Below are positions 1-64,000 of a stretch of DNA of 64,000 bases, in pieces (position 1 is the stretch's first letter; each line of letters starts with the position of its first letter). The notes beneath the pieces were generated by a model that saw nothing but the letters and a program-made list of their open reading frames with translations, did not search any database and was not told the DNA's origin. The stretch spans positions 773,301 through 837,300 of the forward strand of contig JAICWS010000001.1 of NCBI GenBank assembly GCA_025934695.1. Reading direction: 5' to 3'. The position numbers and the translations under genes are program-made. This stretch comes from Alphaproteobacteria bacterium (GTDB taxonomy: Bacteria; Pseudomonadota; Alphaproteobacteria; Micavibrionales; UBA2020).

Positions 1-73
1 CTTCGGGCGCCTGGTCCATGAGGCCCTTGATGTGCTCGGCCGCGCTGTCAGTCAGTGTGATGAGGTTTGTCAT
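1..73 (-). CDS. sufA: SufA/IscA-type Fe-S carrier, 5' end only
   Basis: Only the first 24 codons are in the window; the gene runs off the left edge. The N-terminus contains ITLTDSAAEHIK, the opening strand and helix of the HesB/IscA (A-type carrier) family. These small proteins bind an Fe-S cluster through three conserved Cys, which would lie outside the window, and pass it to apo-proteins. An AAGGAG ribosome binding site sits about 10 bases before the ATG. It is the last visible gene of the suf operon, 27 bases after sufT. The family call is fairly safe from position plus sequence; which A-type member it is cannot be told from this fragment. Confidence 0.75.
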   Translation of the reverse strand, partial: MTNLITLTDSAAEHIKGLMDQAPE

Positions 74-100
74 TTTCAGTTTCTCCTTCTCTCTTTCAGA

Positions 101-511
101 TTAAAACATGTTTAGTTGCAGTTTGGCGGTTTCCGCCATCTTCGACGGGTCCCATGGCGGGTCCCATACAATTTCGACTTTCACGTCGCCGACCTCGTTG
201 ACCGTGCGGATCGCGTGCTCGACCATTCCCGGCATCTCGCCCGCCACGGGGCAGCCGGGCGAGGTCAGCGTCATTTCGACAAAGATATTGTTCGTATCCT
301 TCTCGATATCCACTTTGTAGATCAGGCCGAGCTCGTAGATATTGACCGGGATTTCCGGGTCATAGACCTCGCGGATCGCGGCCTGCACGCGCGGCCACAA
401 GGGATGCTCCTTCGACGCCTCGGTATAGGGCGGAAGCATCATCTTCTGCATCTCGTCGTCGTCGCCGACGGCGTCACGGATCATCTGTTCGTCTGCCACT
501 TGTTTCATCAT
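101..511 (-). CDS. sufT: SUF system assembly protein SufT (MIP18/DUF59 family)
   Basis: 136 aa. The middle of the protein is a DUF59/MIP18 domain: VYDPEIPVNIYELGLIY near residues 49-65, followed by the TSPGCP loop that holds the family's conserved Cys, and a C-terminal WDPPWDPSKM segment. Proteins of this type act in cytosolic Fe-S cluster maturation and are commonly the last or next-to-last gene of suf operons. The start is a double ATG overlapping the sufS stop (ATGATGA), which indicates translational coupling; either ATG could be used. The N-terminal 40 residues, rich in Asp, Glu and Met, are an extension outside the core domain. Confidence 0.9.
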   Translation of the reverse strand: MMKQVADEQMIRDAVGDDDEMQKMMLPPYTEASKEHPLWPRVQAAIREVYDPEIPVNIYELGLIYKVDIEKDTNNIFVEMTLTSPGCPVAGEMPGMVEHAIRTVNEVGDVKVEIVWDPPWDPSKMAETAKLQLNMF

Positions 512-1752
512 TTGAACAGCATCTTCACTTTCTGCACGCCCTCATCGAGGCGCATGACATCATCCATGGTGTTATAGAGCGCAAAAGACGCGCGCACCGT
601 CGCGGGCGTCCCCAACGCCTTCATCAGCGGCTGCGCGCAATGGTGCCCGGCGCGCACGCAAATGCCCATCTGGTCGAAGATCGTCGCTACATCGTGCGGA
701 TGCGCCTTGTCGATGGTGAAGGACAGGATCGCCGCGCGCTCGGGCGCCTTCGACCATATCTTCACCCCCTCGATGGCGGAGAGGCGCTGTTCGGCCTCCG
801 CCAGCAGTTTCGCCTCATGCGCATGCGCGGCCTTGCGGTCGAGCGCCATATAATAATCGATTGCGGCGCCGAGGCCGATCGCTTCGACGATGGCGGGCGT
901 TCCCGCCTCGAAGCGATAGGGCGGATCCTTGTAAGTGACCTTGTCGAAGCTCACCTGCTCGATCATCTCGCCGCCGCCCTGGTAAGGCGGCATGCTGTCC
1001 AGCACGTCGCGGCGGCCATAGAGCACGCCGATGCCCGAGGGGCCGTAAAGCTTGTGGCCCGTGAAAGCGTAGAAGTCGCAGCCGATGGCCTGCACATCCA
1101 CGTCGAGATGGACGGCCGCCTGGCTGCCGTCGACCAGTGTCACCGCGCCCACGGCTTTCGCCTTCTTCACCATGGCCGCGACCGGGTTGACGGTGCCGAG
1201 CGCATTCGACATATGGGTAACAGAAACCAGCTTGGTTTTCTTCGACAGCGCCGCATCATAGGCCGCCATGTCGAGCGCGCCGTTTTTCAAGATCGGCACC
1301 ACCTTCAGCACCACGCCTTTTTTCTCTTTCAGGAAATACCAAGGCACGATATTGGCGTGGTGCTCGAGCTCGGTCAGGATCACCTCGTCGCCCGCATTCA
1401 GGAACGTACCGCCCCACGAAGCAGCGGCAAGGTTGATCGCTTCGGTGGTATTGCGCGTGAAGATGATGTCTTCGCGGCTGGGCGCGTTCAGGAACGCGGC
1501 GACTTTGCTGCGAGCGTCCTCATAGGCGATGCTCGTCTTCGAGCCGAAAGTGTATACGCCGCGGTGAACGTTGGAATAATGCTGTTCCATCACCGTTGTC
1601 ATGGCGTCGATCACGACTTGCGGCTTCTGCGCCGAGGCCGCGCTGTCGAGATAGGCGACGGGCCTGCCGTTGACCTGTTGCGCGAGGACGGGGAAGTCCT
1701 GCTTCAGGTCGGCGATGCCGCGCACGGGTTTTAAATTCTGCGCCACGGTCAT
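508..1752 (-). CDS. sufS: Cysteine desulfurase SufS
   Basis: 414 aa from the chosen start, normal for the class II (SufS/CsdA) desulfurases. It is a PLP enzyme that takes sulfur from L-cysteine and holds it as a persulfide. Visible residues are the PLP lysine in FTGHKLYGPSG (K234), the ELEHHANIVPW stretch, and the catalytic cysteine in RAGHHCAQP (C372). I chose the ATG at 1752 because it overlaps the sufD stop as ATGA and has GGAGAG about 9 bases upstream; an in-frame ATG seven codons earlier (1773) is possible. No sufE or sufU is seen in the window, so the sulfur acceptor partner must be elsewhere. Confidence 0.95.
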   Translation of the reverse strand: MTVAQNLKPVRGIADLKQDFPVLAQQVNGRPVAYLDSAASAQKPQVVIDAMTTVMEQHYSNVHRGVYTFGSKTSIAYEDARSKVAAFLNAPSREDIIFTRNTTEAINLAAASWGGTFLNAGDEVILTELEHHANIVPWYFLKEKKGVVLKVVPILKNGALDMAAYDAALSKKTKLVSVTHMSNALGTVNPVAAMVKKAKAVGAVTLVDGSQAAVHLDVDVQAIGCDFYAFTGHKLYGPSGIGVLYGRRDVLDSMPPYQGGGEMIEQVSFDKVTYKDPPYRFEAGTPAIVEAIGLGAAIDYYMALDRKAAHAHEAKLLAEAEQRLSAIEGVKIWSKAPERAAILSFTIDKAHPHDVATIFDQMGICVRAGHHCAQPLMKALGTPATVRASFALYNTMDDVMRLDEGVQKVKMLFK

Positions 1753-3071
1753 GTGTGTCTCTCCGCCAGCCATTGGGCCGCGCGCGCGCGGTGGAGCTCG
1801 CGCAGGGGCTCGAGCGTCACCTGTTCGATCGCTTCGTTGATAAAGGCTTCGGCCAGCAGGGCCTTCGCCGCCTGTTCAGGGATGCCGCGGCTTTTCAAAT
1901 AGAAAAGCGCCACCGGATCGATCTGTCCCGAGGTGGCGCCGTGGCTGCATTTAACGTCGTCTGCGTAAATCTCTAGTTCTGGTTTTGCACTTGCTTCAGC
2001 TGTCGGGGCAAGCAGTAGCGCATGATGAGACTGGTATCCATCTGTTTTTTGTGCAGAACGACGTACATATATTTTCCCTTGGAAAACTGTACGAGCCTGA
2101 TCATCGAGGACTCCTCTGAAATGCTGGGCGGATTTTCCACCCGGTTCAAAATGGTCGGCCAAGACGGTAAAATCGTGGCTTTCCTGACCGTTAATGAGAT
2201 ATACGCCACCGATGCTACAGCAAACATCTTTATCAAGCAACTGGAGCTGATACTCCTGGCGGGTGAGTTTTCCGCCCGTCGCCATGCTAAAGCCTTCAAA
2301 TTGCGCATTTTTCTGGAGCTGGACGGCCGCCATATTTATATGGAAGCTATTTCCAGATTCATTGACAGCCCGATAATATCGCAAGCGAGACGCGCTTTCC
2401 TGGGCAATCGCGGTGTAGATATTGGTGAAATAGCTACCCATTCCGAGGTGCCGTTCGATGATCGTGGCGCCGCTGTTTTCGGCCAGGCGATAAAGCACGC
2501 GCGGGTAGATGGCGGCGTCATTGCCGGTGTTGAAGAACAGGACCTCGACCGGTTTGTCGACATCGGCATTCTTGGCCACGTTGAGCACGAAGCCGTCGCG
2601 CAGGTAAGCGGAGTTGAGCGCCACCAGCGGCACCTGCGCGAGATCGCCCACCCGCACCAGCGCGTCTTCCAGCCCCTGCGCATGCCCGGTGGCCGCGTCC
2701 ATCAGGCTCTGGACGGTCACACTCTTGGGCAGCGACGAGAGTTTCGGCTGGTACTGGCCGTTCACGACAACGATGCGATAGCTGTCGAGCAGCGGCGCGG
2801 GAAGCCTGGATGCATCGAAAACGGCGGCATCGGCTGAGTAATGGAATTTCACCGACGACAACGGGCGCAGGTTCGTGTACTGCCAGCCTTCCCAGCCCAG
2901 TGTCGGCAACCCCGTGCGCGCGAAGCTTTCGGCGCCGGTCGCACGCAGGGCTTTCACCCAGTTCACCGCCTTGTCTTTCTCGATCGCCGCCGTTTCGGCA
3001 AGCCACGGCAGCGCCGCCGCGTTCTGCGCGGGCGCCGGCATGAAGCTTTCCTTTGCGGTGGCGGAAGACAT
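1749..3071 (-). CDS. sufD: Fe-S cluster scaffold subunit SufD
   Basis: 440 aa, normal length for SufD. With SufB and the ATPase SufC it forms the SufBC2D scaffold on which clusters are built. The C-terminal half shows the typical beta-helix core and the motif DDVKCSHGATSGQID, then FYLKSRGIPEQAAKALL. The gene starts 2 bases after the sufC stop and its own stop overlaps sufS. The stretch at roughly 1970-2440, coding for the middle-to-late part of the core, is clearly less GC-rich than the rest of the gene and uses more A/T-ending codons, although the reading frame and motifs stay intact. Confidence 0.93.
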   Translation of the reverse strand: MSSATAKESFMPAPAQNAAALPWLAETAAIEKDKAVNWVKALRATGAESFARTGLPTLGWEGWQYTNLRPLSSVKFHYSADAAVFDASRLPAPLLDSYRIVVVNGQYQPKLSSLPKSVTVQSLMDAATGHAQGLEDALVRVGDLAQVPLVALNSAYLRDGFVLNVAKNADVDKPVEVLFFNTGNDAAIYPRVLYRLAENSGATIIERHLGMGSYFTNIYTAIAQESASRLRYYRAVNESGNSFHINMAAVQLQKNAQFEGFSMATGGKLTRQEYQLQLLDKDVCCSIGGVYLINGQESHDFTVLADHFEPGGKSAQHFRGVLDDQARTVFQGKIYVRRSAQKTDGYQSHHALLLAPTAEASAKPELEIYADDVKCSHGATSGQIDPVALFYLKSRGIPEQAAKALLAEAFINEAIEQVTLEPLRELHRARAAQWLAERHT

Positions 3072-3073
3072 GT

Positions 3074-3829
3074 TTAAGCCGCCTCCCCTTCGCCGTAATA
3101 TTCGGCGTAGCCTTTTTCCTCGAGCTGCAGGGCCAGTTCCGGCCCGCCCGTCTTGCGGATCAACCCGCCCGCCAGCACGTGCACCACGTCGGGCTTGATG
3201 TAGTTGAGCAGACGTTGGTAGTGCGTGATGACAAGGAACGACCGCTCCGCCGAACGCAGCGCATTCACGCCGTCGGATACGATTTTCAGCGCGTCGATAT
3301 CCAGACCGCTGTCGGTCTCGTCGAGCACGGCCAGCTTCGGCTCCAGCATCGCCATCTGGAAGACTTCATTGCGCTTCTTCTCGCCGCCGGAAAAGCCGAC
3401 GTTGACGCCGCGTTTCAGCATCTCGGCATCCATGCCGAGTTTGGTGAGCTTTTCCTTCTGCAGCTTCAGGAAAGCCGCCGGTTCCATTTCCTTCTCGCCG
3501 CGCTTCTTGCGGATGGAGTTGATCGCGGTCTTGAGAAAGTTGATCGTCGTCACGCCCGGAATTTCGACCGGGTACTGGAAGGCGAGGAAAATGCCCGCGG
3601 CGGCGCGATCTTCCGGCTCCATCTCGAGCAGGCTCTGGCCGTTGAAGGTGATCTTGCCTTGCGTGACCTCATATCCTTCGCGACCCGCCAGCACATAAGA
3701 CAAAGTCGACTTGCCTGAACCGTTCGGGCCCATGATGGCATGCACTTGGCCGGACTGGATTTCCAGGTTGATCCCCTTCAGGATCGCTCGTCCCGCGACA
3801 TTGACGTGAAGGTTTTCGATTTTAAGCAT
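3074..3829 (-). CDS. sufC: Fe-S assembly ATPase SufC
   Basis: 251 aa ABC-type ATPase, the normal SufC length. It shows Walker A GPNGSGKST, the ABC signature FSGGEKKR, Walker B LAVLDETDSGLD and the switch histidine in VITHYQR. It powers conformational change of the SufBCD scaffold and has no membrane partner. The start at 3829 (MLKIENLHV) is preferred over an in-frame upstream codon at 3865 because GAGGA lies about 9 bases before it and the family begins there. It overlaps the end of the inserted kinase gene by 8 bases, so the two are almost certainly co-translated. Confidence 0.95.
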   Translation of the reverse strand: MLKIENLHVNVAGRAILKGINLEIQSGQVHAIMGPNGSGKSTLSYVLAGREGYEVTQGKITFNGQSLLEMEPEDRAAAGIFLAFQYPVEIPGVTTINFLKTAINSIRKKRGEKEMEPAAFLKLQKEKLTKLGMDAEMLKRGVNVGFSGGEKKRNEVFQMAMLEPKLAVLDETDSGLDIDALKIVSDGVNALRSAERSFLVITHYQRLLNYIKPDVVHVLAGGLIRKTGGPELALQLEEKGYAEYYGEGEAA

Positions 3830-4442
3830 GTACTGTTCCTCTTTTGGCGCGCGGCTCCGATTCACGGGCGACGGCGCAAACGCGGTCGATCAGGGCCTCG
3901 GTGCCGGCATCGCTTGCCGTGAGCGCGCGGAAAAGCACGCGCGCGAATTGTTCCGGGTCGTGGTCCTCGACGTAGGCCTCGCCCAAGGGAATGAATTCGC
4001 GTTCCCAGTGCGGCAGCATCTCGGCCCCGTCGCGCTTGCGCACGCGCTCGAGGCGCTTCTTGTCATCGGAATCGACCCAGATCGAAAAACCGTAAAAGTC
4101 GCGCAGTTCACGGCGCAGCACGGTCATTCCTTCAACGATCAGGAACGGCGATTTCGGCAGCGCCTTTTTCTCCAGCTTGAAACTATCCCAGTTCAGACTG
4201 TCGTACGCGATGTTCTGCCGACCCTGCGAAAATGGGACGATCACCTGGTCGCGCAGGCGCTTCCAGTCGAAGCCATAACCTTCGACGCCCGATCCCCACC
4301 ATTCGCCGTCCTTGCCCGTCGGCGGATAGCAGAAGTAATCCATGCTCACCAGCGCCGCGCCCGGCATGGCCTTGCACAGCTTCTCCGCCAGCACCGTCTT
4401 GCCGGAAGCCCCCTTGCCATCGATGCCGACGATGAAGGTCAT
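3822..4442 (-). CDS. P-loop kinase of the uridine kinase type, inside the suf operon
   Basis: 206 aa. The N-terminus carries a Walker A motif, GIDGKGASGKT (residues 6-16), followed by a short helix and SMDYFCYP, the arrangement of uridine kinase/phosphoribulokinase-like enzymes in which an Asp after strand 2 helps bind the acceptor. FLIVEGMTVL fits the Walker B strand, and the R-x-x-R-x-R-D-G segment near residue 134 fits a lid. The substrate cannot be read from sequence. It begins 3 bases after sufB and ends inside the start of sufC, so it is a true operon member, which is not standard for suf operons. It could be a passenger or could phosphorylate a cofactor or nucleotide linked to Fe-S metabolism. 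Confidence 0.8.
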   Translation of the reverse strand: MTFIVGIDGKGASGKTVLAEKLCKAMPGAALVSMDYFCYPPTGKDGEWWGSGVEGYGFDWKRLRDQVIVPFSQGRQNIAYDSLNWDSFKLEKKALPKSPFLIVEGMTVLRRELRDFYGFSIWVDSDDKKRLERVRKRDGAEMLPHWEREFIPLGEAYVEDHDPEQFARVLFRALTASDAGTEALIDRVCAVARESEPRAKRGTVHA

Positions 4443-4445
4443 GCG

Positions 4446-5890
<1,445 letters not shown>

Positions 5891-5894
<4 letters not shown>

Positions 5895-6367
5895 TTCGCC
5901 CTCCCCTCTTCCAGCGCGCGTGGCATGGTAACCTGAATGAGCCGCTGTGCCGGTGCGCCGCAGCCGCGTGATGCCATGTCCGAAAGTTTCAGCTCCTGCA
6001 GCGCCAGGCGGATGGCGCGGTTCACCGGGTCCCATTTGCCGCGCGACGGGCAGCGGCCCTCTGCCCCGCAGGGCTCGGGCGCTTCGGTCACGCAGGAGGT
6101 GATGGCGATGGGGCCTTCGACCGCTTCGATGACTTCGCACAGCGACATATCCTGCGCGCGCTTCGCCAGCCGGTATCCGCCCGCGGCGCCGCGCAGAGAT
6201 TCGACCAGTTTCTCGCGCGCGAGCGTCTTCAGGACTTTTGCGACGGTGGGCTCGGGGATGCCGGTTTTCTCGGCCAGCTGCGGCGCGCTCCGCGCCCCGT
6301 CGCTTTCCTGCGACAGCTGCGTCAGGACGACGATCGCATAGTCCGTCAGTTTGCCGAGTTTGATCAT
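5891..6367 (-). CDS. Rrf2-family SUF operon regulator (IscR-like)
   Basis: 158 aa winged-helix regulator that heads the suf operon. The N-terminus ([13 protein letters not shown]) and the recognition region ([17 protein letters not shown]) are typical of Rrf2 proteins. Cysteines at residues 92, 100 and 106 match the spacing used by IscR-type proteins to hold an Fe-S cluster, so it probably senses cluster status and represses the operon when clusters are plentiful. I chose [10 protein letters not shown] as the start; an in-frame codon at 6385 would add six residues with no family match. Its stop overlaps the sufB start. The name sufR is avoided because that is used for an unrelated cyanobacterial repressor. 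Confidence 0.9.
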
Positions 6368-6406
6368 TACCGTCACATCCGCCAAAGAGTACTAAAACCG
6401 TCCTGA

Positions 6407-6436
6407 TTTATATTGGATTCTGGACAGGTGATTCAA
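6407..6436 (-). promoter_or_regulatory. Candidate sigma-70 promoter of the suf operon
   Basis: On the minus strand a -35 box TTGAAT (6431-6436) is followed after 18 bp by a -10 box TATAAA (6407-6412), about 40 bases before the regulator start codon. This places the only visible promoter for the whole operon ahead of the Rrf2 gene, consistent with autoregulation. No clean IscR-type operator could be read. Confidence 0.5.
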
Positions 6437-6477
6437 GGAAAATCGGCCTGCTTCGCCAATGGTTTCCGCCGGTTTCG

Positions 6478-6491
6478 GGTACTGTAGTACC
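6478..6491. promoter_or_regulatory. Short dyad between two divergent genes
   Basis: GGTACTGTAGTACC has perfect 6-base arms around a 2-base centre. It lies between the suf regulator and the divergent gene at 6612. It could be a regulator binding site; the sequence alone does not say for which protein. Confidence 0.25.
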
Positions 6492-6611
6492 TCATTTTTC
6501 GTATTCTTATTGCTTTTGGGCGGTTTCGAACGCGAAAACGGTTTATTTATTTCATTTTTAACAATTATTCGCCATAATGAAACTAGTCAAGAACATCAGT
6601 TGTCAGGGTTG

Positions 6612-7304
6612 ATGGACACGACGGTTAAGGACATTACCGGCCTTCGAAAGCCGGACGCGAAAAATGCGCCGCCGGTGGCGCTGCCGGTCGATTTGCACGA
6701 CTGGGCCTCCCGCCACGAACCCATGATCTCCCGCCTCTCGCAATCGATCACCGCGCGCCCCGCGCCGCTGTCGGAAGATGCGCTGTGGGAAACGATCGCC
6801 GAACATTTTTCCGGCGACTGGAAAGAAAAGCGCCAGGAACTGGCGCGCGCCGAACATCGCCTCGCCCAGATCATGCAGCCCGAGAATATGCCGCTCGGCC
6901 TTGTCGGGGCCGCGCTGCACAGCGACGAGACCAACGCCGCCGCCCGCGAGCATGTCCTGGCGCTGGCGGATTTCACTATCGTCAACGAAACCCTGCGCCA
7001 GCAGAAGGAACTGCATGGCCTGCTGGGCGCGCTGCTGGATTATCAGCACACGGTAACCAAGTCGCTGGCGCTCACGAAGAACCTGGCCGGCATCACGCAG
7101 GCTTTCGCCGATGTGGCCGATGCGGAGCCCGCCGTCGTTCCCGACGCGGGACGAGCCTTCGGCAAGAAGGCCGCGAAGAAACCGGAACCAGAAGGACTGT
7201 CCCTGTCGTTCAAGCAGATCGCGTCGAAACTTCTCGGACGCCCCGCCGCGATCGCGCCGGCGCCGAACGCGAAGGTCTCCGCCACGGCCCCCACTTCTCC
7301 GTAA
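6612..7304 (+). CDS. Hypothetical protein, mostly helical
   Basis: 230 aa, unrecognised. The frame is open back to 6459, but the upstream part is AT-rich and non-coding in character, so the ATG at 6612 (MDTTVKDITG) with AGGG just ahead is the better start. Residues 25-160 look alpha-helical with charged and Ala-rich faces (for example ERAEHR-like and LRQQKELHGLLGALLDYQ segments). The C-terminus is Lys/Pro/Ala-rich. No signal peptide or membrane segment is seen. It is transcribed divergently from the suf operon and is followed by a palindromic repeat, so it looks like a single-gene unit. Confidence 0.6.
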   Translation: MDTTVKDITGLRKPDAKNAPPVALPVDLHDWASRHEPMISRLSQSITARPAPLSEDALWETIAEHFSGDWKEKRQELARAEHRLAQIMQPENMPLGLVGAALHSDETNAAAREHVLALADFTIVNETLRQQKELHGLLGALLDYQHTVTKSLALTKNLAGITQAFADVADAEPAVVPDAGRAFGKKAAKKPEPEGLSLSFKQIASKLLGRPAAIAPAPNAKVSATAPTSP

Positions 7305-7327
7305 CAACCATCCTCACCCCCATGCAC

Positions 7328-7444
7328 CACCCCGGCGAAAGCCGGGGTCCAAGGACTTTGCACGTTCCGCCGCCGATAACAGGCTGCCGGTTGCTTGCGC
7401 GTTTTCTTCCAGGTCCGTGGACCCCGGCTTTCGCCGGGGTGGCA
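7328..7444. repeat. Palindromic repeat, family A, paired copy
   Basis: Two GC-rich hairpins built on CCCGGCGAAAGCCGGGG face each other across a spacer of about 75 bases; the outer copy ends GGCTTTCGCCGGGGTGGCAC. The same core recurs at 27205, 32011, 34701 and 50492. It fills the gap between two plus-strand genes. Confidence 0.85.
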
Positions 7445-7536
7445 CAGGGTGAGAGATGTGCCGAAATCCATACTATTTCACTTTGATATAAATCTTACTA
7501 TTTTCAGCAACTTGTCCTATTATTTATGTCAAATAT

Positions 7537-7565
7537 TTGACATGGAAAGTATTTATACTTAAACT
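7537..7565 (+). promoter_or_regulatory. Candidate promoter of the aldehyde dehydrogenase gene
   Basis: TTGACA (7537-7542), 17 bp spacer, TAAACT (7560-7565), ending 39 bases before the ATG at 7605. The -35 matches consensus fully, the -10 in four of six positions. The surrounding AT-rich stretch supports it. Confidence 0.45.
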
Positions 7566-7604
7566 GAGCATAACAACAAAAAAGAACACAGATGAAAGGA
7601 CCAC

Positions 7605-9230
7605 ATGACGACGTTAACTGCGGGTGATTTAAGCAAAAAATTCGAGCAATCGGTCAACCAGAACGATTTCGAGGCCTTCCGGTCGGAATACAAGACCCTC
7701 CTTTCCCAATATCCTTCGTTCAACGCCTCCTATTCCGCGACGCCCGCCGACCTCGCGGTCAGCAGCGCGATCTTCGGGCGCACGCTTTTCTATCTCAAGC
7801 AGACGAACGACATGCAGGCCGCCGACATCCTGAAGAATGGCCGCGCGGCGAGCGAGGTGTTCGGCAAGCTCAGCGTCGCCGAGCGCCTCGACTTCCTCAA
7901 AATTCTCGAAGAGAAAGTGAAACTGCACGAGCAGGAAATCGGCCTCGTCATTTCCGCTGACACAGGCAAACCGGTCGACCGGTCGGTCAAGGAAATGGTC
8001 AAGGGCGCCGAATGGTTCGACTATGCGCGCCAGGACGCGGAACGCCAGATCGGCCCGCGCGGGCCCTTCGAGAGCAAGCCCGTGTCTTATCCGCTCGGCG
8101 TCGCGCAGATTATCGGCGCCTATAACTACCCTTACGCGCTGGCCGTCGGCGGCATCGTGGGCGCGCTGACCGCCGGAAACAGCGTCGTCGTCTCCGCGCC
8201 GCTGAAAGCGCCGAACTGGGTCTTCCCCTTCATGTCGGCGGTCGATGAAGCCGTCAAGGATTTCTCCGACAAGGCGGCAAAAGATGGCAAACCCTGGGCC
8301 CGCGCCTTCGCGGCCATCGGCAAGGACCTCATCCAGCACAGCGTCGGCGTCAACCGCGACCTGACCGCGCAGGCCGATCTCGTGCATTTCGTCGGCGGCG
8401 ACGTAACGGGCACGATGATCGCGAAGTCGCGCGGCACCAAGCCGACCATTCTCGAACTCGGCGGCTCCAACGTCGTGGCCGTGATGGCCTCGGCCCTCAA
8501 CCATGACGGCGCGGCGAAAGAAATCGCCGAGACGATCTACGGCGGCTTCGGCCCCGCGACCGGCCAGCGCTGCACGGCACCGCGCATGCTGGCGGCGGAG
8601 CCGGGGGCGGAAAAGGTGATCGCGGAACTGGGGCGCATCTGCGCCGAGACCGACCACAAGATCGGCAACCCTTTCGCCAAAGGCACCAAGATGGGCCCCC
8701 TCGTCGACCGCGGCGCGCGCCAGAAAATGGATGAAGCCGTCGACCTCGCGAAGGAGCTTGGCGCGAAGGTCTACGGCAACGTCAAGGCCGGCAGCAACAC
8801 CGTGCCGCAGGCGATGAATGAAAACTCCTTCTGGGTCTCGCCCGTCATGATCGACTGGTCGACAGCGGACACGAGCAAGCCCGAAAACGCCGAGCGGCTG
8901 AAGAAACTGCTGGGCGAAGAAATCTTCGGGCCCCTGCTGCACGTCGCCCCGCGCATCAAGGGCGTGGAGGCGGCGATCGCCTTCACAAACAAATTCGACA
9001 CGCATGGGCTGGCGGGCGCGATCTTCTCGAACGACGAGGCGGAAATCCGCAAATATGCCGCCAACGTCCGCGTGACCTCGATGACGGCCAACGAAGCCCC
9101 CAAAGACCGCAGCCCTTATGGCCCCCATGGCCACCCCGGCCTGCGCACCATCGGCGGCGCCGCGCATTTCAACCTCTACACCAGCGAGCGCGTGCTGGTG
9201 ATGCCCAAGGCGAAACCGAAGGTGGCTTGA
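7605..9230 (+). CDS. Aldehyde dehydrogenase, ALDH7-like
   Basis: 541 aa NAD(P)-dependent aldehyde dehydrogenase. The active-site set is complete: oxyanion Asn in GAYNYP (N174), general base in LELGGSN (E284) and catalytic nucleophile in GQRCTAPR (C323), followed by LGEEIFGPLL near the C-terminus. The FGPATGQRCTAPR context and the IGNPF...MGPLVD stretch resemble ALDH7-type (piperideine-carboxylate/aminoadipic semialdehyde) enzymes more than betaine or succinate semialdehyde enzymes. About 80 extra N-terminal residues precede the usual ALDH start. It stands alone with its own candidate promoter, so context does not reveal the substrate. Confidence 0.85.
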   Translation: MTTLTAGDLSKKFEQSVNQNDFEAFRSEYKTLLSQYPSFNASYSATPADLAVSSAIFGRTLFYLKQTNDMQAADILKNGRAASEVFGKLSVAERLDFLKILEEKVKLHEQEIGLVISADTGKPVDRSVKEMVKGAEWFDYARQDAERQIGPRGPFESKPVSYPLGVAQIIGAYNYPYALAVGGIVGALTAGNSVVVSAPLKAPNWVFPFMSAVDEAVKDFSDKAAKDGKPWARAFAAIGKDLIQHSVGVNRDLTAQADLVHFVGGDVTGTMIAKSRGTKPTILELGGSNVVAVMASALNHDGAAKEIAETIYGGFGPATGQRCTAPRMLAAEPGAEKVIAELGRICAETDHKIGNPFAKGTKMGPLVDRGARQKMDEAVDLAKELGAKVYGNVKAGSNTVPQAMNENSFWVSPVMIDWSTADTSKPENAERLKKLLGEEIFGPLLHVAPRIKGVEAAIAFTNKFDTHGLAGAIFSNDEAEIRKYAANVRVTSMTANEAPKDRSPYGPHGHPGLRTIGGAAHFNLYTSERVLVMPKAKPKVA

Positions 9231-9236
9231 TGTAAT

Positions 9237-9424
9237 CTCTTCCCCCTTGGGGGAAGGAGGGGCCCATCGCTTTATATGCGCATGCGAAGCATGCGTGCGA
9301 TGGGAAGATGAGGGTACTGTGTGCAAAAAGCGCGCGGCCTAATACGTTTTCTCTTACTGCACGAAGTACCCTCACCTTCCCGCGCCTGCGGCGCGGGCCC
9401 CTTCCTCTCCCAAGGGAGAGGAGA
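9237..9424. repeat. Palindromic repeat, family B, composite
   Basis: The left hairpin CTTCCCCCTTGGGGGAAGG and right hairpin CTCTCCCAAGGGAGAG flank inner arms (cccatcgc-type and gcgcgggcccc-type) and a spacer with GAGGGTACTGTG and its mirror GAAGTACCCTC. The whole unit is a long imperfect inverted repeat of about 190 bases. It lies between two convergent genes. Confidence 0.8.
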
Positions 9425-9456
9425 AGAGCGGCGCGCTTCGCGCGGCTTTGATGAAT

Positions 9457-10695
9457 TCAGGCCCGCAGGGTTGGCTTGATCTCCGCCGTTGGGGCGGATT
9501 TCGTGGAGGGGTTCTTTTCTTCGACGGGCAACGGTGTGGCCGAAGAACGCCCGTACTCATCAGGCGCGATCTTGAGGACATTCATAGGCCCGCCGGTAAA
9601 GGCGCCGAAAGCGGCGGCAGAGATTTTCTTGACCCCGATCCGGTCATTCAGCGCCTGGTTCCACGCATAATCCGCATCTTCGTCCCCGCGGGTGCGCAGG
9701 ACGGTCACGGTAAATCCCGACTTCAGGTTGAAGCGCGTATCGCTGGAATAACCGTTTTCGTCGCCGGCATGGCCGATCATGTCGCCAAGGCCCTTGCCCA
9801 TGAACATCGGGTTCGGGAACTTGTTTATTGTCGCATCATCGGTGTTGATGAGCGAAGTGCCGAGGCCGTGGGCGCCATTCACGCGCGTAGCCATCTCGCG
9901 GGCGACGGTTTCGGGCTTGAGTATCCCGCCATTGAACAGCTTGTGGAAAAACTGCGACACGCCTTCGGGCGTCGCGAAAAAGCCGCAGGCGGGCGTGCCG
10001 GCCTCGGAGTCCGAGGTGATGCTCTTCGGATGCTGCGTTCCCGGGCTGTCGTTGTAGCCGGTAGGAATTTTTCCACGCAGCTCCGGAGGGACCTCGTGCA
10101 GCCCCGCGTAAACGCCTTTAATGCCGTTCTTGTCCAGCAGTTCCGTCTGCGCGAACTTTGTGAACGGCATGCCCGTCACATCCTCGACCACGAGGCCCAG
10201 CAATGAATACATGCTGTTTGAATAGCCGGGACCATTCGCGAATGTCGCCTGCCTGGGATCCTTGATATCCATCTTGCGCAGTTTCTCGGACGTCGGCCAC
10301 TCGGCATCAATTTTCTGGGGCCAGAAACCGGGGTGAAAAACCGTGTTGTGAGACAGGGCGTCGCGCAGCGTCACATCGTCCAGCCGCGGGTCTTTGAATT
10401 GCGGCAGGTGATCGGTGAGCTTGCTATCGAGATCCACAAGTCCGCGCTCCGCCAGCAGCAGCACCGCCGCCGCCGTGAACGTCTTGGATTGGGAAGCGAC
10501 AGGAAAAATCAGGTCGTTCTGGAGGGGCGCGCCCGTGTCGCGGTCGCTGACGCCATAGGCTTTGTTGAAGATAACCGTTCCCTGCGCATCGCGGATACAG
10601 ATGGCGAGGCCGGGAATATCCGTCCCGTTTTCCCGCAGCAGGTCTTTGACCCAGCGGTCGAGATTTTCCTCTTCCTCCGTCGCCTTCTTCGCCAT
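9457..10695 (-). CDS. Serine hydrolase of the class C beta-lactamase fold
   Basis: 412 aa. The catalytic motifs of the beta-lactamase/DD-peptidase fold are present: S68-Q-S-K71 (FPVASQSKTFTAA), a Y-S-N motif in GPGYSNSMYSLLG, and HAG near residue 345 in the place of the KTG triad. The long central domain resembles esterase or D-aminopeptidase-like members (Pfam Beta-lactamase) rather than a true antibiotic-degrading enzyme. No signal peptide is visible; the N-terminus is highly charged, so it is probably cytoplasmic. Substrate unknown. It is convergent with the aldehyde dehydrogenase gene, with a family B repeat between them. Confidence 0.8.
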   Translation of the reverse strand: MAKKATEEEENLDRWVKDLLRENGTDIPGLAICIRDAQGTVIFNKAYGVSDRDTGAPLQNDLIFPVASQSKTFTAAAVLLLAERGLVDLDSKLTDHLPQFKDPRLDDVTLRDALSHNTVFHPGFWPQKIDAEWPTSEKLRKMDIKDPRQATFANGPGYSNSMYSLLGLVVEDVTGMPFTKFAQTELLDKNGIKGVYAGLHEVPPELRGKIPTGYNDSPGTQHPKSITSDSEAGTPACGFFATPEGVSQFFHKLFNGGILKPETVAREMATRVNGAHGLGTSLINTDDATINKFPNPMFMGKGLGDMIGHAGDENGYSSDTRFNLKSGFTVTVLRTRGDEDADYAWNQALNDRIGVKKISAAAFGAFTGGPMNVLKIAPDEYGRSSATPLPVEEKNPSTKSAPTAEIKPTLRA

Positions 10696-10769
10696 AGGGC
10701 CATTATACGGCAGAAGAATTAAAGGATATTTACCGGGCCGTCACCAAGAAATACAATGATAACAATTGG

Positions 10770-12359
10770 TTAGCCACGCGCCTGTTCCTTCGTCGCCAGG
10801 AACTTGATATCCGGCCAGTTCTCGTTCGCGTTGTCGAGGTGCCAGGCGTTGCGGGCGAGGAAGACGGGCTGGCCGTCATGGTCTTCGGCGATGTTGGGCA
10901 GGTTCTGCTCGATGAACTGTTCCAGCTTGTCCTTCTTGTCGCTCTCGAGCCAGCGCGCGGTATGCAGCGCCGTGACTTCAAAATGCACCGGCAGGTTATA
11001 TTCGGTGCGGATGCGATCGGCCAGGATCTCGAACTGCAGCGGCCCCACGACGCCAACTACCCAGCTTGAATCCATGCGCGGCTTGAAGACCCGGGCGGCG
11101 CCTTCTTCCGCCAGCTGCAGCAGCGCGCTTTGCAGGTGTTTCATCTTCAACGGGTCATCAAGGCGCACGCGCTGCAGATGTTCGGGCGCGAAGGACGGGA
11201 TGCCCGTCACATGCAGGGTTTCGCCTTCGGTCAGCGTGTCGCCAATGCGCAGGTCGCCGTAGTTGGGAATGCCGATAATGTCGCCCGCATAAGCTTCCGC
11301 CGCAACTTCTCGTTCCTGCGCGAAAAAGAGCAGCGGATTGTGGATGGTCAGTTGTTTCCCTGCGCGCACATGGTTGAGCTTCATGCCGCGCTTGAAATGG
11401 CCGGAAGAGAGCCGCGTGAAGGCGATGCGGTCGCGGTGCTTGGGGTCCATGTTCGCCTGGATCTTGAAAACGAAGCCGGTCACCTTGGTTTCATAGGGCT
11501 CGATCGTGCGTTCCGCCGTCGGCTGCGGCTGCGGCGCGGGCGCGAAACGCTTGAGGCCGCCCAAGAGCTCGCGCACGCCGAAGTTGTTCAGCGCGGAGCC
11601 GAAGAAGACCGGCGACAGATGGCCTTCGAGATAGGCTTTTTTGTCGAGCGGCTTGCAGGCGCCGCGCACCATCGCGACATCCTCGCGCAGCTTGGCGACG
11701 GCATGCGCGGGCAGTAATTGGTCCAGCTTCGGGTCATCGAGGCCCTTGCATTGCTCGGCCTCGCCCAGCTTTTCGCCCTTGGTGCGTTCCATCAGCATCA
11801 GCTGATCGTTCAGCAGGTCGTAACAGCCAAGAAAGTCGCGGCCCATCCCGATCGGCCAGCTGGCCGGGGTGACGTCGAGGGCGAGTTTTTTCTCGATCTC
11901 ATCCAGCAGGTCGAACGGGTCGAGGCCCTCGCGGTCGAGCTTGTTGATGAAGGTGATGATCGGCATGTCGCGCAAACGGCAGACTTCGAACAGCTTCAGC
12001 GTCTGCGCCTCGATGCCTTTGGCATGGTCGATGACCATGATGGCGCTGTCGACCGCGGTCAGCGTGCGGTAGGTGTCTTCGGAGAAATCCTGGTGGCCCG
12101 GCGTGTCGAGAAGATTGAAATGAATATCGTCGTAGTCGAAAGTCATGACGGAGGAAGCGACGGAAATACCGCGTTCCTGCTCGACCTTCATCCAGTCGGA
12201 GCGCGCATGGCGCATTTCGCGCCGCGCCTTGACCGCGCCCGCCATCTGGATCGCGCCGCCGAACAGCAGCAGCTTTTCGGTCAGTGTTGTTTTGCCCGCG
12301 TCAGGGTGCGAGATGATGGCGAAGGTGCGCCGTGTTTCGACTTCGTCTTTGATCGTCAT
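10770..12359 (-). CDS. prfC: Peptide chain release factor 3
   Basis: 529 aa translational GTPase of the normal RF3 length. G-domain motifs are clear: SHPDAGKTT (G1), the RGISVASSV switch region, DTPGHQDF (G3) and NKLDREG (G4). RF3 recycles RF1 and RF2 from the ribosome after peptide release; the RF1 gene and its methylase are also in this window. Sequence in the C-terminal half (ILADRIRTEYNLPVHFE) matches the RF3-specific domain rather than EF-G. Family A repeats lie directly upstream. Confidence 0.96.
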   Translation of the reverse strand: MTIKDEVETRRTFAIISHPDAGKTTLTEKLLLFGGAIQMAGAVKARREMRHARSDWMKVEQERGISVASSVMTFDYDDIHFNLLDTPGHQDFSEDTYRTLTAVDSAIMVIDHAKGIEAQTLKLFEVCRLRDMPIITFINKLDREGLDPFDLLDEIEKKLALDVTPASWPIGMGRDFLGCYDLLNDQLMLMERTKGEKLGEAEQCKGLDDPKLDQLLPAHAVAKLREDVAMVRGACKPLDKKAYLEGHLSPVFFGSALNNFGVRELLGGLKRFAPAPQPQPTAERTIEPYETKVTGFVFKIQANMDPKHRDRIAFTRLSSGHFKRGMKLNHVRAGKQLTIHNPLLFFAQEREVAAEAYAGDIIGIPNYGDLRIGDTLTEGETLHVTGIPSFAPEHLQRVRLDDPLKMKHLQSALLQLAEEGAARVFKPRMDSSWVVGVVGPLQFEILADRIRTEYNLPVHFEVTALHTARWLESDKKDKLEQFIEQNLPNIAEDHDGQPVFLARNAWHLDNANENWPDIKFLATKEQARG

Positions 12360-12380
12360 TTTCTTTTCCGTCTTCCTTAT

Positions 12381-12464
12381 CCGTCATTCCCGCGAAAGCG
12401 GGAATCTCATGCAGCCGGAGCCGCTTCTTGCTTCGCGAGATCCCCGCTTTCGCGGGGATGACGG
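12381..12464. repeat. Palindromic repeat, family A, paired copy
   Basis: GTCATTCCCGCGAAAGCGGGAAT and ATCCCCGCTTTCGCGGGGATGAC in opposite orientation about 35 bases apart. It sits between prfC and the DUF1491 gene, both on the minus strand. Confidence 0.85.
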
Positions 12465-12470
12465 CGCAAA

Positions 12471-12809
12471 TTAAAAAACCTTTCCCTCGAACGGGTTTGC
12501 GCCCGTCCGGTCTTCCACCTCGATCACCCAGATGTCCGGGTCGCGGCGGGTGGTGCGGGAGATGTAGTCGTCGGCCTTGCGTTCCTCGACAAGCGCGCCG
12601 TCGAAAATATCCATCCAGCCCATATTGCCGTTTTCATCGCGCGACTGGTTGAGCAGCTTGCAGCCCTGCCCCTGCACGAAGATTTTGACCATCACCGTCC
12701 CCGCCGCGGGAGCGCCCTTGTGCGCGACGGTCGCGGGAATGCCCTTCGTCATGCACTGGCGCATGACGGCGGTCACCCAAAGTTCAGTCGGGATGCGATC
12801 ATCCGTCAT
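12471..12809 (-). CDS. DUF1491 family protein
   Basis: 112 aa. It matches the pattern of DUF1491, a short family found mainly in alphaproteobacteria: an N-terminal IPTELWVTAVMRQC, a central TVMVKIFVQGQGCKLLNQ and a C-terminal Y-I-x-R-x-x-R-x-D-P-D-I-W-V-IEVED. Function unknown. The frame stays open for a further 48 codons upstream, but those are simply a family A palindrome read as protein, so the true start is MTDDRIPTEL at 12809. The gene lies between prfC and fur on the same strand but is separated from both by repeats. Confidence 0.85.
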   Translation of the reverse strand: MTDDRIPTELWVTAVMRQCMTKGIPATVAHKGAPAAGTVMVKIFVQGQGCKLLNQSRDENGNMGWMDIFDGALVEERKADDYISRTTRRDPDIWVIEVEDRTGANPFEGKVF

Positions 12810-12818
12810 GCCTGCACC

Positions 12819-12884
12819 GTCATGACCGCGACAGCGGGCATCCTGTAAACATGACGACGGAATTCCCGCTTGCGCGGGAATGAC
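12819..12884. repeat. Palindromic repeat, family A, degenerate copy
   Basis: GTCATGACCGCGACAGCGGGCAT and AATTCCCGCTTGCGCGGGAATGAC in opposite orientation. The first arm has decayed. The unit is read through in frame by the open frame upstream of the DUF1491 gene. Confidence 0.7.
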
Positions 12885-12900
12885 GAATGAAGACAAGCAC

Positions 12901-13317
12901 TCATTTTCTGATCTTGTGGCCGAAAATTTCGAAGGTATGGTCGACGACCTCATAGCCTAAGTCGCCCGCGATCTTGTTGATGATCGCCTCCATCTCGTCG
13001 CTCTGGAATTCGATGACCTGGCCGCTTTCGGTATCGATGAGGTGGTGATGGTGGCCGTGGTCGTGCTCGGGCTTGACCTCGAAGCGGGCATAGGTCTCGC
13101 CGAAATCGTGCTTGATGACGAGGCCCAGTTCATCCAGGAGGCCGAGGGTGCGGTAGACGGTGGCGATGCTGATGGAAGGGTCGATCTTCTTGGCACGGTC
13201 GCAAACGGTGTCCACCGACGGATGGTCGCCGGAATCCTCCAGCACCTTCAGGATGACCTTGCGCTGGTCGGTCATCTTGAGGCCCGCCTGGGAGCATTTC
13301 TGTAATAACTTGGACAT
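12901..13317 (-). CDS. fur: Fur-family transcriptional regulator
   Basis: 138 aa, normal Fur length. The winged-helix region includes MTDQRKVILKVLED and ISIATVYRTLGLLDELGLV, the family's DNA-recognition helix. The metal-binding part contains EHDHGHHHHLIDTESGQVIEF, rich in His. Only two Cys occur and neither forms a CxxC pair, so the structural zinc site of some Fur proteins is missing, as is common in alphaproteobacteria. It may be Fur, Mur or another subfamily member; sequence by eye does not separate them. Expected to control metal uptake. Confidence 0.85.
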   Translation of the reverse strand: MSKLLQKCSQAGLKMTDQRKVILKVLEDSGDHPSVDTVCDRAKKIDPSISIATVYRTLGLLDELGLVIKHDFGETYARFEVKPEHDHGHHHHLIDTESGQVIEFQSDEMEAIINKIAGDLGYEVVDHTFEIFGHKIRK

Positions 13318-13378
13318 CGATACCCTTGTTTTTTATGGTTTCTTATAGCCCAAAGAGACCGGCCTTTCCAGAGGTAAT

Positions 13379-14935
<1,557 letters not shown>

Positions 14936-15070
14936 AACCCACCTCCTTCCTTGGTATCATGTAAGTACCAAAGAACTGGTTAACAAAGCCTTGAGCTCAT
15001 TTAGTAAAAATCAACGATTGTTTTTCATAATTCAGTATCGGCACGGGGCGTGCTTCCCGCCGGCACTCAA

Positions 15071-15103
15071 TTGACATAACCATACTGAAGCGGTATGATT
15101 ATG
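15071..15103 (+). promoter_or_regulatory. Strong promoter overlapped by an inverted repeat
   Basis: TTGACA (15071-15076), a 17 bp spacer and TATGAT (15094-15099) form a near-consensus promoter for the small gene at 15202. An inverted repeat with arms CATAACCATAC (15075-15085) and GTATGATTATG (15093-15103), matching at 10 of 11 positions, covers the spacer and -10, which is where a repressor or activator would bind. Confidence 0.6.
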
Positions 15104-15201
15104 CCACAAGCGGAACCAGGGCGGCAGCGCAAGCTTTTAAAAGCAATCGAAGTCGCTATGATGCGAACGCTTTGCAACAACGGCAAAAAAAGAGGTCACA
15201 G

Positions 15202-15429
15202 ATGAGCCACGGCATTTTCCACGGCAAGAGCATCGAAGAGATCGTCGACATCCGCGTCAAGGAATACGAGATGCGCAAGCTAAAAGAGCGCGAAGAACTC
15301 GAAACCTTGCGCCGCCAGCAGGCGGAGAACAAGGCGGACATCACGGCGCCGCATACGCCAGCCCCTGCGCCCCAGCACAGCTTCATGCCGACGGTCCACA
15401 AGTGGATGCACAAGCTGCACCTTGAATAA
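15202..15429 (+). CDS. Small charged protein with helical core
   Basis: 75 aa, unrecognised. The centre (about residues 8-45) is a highly charged helix (IVDIRVKEYEMRKLKEREEL) that could form a coiled coil, followed by a Pro/Ala segment and an amphipathic C-terminal HKWMHKLHLE. I took the ATG at 15202 because AGAGG lies 10 bases upstream; an earlier codon at 15172 is possible. A near-consensus promoter with a dyad lies upstream and a good intrinsic terminator follows, so this is a complete, separately regulated unit, which supports it being real. Confidence 0.7.
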   Translation: MSHGIFHGKSIEEIVDIRVKEYEMRKLKEREELETLRRQQAENKADITAPHTPAPAPQHSFMPTVHKWMHKLHLE

Positions 15430-15453
15430 AACGGCGGAGTTTTAGGTTGAACG

Positions 15454-15487
15454 AAAAAGCGGCTCGCGATGCGGCCGCTTTTTTATT
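15454..15487 (+). terminator. Intrinsic terminator
   Basis: Stem AAAAGCGGC / GCCGCTTTT around a 10-base loop, ending in a run of T, 25 bases after the stop of the small gene. The A-rich left side may let it act in both directions. Confidence 0.8.
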
Positions 15488-15747
15488 TTGGCCTCGCCCC
15501 CTCTTTGCGGCCGCGCCGCACAAGCAGCTCGATTAGCCTTTCAGAAGCCTGACAGCAAAGCTTTCAAAACCCTTACAGACCAATGGAAAGCGGCCGCGTT
15601 TTCCTCTCGCGGGACGATTCGCGCCGCGGGAAATGTCAAATACCGGAATATTCGACCGGAAAAAATTCCGAAAAAACAGGAATTTATTTTCTGCCTCTTC
15701 ACCGCCATTTTCTCTTTTGCTAAAATATAAAAAAGACCAGTCGTCTT
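15488..15747. other. Non-coding leader region
   Basis: 260 bases between the terminator and the exported protein gene. It moves from GC-rich to AT-rich towards the right, with several GGAAT/AATTCC stretches around 15655-15690 and an AT-rich TAAAATATAAAA block at about 15722-15733 that could be a -10 region. No ORF with coding character and no clear RNA gene is seen. Confidence 0.4.
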
Positions 15748-16497
15748 ATGGTTCAAGCGATGAGAAAAAACGCAGGAAACATATCACAGCTTTTCTTTTT
15801 GGCGGCGTTCCTGGCACTATTCGCCCTGGCAGGCGTGAACGCTTATGCGGCCGCACCCATGACAGCCGAAGGATGCGATCCCCTCGTCGAAAAGGCCCAG
15901 GAAGCCCGCGCGGACATGCGCGTGGCCTATGACGTTGCTGTGACCGAAGAGCATCTTGAAAAGCCCGACAGCACGCTCGCCACCACCTGTTTCAACGACC
16001 TGTCCGGGGTGATGGCCGGGGGCAACACCAACGACGACGGCGGCGTGTTTTCCGGCGATTTCACCAGCGCCGCGCCGTCAGGAGAACCGGGGGGCTTGCG
16101 CTCGGACATCCAGGATTCTCTGCAGGCCTTTTACACCGGTTTCGCCGACGCCATGGGCGCCGACAGCGGACTCGTCGATTACACGAATACGGCGCTCACA
16201 AACACGGCGACGTGCAATGAAACGCAGGATCTCTGGACACAGGTGAAACAGGGCGGTGTCGAGCAAGGCGTGCCCAACGCCACGCTGAAGGACCTTTTGA
16301 CCGGCACGCTCCCCAATGGCGCAAATACGGATTACACGAATGACTGGAACACGAGCAGCGGCACCGACCAGCTCAACCTGAAATATCAAAACGCCCTGGC
16401 GGCCCAACCGGCCGCCTTCACGCCGACGATCCCGCAGAGCAGCAGTTTCTGCCAAGCCATGATCGCGGCGAACATTCCCGGCGCAGGCTGTCCTTAA
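15748..16497 (+). CDS. Exported protein with a KPDSxLxxTCF motif
   Basis: 249 aa, unrecognised function. The signal peptide is clear: basic start, hydrophobic FFLAAFLALFALAGVNA, then AYAAAP as likely cleavage site near residue 35. The mature part begins with a CDPLVEKAQEARADM segment and the motif EKPDSTLATTCF (about residues 70-82), and ends with a second Cys pair near the C-terminus. Similar CD...KPDS.L..TCF patterns are familiar to me from exported alphaproteobacterial proteins of unknown role, but I cannot confirm that here. Start ATG at 15748 or 15760; neither has a strong binding site. Confidence 0.65.
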   Translation: MVQAMRKNAGNISQLFFLAAFLALFALAGVNAYAAAPMTAEGCDPLVEKAQEARADMRVAYDVAVTEEHLEKPDSTLATTCFNDLSGVMAGGNTNDDGGVFSGDFTSAAPSGEPGGLRSDIQDSLQAFYTGFADAMGADSGLVDYTNTALTNTATCNETQDLWTQVKQGGVEQGVPNATLKDLLTGTLPNGANTDYTNDWNTSSGTDQLNLKYQNALAAQPAAFTPTIPQSSSFCQAMIAANIPGAGCP

Positions 16498-16508
16498 AGG
16501 AAAGGAGG

Positions 16509-17159
16509 TTACTTCGTTCCGAACAGCCTGTCGCCGGCATCGCCGAGGCCCGGCACGATATAGGCGCGTTCGTCGAGCCGGTCGTCCAGCGCAGCCACAT
16601 AGACCGGCACGTCGGGATGCGCCTTGTGGAAGACGCGCACGCCTTCGGGCGCCGCCACTAATGCCATGAAGCGGATGCGCTCGGGCTTCACCCCATGTTT
16701 GATCACCACATCGACCGCATGCACCGCCGAATTTCCCGTCGCCAGCATCGGGTCTACGATGATGAAGATGCGGTCTTCGGCCTTGGGCAGCTTGACGAGA
16801 TATTCGACCGGCTTTTTCGTCTCATGATCGCGGTAGAGGCCGAGATGCCCAACACGCGCCGACGGGACAAGCTCCAGCAACCCGTCCGCCATGCCGAGGC
16901 CCGCACGCAGGATCGGCACTACGGCGAGTTTTTTGCCGTCGAGCACCGGCGCGTTCATCTTCGCGAGCGGCGTTTCGATTTCCTTTGCCGTCATGGGCAG
17001 GCCGCGCGTGAGCTCATAGCCCATGAGCATCGATAGCTCTTTCAAGAGACGCCGGAACTTCCGCGTCGTCGCGCCCTTGTCGCGCATATGCGTCAGGTTA
17101 TGCTGCACGATCGGATGATCGACGACGAACAGGTTCGGGTATTCGGTGAGGGTTTTCAT
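16509..17159 (-). CDS. upp: Uracil phosphoribosyltransferase
   Basis: 216 aa, the expected length. It converts uracil and PRPP to UMP in pyrimidine salvage. Recognisable blocks are [14 protein letters not shown] at the N-terminus, [19 protein letters not shown], the PRPP loop [13 protein letters not shown] and the C-terminal [25 protein letters not shown], which is the uracil-binding signature. Convergent with the exported protein gene upstream on the plus strand, with only 11 bases between stops. Confidence 0.96.
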
Positions 17160-17237
17160 GGGTTGGGTTTAGCAAATCGTCGCCACAGCGACAATCCTCA
17201 ATTGCGCCTAAAAACCTCAAAAAGCGCGGCTCCGGCT

Positions 17238-17425
17238 CCTTCTCCCGCGATTCAGCGGGAGAAGGCGAGGGATGAGGGGCTTAGCAATTCTGGGTTTGTG
17301 ACTGCTTGTGATGAGACTGCTCGGCTCCGTCAACCCTTGAGAAAAAATGACGTCGGCTAAGCCCCTCACCCTCCCACGCCTTCGGCGTGGGCCCCTCCCT
17401 CTCCCGCCGTGCGGCGGTAGAGGGG
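17238..17425. repeat. Palindromic repeat, family B, composite
   Basis: The left hairpin CCTTCTCCCGC...GCGGGAGAAGG and right hairpin CCTCTCCCGCC...GGCGGTAGAGG flank a core with TGAGGGGCTTAG and its mirror CTAAGCCCCTCA. Total about 190 bases between upp and the GGDEF gene. Confidence 0.8.
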
Positions 17426-17429
17426 TTTT

Positions 17430-18344
17430 CTACCCGTTCTTCTTGAGGTCGCGCGCGAAATTTTCGAGGGCGCTGCGCTCTTTGAATTCCTTGACGCGGT
17501 TGCCGCCTTCTTCCTTGGCCATGCGGCGGGCGGATTTGGCGTTCTCGATGGAGAGGTCGGCGCTTTCGCGCTGCATGGCTTCGGCGATGCCGAAGGAGGC
17601 GGAGACGCGCAGCTTCTCGCCATTGGGCATCAGGATCGGCGTGTTCTCGATCTCTTCGCGCAAGCGGTCCATGACCTTGCAGGCATCCATGAATTCGACG
17701 TGTTTCAGCGCGATCAGGTATTCGCCCTTGCCCAGGTAATAGGCGTCGTCGAAGGAGCGCACCGTGCGCGCGATGAGCTGCGCGAGGTTGGCGTAAATCA
17801 CGTCCTGTCCGCGCCGGTCGTATTTGCCCTGCAGCTCGGCCAGGTTGTCGACTTCGACGGAGGCGATGCTGAAGGACGTGCCCTTGCGGTCGAAACGGTC
17901 CTGCTCGCGCTTGATGTCGTTGCGCATGCCGGCCACCGTGCGCAGGCCCGTGATGGGGTCGACGGCGACGACGGAATCCGATACGTCGGCCTGCAGGCGG
18001 CGGATCTGCGTGATGAAGCTTTCGAACCGGTTTTCGAAGGTGTCGTAGAGTTCGAGCGTCGGCGCGGTGCCGGCGGCGCAGAAGGTCAGCATCCCGCGCG
18101 CGGACTGGCAAAGATCTTCATGAACGGCCGCGAGGTGGTCGGCGATCTTGGTGTCGATGGCGCTGCGCTCTGCCTCGCGCTTGCACCACATCAGCAGGGC
18201 CGAGGGCGCATGGGCGTCGGGCGCGCGCTGCACGGCGCCGGGATAGAAACACTGCCTCATAATGGTGACGCGCCAGTCGAGGAGCGTTTCGATCTCCGAA
18301 ACGATCATGTCGGTTGACAGGGTCTGGGTATAGGAAACAGCCAA
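17430..18344 (-). CDS. Degenerate GGDEF-domain protein, probably a c-di-GMP receptor
   Basis: 304 aa. An N-terminal helical region of about 120 residues precedes a GGDEF-like domain (from DPITGLRT, residue 129). The signature motif is G205-K-G-E-Y209 instead of GGDEF, the first metal Asp is Glu (E164), and the substrate-binding N and D after it are Q172 and G173, so cyclase activity is very unlikely. However an R196-S-F-D199 motif lies exactly five residues before the signature, the RxxD position of the c-di-GMP inhibitory site. That pattern is known from PopA-like receptors. The start is a TTG at 18344; the ATG at 18308 is an alternative, and neither has a good ribosome binding site. Confidence 0.75.
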   Translation of the reverse strand: MAVSYTQTLSTDMIVSEIETLLDWRVTIMRQCFYPGAVQRAPDAHAPSALLMWCKREAERSAIDTKIADHLAAVHEDLCQSARGMLTFCAAGTAPTLELYDTFENRFESFITQIRRLQADVSDSVVAVDPITGLRTVAGMRNDIKREQDRFDRKGTSFSIASVEVDNLAELQGKYDRRGQDVIYANLAQLIARTVRSFDDAYYLGKGEYLIALKHVEFMDACKVMDRLREEIENTPILMPNGEKLRVSASFGIAEAMQRESADLSIENAKSARRMAKEEGGNRVKEFKERSALENFARDLKKNG

Positions 18345-18417
18345 GGCAGCAAAACCTTAAGAAAATTTCAGCATTATCAGAAACATACCCTAAATTAAAA
18401 TAAGGCATGTAATTCGA

Positions 18418-19584
<1,167 letters not shown>

Positions 19585-19604
19585 TTAGGCTCTCTCAAAC
19601 TGAA

Positions 19605-19687
19605 CATCATCCCCGCGCAAAGCGGGGATCCCGGCGGTTTGCCTGCGCTCTCTCCATCAACGGGATCCCCCTTGCGGGGAATGACGG
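19605..19687. repeat. Palindromic repeat, family A, paired copy
   Basis: CATCATCCCCGCGCAAAGCGGGGATCC and GGGATCCCCCTTGCGGGGAATGACGG in opposite orientation, about 30 bases apart, upstream of tgt. Confidence 0.8.
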
Positions 19688-19708
19688 ATAAATGCGCGGC
19701 GTTCAAAC

Positions 19709-19742
19709 AAAAAGGCGGGACCTGTGATGGCCCCGCCTTTTT
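19709..19742 (-). terminator. Intrinsic terminator of rpmB
   Basis: AAAAAGGCGGG and CCCGCCTTTTT form a strong stem with a short loop and flanking A and T runs, 19 bases beyond the rpmB stop. Symmetry suggests it works in both directions. Confidence 0.8.
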
Positions 19743-19760
19743 AAAACTTCAGTCAGCGTC

Positions 19761-20093
19761 TTAAGCCGCTTTTTTCGCCGTGCGGCGTTTTTTCGGAGCG
19801 GGCTTGGGCGCTTCGCCGATCTTGTCAACCAGCTGCTTGCGCGCCTTGCGCAGATCGGGCGACAGCTTGGTGGGCGCCGTCGAGAGCAGGAAAGCGTCGA
19901 TGCCGCCGCGGTGTTCGACCGTGCGGATGCCGTGCGTCGTCGCCGAGACGCGGATGTTGCGCTTCAGGCCGACGCTGTAGAACGAAGCCGCCTGCAGGTT
20001 GGGCAGAAAGCGGCGCTTGTTCTTGTTGTTTGCGTGGGAAACCGTATTGCCGACGAGCGGTTTCTTTCCCGTGATTTCACAGCATCTTGCCAT
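19761..20093 (-). CDS. rpmB: Ribosomal protein L28 (bL28)
   Basis: 110 aa. The N-terminus [32 protein letters not shown] is the bL28 signature (abbreviated: [17 protein letters not shown]). L28 is a structural protein of the large ribosomal subunit. The protein is longer than the minimal bL28 of about 78 residues because of a Lys/Ala/Pro-rich C-terminal tail, a common alphaproteobacterial extension. It is monocistronic, with a terminator close behind it. Confidence 0.95.
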
Positions 20094-20306
20094 TGTCTTT
20101 ATCCTTGCTTTGCAGGCGCTTTGCGCCCGTTCTTGAATCCTTATTCAGGAGCAGCAAGATATGTTAACAGCCCTGTTTGGTCAAGGTTTTTTCGATATGG
20201 GCCTCATCCTCCTGATATCGTCTATTTTCATAAAATAAGAAAATCAAAGACTTACCCGCTATTTCCGGCGTTGCCGTGCACATCGGAGGACTTTAGTCTC
20301 TGGCTC

Positions 20307-20702
20307 ATGAAGCATTTCGCCTCGGCCATGATCGCCCTCCTGCTCTCGGCATGCAGCGCCACCGCTCCGCAGACCTGCGCGGCGGGCCATCCCGCTGTCG
20401 AGACCCAGCTTTACTTCGGCCTGAGCAAGAAAGATGGTCCGGTCGGCGCCAAAGAATGGCAGGATTTTGTTGCCCGGCACATCACTTCCCGCTTCTCCGA
20501 AGGCTTTACTGTCGCGGATGCGCGCGGGTTCTGGCTCGGCGCCGCGAAGCGGACGATTGCCGAGAACAGTAAGATCGTGATCCGCGTTCATGAGCCGGGT
20601 AAGGACGATGCGGCCATCGCCGCGATCATCGCCGACTACAAACAGCGGTACGCGCAGGAGTCCGTCCTGCGCGTCGACCTGCCGGTTTGCGCCGCGTTTT
20701 AA
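20307..20702 (+). CDS. DUF3574 family lipoprotein
   Basis: 131 aa. The N-terminus has a short lipoprotein signal, ALLLSACSAT, with the lipobox Cys at about residue 16. The mature domain contains TQLYFGLSKKDGPVGAKEWQDFV, the start of the DUF3574 fold, and ends with a second Cys (LPVCAAF). This family is widespread, secreted or membrane-anchored, and of unknown function. The open frame reaches back to 19911 across the reverse of rpmB, but the ATG at 20307 starts at the signal peptide and is preferred; GGAGGA lies about 18 bases upstream, rather far. Confidence 0.8.
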   Translation: MKHFASAMIALLLSACSATAPQTCAAGHPAVETQLYFGLSKKDGPVGAKEWQDFVARHITSRFSEGFTVADARGFWLGAAKRTIAENSKIVIRVHEPGKDDAAIAAIIADYKQRYAQESVLRVDLPVCAAF

Positions 20703-20707
20703 ACTTA

Positions 20708-20782
20708 ATTCTTTCGCAAAGCGAAAGTCACCAGAGCCCCTCTCCCTCTGGGAGAGGGGCCGTATCGTCGCGCTTCGCGCGG
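20708..20782. repeat. Palindromic repeat, family B, single hairpins
   Basis: CTTTCGCAAAGCGAAAG, then GCCCCTCTCCCTCTGGGAGAGGGGC (shown here as a family B core), then a small CGCGCTTCGCGCG hairpin. It has the position of a terminator between two convergent genes but lacks T runs. Confidence 0.6.
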
Positions 20783-20793
20783 AATTACTGGAT

Positions 20794-20982
20794 TTAATAA
20801 TCCGCCCGTATCGTCGTCGAGCCGTCGGGATTCTTGACGACGATAGTTTGCGCGGGCTTCTGGCCGGAGACCTTGCCGTGGTCGTTCATGGTGGCGGGGG
20901 TGACGACGGTGGCTTCGACCGTGCCGCGTGTCCCCATTTGAGTTGAATGTGCGAAGAGCAAAAGCGCGAGCATGACATGCAT
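20794..20982 (-). CDS. Small hypothetical exported protein
   Basis: 62 aa if started at the ATG at 20982. A short hydrophobic N-terminus (MLALLLFAHS) could be a signal peptide, followed by a small polar region ending PDGSTTIRADY. The open frame continues upstream to 21078 without obvious coding character. No family is recognised and there is no strong ribosome binding site, so it may not be a gene. It lies convergent to the DUF3574 gene and divergent from the aminopeptidase gene. Confidence 0.35.
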   Translation of the reverse strand: MHVMLALLLFAHSTQMGTRGTVEATVVTPATMNDHGKVSGQKPAQTIVVKNPDGSTTIRADY

Positions 20983-21171
20983 GGGAAATGACCGCGTGAT
21001 AACAAAGCGCCATTGTCCGAATGGCGGCGGCTCTTCCCTTCCCGCTTCAATCAACGGGCGCACGCGGCTTTGGTGCAATTTTATGGGAAGAAGCTGCGCC
21101 CTTGTCGCGGGTTGAGCGGTGATTTACCTTTTAAATCCAAGTCCCAAGCCTTCACCCCAGCGAGAGACCTC

Positions 21172-22560
21172 ATGAACTTCCTCGATAAACGGCCTGCCAA
21201 ATGCGTCCCCATCACCCCCGTCAATGCCGACAGCCTGAAGGATTGGCTGAAAAAACAGGACAAGGAGACGCAGAACTGGGTCGCCGCATCCGACTACAAG
21301 GGATCGGACGGAACGGTGCTGTTCATCCCCGGCGCCAAGGGCCGCATCAGCCGCGTGCTGTTTGGCGCGGGGAAAGACGACAGCCTCTATACCTATGCCG
21401 ACCTGCCGGGCCGGCTGCCCAAGTCGGAGGATGGATATTATCTCGACGGGAAGATGAACGCCGGTCGCGCGACGCAGGCCGCGCTGGGCTGGGCGTTGGG
21501 CTCCTACCATTTCGGCACTTATAAATCGGGCAAGAAGAAGGAATTTGCGGCCCTCGCCTGGCCGGAAAAAGCCGACCGCGAATATGTCACACAGGCCGCC
21601 ACCGCCGTGTTCCTCGTGCGCGATCTCGTCAACACGCCGGCCAACGACCTCGGGCCGGAGGAAATCGCCGATGCCGCCGCAAAAGTTGCGAAAGCTTCCG
21701 CGCGCGCCAGCATCTCGGTCATCGTCGGCAAGGATTTGCTCAAGAAAAATTACCCGGCGGTCTATGAAGTCGGCAAGGGCAGCCCGCGCGAGCCGCGCCT
21801 CATCGACATCCGCTGGGGCAAGGACAAGAACCCGCTGATCACTCTCGTCGGCAAGGGCGTCGCGTTCGATACCGGCGGCCTCGACATCAAGCCGGAAAGC
21901 GCGATGCTGCTGATGAAGAAAGACATGGGCGGCGCCGCGCACGTGCTGGGCCTCGCGCAGATGATCATGGCGGCGAATTTGCCGGTGCGCCTGCGCGTCC
22001 TCATTCCCGCGGTTGAAAATTCGGTCGACGGTTTCTCTTTCCGCCCCGGCGACGTCATCAAGACGCGCAAAGGAATCTCGGTCGAGATCGGCAATACCGA
22101 CGCCGAAGGCCGCCTTATCCTCTGCGACGCGCTGGCCGAAGCCTGCACCGAAAAGCCGGAGCTGGTCGTCGATTTCGCAACACTGACGGGCGCCGCACGC
22201 GTGGCACTCGGCCCCGACCTTCCAGCCATGTTCTCGAACGACAAGCAGATCGCGCGCGAACTGCTCGAGGCCGCCGATACGGCGCAGGATCCCTTGTGGC
22301 AGCTGCCGCTCTGGCAGCCTTACAAGGAATGGCTGAACAGCAAGATCGCCGACACCAACAACATCGGCGGCAGCTTCGCGGGCGCCATCACGGCCGCGCT
22401 CTATCTCGAAAAATTCGTCGACAAGGAAACGCCCTGGGTGCATATCGACACCTTCGCCTGGAACAATGGCAACAAGCCGGGCAAGCCCGAAGGCGGCGAA
22501 GCGCTCGGCCTGCGCGCGGTCTATGAGTTGATCCGGAGCAAGTACGGAAAGAAACGCTAA
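21172..22560 (+). CDS. M17 leucyl aminopeptidase family protein
   Basis: 462 aa. Metal and catalytic motifs of family M17 are present: VGKGVAFDTGGLDIKP (K228, D233), MKKDMGGAA (K249/K250, D251), and the signature NTDAEGRLILCDAL. The usual FDSGG is FDTGG here. It releases N-terminal residues from peptides in the cytoplasm, usually as a hexamer. The N-terminal domain is shorter and different from E. coli PepA, as in many alphaproteobacterial paralogues, so pepA is not used as the name. It is followed by an NlpC/P60 gene, a pairing I know from other alphaproteobacteria and which suggests joint peptide or murein-peptide turnover. Confidence 0.9.
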   Translation: MNFLDKRPAKCVPITPVNADSLKDWLKKQDKETQNWVAASDYKGSDGTVLFIPGAKGRISRVLFGAGKDDSLYTYADLPGRLPKSEDGYYLDGKMNAGRATQAALGWALGSYHFGTYKSGKKKEFAALAWPEKADREYVTQAATAVFLVRDLVNTPANDLGPEEIADAAAKVAKASARASISVIVGKDLLKKNYPAVYEVGKGSPREPRLIDIRWGKDKNPLITLVGKGVAFDTGGLDIKPESAMLLMKKDMGGAAHVLGLAQMIMAANLPVRLRVLIPAVENSVDGFSFRPGDVIKTRKGISVEIGNTDAEGRLILCDALAEACTEKPELVVDFATLTGAARVALGPDLPAMFSNDKQIARELLEAADTAQDPLWQLPLWQPYKEWLNSKIADTNNIGGSFAGAITAALYLEKFVDKETPWVHIDTFAWNNGNKPGKPEGGEALGLRAVYELIRSKYGKKR

Positions 22561-22565
22561 ACGTT

Positions 22566-22682
22566 CCCTCTCCCGCGCCTATCGCGGGAGAGGGCTAGGG
22601 AGAGGGATTGTCCCGGCCTCGATGTTGAGTGCAGTACAATCCCTCTCCCCGACCCTCTCCCAACATGCGTTGGGAGAGGGAG
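22566..22682. repeat. Palindromic repeat, family B, composite
   Basis: The left hairpin CCCTCTCCCGCG...CGCGGGAGAGGG and right hairpin CCCTCTCCCAAC...GTTGGGAGAGGG surround AGGGAGAGGGATTGTCC and its mirror ACAATCCCTCTCCCC. This copy is close kin of the one inside prmC (33155-33269). Confidence 0.85.
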
Positions 22683-22701
22683 ACCCCAAGAAAGACTGAA
22701 C

Positions 22702-23490
22702 ATGGCGGACACGGAAAAGACATCTGCAAAACCGGAAGGCGCCGAAAGCGCGGCGCAGGGCCATCGCGTGGTCGTGCCCTTCGCCGACGTGCATGAAATG
22801 CCCGACCACAATGCGCCGCGCGGCAAGATGGAATCGCAGCTCGTTTTCGGCGAGACCTTCAAAGTCGAATTTGAAGCAAGCGGCTGGTGCCGCGGTTATT
22901 GCGTGCATGACGGATACCCGGGCTGGGTGCATAAGTCGCACCTGGCGCCCGCGCCGCTCGCCGCCACGCACATCATCACCGCTGCGAGAACCCACGCCTA
23001 TGCGGGGCCGACGATCAAAACGCCGCTCACGCAGACGTTAAGCTTCGGCAGCAAGGTGCGCGTCGTCGCCGAGGGTGAAAAATTCGCCCAGCTCGAAGAC
23101 GGCAGCTGGATCTACGCGAAGCACCTGTCGCCCCGCAACAGCCGCGACGCCGACTATGTCGCGACGGCGATGAAATTTCTCGAAACGCCCTATTATTGGG
23201 GCGGACGCAGCGGCTTCGGCATCGATTGCTCGGGCCTCGTGCAGGTCGCGTTGGGGCGCACGGGCATCAAGACCGACCGCGACACCGAGCTCCAGGCCGG
23301 CACCATCGGCAAGACCGCCGAAACGCACCCCGAGGCGGGCGATATCGTTTTCTTTCCCGGCCATGTGGGAATCATGATCGACGAGAAAAATATCATTCAC
23401 GCCAATGCCTTTCACATGAAGGTCTCAATCGAGCCGCTCGACCTCGTCGAGGAACGCAGCAAAGGCGTCACGGCGGTCAGGCGCCTGTAA
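22702..23490 (+). CDS. SH3/NlpC-P60 domain peptidase
   Basis: 262 aa. Two SH3-like stretches (about residues 22-82 and 90-143) precede an NlpC/P60 domain with the catalytic triad visible as C176 (FGIDCSGLVQ), H221 (GHVGIMID) and H233 (IIHANAF). Enzymes of this type cut D-Glu-diaminopimelate bonds in murein peptides. No signal peptide is seen; the N-terminus is polar, so it may act on imported peptides in the cytoplasm, which fits its place behind an aminopeptidase gene. A family B repeat separates the two genes but transcription probably continues through it. Confidence 0.9.
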   Translation: MADTEKTSAKPEGAESAAQGHRVVVPFADVHEMPDHNAPRGKMESQLVFGETFKVEFEASGWCRGYCVHDGYPGWVHKSHLAPAPLAATHIITAARTHAYAGPTIKTPLTQTLSFGSKVRVVAEGEKFAQLEDGSWIYAKHLSPRNSRDADYVATAMKFLETPYYWGGRSGFGIDCSGLVQVALGRTGIKTDRDTELQAGTIGKTAETHPEAGDIVFFPGHVGIMIDEKNIIHANAFHMKVSIEPLDLVEERSKGVTAVRRL

Positions 23491-23539
23491 GACCCTTTTT
23501 TTGTTGAGAAAAATACCCTCCATCTGCGCCAAAATCAGC

Positions 23540-23568
23540 TTGAAAATCATTATGTAAAATAGTATACT
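23540..23568 (+). promoter_or_regulatory. Strong candidate promoter of the repeat-protein gene
   Basis: TTGAAA (23540-23545), 17 bp spacer, TATACT (23563-23568), then an AGGAGA ribosome binding site and ATG at 23588. The expected transcript would have only about a dozen bases before the start codon. Confidence 0.6.
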
Positions 23569-23587
23569 CCATTCCTGAGGAGAGCAA

Positions 23588-24934
23588 ATGTTAACATCCG
23601 GGAAAAAGACGCCGCCCGCCGATTATCGCGTTGAGGCTGCCCGACGCAAATGGGCGGACTTCCTTGAGTACGTGAGCGACGATGTAAAAGGCGTAGAAAT
23701 TTGGCAAAAATGGGTGCGTGAGATGCTCACCGCCGCGACTGCCGACGCGGCCATCCTCGACCCGACTGGACAAAAAACTGCCGCCGAGATGGAAGCCGAA
23801 ATCGATGCCGCAACGAAAGCCGCCTATCTGCGCTCGGCGCGGAAGATCTGGAGCGGATACCCTGCCAAAGCATCGGACGAACCGGACTTTATTGCAGAAT
23901 ATTCCTTGAAAAATATCCGCGAATGTCTCACCCGGGCCGGCGCCGCGCTGGAGGATCTGGACCCTGACAACCTGAAAACCGCCGCCGACGTGGAAGCCGC
24001 CTTCGAGGCGGGAAAGAAAAATATCTTCCTGAACTCGGCGAAAAAAATGTTGAAGGCGCTCGAGGAGAACGACACAATCGGATATGAAATGTCGTCCACC
24101 AAATATAAATGCGACAATATCCGGAGATGGGCGGAAGCGTCAGGCAAAGGCATTGAGGCGCTCATCGCATCCAATGATCTGCCGCCGGCGCTAAGAACGG
24201 CTTCAACCGTTGATCTCCGACGCCATGTTGAAGAACGCATGGACAAGGCGCGCCGTCGCACCGCGCTGATCTGCGCCCGGCATAAACTCGCGGAATTTGA
24301 GGGCGAGCACCCGGTGTCCGGAGATCAGGTGGACTGGTTCGTGAACGGTATGTTTGACGAACTCGCCTTCTCCGGTCATGCCCGGCAGGACCTGGACCCG
24401 ACTGGCAACAGCACCGCCGAAGATGTTGACCGGCGGCTGGAAGTGGCGAGCCGGCGCTGCTATCGCCGCACGGTGGAAAGCGAAATCAGGGATTTCATCG
24501 ACAGACCGGCGAGAGAACCGGGTACGCAGGTCTATTTCATGGACAAGATCAATAAGTTTCTCGCCAACGCCGGCACGGACCTGCGAAGCCTCGGCATGGA
24601 AGGAAAATACGCGCCCGACATCGTCGAGCGGAAATTCGCCGAGCTCGAACCGAGATCGGCGGTGCTTCGCGCCATGCACGCGCTGGAAAGCTTCGAGAAA
24701 TCAGGACTGATGAGCCTTTCGGACTTGCGCGAGACGGGAGCCCGCGTCACCGGCCTCTTCAACACGGCGGCGGTGCAGCTCGCGCAGGAACATGCCGACG
24801 ATCCCGATTTCCGCGGCAAGTTCGACGCGCGCATAAACGCCGCCAACAAACGGGCGCGCGATCATTATTACGCGATGTCGGGAAAAGTCCCGGTACTCAA
24901 GCGCCTCCAACTCAAAAAGTCTCCCGGCGCCTGA
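23588..24934 (+). CDS. Protein made of six degenerate 65-80 residue repeats, unknown family
   Basis: 448 aa, unrecognised. By eye it divides into six tandem units at about residues 16-81, 82-148, 149-227, 228-293, 294-360 and 361-428. Each opens with a short helix (pattern R/N-S-A-x-K-x-L), has a variable middle, then I/M-R-x-x-L-x-x-A-G-x-x-L-x-x-LDP, a T-A-x-D-V-E type helix start, and ends x-A-x-K-x-x-x-L. The clearest shared pieces are LDPTGQKTAAEMEA, LDPDNLKTAADVEA and LDPTGNSTAEDVDR. It is highly charged, all-helical in appearance, with no signal peptide or membrane segment. A good promoter and AGGAGA binding site show it is expressed on its own. Role unknown; it could be a scaffold or binding protein. 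Confidence 0.75.
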   Translation: MLTSGKKTPPADYRVEAARRKWADFLEYVSDDVKGVEIWQKWVREMLTAATADAAILDPTGQKTAAEMEAEIDAATKAAYLRSARKIWSGYPAKASDEPDFIAEYSLKNIRECLTRAGAALEDLDPDNLKTAADVEAAFEAGKKNIFLNSAKKMLKALEENDTIGYEMSSTKYKCDNIRRWAEASGKGIEALIASNDLPPALRTASTVDLRRHVEERMDKARRRTALICARHKLAEFEGEHPVSGDQVDWFVNGMFDELAFSGHARQDLDPTGNSTAEDVDRRLEVASRRCYRRTVESEIRDFIDRPAREPGTQVYFMDKINKFLANAGTDLRSLGMEGKYAPDIVERKFAELEPRSAVLRAMHALESFEKSGLMSLSDLRETGARVTGLFNTAAVQLAQEHADDPDFRGKFDARINAANKRARDHYYAMSGKVPVLKRLQLKKSPGA

Positions 24935-25382
24935 ATCGGCCGGAATCGCAACCGCCATTAAGTTCATCAGCGACAATGCCTTCCGTATAAAATGGGCCTT
25001 CAGCGGCGAAACGAAACAGCAACGCGGCGCGATGTTGCAAACATTCAAAATGAACCTCCGCCCAAAAGCGCGATGCCGATTTTCTTTTGATAAATCAGGC
25101 TTCAAAATTGAGAACGCTATTGCGAAGCGATTTCAACTGCTTATGCTTCATAAAATTTTAAATAAATGCAGTTATACTGAAAAAATGGGGTCAGTATTGA
25201 ACTGCGATTTGCTTGGGAGCGCCGCCCCAAAAATCTGATAACAGCCGGAAAAGGCAAAGACATCGGCAGCCTGTGCATGATGCGCGCGGGCAGCAGAAGC
25301 CCTTTTTCGCAACGGAATTCCCCCACGCCTTTGAACCGGAAGGCGCGGCAGGAGAAGGCTTTGCCGGTTGGAGAAATCGATT
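24935..25382. other. Gene-free region with an AT-rich centre
   Basis: About 450 bases. The part from 25035 to 25200 is AT-rich, unlike its surroundings, and includes TTATACTGAAAAAATGGGGTCAGTATTG at about 25171-25198 (abbreviated: ATGGGGTCAG). The part from 25200 to 25380 is GC-rich again with no convincing ORF; short frames on either strand look accidental. It may be the remains of a mobile or palindromic element. No tRNA or known RNA was recognised. Confidence 0.4.
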
Positions 25383-26534
25383 ATGAAGATCACATTGACG
25401 CCGCGGCAGCTTCAAGAACTGGAGATTATCGTTACGGATTCCGCGAAGCTGACCTTGTCGCACACGCCGCCCGACCGCGCGGGCGCGGAAAGCGCCATCA
25501 ATTACCTCTACCGCCGCGTCGGCCTGAATCCGCCGAAGAAGATCGTCTGGGGCGGCTCGCCTTTTGCCATCGCCATCAGCGACATCTCGCGTGCCATCGG
25601 CATTTCCGACGCCGAGGCCCTGCGCGTCGCGCTCGACCTGCAGAGCCGCGATTTCATGGTGACGCGCGCCGCCTGGAAATCGGCCGAGATCATTTCCGAG
25701 CAGATCGAGGGCGAGGTTTTCGGCCGCTCGGCCTTCACCCCTCTGAAAAGCCTGCGCGGCGCCGCCGCGCTGAAACTGTGGCAGACGATCGACGATTTCT
25801 GGGCCTTGCGCGACCGTTTCCTGCCCGCGGTCGACGGCAAGCGCGAGCTGCTGTTCAAGCGCGCGATCTCACGCCTGAGCTCGCCCGCCATCAGCTGCTA
25901 TCTCGATGACGCGGTCTGCACGCCGTATGAGTCCGGCATGTATTCCTTTTACAGCTACCTCTGCGGGGTCGCGGGCGCGCAGGAACTAAAGGAACTGATG
26001 GACGTTTTCCTGCAGCTTGCAGGGTGCGCGGGCTGGGTCGTGCCCTACGAAAACCTGTGCCTCGTCTCCGACAAGCCGGTGCGCATGGAATGCAACCCGA
26101 CAGGCGAGCTGCACAGCCTGAGCGGTTCGGCGCTCGAATTCCCGGACGGCTTCTCGGTGCATGCGGTCGACGGTATCGTGGTGCCCGACTATGTGGTCAC
26201 GCAGCCGCAGAAGATCACCACGCGCATGATCGACCATGAGCGGAACGCCGCGATGCGCCGCATCCTGATCAAGCGCTACCAAGGGAATTTCTACGACGAT
26301 TGCGGCGCGGCGCTCGCGGCCGAAGACCGGCTGGGGCGCCTCTACCGCAAGCGCCGCCTGTTCGACACGGATTTCACCTTCGTCCGCGTCCTCAACAGCA
26401 CGCGCGAGCCGGACGGCAGCTACAAGGAATATGTGCTGCGCGTCCCGCCCGAGGTGACGACTCCGACGGAAGCCATCGCCTGGACATTCGGCATGACGCC
26501 CGAGGAGTACCTGAAGACCCAGAAGATGACGTAA
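25383..26534 (+). CDS. DUF6745 domain protein
   Basis: 383 aa. It fits the DUF6745 pattern across its length: an N-terminal TPPDRAGAESAINYLYRRVGLNPPKKIVW, then GWVVPYENLCLVSDKP (near residue 225), GELHSLSGSALEFPDGFSVHAVDGIVVPDYV (abbreviated), an IDHERNAAMRRILIKRY stretch, and the C-terminal LRVPPEVTTPTEAIAWTFGM. The family is scattered across distant phyla and its function is unknown. Start ATG at 25383 has GGAGA 8 bases upstream. It is followed after 17 bases by a small gene that commonly accompanies it. The scattered distribution suggests horizontal spread, but base composition here matches the genome. Confidence 0.8.
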   Translation: MKITLTPRQLQELEIIVTDSAKLTLSHTPPDRAGAESAINYLYRRVGLNPPKKIVWGGSPFAIAISDISRAIGISDAEALRVALDLQSRDFMVTRAAWKSAEIISEQIEGEVFGRSAFTPLKSLRGAAALKLWQTIDDFWALRDRFLPAVDGKRELLFKRAISRLSSPAISCYLDDAVCTPYESGMYSFYSYLCGVAGAQELKELMDVFLQLAGCAGWVVPYENLCLVSDKPVRMECNPTGELHSLSGSALEFPDGFSVHAVDGIVVPDYVVTQPQKITTRMIDHERNAAMRRILIKRYQGNFYDDCGAALAAEDRLGRLYRKRRLFDTDFTFVRVLNSTREPDGSYKEYVLRVPPEVTTPTEAIAWTFGMTPEEYLKTQKMT

Positions 26535-26551
26535 GAGAGGAGGACCAAGGA

Positions 26552-26875
26552 ATGGATACGTTCGAATATGCACGGCAGGGCGATGTGAAGATCGACCGCG
26601 TCGACCGGCTGCCGCCGGGGCTCAGCCTCAAGCCCCGCGAAGCCGGCGTCTGCGTGCTGGCCCACGGCGAGGTGACGGGCCACCGCCACTATGTGAAGGA
26701 AGAGCATGTGCAGCTCTATGCGAATGATGACGCGCTTTTCATGGTGATCCGCGGCAGGCCCGCCACGCTTTACCACGAAGAGCACGACCCCATCACCTTC
26801 GCGCCGGGGATTTACGAGATCCGCCACCAGCGCGAATGGACCGATGACGAAGAGCCCGTGCGGGTCTGCGATTAA
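26552..26875 (+). CDS. Small partner protein of the DUF6745 gene
   Basis: 107 aa. It has a beta-rich look, with the conserved-looking segments ARQGDVKIDRVDRLPPGL, VLAHGEVTGHRHYV and YHEEHDPITFAPGIYEIRHQRE. I recognise the QGDV...GEVTGHxH...HPI...G.Y.I..QRE pattern from small proteins encoded next to DUF6745 genes in other bacteria; no function is known to me. The clustered His and Glu (GHRH, HEEH) could bind a metal. A strong AGAGGAGG site precedes the ATG, and the gene is 17 bases after its partner, so they are one operon. Confidence 0.75.
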   Translation: MDTFEYARQGDVKIDRVDRLPPGLSLKPREAGVCVLAHGEVTGHRHYVKEEHVQLYANDDALFMVIRGRPATLYHEEHDPITFAPGIYEIRHQREWTDDEEPVRVCD

Positions 26876-26889
26876 CCAAGGAGGATGCC

Positions 26890-27012
26890 ATGCACCTGAT
26901 GATCTTCATGGCGATGGCCTGCCTGCTCGGCAAGGCGTTCTGGAACATCGGGATTGGCCAGCCGAAAATATTAAGCCCGGCGCGCTCGTGGCGGCGCCGG
27001 GTCTATTTTTAG
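26890..27012 (+). CDS. Possible 40-residue membrane peptide
   Basis: A 40-codon frame starting with the hydrophobic stretch MHLMIFMAMACLLG and ending in a basic RSWRRRVYF. It has an excellent AAGGAGGA ribosome binding site 6 bases before the ATG and lies 14 bases after the DUF6745 partner gene, so it may be a third operon member. Its last third runs through the stem of the operon's terminator, which is unusual and also means that the C-terminus may be constrained by RNA structure. No homologue is recognised. It may instead be chance. Confidence 0.45.
   Translation: MHLMIFMAMACLLGKAFWNIGIGQPKILSPARSWRRRVYF
26976..27010 (+). terminator. Intrinsic terminator of the DUF6745 operon
   Basis: CCCGGCGC and GCGCCGGG form an 8 bp GC stem with a 10-base loop, followed by TCTATTTTT. 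Confidence 0.75.
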
Positions 27013-27024
27013 TCGTTTTAGTGT

Positions 27025-27159
27025 CTAGTGCTTATGGTGCTTGAAGAACTGCACCTGCCGCTCGCGTTTCTTTACCGATTCAAGCGAGCCCGGCTTGCTG
27101 AGGCGCTTGCCGGTTTTGCGGCTGTAAAGAACATAGCCTTCTTTTGTTTTTCTGATCAT
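27025..27159 (-). CDS. Small basic protein of 44 residues
   Basis: 44 aa, very basic (many Lys and Arg), beginning MIRKTKEGYVLYSRKTGKRL and ending with an RERQVQFFKHHKH tail. AAGGAGA lies about 8 bases before the ATG. The size and charge recall short ribosomal proteins such as bL36, but the zinc-binding Cys/His pattern of bL36 is absent and it does not fit. The YxLYSRKTGKxL...KRExQVxFF pattern seems familiar from short conserved hypothetical proteins of proteobacteria. It is convergent with the DUF6745 operon. It probably binds nucleic acid, but that is inference from charge only. Confidence 0.65.
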   Translation of the reverse strand: MIRKTKEGYVLYSRKTGKRLSKPGSLESVKKRERQVQFFKHHKH

Positions 27160-27204
27160 GGCACATTCTCCTTACACATCCCCAACGCACCAGCAGGCAA
27201 GTCG

Positions 27205-27323
27205 TAACCCCGGCGCAAGCCGGGGTCCACGATCCACTCGGCGTCAATCCCCGCGAAAGCAGGAACCCGTAGTTTGAGTGCGTTTCATCTTGCCCGAGAT
27301 TCCCGCTTTCGCGGGAGTGACGG
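27205..27323. repeat. Palindromic repeat, family A, multiple arms
   Basis: Three arms: AACCCCGGCGCAAGCCGGGGTCC, AATCCCCGCGAAAGCAGGAA and ATTCCCGCTTTCGCGGGAGTGACGG. The middle arm looks like a second insertion or a decayed copy. It lies between the small basic protein gene and the clpB stop. Confidence 0.8.
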
Positions 27324-27330
27324 CTAAGGT

Positions 27331-29946
<2,616 letters not shown>

Positions 29947-30182
29947 TATGGCACTCCCTTTCTTCTAAGGGCCCGCTTGAAGTGCAGCACCCTTATTCAA
30001 CTCTTATACGATTATACCACTCCATTAGATGCCGGATTGGTAAATAATACCTTGATTTTGATCAATTGCCTTATGGAGGAGCATCGGCTAAGTAATTAAA
30101 TTTTCTTATAATTTGCCGAAATTGCCGACCGGAACCGTTTTTAGCTATGGCAAATTTGACGCCGCTGAACAGGACCAAAAAC

Positions 30183-30917
30183 CTATCTCAACTTATATCC
30201 GAACTTCCGGATGTATGACGGGTTTTCTTTAAAGTTCTTTAGCGTCCCGTCGTAGAGCGATTTCAACGCCGGACCTTTTTCGGTGTTGTCGCAGTTCTCG
30301 GGGTCGTCGCCCTTGCAGACTTTCAGGTAATAGTCGGTGATGATCACGGCCTGCTGTTCGATGTTGTAGTCGAGCAGGTCTTTGCCGGGCCGCAGGTGAT
30401 AAGTGTAGAAATCATCCAATCCTTTCTGGCGACGAAATGACTCCTGCGTCATCGCGCAGGTCATGTCCCAAGGGCAGTTTTGAAATTGCCAGACGTGCAC
30501 GTTTTCGTGGATGAACACTTCCTGCGCGAAATCATTGACGCCTCTGGCTGAATAATCGCTCTCCTTCACCTCGCCGTTCGCGATGATGACGTTGCCGCGC
30601 GTGTGGCCGTAGATGACGTTGCCGGTAAAGGGCTCGGTCGGGTTGACGATGGCGTCCATGATTTTCGAGGAATGGATGCGCTCTTTCGAATAGTCGACGG
30701 AGTTTTTGAAGATACTGCGCAGCTCCACCGTTTCGCCCGAAGTCAGCGGGCGGCCCGGCAGGTTGGGCATCAGGCCGAATTCGAGCGCAGGATAAATGCT
30801 GAGCACCAGCGCGGCCGAGCGCAGCACCTTCATCCACCACGGCGCTTTCTTCGAAAACGCGGTTTTCAGCGCCCCTTTGAGGCGCGAAGGCTTTTTGCTG
30901 GCAGTGGGTTCGGTCAT
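30183..30917 (-). CDS. Putative zinc metallopeptidase-like protein (HExxH-type motif)
   Basis: 244 aa. A basic N-terminus and one hydrophobic segment (about residues 31-48, VLRSAALVLSIYPALEFGL) suggest an inner-membrane anchor. The core carries H137-E-N-V-H141 followed by VWQFQ, then DYNIEQQAVIITDYY with E187 about 46 residues later. HExxH plus a downstream Glu is the gluzincin metal-site pattern, and HE-x-VHVWQ with YN-x-EQQA is what I know from a small family loosely annotated as Vgr-related or DUF4157-like proteins. Substrate unknown. Four Cys in the region 148-210 could form disulfides if the domain is periplasmic. Confidence 0.65.
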   Translation of the reverse strand: MTEPTASKKPSRLKGALKTAFSKKAPWWMKVLRSAALVLSIYPALEFGLMPNLPGRPLTSGETVELRSIFKNSVDYSKERIHSSKIMDAIVNPTEPFTGNVIYGHTRGNVIIANGEVKESDYSARGVNDFAQEVFIHENVHVWQFQNCPWDMTCAMTQESFRRQKGLDDFYTYHLRPGKDLLDYNIEQQAVIITDYYLKVCKGDDPENCDNTEKGPALKSLYDGTLKNFKENPSYIRKFGYKLR

Positions 30918-30979
30918 TTTGAGTACCGTCCTTGGGATATGCCAGACTACGAAAGTTTATGTAAATGAGCAAGCGCTGT

Positions 30980-31007
30980 TTGAGCTGCGTGCCGGACGCG
31001 GTATAAG
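30980..31007 (+). promoter_or_regulatory. Candidate promoter of the membrane protein gene at 31043
   Basis: TTGAGC (30980-30985), 16 bp spacer, TATAAG (31002-31007), ending 35 bases before the ATG. Confidence 0.4.
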
Positions 31008-31042
31008 GGGCTTATAAACCTTTTACATCACAGGATTTGCCC

Positions 31043-31606
31043 ATGTTTCCTTTCGGATCGCTGAACCGCATCGTGCGCGATGTGACGGAAAAAGTTTCCG
31101 CCGCTTTGACCATCTCTGCCGCCGGCGAGAAGATCGACGGGCTGATGGCCGTCCGCGACGATTCAAACACGCAGATGCGAAAGCTTGAGCGCCGCATCGG
31201 CGACCTCGGCTTTGGCGGGCTCTTAGGCTTCTTCCCCGGCTTGGGCATGATGATCGCTGGCGCGACGCCCTTCCTGGCCGCGCCGTCGCTCGCCGCCGTG
31301 ACAGGCGTGCTGCTGGCCACACCGCTGTTCGCGGCGGGTCTTGGCGTGATGGCACTGTCGCTCGGCACACTATGTCTTGCCGGCAAAGGCGTGGACCGGC
31401 TGCGCGAAGACCGTGACATTATCGAGAAGAAAATACACCGCGAAGTGCTGAACACGGCGAAGGCGCGTCCGCAGGAAGCCGAAAAATCGCAACGCTTTTT
31501 CGCAAGCCTCGCCGGCACCTACAATGCCGCGTCGCATGGCGATACATCGTATGAAAAGCTGGCCGCCCGCGCGTACCGCAAGGCGCCGGCACCGGCGGCG
31601 GCTTAA
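31043..31606 (+). CDS. Hypothetical membrane protein
   Basis: 187 aa, unrecognised. An amphipathic N-terminal region of about 55 residues is followed by two hydrophobic segments (about residues 56-78 and 82-110, rich in Gly, Ala and Leu), then a charged helical C-terminus with KGVDRLREDRDIIEKKIHREV. The topology suggests a hairpin in the inner membrane with both ends inside. The ATG at 31043 has AGGAT nearby; a TTG two codons earlier is also open. It is convergent with the small exported protein gene. Confidence 0.65.
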   Translation: MFPFGSLNRIVRDVTEKVSAALTISAAGEKIDGLMAVRDDSNTQMRKLERRIGDLGFGGLLGFFPGLGMMIAGATPFLAAPSLAAVTGVLLATPLFAAGLGVMALSLGTLCLAGKGVDRLREDRDIIEKKIHREVLNTAKARPQEAEKSQRFFASLAGTYNAASHGDTSYEKLAARAYRKAPAPAAA

Positions 31607-31612
31607 CCGCTT

Positions 31613-31927
31613 TTACTGGAACAGGCCCTTGAACCGCTGGACGAACTTCGCGACGTCCTGGCCCTGACCTTCGCCGGCTGTGGCGGCGCAGGCCATGGAG
31701 TCGCCGGTTTTCGTTTCGTTATAATTGACGCTGGCGATGGTGTTGCCATCAGCGTCTTTCGCATCCTTGGAATGGTAATCCATCCATTTTGTGACGTTCT
31801 TGTAGACCTGGCAGGGCTGGCCGGTTTTCATTTCGTGCTGCACATAGCGGTCGGCGACATAGGCCGTTCCGCCCACGCCGACAGCGGTGGCAAAAGCGAA
31901 CGTCAGGGCATGGCTGGTAAACGACAT
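31613..31927 (-). CDS. Small exported protein
   Basis: 104 aa from the ATG at 31927, which has GGAGTACC upstream. The N-terminus (SHALTFAFATAVGVGGTAYVA) is a signal peptide or anchor. The mature region has two Cys (GQPCQVY and SMACAATAG) that could pair in the periplasm, and an acidic-polar middle. No family recognised. The frame continues upstream to 31999, but that part lacks a good start and is not needed. Confidence 0.55.
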   Translation of the reverse strand: MSFTSHALTFAFATAVGVGGTAYVADRYVQHEMKTGQPCQVYKNVTKWMDYHSKDAKDADGNTIASVNYNETKTGDSMACAATAGEGQGQDVAKFVQRFKGLFQ

Positions 31928-32010
31928 GGTCTGGTACTCCGGAGTTTGTGAAACTGGACGGAATACAGCATGGGAGGAATGGCAAGTCAATCGCCCCACT
32001 ATGAACGCAT

Positions 32011-32128
32011 GTCAGCCCGGCGAAGGCCGGGGTCCACGGACCTGAAAGAAGAATCCATGAGTAACGGGCAAACAGTTAAGAGCGGAGCGTGCAAAGTCCG
32101 TGGACCCCGGCTTTCGCAGGGGTGGCAC
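32011..32128. repeat. Palindromic repeat, family A, paired copy
   Basis: CAGCCCGGCGAAGGCCGGGGTCCACGGAC and GTCCGTGGACCCCGGCTTTCGCAGGGGTGGC (cores only) face each other across about 60 bases. The flanking GTCCACGGAC/GTCCGTGGAC extension is also present at 7328. Confidence 0.8.
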
Positions 32129-32149
32129 AGATAACTGAACTTCGTATTA

Positions 32150-32665
32150 TTAGGCCGTCTCGACTTCTTTCGAGCGCGGGCGCAGAAAGCCCTGATCGAG
32201 ATCCTCCATCCCGTCCGAAGAAGGTTGCGGCTGCGGCTGACCCTGCGGCTGCACGACTTGCGCCGGCATGTCGACCATGGGCTGCGGCTCTTCGCCGGTG
32301 ATGGGCTGCTGCTGCTGGTATTGCGGCGGGTTGAACTTGTTATATTCCTCGGTCATGTCGTTGATCATGCGCTGATAATGCTCGGCATGCTGGAGATAGC
32401 TTTCCGCCAGGATGCGGTCGCCGGCCGAGGCCGCGTCACGCGCGAGGGTCACGTATTTTTCGTTAATCTGGTAAGCGTTGCCGCGAATGCGCACATCGGG
32501 CCCGTTGCTGTCGAAGGTCTGGACCCGGGGGTTGACCCGCCGCCCGCCGCCACCACTATGGTTGTTGCCATGGTTATGGTTGTGATGATGGTGATTGCCT
32601 TGATGATGACGCTGGCCGCCGTCATTGCGGCCGCGGAATCGACGCCCGTTTTGATTGTGTCTCAT
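32150..32665 (-). CDS. DUF4167 domain protein
   Basis: 171 aa. The N-terminus is Arg/His/Asn/Gly-rich (MRHNQNGRRFRGRN, then a His-Asn run), followed by the conserved block VQTFDSNGPDVRIRGNAYQI and AAGDRILAESYLQHAEHYQR that defines DUF4167. The rest is Gln/Pro-rich and disordered. The family is alphaproteobacterial and usually lies next to prmC and prfA, as here. The RGG-like start suggests RNA binding, which would fit a translation-related neighbourhood, but function is not established. Confidence 0.9.
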   Translation of the reverse strand: MRHNQNGRRFRGRNDGGQRHHQGNHHHHNHNHGNNHSGGGGRRVNPRVQTFDSNGPDVRIRGNAYQINEKYVTLARDAASAGDRILAESYLQHAEHYQRMINDMTEEYNKFNPPQYQQQQPITGEEPQPMVDMPAQVVQPQGQPQPQPSSDGMEDLDQGFLRPRSKEVETA

Positions 32666-32841
32666 GCGCTCACTTTTTTGCTTCGATAAAATTGCCCCAT
32701 GTTCCCCGTAGGGACTTATGCCTTAACCCCGATTGCGCCTGCTGTTTTTGGGACACACTCTTTATTGCAGGAGCAACATTCTTCTAGTTTATCTTATTTG
32801 CGATTCAGTTGGGAAGCAGTTTCTGCCAAAGCCCTATCTTT

Positions 32842-33804
32842 TCAGGGTCTTCTTGCCGCGATCACCCGATCGCTCCCGGCTAAATCCGGTACCACTTGTA
32901 TCATAATCATGCCTGCCTGGGCAAGGATGGATTTAACCGCCTCCCCTTGGGTGTGGCCAATTTCAAACAGTGCCCAGCCCCCCGGTTTTAACCAGTTGTT
33001 CAGCCGGCTCGCGATGGACCGATAGCATTCCAGCCCCTCCGGCCCCGACACCAGTGCCGCGCGAGGATCGTACTGCGCGACCTCAGGCGACAGGTCTTCC
33101 ATCTCGCCTTGCGCAATATAGGGCGGGTTGGAGATGACAAGGTCGAACATGCAGCCCCCTCTCCGCTCGTCGCGGGAGAGGGTTGGGGAGAGGGATTGTC
33201 CTGAACCTGATGAAGCCGGACAATCCCTCTCCCCCCGCCCTCTCCCGGCATGCGCCGGGAGAGGGAGCCCGACCGCATAATTTTCCCAACCGGTCGCTAC
33301 AAATTGAGCCCGCTCCGCCAGATCCAGCGCCGCCGCGTTCTCCCGTGCCGTTGCTGTTGCTTCTTCTGATATATCAATCCCTACCCCTGTTGCGTTCGGG
33401 TATTCGATGAGAAGCGAAAGCAGCAGGCAGCCGGTGCCTGTGCCGAGGTCGAGGATGGCCGACGGCTCTGGCCTGACAAGCTTCAAGGCCATTTCAATCA
33501 GCGTTTCAGAATCCGGTCTCGGATCAAGTGTTTGCGGGGTGATTCTAAATTCCGACTTCCAGAATCCGCGATGGCCGATAATGCGCGACACCGGCTCGCG
33601 TTTCAGCCGGCGGTTGATAGCCGCATTCAAATCTTTTGCTTCCGCTTCACTGAGGATGTAATTCAAACTGGTCAATAATTTCGCCTGCGGCCAGCCCAGC
33701 ACATGCTGGACCAACAGCCGCACATCCAGGCCAGGGTTTTCGATACCGGCAGCAGCGAGCCGGTCCTGCGCGCCCGCAATGAAGTCTTTAAGTGAAGTAG
33801 CCAA
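32842..33804 (-). CDS. prmC: Release factor glutamine methyltransferase PrmC with an in-frame repeat insert
   Basis: 320 aa. It methylates the Gln of the GGQ motif in RF1 and RF2; RF1 is encoded just upstream. Motifs: N-terminal helical domain with EPVSRIIGHRGFWKSEF, SAM loop LDLGTGTGCLLLSL, and the catalytic SNPPYIA. Between FVATGWENYAVG and MFDLVISNPPY there is a segment of about 39 residues encoded by a family B palindrome (33155-33269), keeping the frame open. Without it the protein would be about 281 aa, the normal length. The insert falls just before the NPPY strand, probably in a surface loop. Start TTG at 33804 with AAAAGG upstream; no closer ATG. Confidence 0.9.
   Translation of the reverse strand: MATSLKDFIAGAQDRLAAAGIENPGLDVRLLVQHVLGWPQAKLLTSLNYILSEAEAKDLNAAINRRLKREPVSRIIGHRGFWKSEFRITPQTLDPRPDSETLIEMALKLVRPEPSAILDLGTGTGCLLLSLLIEYPNATGVGIDISEEATATARENAAALDLAERAQFVATGWENYAVGLPLPAHAGRGRGERDCPASSGSGQSLSPTLSRDERRGGCMFDLVISNPPYIAQGEMEDLSPEVAQYDPRAALVSGPEGLECYRSIASRLNNWLKPGGWALFEIGHTQGEAVKSILAQAGMIMIQVVPDLAGSDRVIAARRP
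33155..33269. repeat. Palindromic repeat, family B, inserted in frame in prmC
   Basis: The left hairpin CCCTCTCCGCTCGTCGCGGGAGAGGG and right hairpin CCCTCTCCCGGCATGCGCCGGGAGAGGG (described by their cores) flank GGAGAGGGATTGTCC and its mirror GGACAATCCCTCTCC. About 115 bases and nearly the same as the intergenic copy at 22566-22682, so the insert is recognisably the same mobile or spreading element. Confidence 0.9.
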
Positions 33805-33878
33805 GCTAACCTTTTCCGCTTCCAGCGATTAGCCGCCGGACCTATATAGAGCAGTATATAGGCTGAGCCGGAATATGA

Positions 33879-34061
33879 CTAGCGCTTGCGCGGCGCGTCT
33901 TCATCGATGGCTTTATTGAATTGCGCCGTGGCATGATCGATCGTCTGCCCCACCTGCTGGCCAAAGGTCGGCGGCTGGTGCTGGCGGTCCCAGACCAGGA
34001 TGCCGATCACGACGACCAGCGCGAAAATGACGGCGACAAGAACCTGCTGCGTGTTCTGCAT
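33879..34061 (-). CDS. Small single-span membrane protein
   Basis: 60 aa from the ATG at 34061, which has GGGAGG 8 bases upstream. One clear membrane helix (VLVAVIFALVVVIGILVW, about residues 7-24) is followed by a short polar tail with FGQQVGQTIDHATAQFNKAI and a charged end. Likely an inner-membrane protein with its C-terminus outside or inside unresolved. Unknown family. The frame is open to 34148 but the upstream part lacks coding character. Confidence 0.6.
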   Translation of the reverse strand: MQNTQQVLVAVIFALVVVIGILVWDRQHQPPTFGQQVGQTIDHATAQFNKAIDEDAPRKR

Positions 34062-34178
34062 GGCGGTGCCTCCCGAGAATTCAGGAAAATTGTCTCTTTC
34101 TGGCCAATGCGGCGCAATCCGTAAAGTTCCCGATTTCCTGTTGCGCATTATATAAAGTCTCGTCTAGGACTGGAGGCT

Positions 34179-34682
34179 ATGGATACCCATTTCGAATTTG
34201 CCTACCGCCCGCGCATCCGGACGCTACTCCTCGCCATCGTCTTCTTTGGCTTGGGCGCCCTATTCCTGGTGCATCTGGGCGAGACGAATGCCCAGGGCCT
34301 GCTGATCGACGGGGCGATCGAACTGTCGCCGGAAAACGCAACACGGTTTTATTATGTCATGGCGGCGCTTGCCGGCGTTTTCGTCGTCTTAGGCTCGCTC
34401 GGCATCGCGGAGCTGGTGTTCTCGCCGGAAAAACCGGTCCTGCGCCTGACGCCCGACGAGATCATCATTCCGCCCTTCCTGTTCCGCCGCGAGGCGCGGA
34501 TTATTCGCTACCGCGATATCACCAAGCTGTCTTGGCAGCGCGTCGGCACCCAGAAGATCATGACCATCCGCCACGGCGACCGCAAGCGCGCGGATCTCAA
34601 CAGCGCCTGGTTCGCGAATGAGGCGAGCTATCAGCAGGTCGTTTTATTCATTTGCGCCAGGACAGGAACGGTCTACAGGTAA
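34179..34682 (+). CDS. Hypothetical membrane protein with a PH-like C-terminal domain
   Basis: 167 aa. Two membrane helices (about residues 14-33 and 59-83) separated by a short loop, then a soluble beta-rich domain of about 80 residues containing LRLTPDEIIIPPFLFRREAR and YRDITKLSW. The strand pattern and the position of the conserved-looking I-x-Y-x-D-I are those of bacterial PH-like (bPH) domains, which is inference. No enzymatic motif. Divergent from the small membrane protein gene at 34061. Confidence 0.6.
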   Translation: MDTHFEFAYRPRIRTLLLAIVFFGLGALFLVHLGETNAQGLLIDGAIELSPENATRFYYVMAALAGVFVVLGSLGIAELVFSPEKPVLRLTPDEIIIPPFLFRREARIIRYRDITKLSWQRVGTQKIMTIRHGDRKRADLNSAWFANEASYQQVVLFICARTGTVYR

Positions 34683-34700
34683 CCGCCCTCAACCCCTGAC

Positions 34701-34797
34701 GTCATCCCCCCGAAAGCGGGGATCCAGCAGGCCGAAGGTCTGCACATTTATTGAATGCGCGCTTCGCGCGCTGGATTCCCGCCTTCGCGGGAATGAC
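34701..34797. repeat. Palindromic repeat, family A, paired copy
   Basis: GTCATCCCCCCGAAAGCGGGGATCCAGC and GCTGGATTCCCGCCTTCGCGGGAATGAC (cores) in opposite orientation, spaced by about 40 bases that include a GCGCGCTTCGCGCGC hairpin. Lies between convergent genes. Confidence 0.85.
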
Positions 34798-34809
34798 GAA
34801 TTCTTGTGA

Positions 34810-35886
34810 TTACCAACTCATCTCCGCCAGCTTTTCGGCCTGGTCGTTGGAGATGAGGGGGTCGATGATTTCGTCGAGGCATTCACCGCTCATGACCCGG
34901 TCGATCTTGTAGAGCGTCAGGTTGATGCGGTGGTCGCTGACGCGTCCTTGCGGGAAGTTATAGGTGCGGATGCGCTCGGACCGGTCGCCGGAGCCGACCT
35001 GTTCCTTGCGGTTGGCGGAGCGCTCGTCGGCGAGCTTCTGCCGCTGCACTTCATAAAGGCGGGAGCGCAGGATCTTCATCGCGCGCGCCTTGTTCTTATG
35101 CTGCGATTTTTCGTCCTGCTGCACGACGACGGTGTTGGTCGGCAGGTGGGTGATGCGCACGGCGGATTCTGTCTTGTTGACGTGCTGGCCGCCCGCGCCG
35201 CCGGCGCGCATCACGTCGATGCGAAGGTCCGCGTCATTGATGACGATGTCGACTTCTTCGGCTTCCGGCAGCACGGCAACGGTGGCGGCTGACGTATGCA
35301 CCCGCCCCTGCGCCTCGGTCGCAGGCACACGCTGCACGCGGTGCACGCCGGATTCAAATTTCAGGCGCGCGAAGACGTCGCGGCCCGAAACCTCGATGAT
35401 GGCCTGCTTGATGCCGCCGAGATCGCTTTGGGAGAATTCCATGACCTCGAACTGCCAGCCCTTAATGGCGGCGTAGCGCTTGTACATATCGAACAGGTCC
35501 GCCGCGAACAGGGCCGCTTCGTCCCCGCCGGTGCCGGCGCGGATTTCGAGGATGGCGTTCCGGGCATCCGCCGCATCCCTGGGCAGCAGGGCGATGTGGA
35601 TTTTCTTTTCGAGGCCGGGCAGTTGTTCCTTGAGACGGTAATAATCTTCTTCCGCCATGGCCCGCATGTCCTTGTCGGCCTGCGGGTCTTTCATAATTTC
35701 TTCAAGGTCGGCGAATTCCTTCTGCGCGCCCTTGTACTCGCGGATGGTGGCGGCGAGCGGCGTCAGTTCGGCATATTCCTTCGACAGTTTCGTGAACTGG
35801 TCGGAGGGGAGCGTGCCCGAGGACATCAGCCCTTCGATTTCCTGGAAGCGGCCCAGCACTTGGCTCAGTTTCCGGTCGAGCGACAT
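34810..35886 (-). CDS. prfA: Peptide chain release factor 1
   Basis: 358 aa, normal. It reads UAA and UAG stop codons and triggers peptide release. The catalytic loop is [18 protein letters not shown], containing the GGQ that PrmC methylates, and a PAT-type codon-reading motif is visible in the [14 protein letters not shown] stretch. prmC lies downstream on the same strand, the usual arrangement, although small genes and a repeat separate them here. Confidence 0.97.
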
Positions 35887-35907
35887 TACCCCACCCCAAT
35901 AAAGAAA

Positions 35908-36063
35908 TTTGAACGCGAAGACCCGAAGGCCCGAAGAAGCATGCTCAGCTTCGCGCAGCGAAGCATTAAAACTCTCAACGCATAAAAGAAGATGGGGCGC
36001 TGGCGCGCCCGGGGAACGGCGCGTACAATGACCTTCGGGTCTTCGGGTCTTCGCGTTAAATCT
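35908..36063. repeat. Inverted-repeat element with GAAGACCCGAAG arms
   Basis: The arms TTGAACGCGAAGACCCGAAGG and CCTTCGGGTCTTCGCGTTAAA (shortened) are each about 28 bases, nearly perfect complements, and lie about 90 bases apart. The interior holds a second smaller dyad, TGCTCAGCTTCG...CGAAGCA. It is unlike families A and B and appears once in the window, between ispG and prfA. The shape is that of a miniature inverted-repeat element or a large hairpin leader of prfA. Confidence 0.7.
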
Positions 36064-36070
36064 TTCATAG

Positions 36071-37198
36071 CTAAGCCGCGTGATCTTTCGCCGCTTTGGC
36101 TTTTTCGATTTCGGCGGCTTTTTGTTCGACGAGCCCGACGAGGTGCGCGACGATGTCTTCGTTCTGCAACCGGTGCGCCGGCTGGCCCTTGAGATAGACC
36201 TGGTGGGTGCCGCGGCCGCCGCCGGTGAAGCCGATGTCGGTCATCAGCGCCTCGCCGGGGCCATTGACGACGCAGCCGATGACCGACAGCGTCATCGGCG
36301 TCGTGATATGCGCAAGACGTTCTTCAAGCACGCGCACGGTTTCAATGACGTCGAACTGCTGGCGCGCGCAGGAGGGACAGGCGATCACATTCACGCCGCG
36401 ATGGCGCAGGCCCATGGACTTGAGGATATCGAAGCCGACCTTGATCTCCTCGACCGGATCAGCTGAAAGCGAAACGCGTATCGTATCGCCAATCCCGGCC
36501 CACAACAGGCTGCCGATGCCGATGGAGGATTTGATGGTGCCAGTGCGCAAGCCGCCCGCTTCCGTCACGCCGACATGCAGGGGATAGTCGCAGGCTTCCG
36601 CCAGCTGCTGATACGCTGCGACGGCCAGGAACACGTCCGAGGCCTTGCAGGAAATTTTGAAGTTGAAGAAATCGTGGTCTTCGAGAATTTTGATATGCCG
36701 CAGAGCCGAGGCGACCATGGCTTCCGGGCAAGGCTCGCCGAACTGTTCGAGCAGGTCCTTCTCGAGCGAGCCCGCATTCACGCCGATGCGGATCGAGCAA
36801 TTGTGGTCCTTCGCTGCCTTGATGACTTCTTTGACGCGCTCTTCCGAACCGATGTTGCCGGGGTTGATGCGCAGGCAGGCGGCACCGGCTACCGCGGATT
36901 CAATCGCGCGCTTGTAGTGGAAATGGATGTCGGCGACGATCGGCACCGCCACCTCGGCGATAATGTCCTTCAGCGCCTTGGTCGAGGCTTCGTCCGGGCA
37001 GGAGACGCGGACGATATCGGCCCCCGCCTTTTCCAGCGCATGTATTTGCGCGACTGTCGCCTTGACGTCGGAGGTCAGCGTGTTCGTCATCGACTGCACG
37101 GTGATCGGGTGGTCGCCGCCCACCGGCACCTTGCCGACATAGACGGTGCGCGCTTTCCGGCGGTGGATCTGCCGGTATGGCCTGACCGCGCCCGTCAT
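36071..37198 (-). CDS. ispG: 4-hydroxy-3-methylbut-2-enyl diphosphate synthase (IspG/GcpE)
   Basis: 375 aa. It is the penultimate enzyme of the methylerythritol phosphate route to isoprenoids and needs a 4Fe-4S cluster, linking it to the suf operon in this window. Cluster cysteines are seen in IACPSCARQ (CxxC) and [12 protein letters not shown]. The N-terminal TIM-barrel part has [22 protein letters not shown]. The start codon overlaps the rodZ stop by one base (TGATG), so the two are translationally coupled, a known arrangement in several proteobacteria. Confidence 0.97.
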
Positions 37199-38373
37199 CA
37201 GTCATGCACCAGCGGGTGTGACGAGCGATATTGCGGCGCGGAGGAGCCGCCATTGCGCTTGAGCGCATCGGGGTTCAGCGGCACGCCGCGCACGATCTGG
37301 CCCGACTGGCCGAGCGTGCCGGTATCGCGGCCGTCAACATAAACGGTAAGGCCGCCCGCATTTGAGGTGATCATCTGCAGGCCGGTCTCGTCAGGAACGA
37401 AGTAACGCTCGCCGGGGCGCAGCACGCGCTTGAGCACGATATTACCCTCCCCGTCCGTCACCTGCACCCAGGTCGACTGGATGGCATGCAAGACGATACG
37501 CCCGCGGCCGGGGCGTATATTGATGGTTTCATTCTGCTGCGCGCGCGGCTGGGATTCAGGCGAAGGCGCATGCTCCTCTGTCGGCATCATCATCGGCGTT
37601 TCGGCCTTGGCAGTCTGCGTCTTGTCCGCCTTGGCAGGGGCAGCCGTCGCCTCTGCGGTAGACGGCGTGATCGTCGCGGCGGTTTTTGCCGCGGCAGGAA
37701 CTGCCGCCGGCGTAGCGGCAGCTGTCGCCGCTGCTGCCGGTGCCGCGGCGGGCGCGGCGGCAGTCGCTGCGACCACCGTTTCGGCAGCGCCCGTTGTTGT
37801 CGGGATCGGTGTCGTGCCGGCGCCGGATGCCTCGGTCGGCGCCGTGCCGACGTTGGCCGTCAGCGGCGCGATTTCAGGCGGCGGCGCGGGAATGTTGCTG
37901 GCGACGGTGCTGGCGGTTTTTTCCTCGCCGCCCGAGAAGAAGAACCAGGCGCCGAGAAGAACAGCGACCGCCACGACGCCCGCGCCGATCATGAACAGGT
38001 CGGGCATCTTGTGTTCGGCCATCGGCTCGGGGAACTTGAGGTCGGGCTTGGCGGGCGCGACGCTGTGTTCCGCCTTGAACTTGATGGCAACTGACGTGGG
38101 GTCGAGCTTCAGATAGCTGGCGTAGCTCTTGACGAAGCCGAGCGCATAGGTCATGCCCGGCAGGCTTTCGATATGGCCTTCCTCGATGGCGCGCAGCTGG
38201 GCGACGCGGACGTGGATGGCGGAGGAGACTTCTTCCAGCTCCATGCCCTTCTGCTCGCGGGTGTGGCGCAAAAGCTCACCCGCCGTCATATCCTGCGTAT
38301 CGCGCGCGGGCGCAGGCGCGGGTTCGCCGCTGGCGTGGGATTTCTTGCGTTTCTTTTCGCGTTCGTCTGCCAT
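37198..38373 (-). CDS. rodZ: Cell-shape regulator RodZ-like protein
   Basis: 391 aa. The cytoplasmic N-terminus holds a helix-turn-helix of the RodZ type ([20 protein letters not shown], then [21 protein letters not shown] and [13 protein letters not shown]). One membrane helix follows (about residues 127-146), then a long Ala/Thr/Pro-rich low-complexity linker (about 150-260) and a C-terminal periplasmic DUF4115 domain ([20 protein letters not shown]). RodZ couples MreB to the wall-building machinery. It lies between ptsP and ispG, overlapping the latter. The linker is unusually repetitive in Ala and could vary between strains. Confidence 0.88.
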
Positions 38374-38374
38374 T

Positions 38375-40720
38375 TTAAACCGCCTGTGTGATATTCACGT
38401 TATGGTCGCGCGCGAAGGACATAAGGCGCTCGCGCAGGGAATGTTCGCGCGACTGCATCAGCTGCTCAAGATAAGGGACGAGCTGGCGGGTATCAAGGGT
38501 CGGAACCATGACCTTGACGGCGCCCACTGACTGCGCAGTCACTGAAATCTGCTGGTATCCCAGGGCGATAAGCACCATCGCCTCGAGGGGCTGGCCCGCC
38601 ATCTCGCCGCACACGCTCACCGGCACCTTGGCCGCGCGGCATTTGTCGGCGATGGTTTTCAAGACCGACAGCATGGCAGGGGAAAGCGAGTCAAAGCGGT
38701 TGCGGATGGCGAAATTATTGCGGTCCGCGGCGTAAAGATACTGCATCAGGTCGTTCGTGCCGACCGAAACGAAGTCGACGGATTTGAGCAGCGTGTCGAG
38801 CTGCCAGAGCAAGGCCGGCACCTCGATCATGACGCCGAGATCAATTTTGTCAGGAACAGGAATACCGTTCTGACGCGCGCGAACCTTCTCCATCTCGAGC
38901 AGGCTCTTGGCGCGGTCGAATTCCGCCACTTCGGTCACGAAGGGCAGCATGATCTTGACGTTGCGGCCGCGGCTGCCGCGGATAAAGGCGCGGAACTGGG
39001 TGCGCAGCACGGCGGGACGGTCCATGCCGATGCGCACCGCGCGCCAGCCGAGCGCCGGGTTTTCTTCGTCCGGCGCTTTAAAGTAAGGCAATGGCTTATC
39101 GCCGCCGATATCCAGCGTGCGGAAGACGACGGGCTTGTCGCCCATCTTGTCCATGATCTGGCCGTAGAAGGCGGCCTGCGTCACGACCAGCGGGTATTTC
39201 TGCAGGCCCATGAATGACAGTTCGGTGCGGAACAGGCCCACGCCGTCGGCACCGGCGCCCGCAACCGCGTCGATTTCCGACATCAGCCCCGCGTTCATCA
39301 TGACGTTGACGCGGATGCCGTCCTTGGTCACCGACTGCTGCTGCGCGTGGCGGCGATAGATGCTGGTGCGCTTCTGGCGCGCTTCCATGCTCTTGGCGTA
39401 AAGGTCGATCACGTAATCGGCGGGCCCTATGTAGACCATGCCGTGGTCGCCGTCGACGATCAGTTGGTCGCCCGGCGTGACGGAGTTCAGGATATCCCCG
39501 CATTGCCCGACGACAGGAATGCCGAGCGCGCGCGCCACGATGGCGACATGGTTCGAATGGCTGCCCTTTTCCAGCACCACCCCCTTGAGCTTGGTATGGT
39601 CGTAGTCGAGCAGCGCCGCGGGGCCCAGCGAGCGCGCGATGAGAATGATGTTATCCGGCAGATCTTCCGGCGGCTTGACGCGGTTGTGCTTGAGCAGGTG
39701 CGACAGGAGGCGATTGCTCAAGTCTTCGAGATCCTGCAGCCGCTCACGGATATAGGCATCGTTCATGCGCGCCATGCGGGCGCGCGTTTCGTTCTGGACG
39801 CGCTGCACGGCGGCTTCAGCGGACAGGCCTTTTTCAATCGTGGCCTCGATCCGCGCGAGCCAGCCGCGGTCCTTGGCGAACATCTGGTAGGCTTCCAGGA
39901 TGTCGCGGCTTTCGGTGCCGTGAAGCCCTGCGTTGCGGTTCAGCATGCGATCGATGGCGTTATGCATGCTGGAGAGCGCCGAGGACAGGCGCATCTTTTG
40001 CGCCTTCACGTCGTCGACGATGATTTCAGAGAGCGCGATGCCGGGCTCATACAGCACGGCCGTGCCGATGGCGAGGCCGCGGCCGAGGCTCACGCCTTCC
40101 ATGTGCACGGGCTGGCCGCCCGAGGAAAAACCAGCATTCAGTTCAAGGCGCGTGATGAGGCCGCCCGCGATGATCAGCTCGGCGATGACGAGCGCCACGG
40201 TCTGCAGGATATCGACCGCTTCCTCGCCGTAGGCGCGCTGCAATTTGTTGCGGATGACGAGGGCCCCGCGCACGCGGCCGCCGCGCAGGATCGGCACGCC
40301 GCAGAAAGACTTGAAGATTGCGCCGTCGGGGTCAGCGCCGTCGGGCTGTACATTCGTCATGACGAGCGGCGCGGCCGTCGCGCCCACTTCGCCCACCAGC
40401 CCCTCGCCCACGCCGTAGGCGGCCTTGCGGGCCTCGTCCTTGGCCTGGCCGCAGGCGGAATAAAGCTCGAGCATGTCACCCGCACGCAGCACGTAGCAGG
40501 AGCAGTCGTCGGCGCGCAATTCATGCGAGACCAGCTTCACGATGGCGTCGAGCTTTTCTTCCGGCGTCTCGCCTCCCTGCATGAGGTCGCGCAGGCTGGT
40601 CATCAGGCGGCGCGGCGCCGCGAGGACGACCTGGGCGTCGATGAATTCAGACGCCTTGCGGTCCCGCGCTTCCGCGCTGGGGCTCGTCATGTCCGTCCAT
40701 CTTTTCGCCTCAGGTTGCAT
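38375..40720 (-). CDS. ptsP: Phosphoenolpyruvate-protein phosphotransferase PtsP (EI-Ntr)
   Basis: 781 aa. An N-terminal GAF domain (about residues 40-190) is fused to enzyme I: the phospho-histidine lies in EKGSHSNHVAIVARALGIP, and the PEP-binding barrel shows GVGLFRTELSFM, FRTLDIGGDKPLPYF and the C-terminal VSVCGEMAGQPL. This is the first kinase of the nitrogen PTS, which regulates metabolism rather than sugar uptake. Start at 40720 has AGGGG 7 bases upstream; ATG at 40690 is an alternative. It sits 21 bases after lysC, the standard alphaproteobacterial order. Its stop is 1 base from the rodZ start. Confidence 0.95.
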   Translation of the reverse strand: MQPEAKRWTDMTSPSAEARDRKASEFIDAQVVLAAPRRLMTSLRDLMQGGETPEEKLDAIVKLVSHELRADDCSCYVLRAGDMLELYSACGQAKDEARKAAYGVGEGLVGEVGATAAPLVMTNVQPDGADPDGAIFKSFCGVPILRGGRVRGALVIRNKLQRAYGEEAVDILQTVALVIAELIIAGGLITRLELNAGFSSGGQPVHMEGVSLGRGLAIGTAVLYEPGIALSEIIVDDVKAQKMRLSSALSSMHNAIDRMLNRNAGLHGTESRDILEAYQMFAKDRGWLARIEATIEKGLSAEAAVQRVQNETRARMARMNDAYIRERLQDLEDLSNRLLSHLLKHNRVKPPEDLPDNIILIARSLGPAALLDYDHTKLKGVVLEKGSHSNHVAIVARALGIPVVGQCGDILNSVTPGDQLIVDGDHGMVYIGPADYVIDLYAKSMEARQKRTSIYRRHAQQQSVTKDGIRVNVMMNAGLMSEIDAVAGAGADGVGLFRTELSFMGLQKYPLVVTQAAFYGQIMDKMGDKPVVFRTLDIGGDKPLPYFKAPDEENPALGWRAVRIGMDRPAVLRTQFRAFIRGSRGRNVKIMLPFVTEVAEFDRAKSLLEMEKVRARQNGIPVPDKIDLGVMIEVPALLWQLDTLLKSVDFVSVGTNDLMQYLYAADRNNFAIRNRFDSLSPAMLSVLKTIADKCRAAKVPVSVCGEMAGQPLEAMVLIALGYQQISVTAQSVGAVKVMVPTLDTRQLVPYLEQLMQSREHSLRERLMSFARDHNVNITQAV

Positions 40721-40741
40721 TCAAGCCCCTGCTTCGTGTGT

Positions 40742-41977
40742 TCAGTCCTGGTCCAGTCCATACGCGCTGTGCAGCGCGCGGACCGCGAGTTCCGTGTATT
40801 CTTCCCCGATCAGCACGCTGACCTTGATCTCGGACGTCGTGATGACCTGGATGTTGATGCCCTTCTCCGCCAGCGTCTTGAACATGCGCGAGGCGACGCC
40901 GACATAGGAACGCATGCCGATGCCGATGATCGAGACCTTCGCCACGTCGGCGCTCGATTCAACGACGAGCCCTTTGAGGTCCTCCGAGACCGCCTTGAGC
41001 ACTTCGAGCGTCTTGGGCAGGTCGGCGCGGCCGACCGTGAAGGTCAAATCCGTCTTGGCCTTGTCGGGAGAGATGTTCTGCACGATCATGTCCACGTTGA
41101 TCGAATGGTCGGCGAGCGGGCCGAAAATACGCGCGGCGACGCCCGGTACGTCCGGCAAATGCCTTAAAGTGACTTTCGCTTCATCGCGGCTGTGCGTAAC
41201 GCCGCTGACAACTTCCTGTTCCACGATTTGTTCCTCATCCATGACCATTGTTCCGGGGATATCGCTGCCAAGAGCGCTTTCGAAGCTCGACAGCACCTGC
41301 ACCGGAACTTTTTCCTTCATCGCCAGTTCAACTGACCGCGTCTGCAGCACCTTGGCGCCGACGGAGGCCATTTCCAGCATTTCTTCGTACGAAATCTTGG
41401 GGATTTTCTTCGCGCGGTTCACGATGCGCGGGTCGGCGGTATAGACGCCGTCGACGTCGGTGTAGATGTCGCAACGCGCGGCCTTCAAGGCCGCCGCGAT
41501 CGCGACCGCCGAAGTGTCCGATCCGCCGCGGCCCAGCGTGGTAATGCGCCCGTCGGGCGCGATGCCCTGGAAGCCCGCGATAACCGCGACTTCGCCTTTC
41601 TCGAGGCTTTCATGCAACGTATCGGTTTCGATGGCCTTGATGCGCGCCTTGCCGTGTACGTCGTTGGTGACGATCGGCACCTGCCAGCCCAGCCAGGAGC
41701 GCGCCTTCACGCCGCGCTTTTGGAGCGCGAGCGCGAGCAGGCCGGAGGTGACCTGTTCGCCCGACGCCACGACCGCGTCGTATTCCTTGTTGTCGAAGAT
41801 CTGGCTGATCGACGAGCAATAGTTGACGAGTTGGTTCGTGACGCCCGCCATGGCGGAAACGACGACGGCAACCTTGTGGCCGAGCTTGATCTCGCCCGAG
41901 ACTTTGTTCGCCACATTTTCGATTGCGGGTATCGTCGCGACGGAAGTGCCGCCGAATTTCAGTACGATCAGTGCCAT
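40742..41977 (-). CDS. lysC: Aspartate kinase
   Basis: 411 aa, the length of the single-function, lysine/threonine-sensitive type. The N-terminal kinase starts IVLKFGGTSVATIPAIENVA and includes TLGRGGSDTSAVAIAAAL; two ACT domains follow (from about residue 265), with VTHSRDEAKVTLRHLPDVPGVAARIFGPL (shortened: RDEAKVTLRHLPDVPG). It makes aspartyl phosphate, the entry to lysine, threonine, methionine and diaminopimelate. A family B hairpin lies just upstream. Confidence 0.96.
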   Translation of the reverse strand: MALIVLKFGGTSVATIPAIENVANKVSGEIKLGHKVAVVVSAMAGVTNQLVNYCSSISQIFDNKEYDAVVASGEQVTSGLLALALQKRGVKARSWLGWQVPIVTNDVHGKARIKAIETDTLHESLEKGEVAVIAGFQGIAPDGRITTLGRGGSDTSAVAIAAALKAARCDIYTDVDGVYTADPRIVNRAKKIPKISYEEMLEMASVGAKVLQTRSVELAMKEKVPVQVLSSFESALGSDIPGTMVMDEEQIVEQEVVSGVTHSRDEAKVTLRHLPDVPGVAARIFGPLADHSINVDMIVQNISPDKAKTDLTFTVGRADLPKTLEVLKAVSEDLKGLVVESSADVAKVSIIGIGMRSYVGVASRMFKTLAEKGINIQVITTSEIKVSVLIGEEYTELAVRALHSAYGLDQD

Positions 41978-41993
41978 CTTCGCCTCAGCTTAT

Positions 41994-42020
41994 CCCCTCT
42001 CCCGAAAACGGGAGGGGAGA
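41994..42020. repeat. Family B hairpin, single
   Basis: CCCCTCTCCCG / CGGGAGGGGAG around a short AAAA loop, just upstream of lysC and divergent from purA. It may be a solo half of a family B element. Confidence 0.6.
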
Positions 42021-42145
42021 AACGGTTTCGCGCCGTTTGTTATTTCTACCAATTTACCAATAATGGAACATTAATTCGAATCCTGTTTTTCCTGATTTCA
42101 TTAAATTTTTTGCTGATTTCGGACGCTTTCGCATGGTATTCATGA

Positions 42146-43456
<1,311 letters not shown>

Positions 43457-43537
43457 CGGCTACGGCACCATTGCCATATTATTGACTTCCACCGCCGCGT
43501 CCGTTAGGTTTCCGGATCTGAAAGGATCTCCGGGCTC

Positions 43538-44590
43538 GTGGGCGCAAACAAATATTTATCCAGGACTTTCGCGAAGGTGTCGAAGCGCTGGCGGGCGCGG
43601 CTGAACAAGCGTCTTGCCGCCACGGTGAAAATCGCGAACGAGGTCGAGGCGGACAGGCAGGCGGCGCGCGCGCTCGCGATGGGCGCGGACCCGGACTGCA
43701 ACGCCAACGGCGATCCCATTCTTTTCCACGCCTGCAGCAACGGGCGCGCCGGGATGGCGCGGCTGCTGATCGACGCCGGCGCCGATATCGAAAAGAAAGC
43801 TCTTCTCAAACAAACGCCGTTCATGGCGGCGGCAGGGAACGGCGACGCAGAGATCATGAGACTTCTCGCGGACGCCGGCGCTAACCGGAAACAACGCGAC
43901 GCCAGCGGCTATGACGCTCTCTCCTACCTGCTGCGCGGCGCGGACAAGGTCGACGGCAAAGACACGGCGAAGAAACAGCGCTTCATCGAGGCCTATGAAT
44001 TCCTGAAAGTCCAATCCGGCCTCAGCCTGAACGCCGAGGCGCGCAAAGAAATCTACCTGCGCAGGCAGAACCGCGCCTTCCTGGAGCCGGAGCTCGAACG
44101 CGAGATTGCCTTCGCGAGAGCCGTGAAAAGCGGCAACATCACCGAGGCCGAGACCCTGATGAAACAGGGCCTCGACCCCGATTTCGCGGAAAAATACGGC
44201 GTCAACCGCGCGCTCTACGACGCGATCGAGAGAAGCGACGAATGGATGGTCTGGACGCTGGCGCGCGGCGGCGCGGATACGCGCAAACATTTCGCCGTGA
44301 AGGACGTGAGCCCGTTGATGTTCGCGATCGAATGCAACCGGGCCAAAATCATCCCCACCCTCGCCCAGTACGGCGCGGATCCCACCAAGCCCGCGCGGCT
44401 GCGTGATACGAATGGCAGGATCGTCGAAGTGCCGCTGACCGACTATGCGCGCGGCAGTCATCCGGATCTTGTCGCGGTGGTCGAGAAAGCGATCAAGGAC
44501 TGGCACGATTATGTGCCGAGTGTCGCCCTGCGCCGCCCGACCACGGTCAAGCGCCCCTTGCGCCTGAATATCCGCCGCAGCGAGCCCTGA
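43538..44590 (+). CDS. Ankyrin-repeat-like protein, paralogue 1
   Basis: 350 aa. Two ankyrin-type blocks are visible, about residues 37-133 (with PILFHACSNGRAGMARLLIDAGADI and TPFMAAAGNGDAEIMRLLADAGA, shortened) and 188-284 (FARAVKSGNITEAETLMKQGLDPD, SPLMFAIECNRAKII). They are joined by a linker with FLKVQSGLSLNAEARKEIY. No signal peptide; the N-terminus is very basic. Ankyrin repeats bind other proteins. The same block-linker-block plan is seen in the gene at 46316. Start is GTG at 43538 with AAAGGA upstream. The target is unknown; host-interaction is a possibility only because such proteins are often effectors. Confidence 0.7.
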   Translation: MGANKYLSRTFAKVSKRWRARLNKRLAATVKIANEVEADRQAARALAMGADPDCNANGDPILFHACSNGRAGMARLLIDAGADIEKKALLKQTPFMAAAGNGDAEIMRLLADAGANRKQRDASGYDALSYLLRGADKVDGKDTAKKQRFIEAYEFLKVQSGLSLNAEARKEIYLRRQNRAFLEPELEREIAFARAVKSGNITEAETLMKQGLDPDFAEKYGVNRALYDAIERSDEWMVWTLARGGADTRKHFAVKDVSPLMFAIECNRAKIIPTLAQYGADPTKPARLRDTNGRIVEVPLTDYARGSHPDLVAVVEKAIKDWHDYVPSVALRRPTTVKRPLRLNIRRSEP

Positions 44591-44659
44591 CTTTAGCGCT
44601 GACAAAGCGCGGCAACTGCCCTAGACTTGGCGGACAATTATCAGCAGCCGGATTTTTTC

Positions 44660-45067
44660 ATGACCCGATTTCTTTTTGTTCTTTCCTGCCTTTTGTTTCT
44701 CTCGTCCCCCGCTTTCGCGCAAGCCACGGTCGATTGCACCATGCCCAATGACGCCACCACCGACTACGCGCAGGTCGGCGACGATATCGTGATGGTCCAG
44801 TGCGGCGCGGACGGCGAGGTTTGCAGCTGCCATGCGCCCGCCGATGAAAACGGCAAGTGCCGCGTCTATGCCTGCAATCCCGACGGCACGGTCAAGGAAC
44901 CGCCCAAGCCGAAGCCGGAACCCAAGGAAGAGAAGCCGAAGCCCGCCGCGAAGAAGACGGTGAAAAAAGCCAGCGTCGGGAAAACCCAGAACAAGAAACC
45001 CGCCGCGCCGCCGACGCCTGCAGCGGCGGCTGCCCCGAACTCCGGCAAGATCGAATACACACGCTAA
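44660..45067 (+). CDS. Small exported protein with a Cys-rich domain and basic tail
   Basis: 135 aa from the ATG at 44660. A strong signal peptide (FLFVLSCLLFLSSPAFAQA) is followed by a small domain with six Cys in about 50 residues (DCTMPN, MVQCGADGEVCSCHAP, GKCRVYAC), so probably stabilised by disulfides, then a Pro/Lys/Ala-rich tail of about 60 residues. The tail resembles wall- or polyanion-binding low-complexity tails. No family recognised. Between two ankyrin-like paralogues, on the same strand. Confidence 0.65.
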   Translation: MTRFLFVLSCLLFLSSPAFAQATVDCTMPNDATTDYAQVGDDIVMVQCGADGEVCSCHAPADENGKCRVYACNPDGTVKEPPKPKPEPKEEKPKPAAKKTVKKASVGKTQNKKPAAPPTPAAAAAPNSGKIEYTR

Positions 45068-45160
45068 GCTGCCGTGCTGACGCCCCCCTGTTTTCGGCGC
45101 CATTTACGACTATTTCAGTGCAGTACCCCTGACACCATCTTTGCCCTGAGAGTCATTGCC

Positions 45161-45526
45161 ATGAAAACCGTTATTGCCTTGTTCGCCTTCTTTTTCCTCC
45201 TCGCCTCGCCTGCCTTTGCAACGCCGGAACCCCAGGAAAACGCCGCCATCGATCACCTGATCACCTACGTGCGGGACTCTAACCTCGAGTTCATCCGCAA
45301 CGGCCAGTCCTATAACGCTGCCCAGGCGGCCGACCATATCGCGACGAAATACGCCTATGTCAAAGACCGCATCGCGACCGCGGACCAGTTCATCGATAAC
45401 ATCGCTTCCAAAAGCTCGCTCAGCGGCCGCCCCTACCTTGTCTGCGATGCGCAGGGCACCGAAAAGCCGGTCGGCCCCTGGCTTCATGCGGAACTCGACA
45501 AATACCGAAAAAAATTGAATAAATAG
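45161..45526 (+). CDS. DUF5329 family exported protein
   Basis: 121 aa. Signal peptide (VIALFAFFFLLASPAFA), then a helical domain with DHLITYVRDSNLEFIRNGQSY, AADHIATKYAY, ATADQFIDNIASKSSLSGRPY, the pattern of DUF5329 (E.I..L...V..S...FIRNG..Y...A..H...K.......T...FI...AS.SS.SG..Y). Function unknown; it is a periplasmic protein. It ends 3 bases before the PAP2 gene, so they form an operon, which suggests a shared envelope role. Confidence 0.8.
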   Translation: MKTVIALFAFFFLLASPAFATPEPQENAAIDHLITYVRDSNLEFIRNGQSYNAAQAADHIATKYAYVKDRIATADQFIDNIASKSSLSGRPYLVCDAQGTEKPVGPWLHAELDKYRKKLNK

Positions 45527-45529
45527 GGT

Positions 45530-46228
45530 ATGAGCCCTGAACTGCCGCCACAGTCCACCCCTGCCCTCGAGGCGCCACCGCGCAAGACCGTCATAATCCT
45601 GATCGCGGGCTTTATCGCTTCTGTCGCCGCCCTGCTGGCCTTCAGCGAAATCGCGGAGCATGTGGTGTCGGGCGCGACACAAGCCTTCGACGATGCCGTG
45701 CGCGCGGCGGTACATGCGCAATCCTCGCCGGCCGCGACGCCCTTTATGCGGCTCTTTACCTTCCTGGGCTCAACGCCGTTCATTTCGATCTGCACCATCG
45801 CCCTTTTCGCCATGTTCTGGCGCACTGGGCGCAAACATCGCGCCGTGCTGTTCGCGATCACGATCATCGGCGCGACGCTGCTGATGCTGGTGCTGAAATA
45901 TTCCTTCCACCGCCCGCGGCCCGAGCCGTTTTTCAACACGCCGCTGCCGCCCTTTGACAGTTTCCCAAGCGGTCATTCGATGGTGTCCTTCTGTTTCTAT
46001 GCGGCGCTGGCCGCGCTCACCGCCGCCAACGAGGACAAGAAGAAGAAACGCATCCTGATCTGGGCCTGCTGCCTCGGTCTCGTCACGATGATCGGCCTGT
46101 CGCGCATCTATCTCGGCGTACATTGGCCGACCGACGTCATCTGCGCCTATCTGGCCGCCACGGTCTGGGTTTGCGCGGTCGCCTTCGCTTATCACGTCTG
46201 GAAACACAAAAAAGCGCAGCAAAACTAA
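45530..46228 (+). CDS. PAP2-family membrane phosphatase
   Basis: 232 aa. The three-part PAP2 signature is complete: KYSFHRPRP, PSGHSM and SRIYLGVHWPTDV. About six membrane helices are seen (first near residues 20-42). Members dephosphorylate lipid-linked phosphates such as undecaprenyl pyrophosphate or phosphatidic acid at the outer face of the inner membrane. Which substrate applies here cannot be told. Coupled to the DUF5329 gene just upstream. Confidence 0.92.
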   Translation: MSPELPPQSTPALEAPPRKTVIILIAGFIASVAALLAFSEIAEHVVSGATQAFDDAVRAAVHAQSSPAATPFMRLFTFLGSTPFISICTIALFAMFWRTGRKHRAVLFAITIIGATLLMLVLKYSFHRPRPEPFFNTPLPPFDSFPSGHSMVSFCFYAALAALTAANEDKKKKRILIWACCLGLVTMIGLSRIYLGVHWPTDVICAYLAATVWVCAVAFAYHVWKHKKAQQN

Positions 46229-46315
46229 GTGCTTGCCGCATCAAACGGTCATTAAAATATTCATAACGTTTACTCCCTATACTATAGCTGACGAAACAGG
46301 ATTCGGATTTTACGC

Positions 46316-47371
46316 ATGACGATCAACGCGACGCCCTTATCGAAGCTGTTTAACCTGATCCTCCCCGGCAATCAGCAGCGACTGAATGATGAGCTGCTGG
46401 GAACGGCAGGGACGCGCCACGGCGCCCTGGGCGGCGATGCCATGTGGTCGAAGCTGCATGGGCTTTTGCGCAAAGGCGCGCAGATCGATGCGCGCGACGC
46501 TGACGGCAACAGCGCCTTGCTGCTCCTGTGCCAGGAAGGGCATACCCTCGCGGCCCAGCGCTTTCTTGAACATGGCGCAAGCTTGGGCCCCGCGAACAAG
46601 ACCGGCAACACGGCTTTCCTGATGGCGGCGCTCGACGCCGATCCGGACGTCCTCAAAGCCTTCGTCGCGCGCGGCGTGAATGCCGCCGAAAACAATCTGC
46701 AGAACAACAATGCCGTCGACATGCTGCTGAGCTATATTCCCCTGCGGTCCCAGGGCGAACAAAAGCGCATGGAGCGGCGGATCGAAGCGCTGAAAGTGCT
46801 GCTGAAAGCGGGCGTGGAGCTGAAGCCCAATGCGCGTATGCGCATCTATTGCCATGCCAAGGAATATCTGCCGGCTGTGCCCGAGCTGAAACAGATCCAC
46901 GAGTTGGGACAGGCGACGACAGCGCGGGACGGCGCCAAAATCCGCGCGATGCTCGCGCTCGGCGTGCATCCCGACGCGCCCGTTCCCTTCGGAGATCCCG
47001 GCGCCCTTGCCAGCGCGGCGGCGCACGGCGATGAAGAGCTGATCGACAAGGCGCTTGCGGCAGGCGCGAAGCTCGATCTCGCCTCTGGCACGAGCCGCCT
47101 GACCGCGCTGCAATCGAGCGTCCTTTACGGCCAGCGGAACGCTTTCCTCAAGCTGCTCGACTTGGGTGCTGATCCTGCCGTGCCGAACACCATCATCTGC
47201 CGTCCTAATGAAGACCCGCTTTTCGGCCTCGCTCGCCAGTGCACCGATAAAGGCATGATGGCTTTCGTGTCCGAAGCCATGATCGCGCGCAACCCGGAAA
47301 AGCACCTCACTCTTCAGAGCGATGTGAAGTTCACGCCCCTACGCCTCAAAACCAAAGAGTCCGCGCCCTGA
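46316..47371 (+). CDS. Ankyrin-repeat-like protein, paralogue 2
   Basis: 351 aa. It has the same plan as the gene at 43538: an ankyrin-type block at about residues 43-125 (SALLLLCQEGHTLAAQRFLEHGA, NTAFLMAALDADPDVLKAF, shortened), a linker with LLKAGVELKPNARMRIY, and a second block at about 195-290 (GAKIRAMLALGVHPDAP, LTALQSSVLYGQRNAFLKLLDLGADP). Linker residues match those of paralogue 1 in pattern (G-V/L-x-L-x-x-x-A-R-x-x-IY). No signal peptide. Identity between the two is low by eye, so the duplication is old. Confidence 0.7.
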   Translation: MTINATPLSKLFNLILPGNQQRLNDELLGTAGTRHGALGGDAMWSKLHGLLRKGAQIDARDADGNSALLLLCQEGHTLAAQRFLEHGASLGPANKTGNTAFLMAALDADPDVLKAFVARGVNAAENNLQNNNAVDMLLSYIPLRSQGEQKRMERRIEALKVLLKAGVELKPNARMRIYCHAKEYLPAVPELKQIHELGQATTARDGAKIRAMLALGVHPDAPVPFGDPGALASAAAHGDEELIDKALAAGAKLDLASGTSRLTALQSSVLYGQRNAFLKLLDLGADPAVPNTIICRPNEDPLFGLARQCTDKGMMAFVSEAMIARNPEKHLTLQSDVKFTPLRLKTKESAP

Positions 47372-47740
47372 TATCGGCAGAAATCTAAAAAGCCGGATTT
47401 CATCTTTTCTTCACGAAAACCCCGCCATCATTGTGGTTTCGCAATGAATTCGGCGGTTGTAACCTTCTGCAACAAAGAGTGATATCCGCTTAAAACCGGC
47501 CTCTGGCATAGTGCCTGCATTGTTTCGGAAACTAAAAGGCGATCTCATGAAAGGCTAAGGCTTTGAATAAGCTGGATTCACCGGTGAAAATAGTCGTTGA
47601 TTATTTTTCATAAAGTTGATAATGTGAGCCAGTTTTTGAAAAAGCCACCGTCCGGCATAAAGCCGACGTCGAATGGAAACGGAACAGGCTAACGTATATA
47701 TCTGGGAAGGTCGCCACTTGGGAAAGAAGGGGCAAAGAGA
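47372..47740. other. Gene-free region upstream of the DUF3108 gene
   Basis: About 370 bases, less GC-rich than coding DNA. It contains TGCAACAAAGAGTG near 47470 that resembles CTGCAACAAACCGTG at 48784, and AT-rich stretches (47595-47625) with TTGATT and GATAAT that could be a promoter, though with a 15 bp spacer. The last 40 bases hold a purine-rich AAAGAAGGGGCAAAGAGA binding site. No RNA gene recognised and no palindromic element of families A or B. Confidence 0.4.
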
Positions 47741-48625
47741 ATGAAAAAAGTTATAGAACATTTTATTAAATCATCCGTCGCATCCGCCTTTGTCGCGGCC
47801 GCGCTTTTTGCGCATGGCGCGCAGGCGAACGAGAACGCCTATAAGCCTTACTATCAGAATGCTTCGCTGCGCTACGACATCACCGAGCCCAAAAAGATGG
47901 ACCTTCAGTACGACGTCTATGCCGGCGGCTTTCACGCGCTGAATGCGACGCTCGCGCTCGACCTCGACCCCAAGGCCTATGACGTCGGCGTCGATGCCAA
48001 GACGCAGGGCTTCATCGGCAAGCTGTTTCCCTGGCAGGCTTCCTTCACCACCTCGGGCCGCAGCGTGAACGGCGTGCTCGTCCCCATGACCTCGACGCAG
48101 CGCAGCGCCTGGCGCAGCAAGGTCAGCCTGACCGAAATGAACTATGATCCGAAAGGCCGCCTCGTGAAAACCACGACGCAGGAAGGCCAGCGGACCACCG
48201 TCAATCGCGACATCGACAAGAACATGGCGACCAACGCCGTCGATATCCTCACCAGCACGCTGCTGATGATGCAGCACGCCAAGAACACGCAGACCTGCGC
48301 AGGCTCCTTCCCCGTCTTCGACGGCAAGCGCCGCTTCAACATTACGCTGCACGACGACGGCAAGGACATGCTCCAGCAGACCAAATTCTCGCGCTTCTCG
48401 GGCGAGGCCCTGCGCTGCACCATGAAGATGGAACCCGTCGCCGGGTTCAAGCCCAAAGACATGAACCGCGGCTGGATGGCCGTCCAGAACCACACCGAAG
48501 AGCGCCGGAAAGACCCGACCATCTGGCTCGCGCGCATCGACAACAACGGCCCCGTGGTCCCCGTGCGCATGGAAATCGCGAGCGAATACGGCACCGTCGT
48601 CGCGCACCTGGCTTCCGCGAACTAG
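47741..48625 (+). CDS. DUF3108 family exported protein
   Basis: 294 aa. N-terminal signal peptide (SVASAFVAAALFAHGAQA), then a beta-rich domain that opens LQYDVYAGGFHALNATLALDL and has VDILTSTLLMM and FDGKRRFNITLHDDG, which fits DUF3108. Such proteins are periplasmic and of unknown function; a lipid- or outer-membrane-related role has been suggested from fold comparisons. It stands alone, closed by an intrinsic terminator, before the glm genes. Confidence 0.85.
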   Translation: MKKVIEHFIKSSVASAFVAAALFAHGAQANENAYKPYYQNASLRYDITEPKKMDLQYDVYAGGFHALNATLALDLDPKAYDVGVDAKTQGFIGKLFPWQASFTTSGRSVNGVLVPMTSTQRSAWRSKVSLTEMNYDPKGRLVKTTTQEGQRTTVNRDIDKNMATNAVDILTSTLLMMQHAKNTQTCAGSFPVFDGKRRFNITLHDDGKDMLQQTKFSRFSGEALRCTMKMEPVAGFKPKDMNRGWMAVQNHTEERRKDPTIWLARIDNNGPVVPVRMEIASEYGTVVAHLASAN

Positions 48626-48660
48626 GACCCTGCACGAAATTTGCACAAACCTTGCAACAA

Positions 48661-48695
48661 AATCCCCGCCCGGAATGGCGGGGATTTCGTTTTTA
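48661..48695 (+). terminator. Intrinsic terminator after the DUF3108 gene
   Basis: AATCCCCGCC / GGCGGGGATT, 10 bp stem, 6-base loop, then TCGTTTTT. Confidence 0.85.
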
Positions 48696-48853
48696 AATCG
48701 CCCTATATTGCTCCGCAAGCGGCGCGGAATGACGCCTTATCTTTGCAAAAACCTATGAAAAACCTCATATTTCATGTAACTTCCTGCAACAAACCGTGAC
48801 TTGAAGCCGCGACTCGACGCTGCTTAGTTAGTCTCGTTGAGGGGAATTGTTTT

Positions 48854-50206
48854 ATGACCGCCAGAAAACTCGCCTGTATCGTTCTCGCCGCTGGAAAGGG
48901 CACGCGCATGAAGTCCGCGCTGCCCAAGCCGCTGCACCCGATCGCGGGCCGGGCGATGGTGAGCCACGTCGTGGCGACCTGCGAGGCGCTTAATCCCGAC
49001 AAGATCGTCGTCGTCATCGGCCCCGACATGCAGGCCGTGGCCGACGCGGTCAAGCCGCATGCGACCGCCATCCAGCAGGTGGCGAACGGCACGGGTGGTG
49101 CGGCGCTGGCCGCGAAGGAACATTTCAACGGTTTTGACGGCGATATCCTCATCGTCTTTTCCGACACCCCTTTGGTCACCGCCGAAACCATGCGGCGCAT
49201 GGTCGACCTGCGCCGCCAGCTGCCGGCCATCGGCCTCACCTATTCCGGCTTCCGCCCCGCCGACCCCGCGCGCTACGGGCGCATGGTGATGGACGACGAC
49301 GGCACGCTGAAGAAGATCATCGAGTTCAAGGATGCGAGCGCGGAAGAAAAGAAAATCGCGCTTTGCAACGGCGGCATCGTCTGCGCCGACGGCGCGAAAC
49401 TGTTCGACTGGCTAAGCCAAGTCGGCAACGACAATGCGCAGAAGGAATATTACCTGACCGACCTGCCGCCCATCGCGCGCAAAGATAATCGCACGACCCA
49501 TGTTTTCGAAATGCCGGAAGAAGAAACCGCCGGCATCAACACGCGCGAAGACCTCGCCCACCTGGAACGAATGATCCAGCAGCGTCTGCGCAAAAAACAT
49601 ATGCTCAACGGCGCGACGCTGACCGACCCCGACAGCGTCTTCTTCGCCTATGACACGGTGGTGGGCCAGGACGTGACAATCGGCCCCGGCGTGACTTTCG
49701 GCCCCGGCGTCACGATCGCGAACAATGTCGATATCCTGCCCTATTGCCACATCGAGGGCGCGGCGATCGCCGAAGGCGCGCATATCGGCCCTTATGCGCG
49801 TCTGCGCCCCGGCACGAACGTCGGCGCGAACGCGAAGATCGGCAATTTCGTCGAGACCAAGAACGCCGCCCTCGGCGCGGGCGCGAAGGCGAGCCACCTC
49901 AGCTATCTCGGCGATGCCGAAATTGGCGAGAATGCCAATATCGGCGCGGGCACCATCACCTGCAATTACGACGGCTTCATGAAGCACAAAACCAAGATCG
50001 GACGCGAGGCTTTCATCGGCTCAAACTCGGCGCTGATCGCTCCGGTGACCATCGGCAACGGCGCGATCATCGGCGCGGGCTCGTCGATCAAGAAGGACGT
50101 GCCCGACAATGCGCTCGGCATCACGCGCGCTCCGCAGGTCAACAAGGACGGCTGGGCGACCGAATTCCGCCGCAACAAGATCAAAGAAAAAGCCAGGAAG
50201 GGATAA
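48854..50206 (+). CDS. glmU: Bifunctional GlmU (N-acetyltransferase/uridylyltransferase)
   Basis: 450 aa, normal. N-terminal nucleotidyltransferase with LAAGKGTRMKSALPKPLHPIAG (shortened: LAAGKGTRMKS) and GTGGAAL; C-terminal left-handed beta-helix with hexapeptide repeats (TIGPGVTFGPGVTIANNVDI) and the acetyltransferase histidine region (FVETKNAALGAGAKASHLSYLGD, shortened). It makes UDP-GlcNAc for peptidoglycan and lipid A. Followed by a small gene and glmS, so the hexosamine pathway is clustered. Confidence 0.97.
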   Translation: MTARKLACIVLAAGKGTRMKSALPKPLHPIAGRAMVSHVVATCEALNPDKIVVVIGPDMQAVADAVKPHATAIQQVANGTGGAALAAKEHFNGFDGDILIVFSDTPLVTAETMRRMVDLRRQLPAIGLTYSGFRPADPARYGRMVMDDDGTLKKIIEFKDASAEEKKIALCNGGIVCADGAKLFDWLSQVGNDNAQKEYYLTDLPPIARKDNRTTHVFEMPEEETAGINTREDLAHLERMIQQRLRKKHMLNGATLTDPDSVFFAYDTVVGQDVTIGPGVTFGPGVTIANNVDILPYCHIEGAAIAEGAHIGPYARLRPGTNVGANAKIGNFVETKNAALGAGAKASHLSYLGDAEIGENANIGAGTITCNYDGFMKHKTKIGREAFIGSNSALIAPVTIGNGAIIGAGSSIKKDVPDNALGITRAPQVNKDGWATEFRRNKIKEKARKG

Positions 50207-50215
50207 AAGACTAAA

Positions 50216-50485
50216 ATGACCAAAACCGCAGCACAAAAAGTCACCGTCACCGCCGCCGACAACCAGATCGAGATCCTGGTCATGAACGCGGACAAAAAAT
50301 ATTACGCGACCTGCACCTATCCGGTGCAACGCGTGGCGAAACCCCACGGCAATCCCTATGCGATGGGCAAGAGCATGCTGCCCGCGCGCACGCCCGCGGT
50401 CGCCACCTCGGAAGAAGCGCTGAAGGAAATGCTCGACCTCTTGGAGAAAAAACTGGGCACGCGCCCGGTGGTGAACGGAAAGTAA
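50216..50485 (+). CDS. Small hypothetical protein between glmU and glmS
   Basis: 89 aa, unrecognised. Ten bases after glmU on the same strand, so almost certainly in its transcript. The first half looks like beta strands (KVTVTAADNQIEILVM, KYYATCTYPVQRV), the last 25 residues a helix (SEEALKEMLDLLEKKLG). There is no membrane segment. A family A repeat separates it from glmS. It might be a small regulator or stability factor for hexosamine synthesis, but only position suggests this. Confidence 0.65.
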   Translation: MTKTAAQKVTVTAADNQIEILVMNADKKYYATCTYPVQRVAKPHGNPYAMGKSMLPARTPAVATSEEALKEMLDLLEKKLGTRPVVNGK

Positions 50486-50491
50486 CACAAT

Positions 50492-50584
50492 CCACCCCGA
50501 CGAAAGCCGGGGTCCAGCGCGGCGGTTCACCGCCGCATTTATAAACGCGCTTTGCGCGAGTGGATACCGGCTTTCGCCGGTATG
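50492..50584. repeat. Palindromic repeat, family A, paired copy
   Basis: CACCCCGACGAAAGCCGGGGTCCAGC and GGATACCGGCTTTCGCCGGTATGG face each other, with GGCGGTTCACCGCC and CGCGCTTTGCGCG hairpins between. It lies between co-directional genes of the glm cluster. Confidence 0.85.
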
Positions 50585-50612
50585 GGCGAAGGGATAACAA
50601 GGGAGAAGAACC

Positions 50613-52439
50613 ATGTGCGGCATCGTCGGAGTTCTGAGCAAGGAAAAAGAAGCGGCCCCCCTCCTCGTCGAGGGGCTGAAACGCCTCGAATACCGCGGCT
50701 ATGACTCGGCGGGCGTGGCCACGCTGGTGAACAGCAAGCTCGAGCGCCGTCGCGCGGAAGGCAAGCTCGCGAACCTGTCTGAAAAGCTCAAGGGCGAGCC
50801 GCTGGGCGGCACCCTCGGCATCGGCCACACGCGCTGGGCGACGCATGGCGGCGCGACCGAACGCAATGCCCATCCGCACGTCACCAGCGATGTCGCGGTC
50901 GTCCATAACGGCATCATCGAGAACTATCAGGAACTCAAGGAAGAGCTGCAGAAATCCCAGTTCCGCTTCGAATCCGACACCGACACCGAAGTCATCGCGC
51001 ATCTCGTCACCTATTACCTGCGCCAGGGCAAGAAGCCGCAGGAAGCGGTCGATGCCGCGCTCGAGCGCATGAAAGGCGCTTTCGCGGTCGCGCTCATCTT
51101 CACCGGCGAAAAAGACCTTATGATCGGCGCGCGTTTCGGCACGCCGCTCGCCGTCGGCTACGGCAACGGCGAGATGTTCATGGCGTCGGACTCCTACGCG
51201 CTTGCGCCGCTCACCGATAAAATCTGCTTCCTCGAAGACGGCGACCGCGTGGAACTGTGCCGCGCCGGCGCGACCATTCGCGACATGCACGGCAAGAAGG
51301 TCCAACGCGAAATCCGCGTCACGGCCCAGTCCGGCGCGCTGATGGGCAAGGGCAAGTATCGCCACTTCATGGAAAAGGAAATCAACGAGCAGCCGGCCGT
51401 CATCGGCGACACGCTCAACACCTACATCAATCCGGCCACCGGCGCAATCACGATGCCCGAGGACATCCTGTCGCTGGCCGATGCGCCGAAGATCACGATT
51501 TCGGCCTGCGGCACGGCCTATTACGCGGGCTTTGTCGCCAAATACTGGCTGGAACAGATCGCGCGCATCCCGACCGAAGTCGATATCGCGTCCGAATTCC
51601 GCTATCGCGAGGCGCCGATGCCAAAAGGTGGCGCGGCGATCTTCATTTCGCAATCCGGCGAAACGCTGGACACGCTGGAAGCGCTGCGTTATTGCCGCCG
51701 CCAGGGGCAGAAATGCGTCTCCATCCTGAACACGATCGAAAGCACCATCGAGCGCGAAAGCCACCATGTGCTGCGCACGCTCGCGGGACCGGAAATCGGC
51801 GTCGCCTCGACCAAGGCCTTCACGACGCAGCTGACGACGCTCGCCTGCCTTGCCATTGCGCTCGCCCGCAAGCGCGGCGTGATCGACGCGGAACGCGAAA
51901 GGCAGTTAACTGACGCTTTGCGCGAAGTGCCCTCGCGCGTGGCCTCGCTGCTTGAGCATGACAATAAAATCCGCGAGATGGCGAAGCAGATTTCGGAAGC
52001 GCGCGATGTCCTGTATCTGGGACGCGGCACTTCCTATCCCATCGCGCTCGAAGGCGCCCTGAAGCTGAAGGAAATCTCCTATATCCACGCCGAAGGCTAT
52101 GCCTCGGGCGAGATGAAGCACGGGCCCATCGCGCTGATCGACGAAGACGTGCCCGTCATCGTCGTGGCGCCCTTCGACAGTTTATTTGAAAAAACCGCGT
52201 CGAATGCGCAGGAAGTCATCGCGCGCGGCGGCAAGGTGTTGCTAATCTCCGACAAAAAAGGCATCGACAAGCTGAAGGACAAATCGGCCTGGACCATCGA
52301 GATTCCTGAGGTCGATCCCTTCGTGGCGCCGATCCTCTATACCATCCCGGTGCAGCTGCTGGCTTACCACGCCGCCGTCATCAAAGGCACCGACGTCGAC
52401 CAGCCCCGCAATCTCGCGAAGTCGGTGACGGTGGAGTAA
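50613..52439 (+). CDS. glmS: Glucosamine-6-phosphate synthase
   Basis: 608 aa, normal. The N-terminal Cys after Met (MCGIVGVLS) is the nucleophile of the glutamine amidotransferase domain; RWATHG is typical of it. Two SIS domains follow (SACGTAYYAG and LYLGRGTSYPIALEGALKLKEISYIHAEG, shortened), ending with the conserved DQPRNLAKSVTVE. It makes GlcN-6-P from fructose-6-P and glutamine. A GGGAGAAGAA binding site precedes the ATG. No glmS ribozyme is expected or seen. Confidence 0.97.
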   Translation: MCGIVGVLSKEKEAAPLLVEGLKRLEYRGYDSAGVATLVNSKLERRRAEGKLANLSEKLKGEPLGGTLGIGHTRWATHGGATERNAHPHVTSDVAVVHNGIIENYQELKEELQKSQFRFESDTDTEVIAHLVTYYLRQGKKPQEAVDAALERMKGAFAVALIFTGEKDLMIGARFGTPLAVGYGNGEMFMASDSYALAPLTDKICFLEDGDRVELCRAGATIRDMHGKKVQREIRVTAQSGALMGKGKYRHFMEKEINEQPAVIGDTLNTYINPATGAITMPEDILSLADAPKITISACGTAYYAGFVAKYWLEQIARIPTEVDIASEFRYREAPMPKGGAAIFISQSGETLDTLEALRYCRRQGQKCVSILNTIESTIERESHHVLRTLAGPEIGVASTKAFTTQLTTLACLAIALARKRGVIDAERERQLTDALREVPSRVASLLEHDNKIREMAKQISEARDVLYLGRGTSYPIALEGALKLKEISYIHAEGYASGEMKHGPIALIDEDVPVIVVAPFDSLFEKTASNAQEVIARGGKVLLISDKKGIDKLKDKSAWTIEIPEVDPFVAPILYTIPVQLLAYHAAVIKGTDVDQPRNLAKSVTVE

Positions 52440-52441
52440 TT

Positions 52442-52613
52442 CCTCTCTTCCCCCTTAGGGGGAAGAAGGGGCCCGCGCCGAAGGCGTGGGAAAAGGAGGG
52501 ACTTCGTTCAGCCAGAGCCTCGGCTGGTGAAACTGTATCTCTTCTGCACAGAGCACCCTCATCCTTCCCATCGCTTCGCGATGGGCCCCTTCCTCTCCCA
52601 AGGGAGAGGAGAG
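52442..52613. repeat. Palindromic repeat, family B, composite
   Basis: The left hairpin CTTCCCCCTTAGGGGGAAG and right hairpin CTCTCCCAAGGGAGAG flank inner arms with GCGCCGAAGGCG and CATCGCTTCGCGATG hairpins. Structurally the twin of the copy at 9237-9424. Confidence 0.8.
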
Positions 52614-52674
52614 AAATGGGCACTTTTTCACCCATGCGCGTTGGCATGATAGCCAGGTCCCTTTTGGAGGCATC

Positions 52675-53559
52675 ATGGAGCGCAGGACATTGCCCATTAT
52701 CGCGGCGGCGGTTGCCGTCGTCCTGTGCCTCGCGGCGCCTGCATGGGCGGAGTTAAACGAACATCATCCGCCGCCGACCATACCGCGCCCCGCGGCGCCG
52801 GCGCCCCTTAAACCGATGACATCGTCGGTGCGCGGCGTGACAGCCCCCAAACTGGCGCCCCTGCATACCTCGACCGACCTCCAGGCAGAGAGCCTGGGTA
52901 GTGCCCTGCGGCCCGGTCCCTCGCCCGCCCGGCGCGCGCTGGCGGAGAAACTGCGCACGGCCCTGCATGCGCCGCCGTCGCAGCTGCCCGCGATCCAGCC
53001 TGCCGCCGGAAGGTCAAGCCGGCGCGCGGAAGAACAACAATACATCAGCGTTCAGCTGCAGGAGATGCGCGAGGCCGACCAGGCGCGGCTGCAGTCGCTA
53101 CAGCAGCAAAACCGCAACGCGCAGTTCGAGGTGCAGCAGGACTATTTCGACAAGCTGCAGCAGGAGCGGATTGCCGCCCTTAAGCCGACCGAAACGGGCC
53201 GCACTTCCGCTTATTACACCCAGCCCTACTACCGCTATTTCTTCCACGGCAGGCGCGTGACAAGCCGCGCAGGCGGCGGGCTGTTGCAGCAAGCCGTCAG
53301 CTATGGCTGCAAGACAGGATACGCGGCGGGTGCGGCCGACCGCGCCGACCGGATGCCAGCCGCTTCGACCCGCTCGCTCGCCTACCAGGACGCCAGCTAC
53401 GGCTACAACGGCATTATCGTGCCCCGCAATGACTACAAGTATTATTTCCGCAAAGGTTACCAGCGTTGCTACCGCGAGGGCTATAACGGCCGACGCTCGC
53501 TGGGAAGCGTGCTGGAAGGCGTGTTGGGCGGCGTGTTGCACCTCGAGCCGATGCGGTAA
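52675..53559 (+). CDS. Exported protein with Pro-rich, coiled-coil and Tyr-rich parts
   Basis: 294 aa, unrecognised. Signal peptide (IIAAAVAVVLCLAAPAWAEL), a Pro-rich stretch (about residues 25-75), a Gln/Arg-rich helix of about 60 residues (ISVQLQEMREADQARLQSLQ) that could be a coiled coil, and a Tyr/Arg/Gly-rich C-terminus (TSAYYTQPYYRYFFHGRR, NDYKYYFRKGYQRCYREGY). Two Cys in the last part may pair. The plan suggests a periplasmic or envelope structural protein. Single gene, next to no pathway partner. Confidence 0.6.
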   Translation: MERRTLPIIAAAVAVVLCLAAPAWAELNEHHPPPTIPRPAAPAPLKPMTSSVRGVTAPKLAPLHTSTDLQAESLGSALRPGPSPARRALAEKLRTALHAPPSQLPAIQPAAGRSSRRAEEQQYISVQLQEMREADQARLQSLQQQNRNAQFEVQQDYFDKLQQERIAALKPTETGRTSAYYTQPYYRYFFHGRRVTSRAGGGLLQQAVSYGCKTGYAAGAADRADRMPAASTRSLAYQDASYGYNGIIVPRNDYKYYFRKGYQRCYREGYNGRRSLGSVLEGVLGGVLHLEPMR

Positions 53560-53738
53560 TTGCCTCCGTCAACTGTTCCTGCGCTTTTTTTTATAATCGC
53601 GTTATTTAACGGGCGATCTCCGGCGATTAGGGGCTGTTCTCCTGTTCCAAAATGGAACAAAATAAACCGCTGCCGGTTCAGGTGCTGATGTTCGCCATTT
53701 TCAGCCCCCAAGCCGCCATGGAAGGAAAGTCAACTCCG

Positions 53739-55259
53739 ATGACACGAGGACAGAGGACGCCAGGCCTCGACACGCATGCATTCGGCGACCGTCGTCTACT
53801 CGAGGCGATCTTCGGCGCGGCCGAAGAAGCCATCCTCGCCACCACAACGCGCGGCATCATTTCGGCCTGCAACACGGCGGCCGAACGGCTGCTGGGCCTG
53901 AAGGCCGCAGCCGCGCTGGGCCTTCATATTTCGTCCATATTCCCGAGCGACGACACCAACGGCGTTCAGGCGGCGATCGACCGCGTCGCCTCGGGCGGCA
54001 AGACCGAGATCTGCGAAACCTGGGTAAAGGCAAGCGACGGCCGCCTCGTCGAGTGCCGCCTGGTGCGCGCCCTGATCCGCGACGATGAGGGCGATGCAGC
54101 CGGCGTCCTGCATATCGCGCATGACCTGACGCCGCGCCGCGCGTCGGAAAAGCGCATTGACGACGCGCGTAAATACCTCAACGACGTGCTCGACCACATT
54201 CCCGACCCGATCTTCATGAAGGACCGCGAGCACCGCTGGATCGGCGGCAATCTCGCGTTCTGGGACCTGCTGGGCGGCTCGCCGGAAAAATTCATCGGCA
54301 AGAGCGACTATGAATTCTTCCCGCAGGCGGAGGCCGACCATTTCTGGGCGATCGACGACCGCGTTTTCAAGGGCGAGACCATCACGACCGAGGAATTCCT
54401 GACCGACCACAAGGGCGACCGGCACGTGCTGTCGACGAAGAAAGCCGCCTTTTCGAACGAGATGGAAGGCCGGTTCCTCGTCGGCGTCATCCATGACATC
54501 ACGCACCTCAAGAACACGGAAGATCACCTGCGCAAATATGTGCGCAAGCTCGAGCAGAGCAACCAGGACCTCGACGACGCCGCGGCCATGGCCTCCCACG
54601 ACCTCAAGGAACCCTTGCGCGGGCTCGTCTACCAGGCGGCCTTCCTGAAGGAGGATTATGCCGGAAAAATCGACGCGGCGGGCGTCGAGCGCCTCGATCG
54701 CATGATGGCGCTGGCCGAGCGCATGGACCGGCTGATCGACGACCTGCTTTATTTCTCGCAGCTCGCCCATGCCGAGATGGCGATGACGCCGACCGACATG
54801 AACGAGGTGGTGCGCGAAATCCAGGCGATGATGGCCACGCAGCTGGCGGACTGCAATGGGCGCATCATCGTGCCCGCGCCGCTGCCCGAGACGGTCTGCG
54901 ACCGCCAGAAAGTCACCGAAGTGTTCCGCAACCTGATCGCCAACGGCATCCGCTATAACGACAAGCCCGAGCGGAACGTCGAAATCGGCTTTTTCGAAAA
55001 CCGCGAAACGCCGCAGGGCCCGCGAAAGGACGTCTATTACGTGAAGGACAATGGCGTCGGGATCGATCCCGCGCACCATCATGACGTCTTCGGCCTGTTC
55101 CGCCGCATTCGCCGCGCGAACGACGGCAGCAATGGCGCGCGCGGCACGGGCATGGGTCTGACCTTCGTGAAAAAGATCATCGAGCGCGGCGGCGGCAGCA
55201 TCTGGCTCGACTCTGCGCCCGGCGAAGGCACGACCTTCTATTTCACGCTGTGCGCATAG
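53739..55259 (+). CDS. Soluble PAS-PAS sensor histidine kinase
   Basis: 506 aa from the ATG at 53739; the frame is open to 53652 and a longer form is possible. No membrane segment. Two PAS domains (about residues 18-130 and 140-258) precede a kinase core of the phytochrome-like group: the phospho-acceptor lies in AMASHDLKEPLRGL (H287), and the ATPase has NLIANGIRYND, VKDNGVGIDP and GTGMGLTFVKKI. No response regulator nearby. A 58-base copy of its 3' end recurs at 55933, 700 bases downstream. Confidence 0.88.
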   Translation: MTRGQRTPGLDTHAFGDRRLLEAIFGAAEEAILATTTRGIISACNTAAERLLGLKAAAALGLHISSIFPSDDTNGVQAAIDRVASGGKTEICETWVKASDGRLVECRLVRALIRDDEGDAAGVLHIAHDLTPRRASEKRIDDARKYLNDVLDHIPDPIFMKDREHRWIGGNLAFWDLLGGSPEKFIGKSDYEFFPQAEADHFWAIDDRVFKGETITTEEFLTDHKGDRHVLSTKKAAFSNEMEGRFLVGVIHDITHLKNTEDHLRKYVRKLEQSNQDLDDAAAMASHDLKEPLRGLVYQAAFLKEDYAGKIDAAGVERLDRMMALAERMDRLIDDLLYFSQLAHAEMAMTPTDMNEVVREIQAMMATQLADCNGRIIVPAPLPETVCDRQKVTEVFRNLIANGIRYNDKPERNVEIGFFENRETPQGPRKDVYYVKDNGVGIDPAHHHDVFGLFRRIRRANDGSNGARGTGMGLTFVKKIIERGGGSIWLDSAPGEGTTFYFTLCA

Positions 55260-55303
55260 GGTGAAAATAATGCTTGCGTCCGTCAAGTAATTTCCGTTCC
55301 CCA

Positions 55304-55365
55304 AGCGTTTTGTCTCGTGTCCAAAGGCGAAACAAGCAGGAGAACAAAACGCTCTTCGGATTTTT
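55304..55365 (+). terminator. Possible terminator after the histidine kinase
   Basis: AGCGTTTTGT (55304-55313) and ACAAAACGCT (55344-55353) form a perfect 10 bp stem with a 30-base loop, followed by TCTTCGGATTTTTC. The large loop makes this weaker than a standard terminator. Confidence 0.4.
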
Positions 55366-55536
55366 CTCCGCACTTGCTAAATATCAAGGCTATGCCTCCC
55401 TGCCCGCCCGATACTGGAATCATGATGGAAAATCCTGGATCATGAGCAAAGCCATATCGCGTACGCCCGGCATCGCGGTCCTGATTATTTAATCGATAAT
55501 TCTTTCTCTAAACTCTTCCTGTTTAAAGGTGCTTTA

Positions 55537-55905
55537 ATGTTTATCGACGCTCATTTCCCTCGCTCCGCGGCTATTTTCCGGCTTGCTCGCAAGCACCGTT
55601 CGCGGCATCCCCATACGAAAGCAGTGGCGGAAATGTTCCTCACCTGCTGGTTGTTCGTGGCGGTGACAGTTACCGCAGCATTGTCCCAAGACGCCGAGCA
55701 GACCGCGCTCGATACGGGCATTCTGGACCTCGAGCGCGCGCATAGCGAAAGATCCATCGTCGTCTTGGGGCCGAGCGTCAAATTTAAAAGATATTATATC
55801 GTTCGCATGCTCGATCAGCATTTTACTCTTGTAAGAGATGCGCCGCGACAAGGCGAATATGAACTTAAAAGCGATGGAGCGAGCAAGACGGTCGTCATTC
55901 ACTAA
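55537..55905 (+). CDS. Orphan ORF of uncertain status
   Basis: 122 aa with AAAGGTG about 8 bases before the ATG. A hydrophobic stretch (MFLTCWLFVAVTVTAAL, about residues 33-49) is internal and could be a membrane segment after a basic N-terminus; the rest (LDLERAHSERSIVVLGPSVKFKRYY) has no known pattern. Base composition is less GC-rich than the neighbours. The reverse strand over the same bases is also open. It lies between the kinase gene and the stray copy of the kinase end, so it could have arrived with whatever rearrangement made that copy. Confidence 0.4.
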   Translation: MFIDAHFPRSAAIFRLARKHRSRHPHTKAVAEMFLTCWLFVAVTVTAALSQDAEQTALDTGILDLERAHSERSIVVLGPSVKFKRYYIVRMLDQHFTLVRDAPRQGEYELKSDGASKTVVIH

Positions 55906-55914
55906 CCGCGAACA

Positions 55915-55998
55915 TGATCGAGCCGCGGCGAAAGCATCTGGCTCGACTCCGCGCCCGGCGAAGGCACGACCTTCTATTTCACGCTGTGCGGCGCCTGA
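55915..55998 (+). pseudogene. Stray copy of the 3' end of the histidine kinase gene
   Basis: Bases 55933-55990 match 55197-55254 at 57 of 58 positions. Translated, it reads SIWLDSAPGEGTTFYFTLC and then GA and a stop, i.e. the last 19 or so residues of the kinase at 53739 with a slightly different end. Upstream of 55933 similarity fades into GATCGAGC-like shreds. Nothing else of a kinase is found nearby, so this is a remnant of a second kinase or of a partial duplication. Confidence 0.8.
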
Positions 55999-55999
55999 T

Positions 56000-56710
56000 C
56001 TAGGCTTTCGGCGTCACGATGCTGGTGTAGACCACCGGCGGCGATGAGACGCGCTGTTTGAAGAAGCGTCCGGCCGGAATGCCGCTGGGCGCAACGAGAT
56101 CCTTTGCGCCGGGATTCTCGGGATCATCGTAAACGGAGCTCATCGCTTTGACGAATTCGACGGTGAGGCTCTCCGCGCCGACAATGCGGCCGAGATCGAT
56201 GCGAGACTTCGCGCTGTCGGCGAAGAAGCTGTTGATCTTGTCTTCGGTCGCTCGATCGCCCGTCAAGGCATAGTCAACGCCGTTCTGTTTCAGGGTTTGG
56301 GCGAGCGCGGGTGAGACAGGCTCAGGGCCAACGACAAGCATCTTTTTCGCCTCCGCGTCCTGAAAGACCTGGAGATAGGCGGCCTTACCGGCATTATCGG
56401 CCACGGCCAGGGTGCCAAAGCGCATGCCGTACTTGCTCTTGCCCTCGAGCACCTCGATGGAAGAGTCGTGACGGTATTCTTCCACAACGTAATCGTACAG
56501 ATCCGCCGGCCAGAGAAGCTTTTTGTTCTCCTTGTCATGGCTTGGCAGCGCCAGCCCTGCGAGGGCGGTTTCGAGCTTGACGAAGGCGAAGTCACGCTCG
56601 CGCTCCGGCTCTTCAAGAAGATAGTTCGGCACCGCGTAGGCCTGTTTGGCGTCCGGCGCGTCGGAAACGGTGAAAGCCTTGTCGGCGATAAAGCGCAAAT
56701 TATACGTCAT
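56000..56710 (-). CDS. Hypothetical protein
   Basis: 236 aa, unrecognised. Start ATG at 56710 with AGAGGG upstream. The sequence looks like a soluble alpha/beta protein without signal or membrane parts: TYNLRFIADKAFTVSDAP at the N-terminus, DAEAKKMLVVGPEPVSPAL as a possible Rossmann-like strand-helix near residues 120-140, and a beta-rich C-terminus RVSSPPVVYTSIVTPKA. The stop is directly next to the kinase remnant. No functional motif. Confidence 0.6.
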   Translation of the reverse strand: MTYNLRFIADKAFTVSDAPDAKQAYAVPNYLLEEPERERDFAFVKLETALAGLALPSHDKENKKLLWPADLYDYVVEEYRHDSSIEVLEGKSKYGMRFGTLAVADNAGKAAYLQVFQDAEAKKMLVVGPEPVSPALAQTLKQNGVDYALTGDRATEDKINSFFADSAKSRIDLGRIVGAESLTVEFVKAMSSVYDDPENPGAKDLVAPSGIPAGRFFKQRVSSPPVVYTSIVTPKA

Positions 56711-56971
56711 GCGAAACACCCTCTTTTTTTTCGCATTCAGGGCCGTGTGACGCCGAGGTTTAGGGAAGCGGAGCGCATAACAGCCATGAACACATTTAAG
56801 TTCGTGACTGTTTCAGCGTAGAGAGGTTATTCCGTCGGCCGGGAAACAGACCTGAAAATCGAACCGACGCGCGTACTCTCCGCGTAGTACTCTTATACCG
56901 ATTCTTTCGTATTATGTCAAATGAACAAAAATAGCCATTTATTTACAGGAGGTTTATCGATCTCCTCGCCG
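56711..56971. other. Gap without a recognised gene
   Basis: About 260 bases between the hypothetical gene and grxD. It includes CGCGTACTCTCCGCGTAGTACTCTTATACC near 56870-56900 (shortened: GTACTCTCCGCGTAGTAC, a small dyad) and an AT-rich stretch at 56905-56945. Both neighbouring genes are on the minus strand, so this holds the promoter of the 56710 gene, which I cannot place. Confidence 0.35.
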
Positions 56972-57313
56972 CTATTCCTGCAGCAGGCCCTTATCGGTCA
57001 GCAGCTTGCGCAGCTCGCCACTGGAGTACATGTCGCGCACGATATCGCAGCCGCCAATGAATTCGCCCTTGATGTAGAGCTGCGGGATGGTGGGCCAGTT
57101 GGCGAAGTCCTTGATGCCCTGGCGCAGGCCCGGGTCGGACAGGACGTCGATGTCGCGGAACGGCAGGCCCAGATTGTTGAGCACCTGTACGACCGCCGCC
57201 GAATAGCCGCATTGCGGGAACACGGCTGAACCTTTCATATACAGCACGATATCGTTGTTCGAGATATCCTGCCGGATGCGGTCGAAGACTTCATTGTTGT
57301 CGATCAGGCTCAT
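56972..57313 (-). CDS. grxD: Monothiol glutaredoxin
   Basis: 113 aa, the size of the CGFS-type single-domain glutaredoxins. The active site is FPQCGYSAAVV, i.e. CGYS in place of the usual CGFS, followed by TIPQLYIKGEFIGGCDIV, the glutathione-binding and cluster-carrying part. These proteins carry a shared 2Fe-2S cluster and pair with BolA proteins. The gene overlaps the bolA-type gene upstream as ATGA. The F-to-Y change in the motif is a known natural variant. Confidence 0.95.
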   Translation of the reverse strand: MSLIDNNEVFDRIRQDISNNDIVLYMKGSAVFPQCGYSAAVVQVLNNLGLPFRDIDVLSDPGLRQGIKDFANWPTIPQLYIKGEFIGGCDIVRDMYSSGELRKLLTDKGLLQE

Positions 57314-57543
57314 GTGCCGTTCCCCGCGCGGGTGGTGAGCTGGAGCGCATGAAGCGTTTCTCCAACATGTCCCTCCAATGCCTTGAAAACCATGCGGTGC
57401 TGGTCGAGCCGCGACTTGCCTTCGAAGCTCGGCGAAATCACGGTGGCCGCATAGTGCGCGCCATCGCCCCGGATATCCTCGACGGCGACACTCGCATCCG
57501 GTATGCCCGCCCGGATCAGCGCCTCAAGCATGGCAGCGTCCAT
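57310..57543 (-). CDS. BolA-family protein (IbaG-like)
   Basis: 77 aa from the ATG at 57543; a longer frame to 57573 is open. Pattern DASVAVEDIRGDGAHYAATVISPSFEG (shortened), KSRLDQHRMVFKAL and GETLHALQLTT fit the BolA/IbaG fold with the conserved His in QHRMV that ligates a cluster with glutaredoxin. Translational overlap with grxD makes the pair a unit for Fe-S trafficking, matching the suf operon elsewhere in the window. Confidence 0.92.
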   Translation of the reverse strand: MDAAMLEALIRAGIPDASVAVEDIRGDGAHYAATVISPSFEGKSRLDQHRMVFKALEGHVGETLHALQLTTRAGNGT

Positions 57544-57708
57544 TCCAGAACCTGAAACCAATTCCCGCCTCATACGTTAGGCTGAACCCGTTAATAACCT
57601 GCTAATAAAGTTAGCCTATGCTGCCGGAATAGCAAACAGAAGCAGCAGACTACATGAACTCATCGAAGGAACCCCTTTTATTTTTTGTGAAAAATGAGGT
57701 AGAAGTAT

Positions 57709-58683
57709 ATGGATGACCTGAAGCAATTTTATGTAAATATCGTGGCTCAGAACCTGTACAAGCCCCTGACCATCGGCATTTCGACCTCGGCGCTGTTCGA
57801 CCTGCGCGAGGAGCATGAGGTTTTCCTGAATAAGGGTATCGACGAATACCGCAAATTCCAGTTCCAGCGCCGCCGCGAGATCATGAAGCCGGGCACTGCC
57901 TTCTGCGTCATCCAGAAGCTGCTCGCCATCAATGAGCCGGGCCAGAAGCAGCGCGTGGAAGTCGCGCTGATCTCCCGCAACGATATCGAAACCGGCATCC
58001 GCGCCCGCTATTCCCTCGATCACTACAAGCTCGATATCCCGCGCATCGCGCTCACGGGCGGCAAGCCAGTTGAATCGAACCTGCTGCGCGCCTATGGCAT
58101 CGACCTGTTCCTGTCCAAGCATCCGGAAGACGTCCAGCGCGCGGTCGACGGCGACATCGCGGCGGCCGTGCTGCACGATCCTCCCCTCGAAGCATCGGCA
58201 TCCTGCCGCCCAGGCAAAGTCCACCTCGCCTTCGACGGCGACCAGGTGCTGTTCGGCGGCGAGTCCGAAGCCGTGTTCCAGAAAGAAGGGCTGCTGGGCT
58301 TTTTGAAGTACGAGACCGAACTTGCCGACGTTCCGATGCCCGCAGGGCCGTTTGCGAAAGTGCTCTTCGTCATCCAGGCGCTCAAGGCGACCTTCCCGAA
58401 AGAGGAATGTCCCATCGAAACCTCGCTCGTCACCATGCGTTCCGGCACCGCGCAAGTGCGGCCCATGAATACGCTGATCGACTGGGGCCAGATTGTCGAC
58501 GGCGCCTATATGATCGGCCGCTCGACCCAGGAAGGCCACAAGTACCAGAAGGTCGACGTCCTCTCCGCCATCGGCGCGGACCTGTTTTTCGACGACCAGA
58601 CCTATCACACCGAGCCTGCGTCAAAAGTCGTACCCTCCGGCTACGTGCCGCAGAAATCAGGCCATCAGCATAAAGCGGCTTAG
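57709..58683 (+). CDS. 5'-nucleotidase of the NT5C1 type
   Basis: 324 aa. The pattern ISTSALFDL (near residue 24), VALISRNDIETGIR, YGIDLFLSKHPEDV and HLAFDGDQVLFGGESE matches Pfam 5-nucleotidase (PF06189), bacterial relatives of cytosolic 5'-nucleotidase I, in the HAD fold. It dephosphorylates nucleoside monophosphates in the cytoplasm. The call is from pattern recall; substrate preference is unknown. Single gene, flanked by the bolA-grxD pair and a family B repeat. Confidence 0.85.
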   Translation: MDDLKQFYVNIVAQNLYKPLTIGISTSALFDLREEHEVFLNKGIDEYRKFQFQRRREIMKPGTAFCVIQKLLAINEPGQKQRVEVALISRNDIETGIRARYSLDHYKLDIPRIALTGGKPVESNLLRAYGIDLFLSKHPEDVQRAVDGDIAAAVLHDPPLEASASCRPGKVHLAFDGDQVLFGGESEAVFQKEGLLGFLKYETELADVPMPAGPFAKVLFVIQALKATFPKEECPIETSLVTMRSGTAQVRPMNTLIDWGQIVDGAYMIGRSTQEGHKYQKVDVLSAIGADLFFDDQTYHTEPASKVVPSGYVPQKSGHQHKAA

Positions 58684-58729
58684 GTCCCTTAGGCTATCCG
58701 TTTGCCGGATTTGAATTTCACTCTCGTTT

Positions 58730-58887
58730 CCTCTCCCCCGTTTGCGAAGCAAATGGCGGGAGAGGGCTAGGGTGAGGGGTGGTGCAGCTAAAAGAACGAA
58801 TGGTTTTTGCTGCACTGCCCCTCACCTTCCCGCTTCCGCGGACCCCTCCCTCTCCCGCCATGCGGCTGCGCCGCACGGGGAGAGGGA
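58730..58887. repeat. Palindromic repeat, family B, composite
   Basis: The left hairpin CCTCTCCCCCGTTTGCGAAGC...GGCGGGAGAGGG and right CCCTCTCCCGCCATG...GGGGAGAGGG surround GTGAGGGGTGGTGCAG and its mirror CTGCACTGCCCCTCAC. An open frame from 58779 reads through it into the pentapeptide gene, but that part is not coding. Confidence 0.8.
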
Positions 58888-59042
58888 TTAAAAGCGCCAA
58901 ATGCCTAGACTTAGGTGGTTGCAATCAAACGGAAATTTTCCTTAACCAAATCTCAAAGTTACTGATTTATCATGGACTTTGGGCGACTATGCCTGGTCCG
59001 CGGCCAGAACCGCTGCGGGCGAAAAGAAAAGGAAGGACCGCC

Positions 59043-60323
59043 TTGAAGCTCCAGCCGATGACGCAGGCTGAACTGAACGAAGTGATCCGCAAGCATCACA
59101 ACTTCCTGAACGCGCGGATCAACGGCGCGCGTGCGGTGATCCGCGACCGCGACCTCACCGGCCTCTCCTTTGTCGGTCAGAACCTCGAGCAGTCGGACTT
59201 CACGGGCTGCATCCTCGCCCACTCCGACCTCACCAACGCCAATTTCGAAAGCTCCACGCTGTTCGGCTGCGACTTCACGGGTGCGAAGCTCATGAATACG
59301 CGCCTCGCCCGCGCCGATCTCCGGGGTTCTGCGCTGGGCAGCGCGGACTTAAGCCGCGCCGACCTGACGTCAGCGGACTTGCGCGAAGGCAAGACCATCA
59401 TCAAGCGCAAGATGAAAAACGCTGACCCTTACAGCAACCAGGATGCGGAAGCCGGCGCCGTCAACTTTGGCGGCAGCGTGCTGACAGGGGCGATACTGAA
59501 TGGCGCGACCGCGATCGCGGCGGATTTTTCCGACACGGTGATGGAAAACGCCTCCATGCTGGGCACGAACCTGAAAGGCGCGAAGCTGAAAGGCGCGGAC
59601 CTGTCGAACGTCAACCTCAACGGCTCGGACCTGCGCGATGCGGATTTCTCCTACGCCACCATGATCGGCGCGCAAATGTCCGAAACCGAGCGCGCTGGCA
59701 CGAATTTCACGCTTGTCCTGACCGGCGAGACGGTCGGCAAGGATGTGATGGACATCCCCCTCACGCTTGACGAGCTGATCATCAAGCACACTCATTGGGT
59801 CGCGACCGCGGGCAAGCAGGGCAAGCAGCTGGTCATGAACGAGATCGACTTCCGCAAGGGCCCGAAGCTGGGCGGCCAGCGCCTGACTGCGATGCGCGCC
59901 AATAAATGCACCTTCGCCGAGATGGACCTGCGTGGCATCGAGCTGCAGGGCGCCAACCTCGACGATTCCGATTTCAGGAAATGCTCGCTGCAGTCGGCCG
60001 ACCTGCGCGGCGCGCGCTTTCGCGGCGCGGTCATGAACCGCGCTAACTTAAGCCGCTCGAACCTGAACCCGCTGGTGCTCAAAAAACCCGACGGCATCGT
60101 CTACCACATTCCCTGCCGGCTTGAGGAGGCGAACCTGCGCCATTCGATCTTCGCAGGCGCCCGCCTCGAAGAGGTGCGCTTCGAGCGCTGCGACCTCATC
60201 GGCGCGGATTTCTCCGACGCCGACCTGCGCGGCGCGGTCTTCACGGGCTCCGACATCACCGGCGCGATCTTCGACAATGCCCTGCTCGATGATACGGTGT
60301 TCGACGACGGGAAGAAGCCCTGA
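59043..60323 (+). CDS. Pentapeptide-repeat protein
   Basis: 426 aa from a TTG at 59043, chosen because AAGGAAGGA lies just upstream; an ATG at 58989 or 59058 is also possible. After an N-terminal helix (QAELNEVIRKHHNFLNAR) come two stretches of A(D/N)LxX repeats, about residues 40-220 (SDFTGCILAHSDLTNANFES and others) and 275-425 (GANLDDSDFRKCSLQSADLR), separated by a non-repeat insert of about 60 residues with LDELIIKHTHWVATAGKQG. Such proteins form right-handed quadrilateral beta-helices; roles vary from DNA mimicry to scaffolding. No membrane segments. Confidence 0.85.
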   Translation: MKLQPMTQAELNEVIRKHHNFLNARINGARAVIRDRDLTGLSFVGQNLEQSDFTGCILAHSDLTNANFESSTLFGCDFTGAKLMNTRLARADLRGSALGSADLSRADLTSADLREGKTIIKRKMKNADPYSNQDAEAGAVNFGGSVLTGAILNGATAIAADFSDTVMENASMLGTNLKGAKLKGADLSNVNLNGSDLRDADFSYATMIGAQMSETERAGTNFTLVLTGETVGKDVMDIPLTLDELIIKHTHWVATAGKQGKQLVMNEIDFRKGPKLGGQRLTAMRANKCTFAEMDLRGIELQGANLDDSDFRKCSLQSADLRGARFRGAVMNRANLSRSNLNPLVLKKPDGIVYHIPCRLEEANLRHSIFAGARLEEVRFERCDLIGADFSDADLRGAVFTGSDITGAIFDNALLDDTVFDDGKKP

Positions 60324-60667
60324 TCACATTTCCGGCCCTCGAGGCGGAGACCGTCTGTCCGACCCTGCGCTTGTTCGCGGCACATCTCCCGCCCCCCTAA
60401 CCGTCTCACGCGTTCAACGCTGCATCCGGCAATGCCTCCGAAGGTTTTCCAGCGTGACAAGCCGGCCAGCATGATCTCGCGGGCAGGGCCTGCCAGTGGG
60501 TTATATATATGACCCTGCAACATGCTTCCCTCCAAATTCCTACTCGATGACCATGAATTTGTGATTTTATAACTCCTTGAAATAACAGATCTATTCTCCT
60601 TTCCCTTTGCTAAACTATGGAAATACATGTATACTTTGCATAAGTCCAGATTTGGGGAATTTCCACC
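60324..60667. other. Gene-free region
   Basis: About 345 bases. The left half is GC-rich without coding pattern; the right half (60540-60660) is AT-rich and contains the promoter noted below. No palindromic element of families A or B, and no RNA gene recognised. Confidence 0.4.
60607..60635 (+). promoter_or_regulatory. Candidate promoter of the gene at 60668
   Basis: TTGCTA (60607-60612), 17 bp spacer, TATACT (60630-60635), 32 bases before the GTG start. The -10 is the same hexamer as in the promoter at 23563. Confidence 0.5.
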
Positions 60668-62005
60668 GTGCAAGACCTCGACCAGACAGTTTCGGAAGCC
60701 CAGAACCAGACGCCTGAGACGGCGGGCGCCGAAGGCATGGTGATGCCCGGTCTTAATAAATCCGACCCTGTCCCCGCCCTCGGCGGCGCGACGCGCGACG
60801 CAGCCGAGCTGCGCGATGCGGGCCGCATCAGCATTGAAAAGCTCGACGATGGCCTGTTCGCTGCCGTGTTGGCCGGCGATGAGAACTATGTGCGCGCCCG
60901 CCTGGGCGGCGCCGACAAGCCGCTGACGGAAGCCGAGGAATTGCTCCTGATCCGCACGCGCCGTCATGAAGACGAAATCGCCTACGCTCATGTGCTGGAG
61001 CAGGAGAAGGCGCAGAAGGCGGAAGAGAAAGAAGAGCGGCACGAGCTGATGCTGGCCGAACTCGAAGCCGGCGTGGCGCTGGCCGCGCTCGAGGAAGGCA
61101 CCGATGTCTACGGCGGCTGGCTCGATCGCAAGCAGGCGGTTTATCGCGACCGGTTCGGCGGCGAATACGACGCGAAGGGCTATCTCTTCGCCAACGGTTC
61201 TTACAAGACGGCAGGCGGCGACATCTACGATGCCGCGGCGCATACGGTGCGCTTCGCGGTGGGCGGCCCCGATATTGCGCTGTCGGGCGACCTGCTGGGC
61301 ATGGGCGCCGACGTGCTGCGCCTCGCCATCCGCATCTCGGAAATCCGCGAGCAGGCGCGCATGGAAGCGCTGGAAACGGCGGGCATCGCGCCGGCGGAAG
61401 CAGCTCAAGCCGCGCAAACCGCCGCGGGCACCGTCCATGCGATCGTTTCAGCCGCGCCGAAAGCGCTGGCCGCTTCCCTCCCCTCGCTGCGCTCGGCGGT
61501 GGACAGCGACGCCGCCTATGCCGACTTCTGCGCCGCGCAGGAGAAAGCGGAAAAAGCGAAATTCCTGAAGCTGGCAGAAGGCGGCGATTTCAAGGCCGCC
61601 GCTTACGCAGCCCCCGGCGGTGCGCTCGATGCCATGGATTGCAATTGCCTGACGCACAAGGACGTGCGCAAGGCCGCCGACATCATGAGCGAAAACCTGG
61701 CGAAAGGCCTCGCCCCGCATATGATGACGCGCTATCAGTTCAAGGACATCCTGTGCATGGCCGACGACGCCGAGGACAAGCTGGCCTGCGCATTGCGCGC
61801 GCATCCGGTCGATCTCGACATGGGACCGCCCTCGCCGCTCACACAGGCCGCCAACAACGCTTTCTCCCGCATGCCTCCCGTCGCGAACGACATCGGATAC
61901 AACCTGAGAGACAAGGCCGCCGCCGTCTTCGGCAAGCCCGCGAACGATCCCCTCGCGAACATCCTCAAAAAATCGCTGCGCCGCACCGGCATGGCGATGG
62001 CTTAA
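60668..62005 (+). CDS. Hypothetical protein, 445 residues
   Basis: Unrecognised; GTG start. Possible parts are an ankyrin-like helix pair (KLDDGLFAAVLAGDENYVRARL, about residues 57-78), a charged coiled-coil stretch (EQEKAQKAEEKEERHELML), then YRDRFGGEYDAKGYLFANGSYKT and GGDIYDAAAHTVRF with a G-x-Y/S-Y-x-x-x-x-GD-x-Y rhythm. The C-terminal third is helical and Ala-rich, with Cys at CNCLTHKD and DILCMADD. No signal peptide or membrane helix. Several helical blocks resemble the plan of the ankyrin paralogues at 43538 and 46316, but similarity is weak. Confidence 0.65.
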   Translation: MQDLDQTVSEAQNQTPETAGAEGMVMPGLNKSDPVPALGGATRDAAELRDAGRISIEKLDDGLFAAVLAGDENYVRARLGGADKPLTEAEELLLIRTRRHEDEIAYAHVLEQEKAQKAEEKEERHELMLAELEAGVALAALEEGTDVYGGWLDRKQAVYRDRFGGEYDAKGYLFANGSYKTAGGDIYDAAAHTVRFAVGGPDIALSGDLLGMGADVLRLAIRISEIREQARMEALETAGIAPAEAAQAAQTAAGTVHAIVSAAPKALAASLPSLRSAVDSDAAYADFCAAQEKAEKAKFLKLAEGGDFKAAAYAAPGGALDAMDCNCLTHKDVRKAADIMSENLAKGLAPHMMTRYQFKDILCMADDAEDKLACALRAHPVDLDMGPPSPLTQAANNAFSRMPPVANDIGYNLRDKAAAVFGKPANDPLANILKKSLRRTGMAMA

Positions 62006-62016
62006 TCACAAGAAAC

Positions 62017-62180
62017 TGTCATCCCGGACAAGTGAGCGCCCTGGCGCGAACGCTGATCCGGGGTCCAGGAGTCACAACAAACCGCGAAGTGGTTTGACTA
62101 TAACGAGCGCCTTGCGGCGCGGGTAATTGCTGGATCCCGGATATGCGTTCGGCCTTCGGCCTCACTTTTCCGGGATGGCA
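62017..62180. repeat. Palindromic repeat, family A, long composite
   Basis: CTGTCATCCCGGACAAGTG...GATCCGGGGTCC and GGATCCCGGATATGCG...TTTTCCGGGATGGCAG are the outer arms; a GAGCGCCTTGCGGCGC hairpin lies inside. Lies between convergent genes. Confidence 0.7.
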
Positions 62181-62190
62181 GGGTATGGGA

Positions 62191-62553
62191 TTAAAGCCAA
62201 TCCGGCGGCTTGAACTTCGCGAGGCCGGAGATCAGCAGCAGCACGCCGAAGATGATGAACAGGATCGGCGCCTCGTAATGGACCGAGATGCGCCCCATCT
62301 GCCGCGCGATGGAAAAGCCCGCACCGATGATGAGAAAGGGCCCGATGACGGCGGTGACTTTATCGAGGCCGCCGATTGCGACGGCGAGAATGCCCATGGT
62401 CGCGAGGCCGAGCGGCCAGACCCATTCGACGGAGGGCCACCAGCCCGCCGCATCCAGCAGCCAGGCGACGCCGAGCGCGATGATCGCCACGGCAAAGCCG
62501 ATGACTTTCTTGCGTGCGTCCACGGCTTGCCTGTCGTTGGGTTCCCCGTTCAT
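62191..62553 (-). CDS. Small membrane protein with four helices (LiaF/DUF5668-like)
   Basis: 120 aa. Four closely spaced membrane helices (about residues 17-34, 43-62, 64-82 and 93-110) with a WPLGLATMGILAV-type first pair; the pattern W-P-x-x-L-x-x-x-G resembles the membrane half of LiaI/LiaF and DUF5668 proteins. In other bacteria these sense or modulate envelope stress, but no LiaR/S-like genes are adjacent, so the role here is open. Confidence 0.7.
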   Translation of the reverse strand: MNGEPNDRQAVDARKKVIGFAVAIIALGVAWLLDAAGWWPSVEWVWPLGLATMGILAVAIGGLDKVTAVIGPFLIIGAGFSIARQMGRISVHYEAPILFIIFGVLLLISGLAKFKPPDWL

Positions 62554-62732
62554 AGGCGCCAGTGTAGCGGATTCGCGGAAGCCCTGCCATGCGCTGCCGT
62601 CCTCGTCTATATGCGTTATGTAAATATAAATATGGTTTAAAAAGAGGAGGTTAATCCTCTTTAACCCTTTTTTAAGAAGGCACCGCCGACGCCAATGCTA
62701 TGCTGAACAAACATCCCGATAGGAATTGGACG

Positions 62733-62996
62733 ATGGTACGGCACGATAAACTGACACAGCAATTCTTCAACGCGGCGACGCTCCCCGCCGAGCCGGCCAT
62801 TCCCGAATTCAAAGTCCGCCACAACAGCTCGATGCAGCGCCTGCAGGCCGCCTTCCAGCGCGCGGGCTTGGGCTTTCACACCGGGCGCAAGTCCATCTTC
62901 ATCGCCGATCCGACCCCGGCCCAGAAGCGCCAGCTGGAGAGCGAAGGCATCGAGATGCACAGCCGCCAGCACAAGTGCAGCCCGCGCAAGGGTTGA
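62733..62996 (+). CDS. Small hypothetical protein
   Basis: 87 aa with AGGAATTGG before the ATG at 62733. Basic and His-rich, with VRHNSSMQRLQAAFQRAGLG and FIADPTPAQKRQLESEGIEM. No signal or membrane part; no family recognised. The C-terminal HSRQHKCSPRKG could bind metal or nucleic acid. Single gene, convergent with the PAS protein gene by 8 bases. Confidence 0.5.
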   Translation: MVRHDKLTQQFFNAATLPAEPAIPEFKVRHNSSMQRLQAAFQRAGLGFHTGRKSIFIADPTPAQKRQLESEGIEMHSRQHKCSPRKG

Positions 62997-63004
62997 GCTG
63001 ACAA

Positions 63005-63361
63005 TCAGGCTTCTTCCGCTTCCGCCGTCCAATCGCTGAAATTCTGGTAGCGCTTTTCCGCGCCGATGATCTTGCCCTGCGAATTGCGGATGGGCGCGGT
63101 CGTGAGCTCGACCTGGAACAGCCGCCCGTCCTTGGTGCGGCGCACGGTCTTGATGACGCCGAGGTCGTCGCCCGCCTTCAGCTGGTCGAGGATCGCATAT
63201 TCCTGGTCCTGCCATTCAAACGGGATGATGATGCTGACATGGCGGCCGATGACTTCCACGCGCTTGTAGCCGAAGGCCTTTTCAGCCCCCAGGCTCCAGT
63301 AGGTGATGCGGCCGTCCATGGATTTGCGGACGACAATGGCCTCGTCTTCGTTTTGGTTCAT
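63005..63361 (-). CDS. Stand-alone PAS domain protein
   Basis: 118 aa from the ATG at 63361; a codon at 63388 would add nine residues. One PAS fold: DGRITYWSLGAEKAFGYKRVEVIGRHVSIIIP followed by R-T-K-D-G-R-L-F-Q-V-E-L-T-T-A-P-I and a C-terminal GAEKRYQNFSDW, the typical PAS/PAC pattern (quoted in short parts: WSLGAEKAFGYKRVEVIG). Without an output domain it may act through binding a partner kinase, such as one of the two PAS kinases in this window. Confidence 0.85.
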   Translation of the reverse strand: MNQNEDEAIVVRKSMDGRITYWSLGAEKAFGYKRVEVIGRHVSIIIPFEWQDQEYAILDQLKAGDDLGVIKTVRRTKDGRLFQVELTTAPIRNSQGKIIGAEKRYQNFSDWTAEAEEA

Positions 63362-63513
63362 CGCGCTTCTCTGAATATCGGTGAGCAAGGGTTGTATTCA
63401 ATCCACGCGGCGATGACAAGCACTGCACGATGCAACGGCAGCCGCACGTGCATAAGCACGTGTATATCAGGGATGACTGCCCTCCCGCGCTGGGCGCCGA
63501 CGGAATGACGGAC

Positions 63514-63888
63514 TTAAAGTTTCGGATTGCGGCGCGGACCGCCACGGGTTGCGGGCGGGGGGCTGGGCGGACCCGGCGGATGGTTGCGCTCCGAGGGCGG
63601 CACGCAGCCGCCATGCAGGATGAAAGTATCCAGCTTCGGGTTGGCGAAGACGCCGGTCACATGCGGGTGCTTTTCCGCCTGGAGACGGTGCGCGAGGTTC
63701 TCCTCGACCAGCACGACGTATTCGCTGTCCTTGCCGCCATTCGGAATCGCGCCGAAATTATTGTCGAGCTCGGGCCCGCCGATATTCAGCAGCGAGCGGA
63801 TTTCCTGGAAGGCCTTCTGGCGGTCCGTTTCGGGCTTGTCCAGACGGACAGTGACCATCGCAAATTCCATCGGCTTCGGGGGTGTCAT
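63514..63888 (-). CDS. Hypothetical protein
   Basis: 124 aa with AAGGAGCG before the ATG at 63888. An alpha/beta start (MVTVRLDKPETDRQKAFQEI), a segment SEYVVLVEENLAHRLQAE, and a low-complexity C-terminus rich in Pro and Arg. No signal peptide. No family recognised. The Pro-rich tail may be disordered. It is the last full gene of the window. Confidence 0.6.
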   Translation of the reverse strand: MTPPKPMEFAMVTVRLDKPETDRQKAFQEIRSLLNIGGPELDNNFGAIPNGGKDSEYVVLVEENLAHRLQAEKHPHVTGVFANPKLDTFILHGGCVPPSERNHPPGPPSPPPATRGGPRRNPKL

Positions 63889-64000
63889 GGCGGCGCTCCT
63901 TGTCATATAATTAAATGAATTATGGCGAATTTATGGGGCCGCGCCCCTTTTGTCAACACGGTGAATCAGGCTATAAATGACCATGACCATCAGACATTTG

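Follow-up and report, generated by a model that had tools for sequence, protein, structure and literature searches.

The prmC gene described here raises the question of whether a dispersed palindromic repeat has become part of a conserved enzyme, and why this particular site admitted it. The gene lies in a stretch of 64,000 nucleotides (referred to as the window) from a 4.13-Mb alphaproteobacterial genome (G000). The features concerned are the following:

32842-33804, minus strand: prmC (peptide chain release factor N5-glutamine methyltransferase), 320 aa including a 38-codon insert, assigned by TIGR03534 and by fold match
33155-33268, minus strand: in-frame gain of 114 bp net, formed by a single palindromic element with its core at about 33155-33267, delimited by orthologue and element alignments
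33157-33182: terminal hairpin B of the element, about 3 nt short of the consensus (DNA fold; alignment)
33185-33234: long central hairpin of the element (DNA fold; consensus of 18 copies)
33238-33265: terminal hairpin A of the element (DNA fold; consensus of 18 copies)
34810-35886, minus strand: upstream neighbour of prmC, taken to be prfA (RF1)
22564-22682, plus strand: intergenic copy of the same element family (covariance model, 122.9 bits)
58727-58888, plus strand: diverged, weak match to the element model (covariance model, 34 bits)

The product was identified as PrmC by the PrmC/HemK profile TIGR03534, which it matched with 252.4 bits (curated cut-off 199.1); the second match to this profile in G000 (175.7 bits) falls under the cut-off. 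The frame stays open across the insert, giving a product of 320 aa with the NPPYI motif at residues 226-230, and the gene follows prfA in the usual prfA-prmC order. The window PrmC was aligned with 29 PrmC sequences from related genomes. Between WENYAV and FDLVISNPPY it has 41 residues, compared with two to four in 28 of the 29 orthologues, which lack the segment. An earlier annotation made from the letters alone (the sequence-only reading) had described about 39 extra residues at 33155-33269, with the frame kept and the motifs intact, and had proposed this comparison; the alignment confirms the extra segment as 38 codons at 33155-33268, and the open 320-aa frame, the profile score of 252 bits and the presence of NPPYI agree with the rest of that description. 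The remaining orthologue (L040) differs from these, with about 20 more residues of unrelated sequence in the same loop. This stretch (G091, 293-388) is His/Ala-rich and without a strong palindrome, and its genome belongs to the same order as that of the window.

When folded as DNA, the prmC insert forms three hairpins (terminal, long central, terminal) with a z of -8.8, and none of 200 shuffled sequences folded as well; the two hairpins reported earlier thus have to be replaced by three. Folded as RNA, the insert reached a z of -9.2. Eighteen copies, the prmC copy included, align end to end to a 114-bp consensus that has CCCTCTCCC/GGGAGAGGG repeats at its flanks, with a three-hairpin consensus common to all. 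In this alignment the element has terminal inverted repeats and no transposase of its own, as is characteristic of MITEs, and as a dispersed palindromic repeat of 100-150 bp it also has the build of a Rickettsia palindromic element. That it belongs to a dispersed family had been recognised correctly: blastn detected at least 78 matches in G000, both strands counted (40 of 83 candidates scored), and blastn together with a covariance-model search (150 of 1678 candidates scored) located at least 55 places, the weaker of which are diverged. These counts are lower bounds because just part of the candidates was scored in either search. The claim that the insert is almost the same as the copy at 22566-22682 was overstated, as the two share 78% identity over about 100 bp and 84% over a 43-bp core. 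In a search of relatives the element was matched in 20 of 94 genomes, the window's own included, with one strong copy in G001 and weaker ones in the others. In-frame insertion is easy for this family, since the length is divisible by three in 13 of 27 full-length copies and the orientation and frame used in prmC are open in 19 of the 27. Judged by eye, neither target-site duplications nor TA ends were seen in the flanks. The Y1 transposase profile (PF01797) found no match in G000 and matched 5 of 14 control genomes; a RAYT-driven REPIN was ruled out by the absence of this transposase family from G000. A known RNA family was ruled out as well, since no part of the window matched an Rfam family at its gathering threshold, and plasmid-borne copies were ruled out by the absence of any match in the plasmid collection.

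A structure prediction, also proposed in the sequence-only reading, was carried out with AlphaFold2, using an alignment with 80 named orthologues. The pLDDT was about 95-98 in the core and about 48-62 for residues 181-220, and the insert was modelled as an unstructured, low-confidence loop joining strands 166-170 and 220-225 in an otherwise intact PrmC fold. The PDB entry ranked best by Foldseek is 2b3t, E. coli PrmC together with RF1, with a TM of 0.93 normalised to target length, and the model has a class I methyltransferase fold like that of E. coli PrmC. NPPY comes after strand 220-225, and therefore the insert joins this strand at its other end; the fold topology suggests that it lies on the face of the sheet away from the active site. 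The course of events that best explains these results is that a non-autonomous palindromic element of about 114 bp, with three hairpins and terminal inverted repeats, entered the PrmC loop that connects the strand finishing near residue 170 with the pre-NPPY strand. As the net gain is divisible by three and no stop occurs in the frame that is read, the enzyme would have gained about 38 residues, which are predicted to be disordered, and this gain would have been tolerated. PrmC with the insert is presumably made and active, the insert is probably neutral or nearly so, and a mobilising enzyme should exist.

Across the class, insertion into the PrmC loop is rare. Among named alphaproteobacterial PrmC loci (the best 80 of 585), 78 have a loop of 7-14 aa; the other two (26 and 49 aa; L129 and L158) both come from Devosia genomes and look like other palindromic elements. 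In a sample of the class, PrmC was matched in 144 of 152 genomes and a palindromic loop insert was confirmed in G000 only; in a sample of the order, 146 of 150 genomes had a match and an insert was confirmed only in G094, the genome on which the sample is centred. Both surveys give lower bounds, with genomes without a match (8 of 152 and 4 of 150) and some genes of small excess left out. PrmC of G244 and G179 (class) and of G304 and G341 (order) is longer by profile span, but the pre-NPPY loops are short or without a palindromic peptide, and other fetched PrmC sequences with a smaller span excess are likewise not cases. The PrmC of G179 (L195) carries an acidic Asp/Gly/Asn-rich repeat stretch before the SAM motif, which is not palindromic by eye.

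Seventy-five Devosia genomes were then surveyed, and PrmC was readable at least partly in 72 of them (G442 and G451 gave no match, G446 a paralogue only). Loops of 23-110 residues were found in 24 of the 72 and loops of 7-15 residues in 47, the frameshifted G398 and the partial G448 being counted among the latter; one gene (G406) is cut by a contig end inside a long loop. Its halves (L227 and L233) are on separate contigs, a break that an inserted repeat would be expected to cause. Folding of the 24 long loops as DNA gave a mean z of -5.2, with 17 of the 24 below -3, compared with 0 of 93 control segments of equal length from the same genes. The other 7 fall short of -3, and G454 has neither a palindromic signal nor similarity to another insert. 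The Devosia loop inserts are mostly palindromic and belong to several different families: four of them received the names a, b, c and d on visual inspection of the peptides, before the tree was known, and several inserts are singletons. Families a and b are backed by blastn, d consists of two near-complete inserts and three that share 39-47 bp with them, and c is loose. As in G000, inserts were recovered as repeats of their own genomes. The L158 insert is a dispersed repeat of G095 with at least 12 further near-full-length copies of 72-86% identity (40 of 93 candidates scored), the insert of G408 is a high-copy repeat with 84 matches, both strands counted, and complete elements with identical ends occur in prmC and between genes. 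The prfA gene beside prmC was found at 18 of 19 Devosia loci and carries an insert in none of the 18. The sequence-only reading had considered that segments of matching length and unrelated sequence in an unrelated lineage would speak against an insertion. Such segments do occur in Devosia, but they are mostly other palindromic elements and close sisters are empty, and they widen the finding instead of refuting the insertion.

The location of the other copies was determined in G000, G095 and G408, and the special status of PrmC rests on the sampled copies from these three genomes. In G000, 48 of 54 other places lie between called genes, 6 overlap a gene end by 16-61 nt and none is inside a gene, so that the prmC copy is the only one of the 55 places judged to be inside a gene; the large share of intragenic copies that characterises Rickettsia palindromic elements was not found. 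A called gene lies within 160 bp on both sides of 37 of the 48 copies between genes, whereas around the remaining 11 an uncalled gene could still fit. Copies were called intergenic with a codon-usage gene caller, and spanning frames were judged by eye. In G000 this caller failed to find prmC itself (codon score -33, the insert contributing -20) and is therefore able to miss a gene carrying an insert. Long frames spanning other G000 copies were rejected on inspection as upstream extensions or antisense frames of GC-rich DNA. In G095, 28 of 28 other copies (from about 40 places, contig ends and some short ones being excluded) were called intergenic, and 24 of them are flanked on each side by a called gene no more than 160 bp away; an open frame that was not called also runs across 11 of the 28. 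In G408, 20 of 20 other copies (of the 84 matches) were intergenic by the caller, 18 of them having called genes at this distance or closer on either side. About two thirds of the 48 intergenic copies in G000 (for example L061, L070 and L064) have a called gene end no more than about 30 bp away, as if they were linked to transcript ends or terminators.

The number of insertion events in Devosia was approached with a PrmC tree of 69 rows from which the loop was left out. The fewest changes on this tree are 16 for presence or absence and 23 for kind, gains, losses and swaps pooled. G459, with a 47-residue loop, stands beside G458 with 9 residues, G429 stands beside the empty G427 and G461, and neighbours with distinct families were found in G450 (a) and G449 (c) and likewise in G407 and G408. 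A single-clade origin was rejected for family a (p 8e-6) and family d (p 9e-48) but not for b (p 0.079), and the rejection for d carries the reservation that it rests in part on three of five rows, because those share only part of the element. The inserts were also compared with the intergenic copies of G095 and G408. The G421 insert is 89% identical to an intergenic copy vs 80% to other PrmC inserts, and that of G465 88% vs 84%, as expected for a fresh insertion from the genomic pool; the inserts of G095, G450 and G409 are about equally similar to both, and that of G428 has its best match in another PrmC insert (82%; intergenic copy 80%). The last value, the unrejected single clade of family b and two b inserts that are 94% identical over 121 bp would all fit one ancient Devosia insertion, followed by divergence, by many losses or by transfer between species through recombination. 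Such a history is nonetheless quite improbable, given that close relatives differ in family (G450 and G449; G407 and G408), that G458 is empty beside G459, that one-clade trees were rejected for a and d, and that the inserts of G421 and G465 resemble intergenic copies clearly more closely than they do other PrmC inserts. Repeated insertion could be mimicked by gene conversion of this loop among Devosia species.

Taking these results together, it is very probable that an element was inserted in frame into the PrmC loop and tolerated, that the loop was entered again in Devosia, where several different palindromic families would have landed repeatedly, and that it is an unusually permissive coding landing site; this permissiveness follows from the repeated entry in Devosia combined with the tolerated insert of the window. 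Tolerance by the loop is the safest explanation of the pattern, and site preference or a benefit from the insert is possible. More tentatively, the pre-NPPY loop may be a coding hotspot of the Alphaproteobacteria, in which unrelated palindromic families integrate preferentially or are kept in independent lineages, and in which a disordered arm is repeatedly acquired or replaced. That the mobilising machinery itself favours the PrmC loop over the rest of the coding DNA, for its sequence or for a structure arising in it, is rather unlikely, even though several different families occupy one loop, the caller placed no other examined copy within a gene (0 of 54 in G000, 0 of 28 in G095, 0 of 20 in G408) and prfA next door, found at 18 of 19 Devosia loci, is free of inserts in all 18. 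By eye, no flanking motif is common to the prmC and intergenic copies and the insertion points vary by a few codons, and permissiveness combined with selection against other coding insertions could yield the same pattern. Retention for a function, either as a disordered arm tuning the binding of PrmC to the release factor or ribosome, or as an mRNA hairpin tuning prfA-prmC expression, is improbable: the long loops in 24 of 72 Devosia PrmC (and the one cut inside such a loop) and the strong hairpins in 17 of the 24 would agree with it, but the rapid turnover of sequence and family and the insert-free sister species are ill-suited to a conserved function. For the window itself an assembly artefact was considered, as repeats are common assembly traps and the Devosia assembly G406 breaks at the same place. 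We consider this extremely improbable, since the prmC copy is distinct from all other copies (next best 83-84%), both halves of the gene run on in frame and the genome is assembled in 7 contigs.

Palindromic elements inserted in frame are known from other bacteria; new is the repeated use of one enzyme loop. The opinion that coding insertions are well known only from Rickettsia was too narrow, as passages of several papers describe them also for Wolbachia, ERIC, the 107-bp Correia element and Coxiella QMITE (PMC3767692, PMC2229807, PMC5896051, PMC10969869). Rickettsia palindromic elements (RPE) are presented, in passages of a paper on R. japonica, as dispersed palindromic repeats of 100-150 bp that stand in frame in conserved genes, in solvent-exposed protein parts; different RPE groups occur near the same site in orthologues, RPE-4 sites are extended, and for RPE-4/6/7 one ancient insertion is preferred, with hotspots not excluded (PMC3767692). 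The window PrmC shares with RPE a dispersed palindromic repeat placed in frame in a conserved gene, which judged by frame and motifs is unbroken. RPE occupy many genes, whereas here a single gene loop is used repeatedly and the remaining copies, as far as examined, are intergenic; and whereas a single old insertion was preferred for RPE-4/6/7, the empty sister loops and rejected clades of Devosia point to repeated events. Wolbachia palindromic elements are described in the same passages as protein-coding, with biotin ligase as the named example (PMC3767692); by description, the likeness is that of protein-coding elements in alphaproteobacteria, in a different gene. ERIC and QMITE2 are reported in parts of three papers to be mostly intergenic and the 107-bp Correia element to be often intragenic as well, with in-frame gene fusions (PMC2229807, PMC5896051, PMC10969869), and target-site duplications and TA ends are given for several MITE-like elements in a passage of one of them (PMC2229807). 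The same source mentions an RPE-bearing guanylate kinase of Rickettsia that is active with altered affinity (PMC2229807). The elements of the PrmC type are similar to ERIC, 107-bp Correia and Coxiella QMITE as MITE-like repeats with in-frame gene fusions, and differ in that several of that group have target-site duplications and TA ends, neither of which was seen here by eye. RIME (Rhizobium intergenic mosaic elements, for which a citation is given in PMC2873474) and REP/BIME are palindromic intergenic repeats of Alphaproteobacteria and are not known to be coding; their likeness is by description, and no Y1 transposase was found in G000. In the open literature, titles and abstracts among the matches listed contained none on PrmC or Devosia in this role, subscription papers being mostly outside this scope, and passages of a comparative-genomics paper on Devosia use "palindromic" for CRISPR only and leave PrmC unmentioned (PMC6981132).

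For Rickettsia it has been asked whether coding palindromic sites are hotspots or relics of one old insertion. Devosia PrmC provides dozens of species in which one site is empty, filled or differently filled, in an enzyme with solved structures, and the frequency and order of insertions, their fitness cost and their biochemical effect are therefore directly measurable. The case would show that "intergenic" repeats are able to shape a conserved protein, and it makes the PrmC loop a natural test case for selfish DNA becoming protein.

The longest Devosia loop (L228 in G415; 110 residues, z -11.9) resembles a combination of at least two different palindromic elements, either adjacent or one within another. 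In the window, other palindromic repeat families of the GGCTTTCGCCGGGG and CCCGCTTTCGCGGG types form inverted pairs at 7320-7449, 12375-12465, 27281-27329 and 32010-32130.
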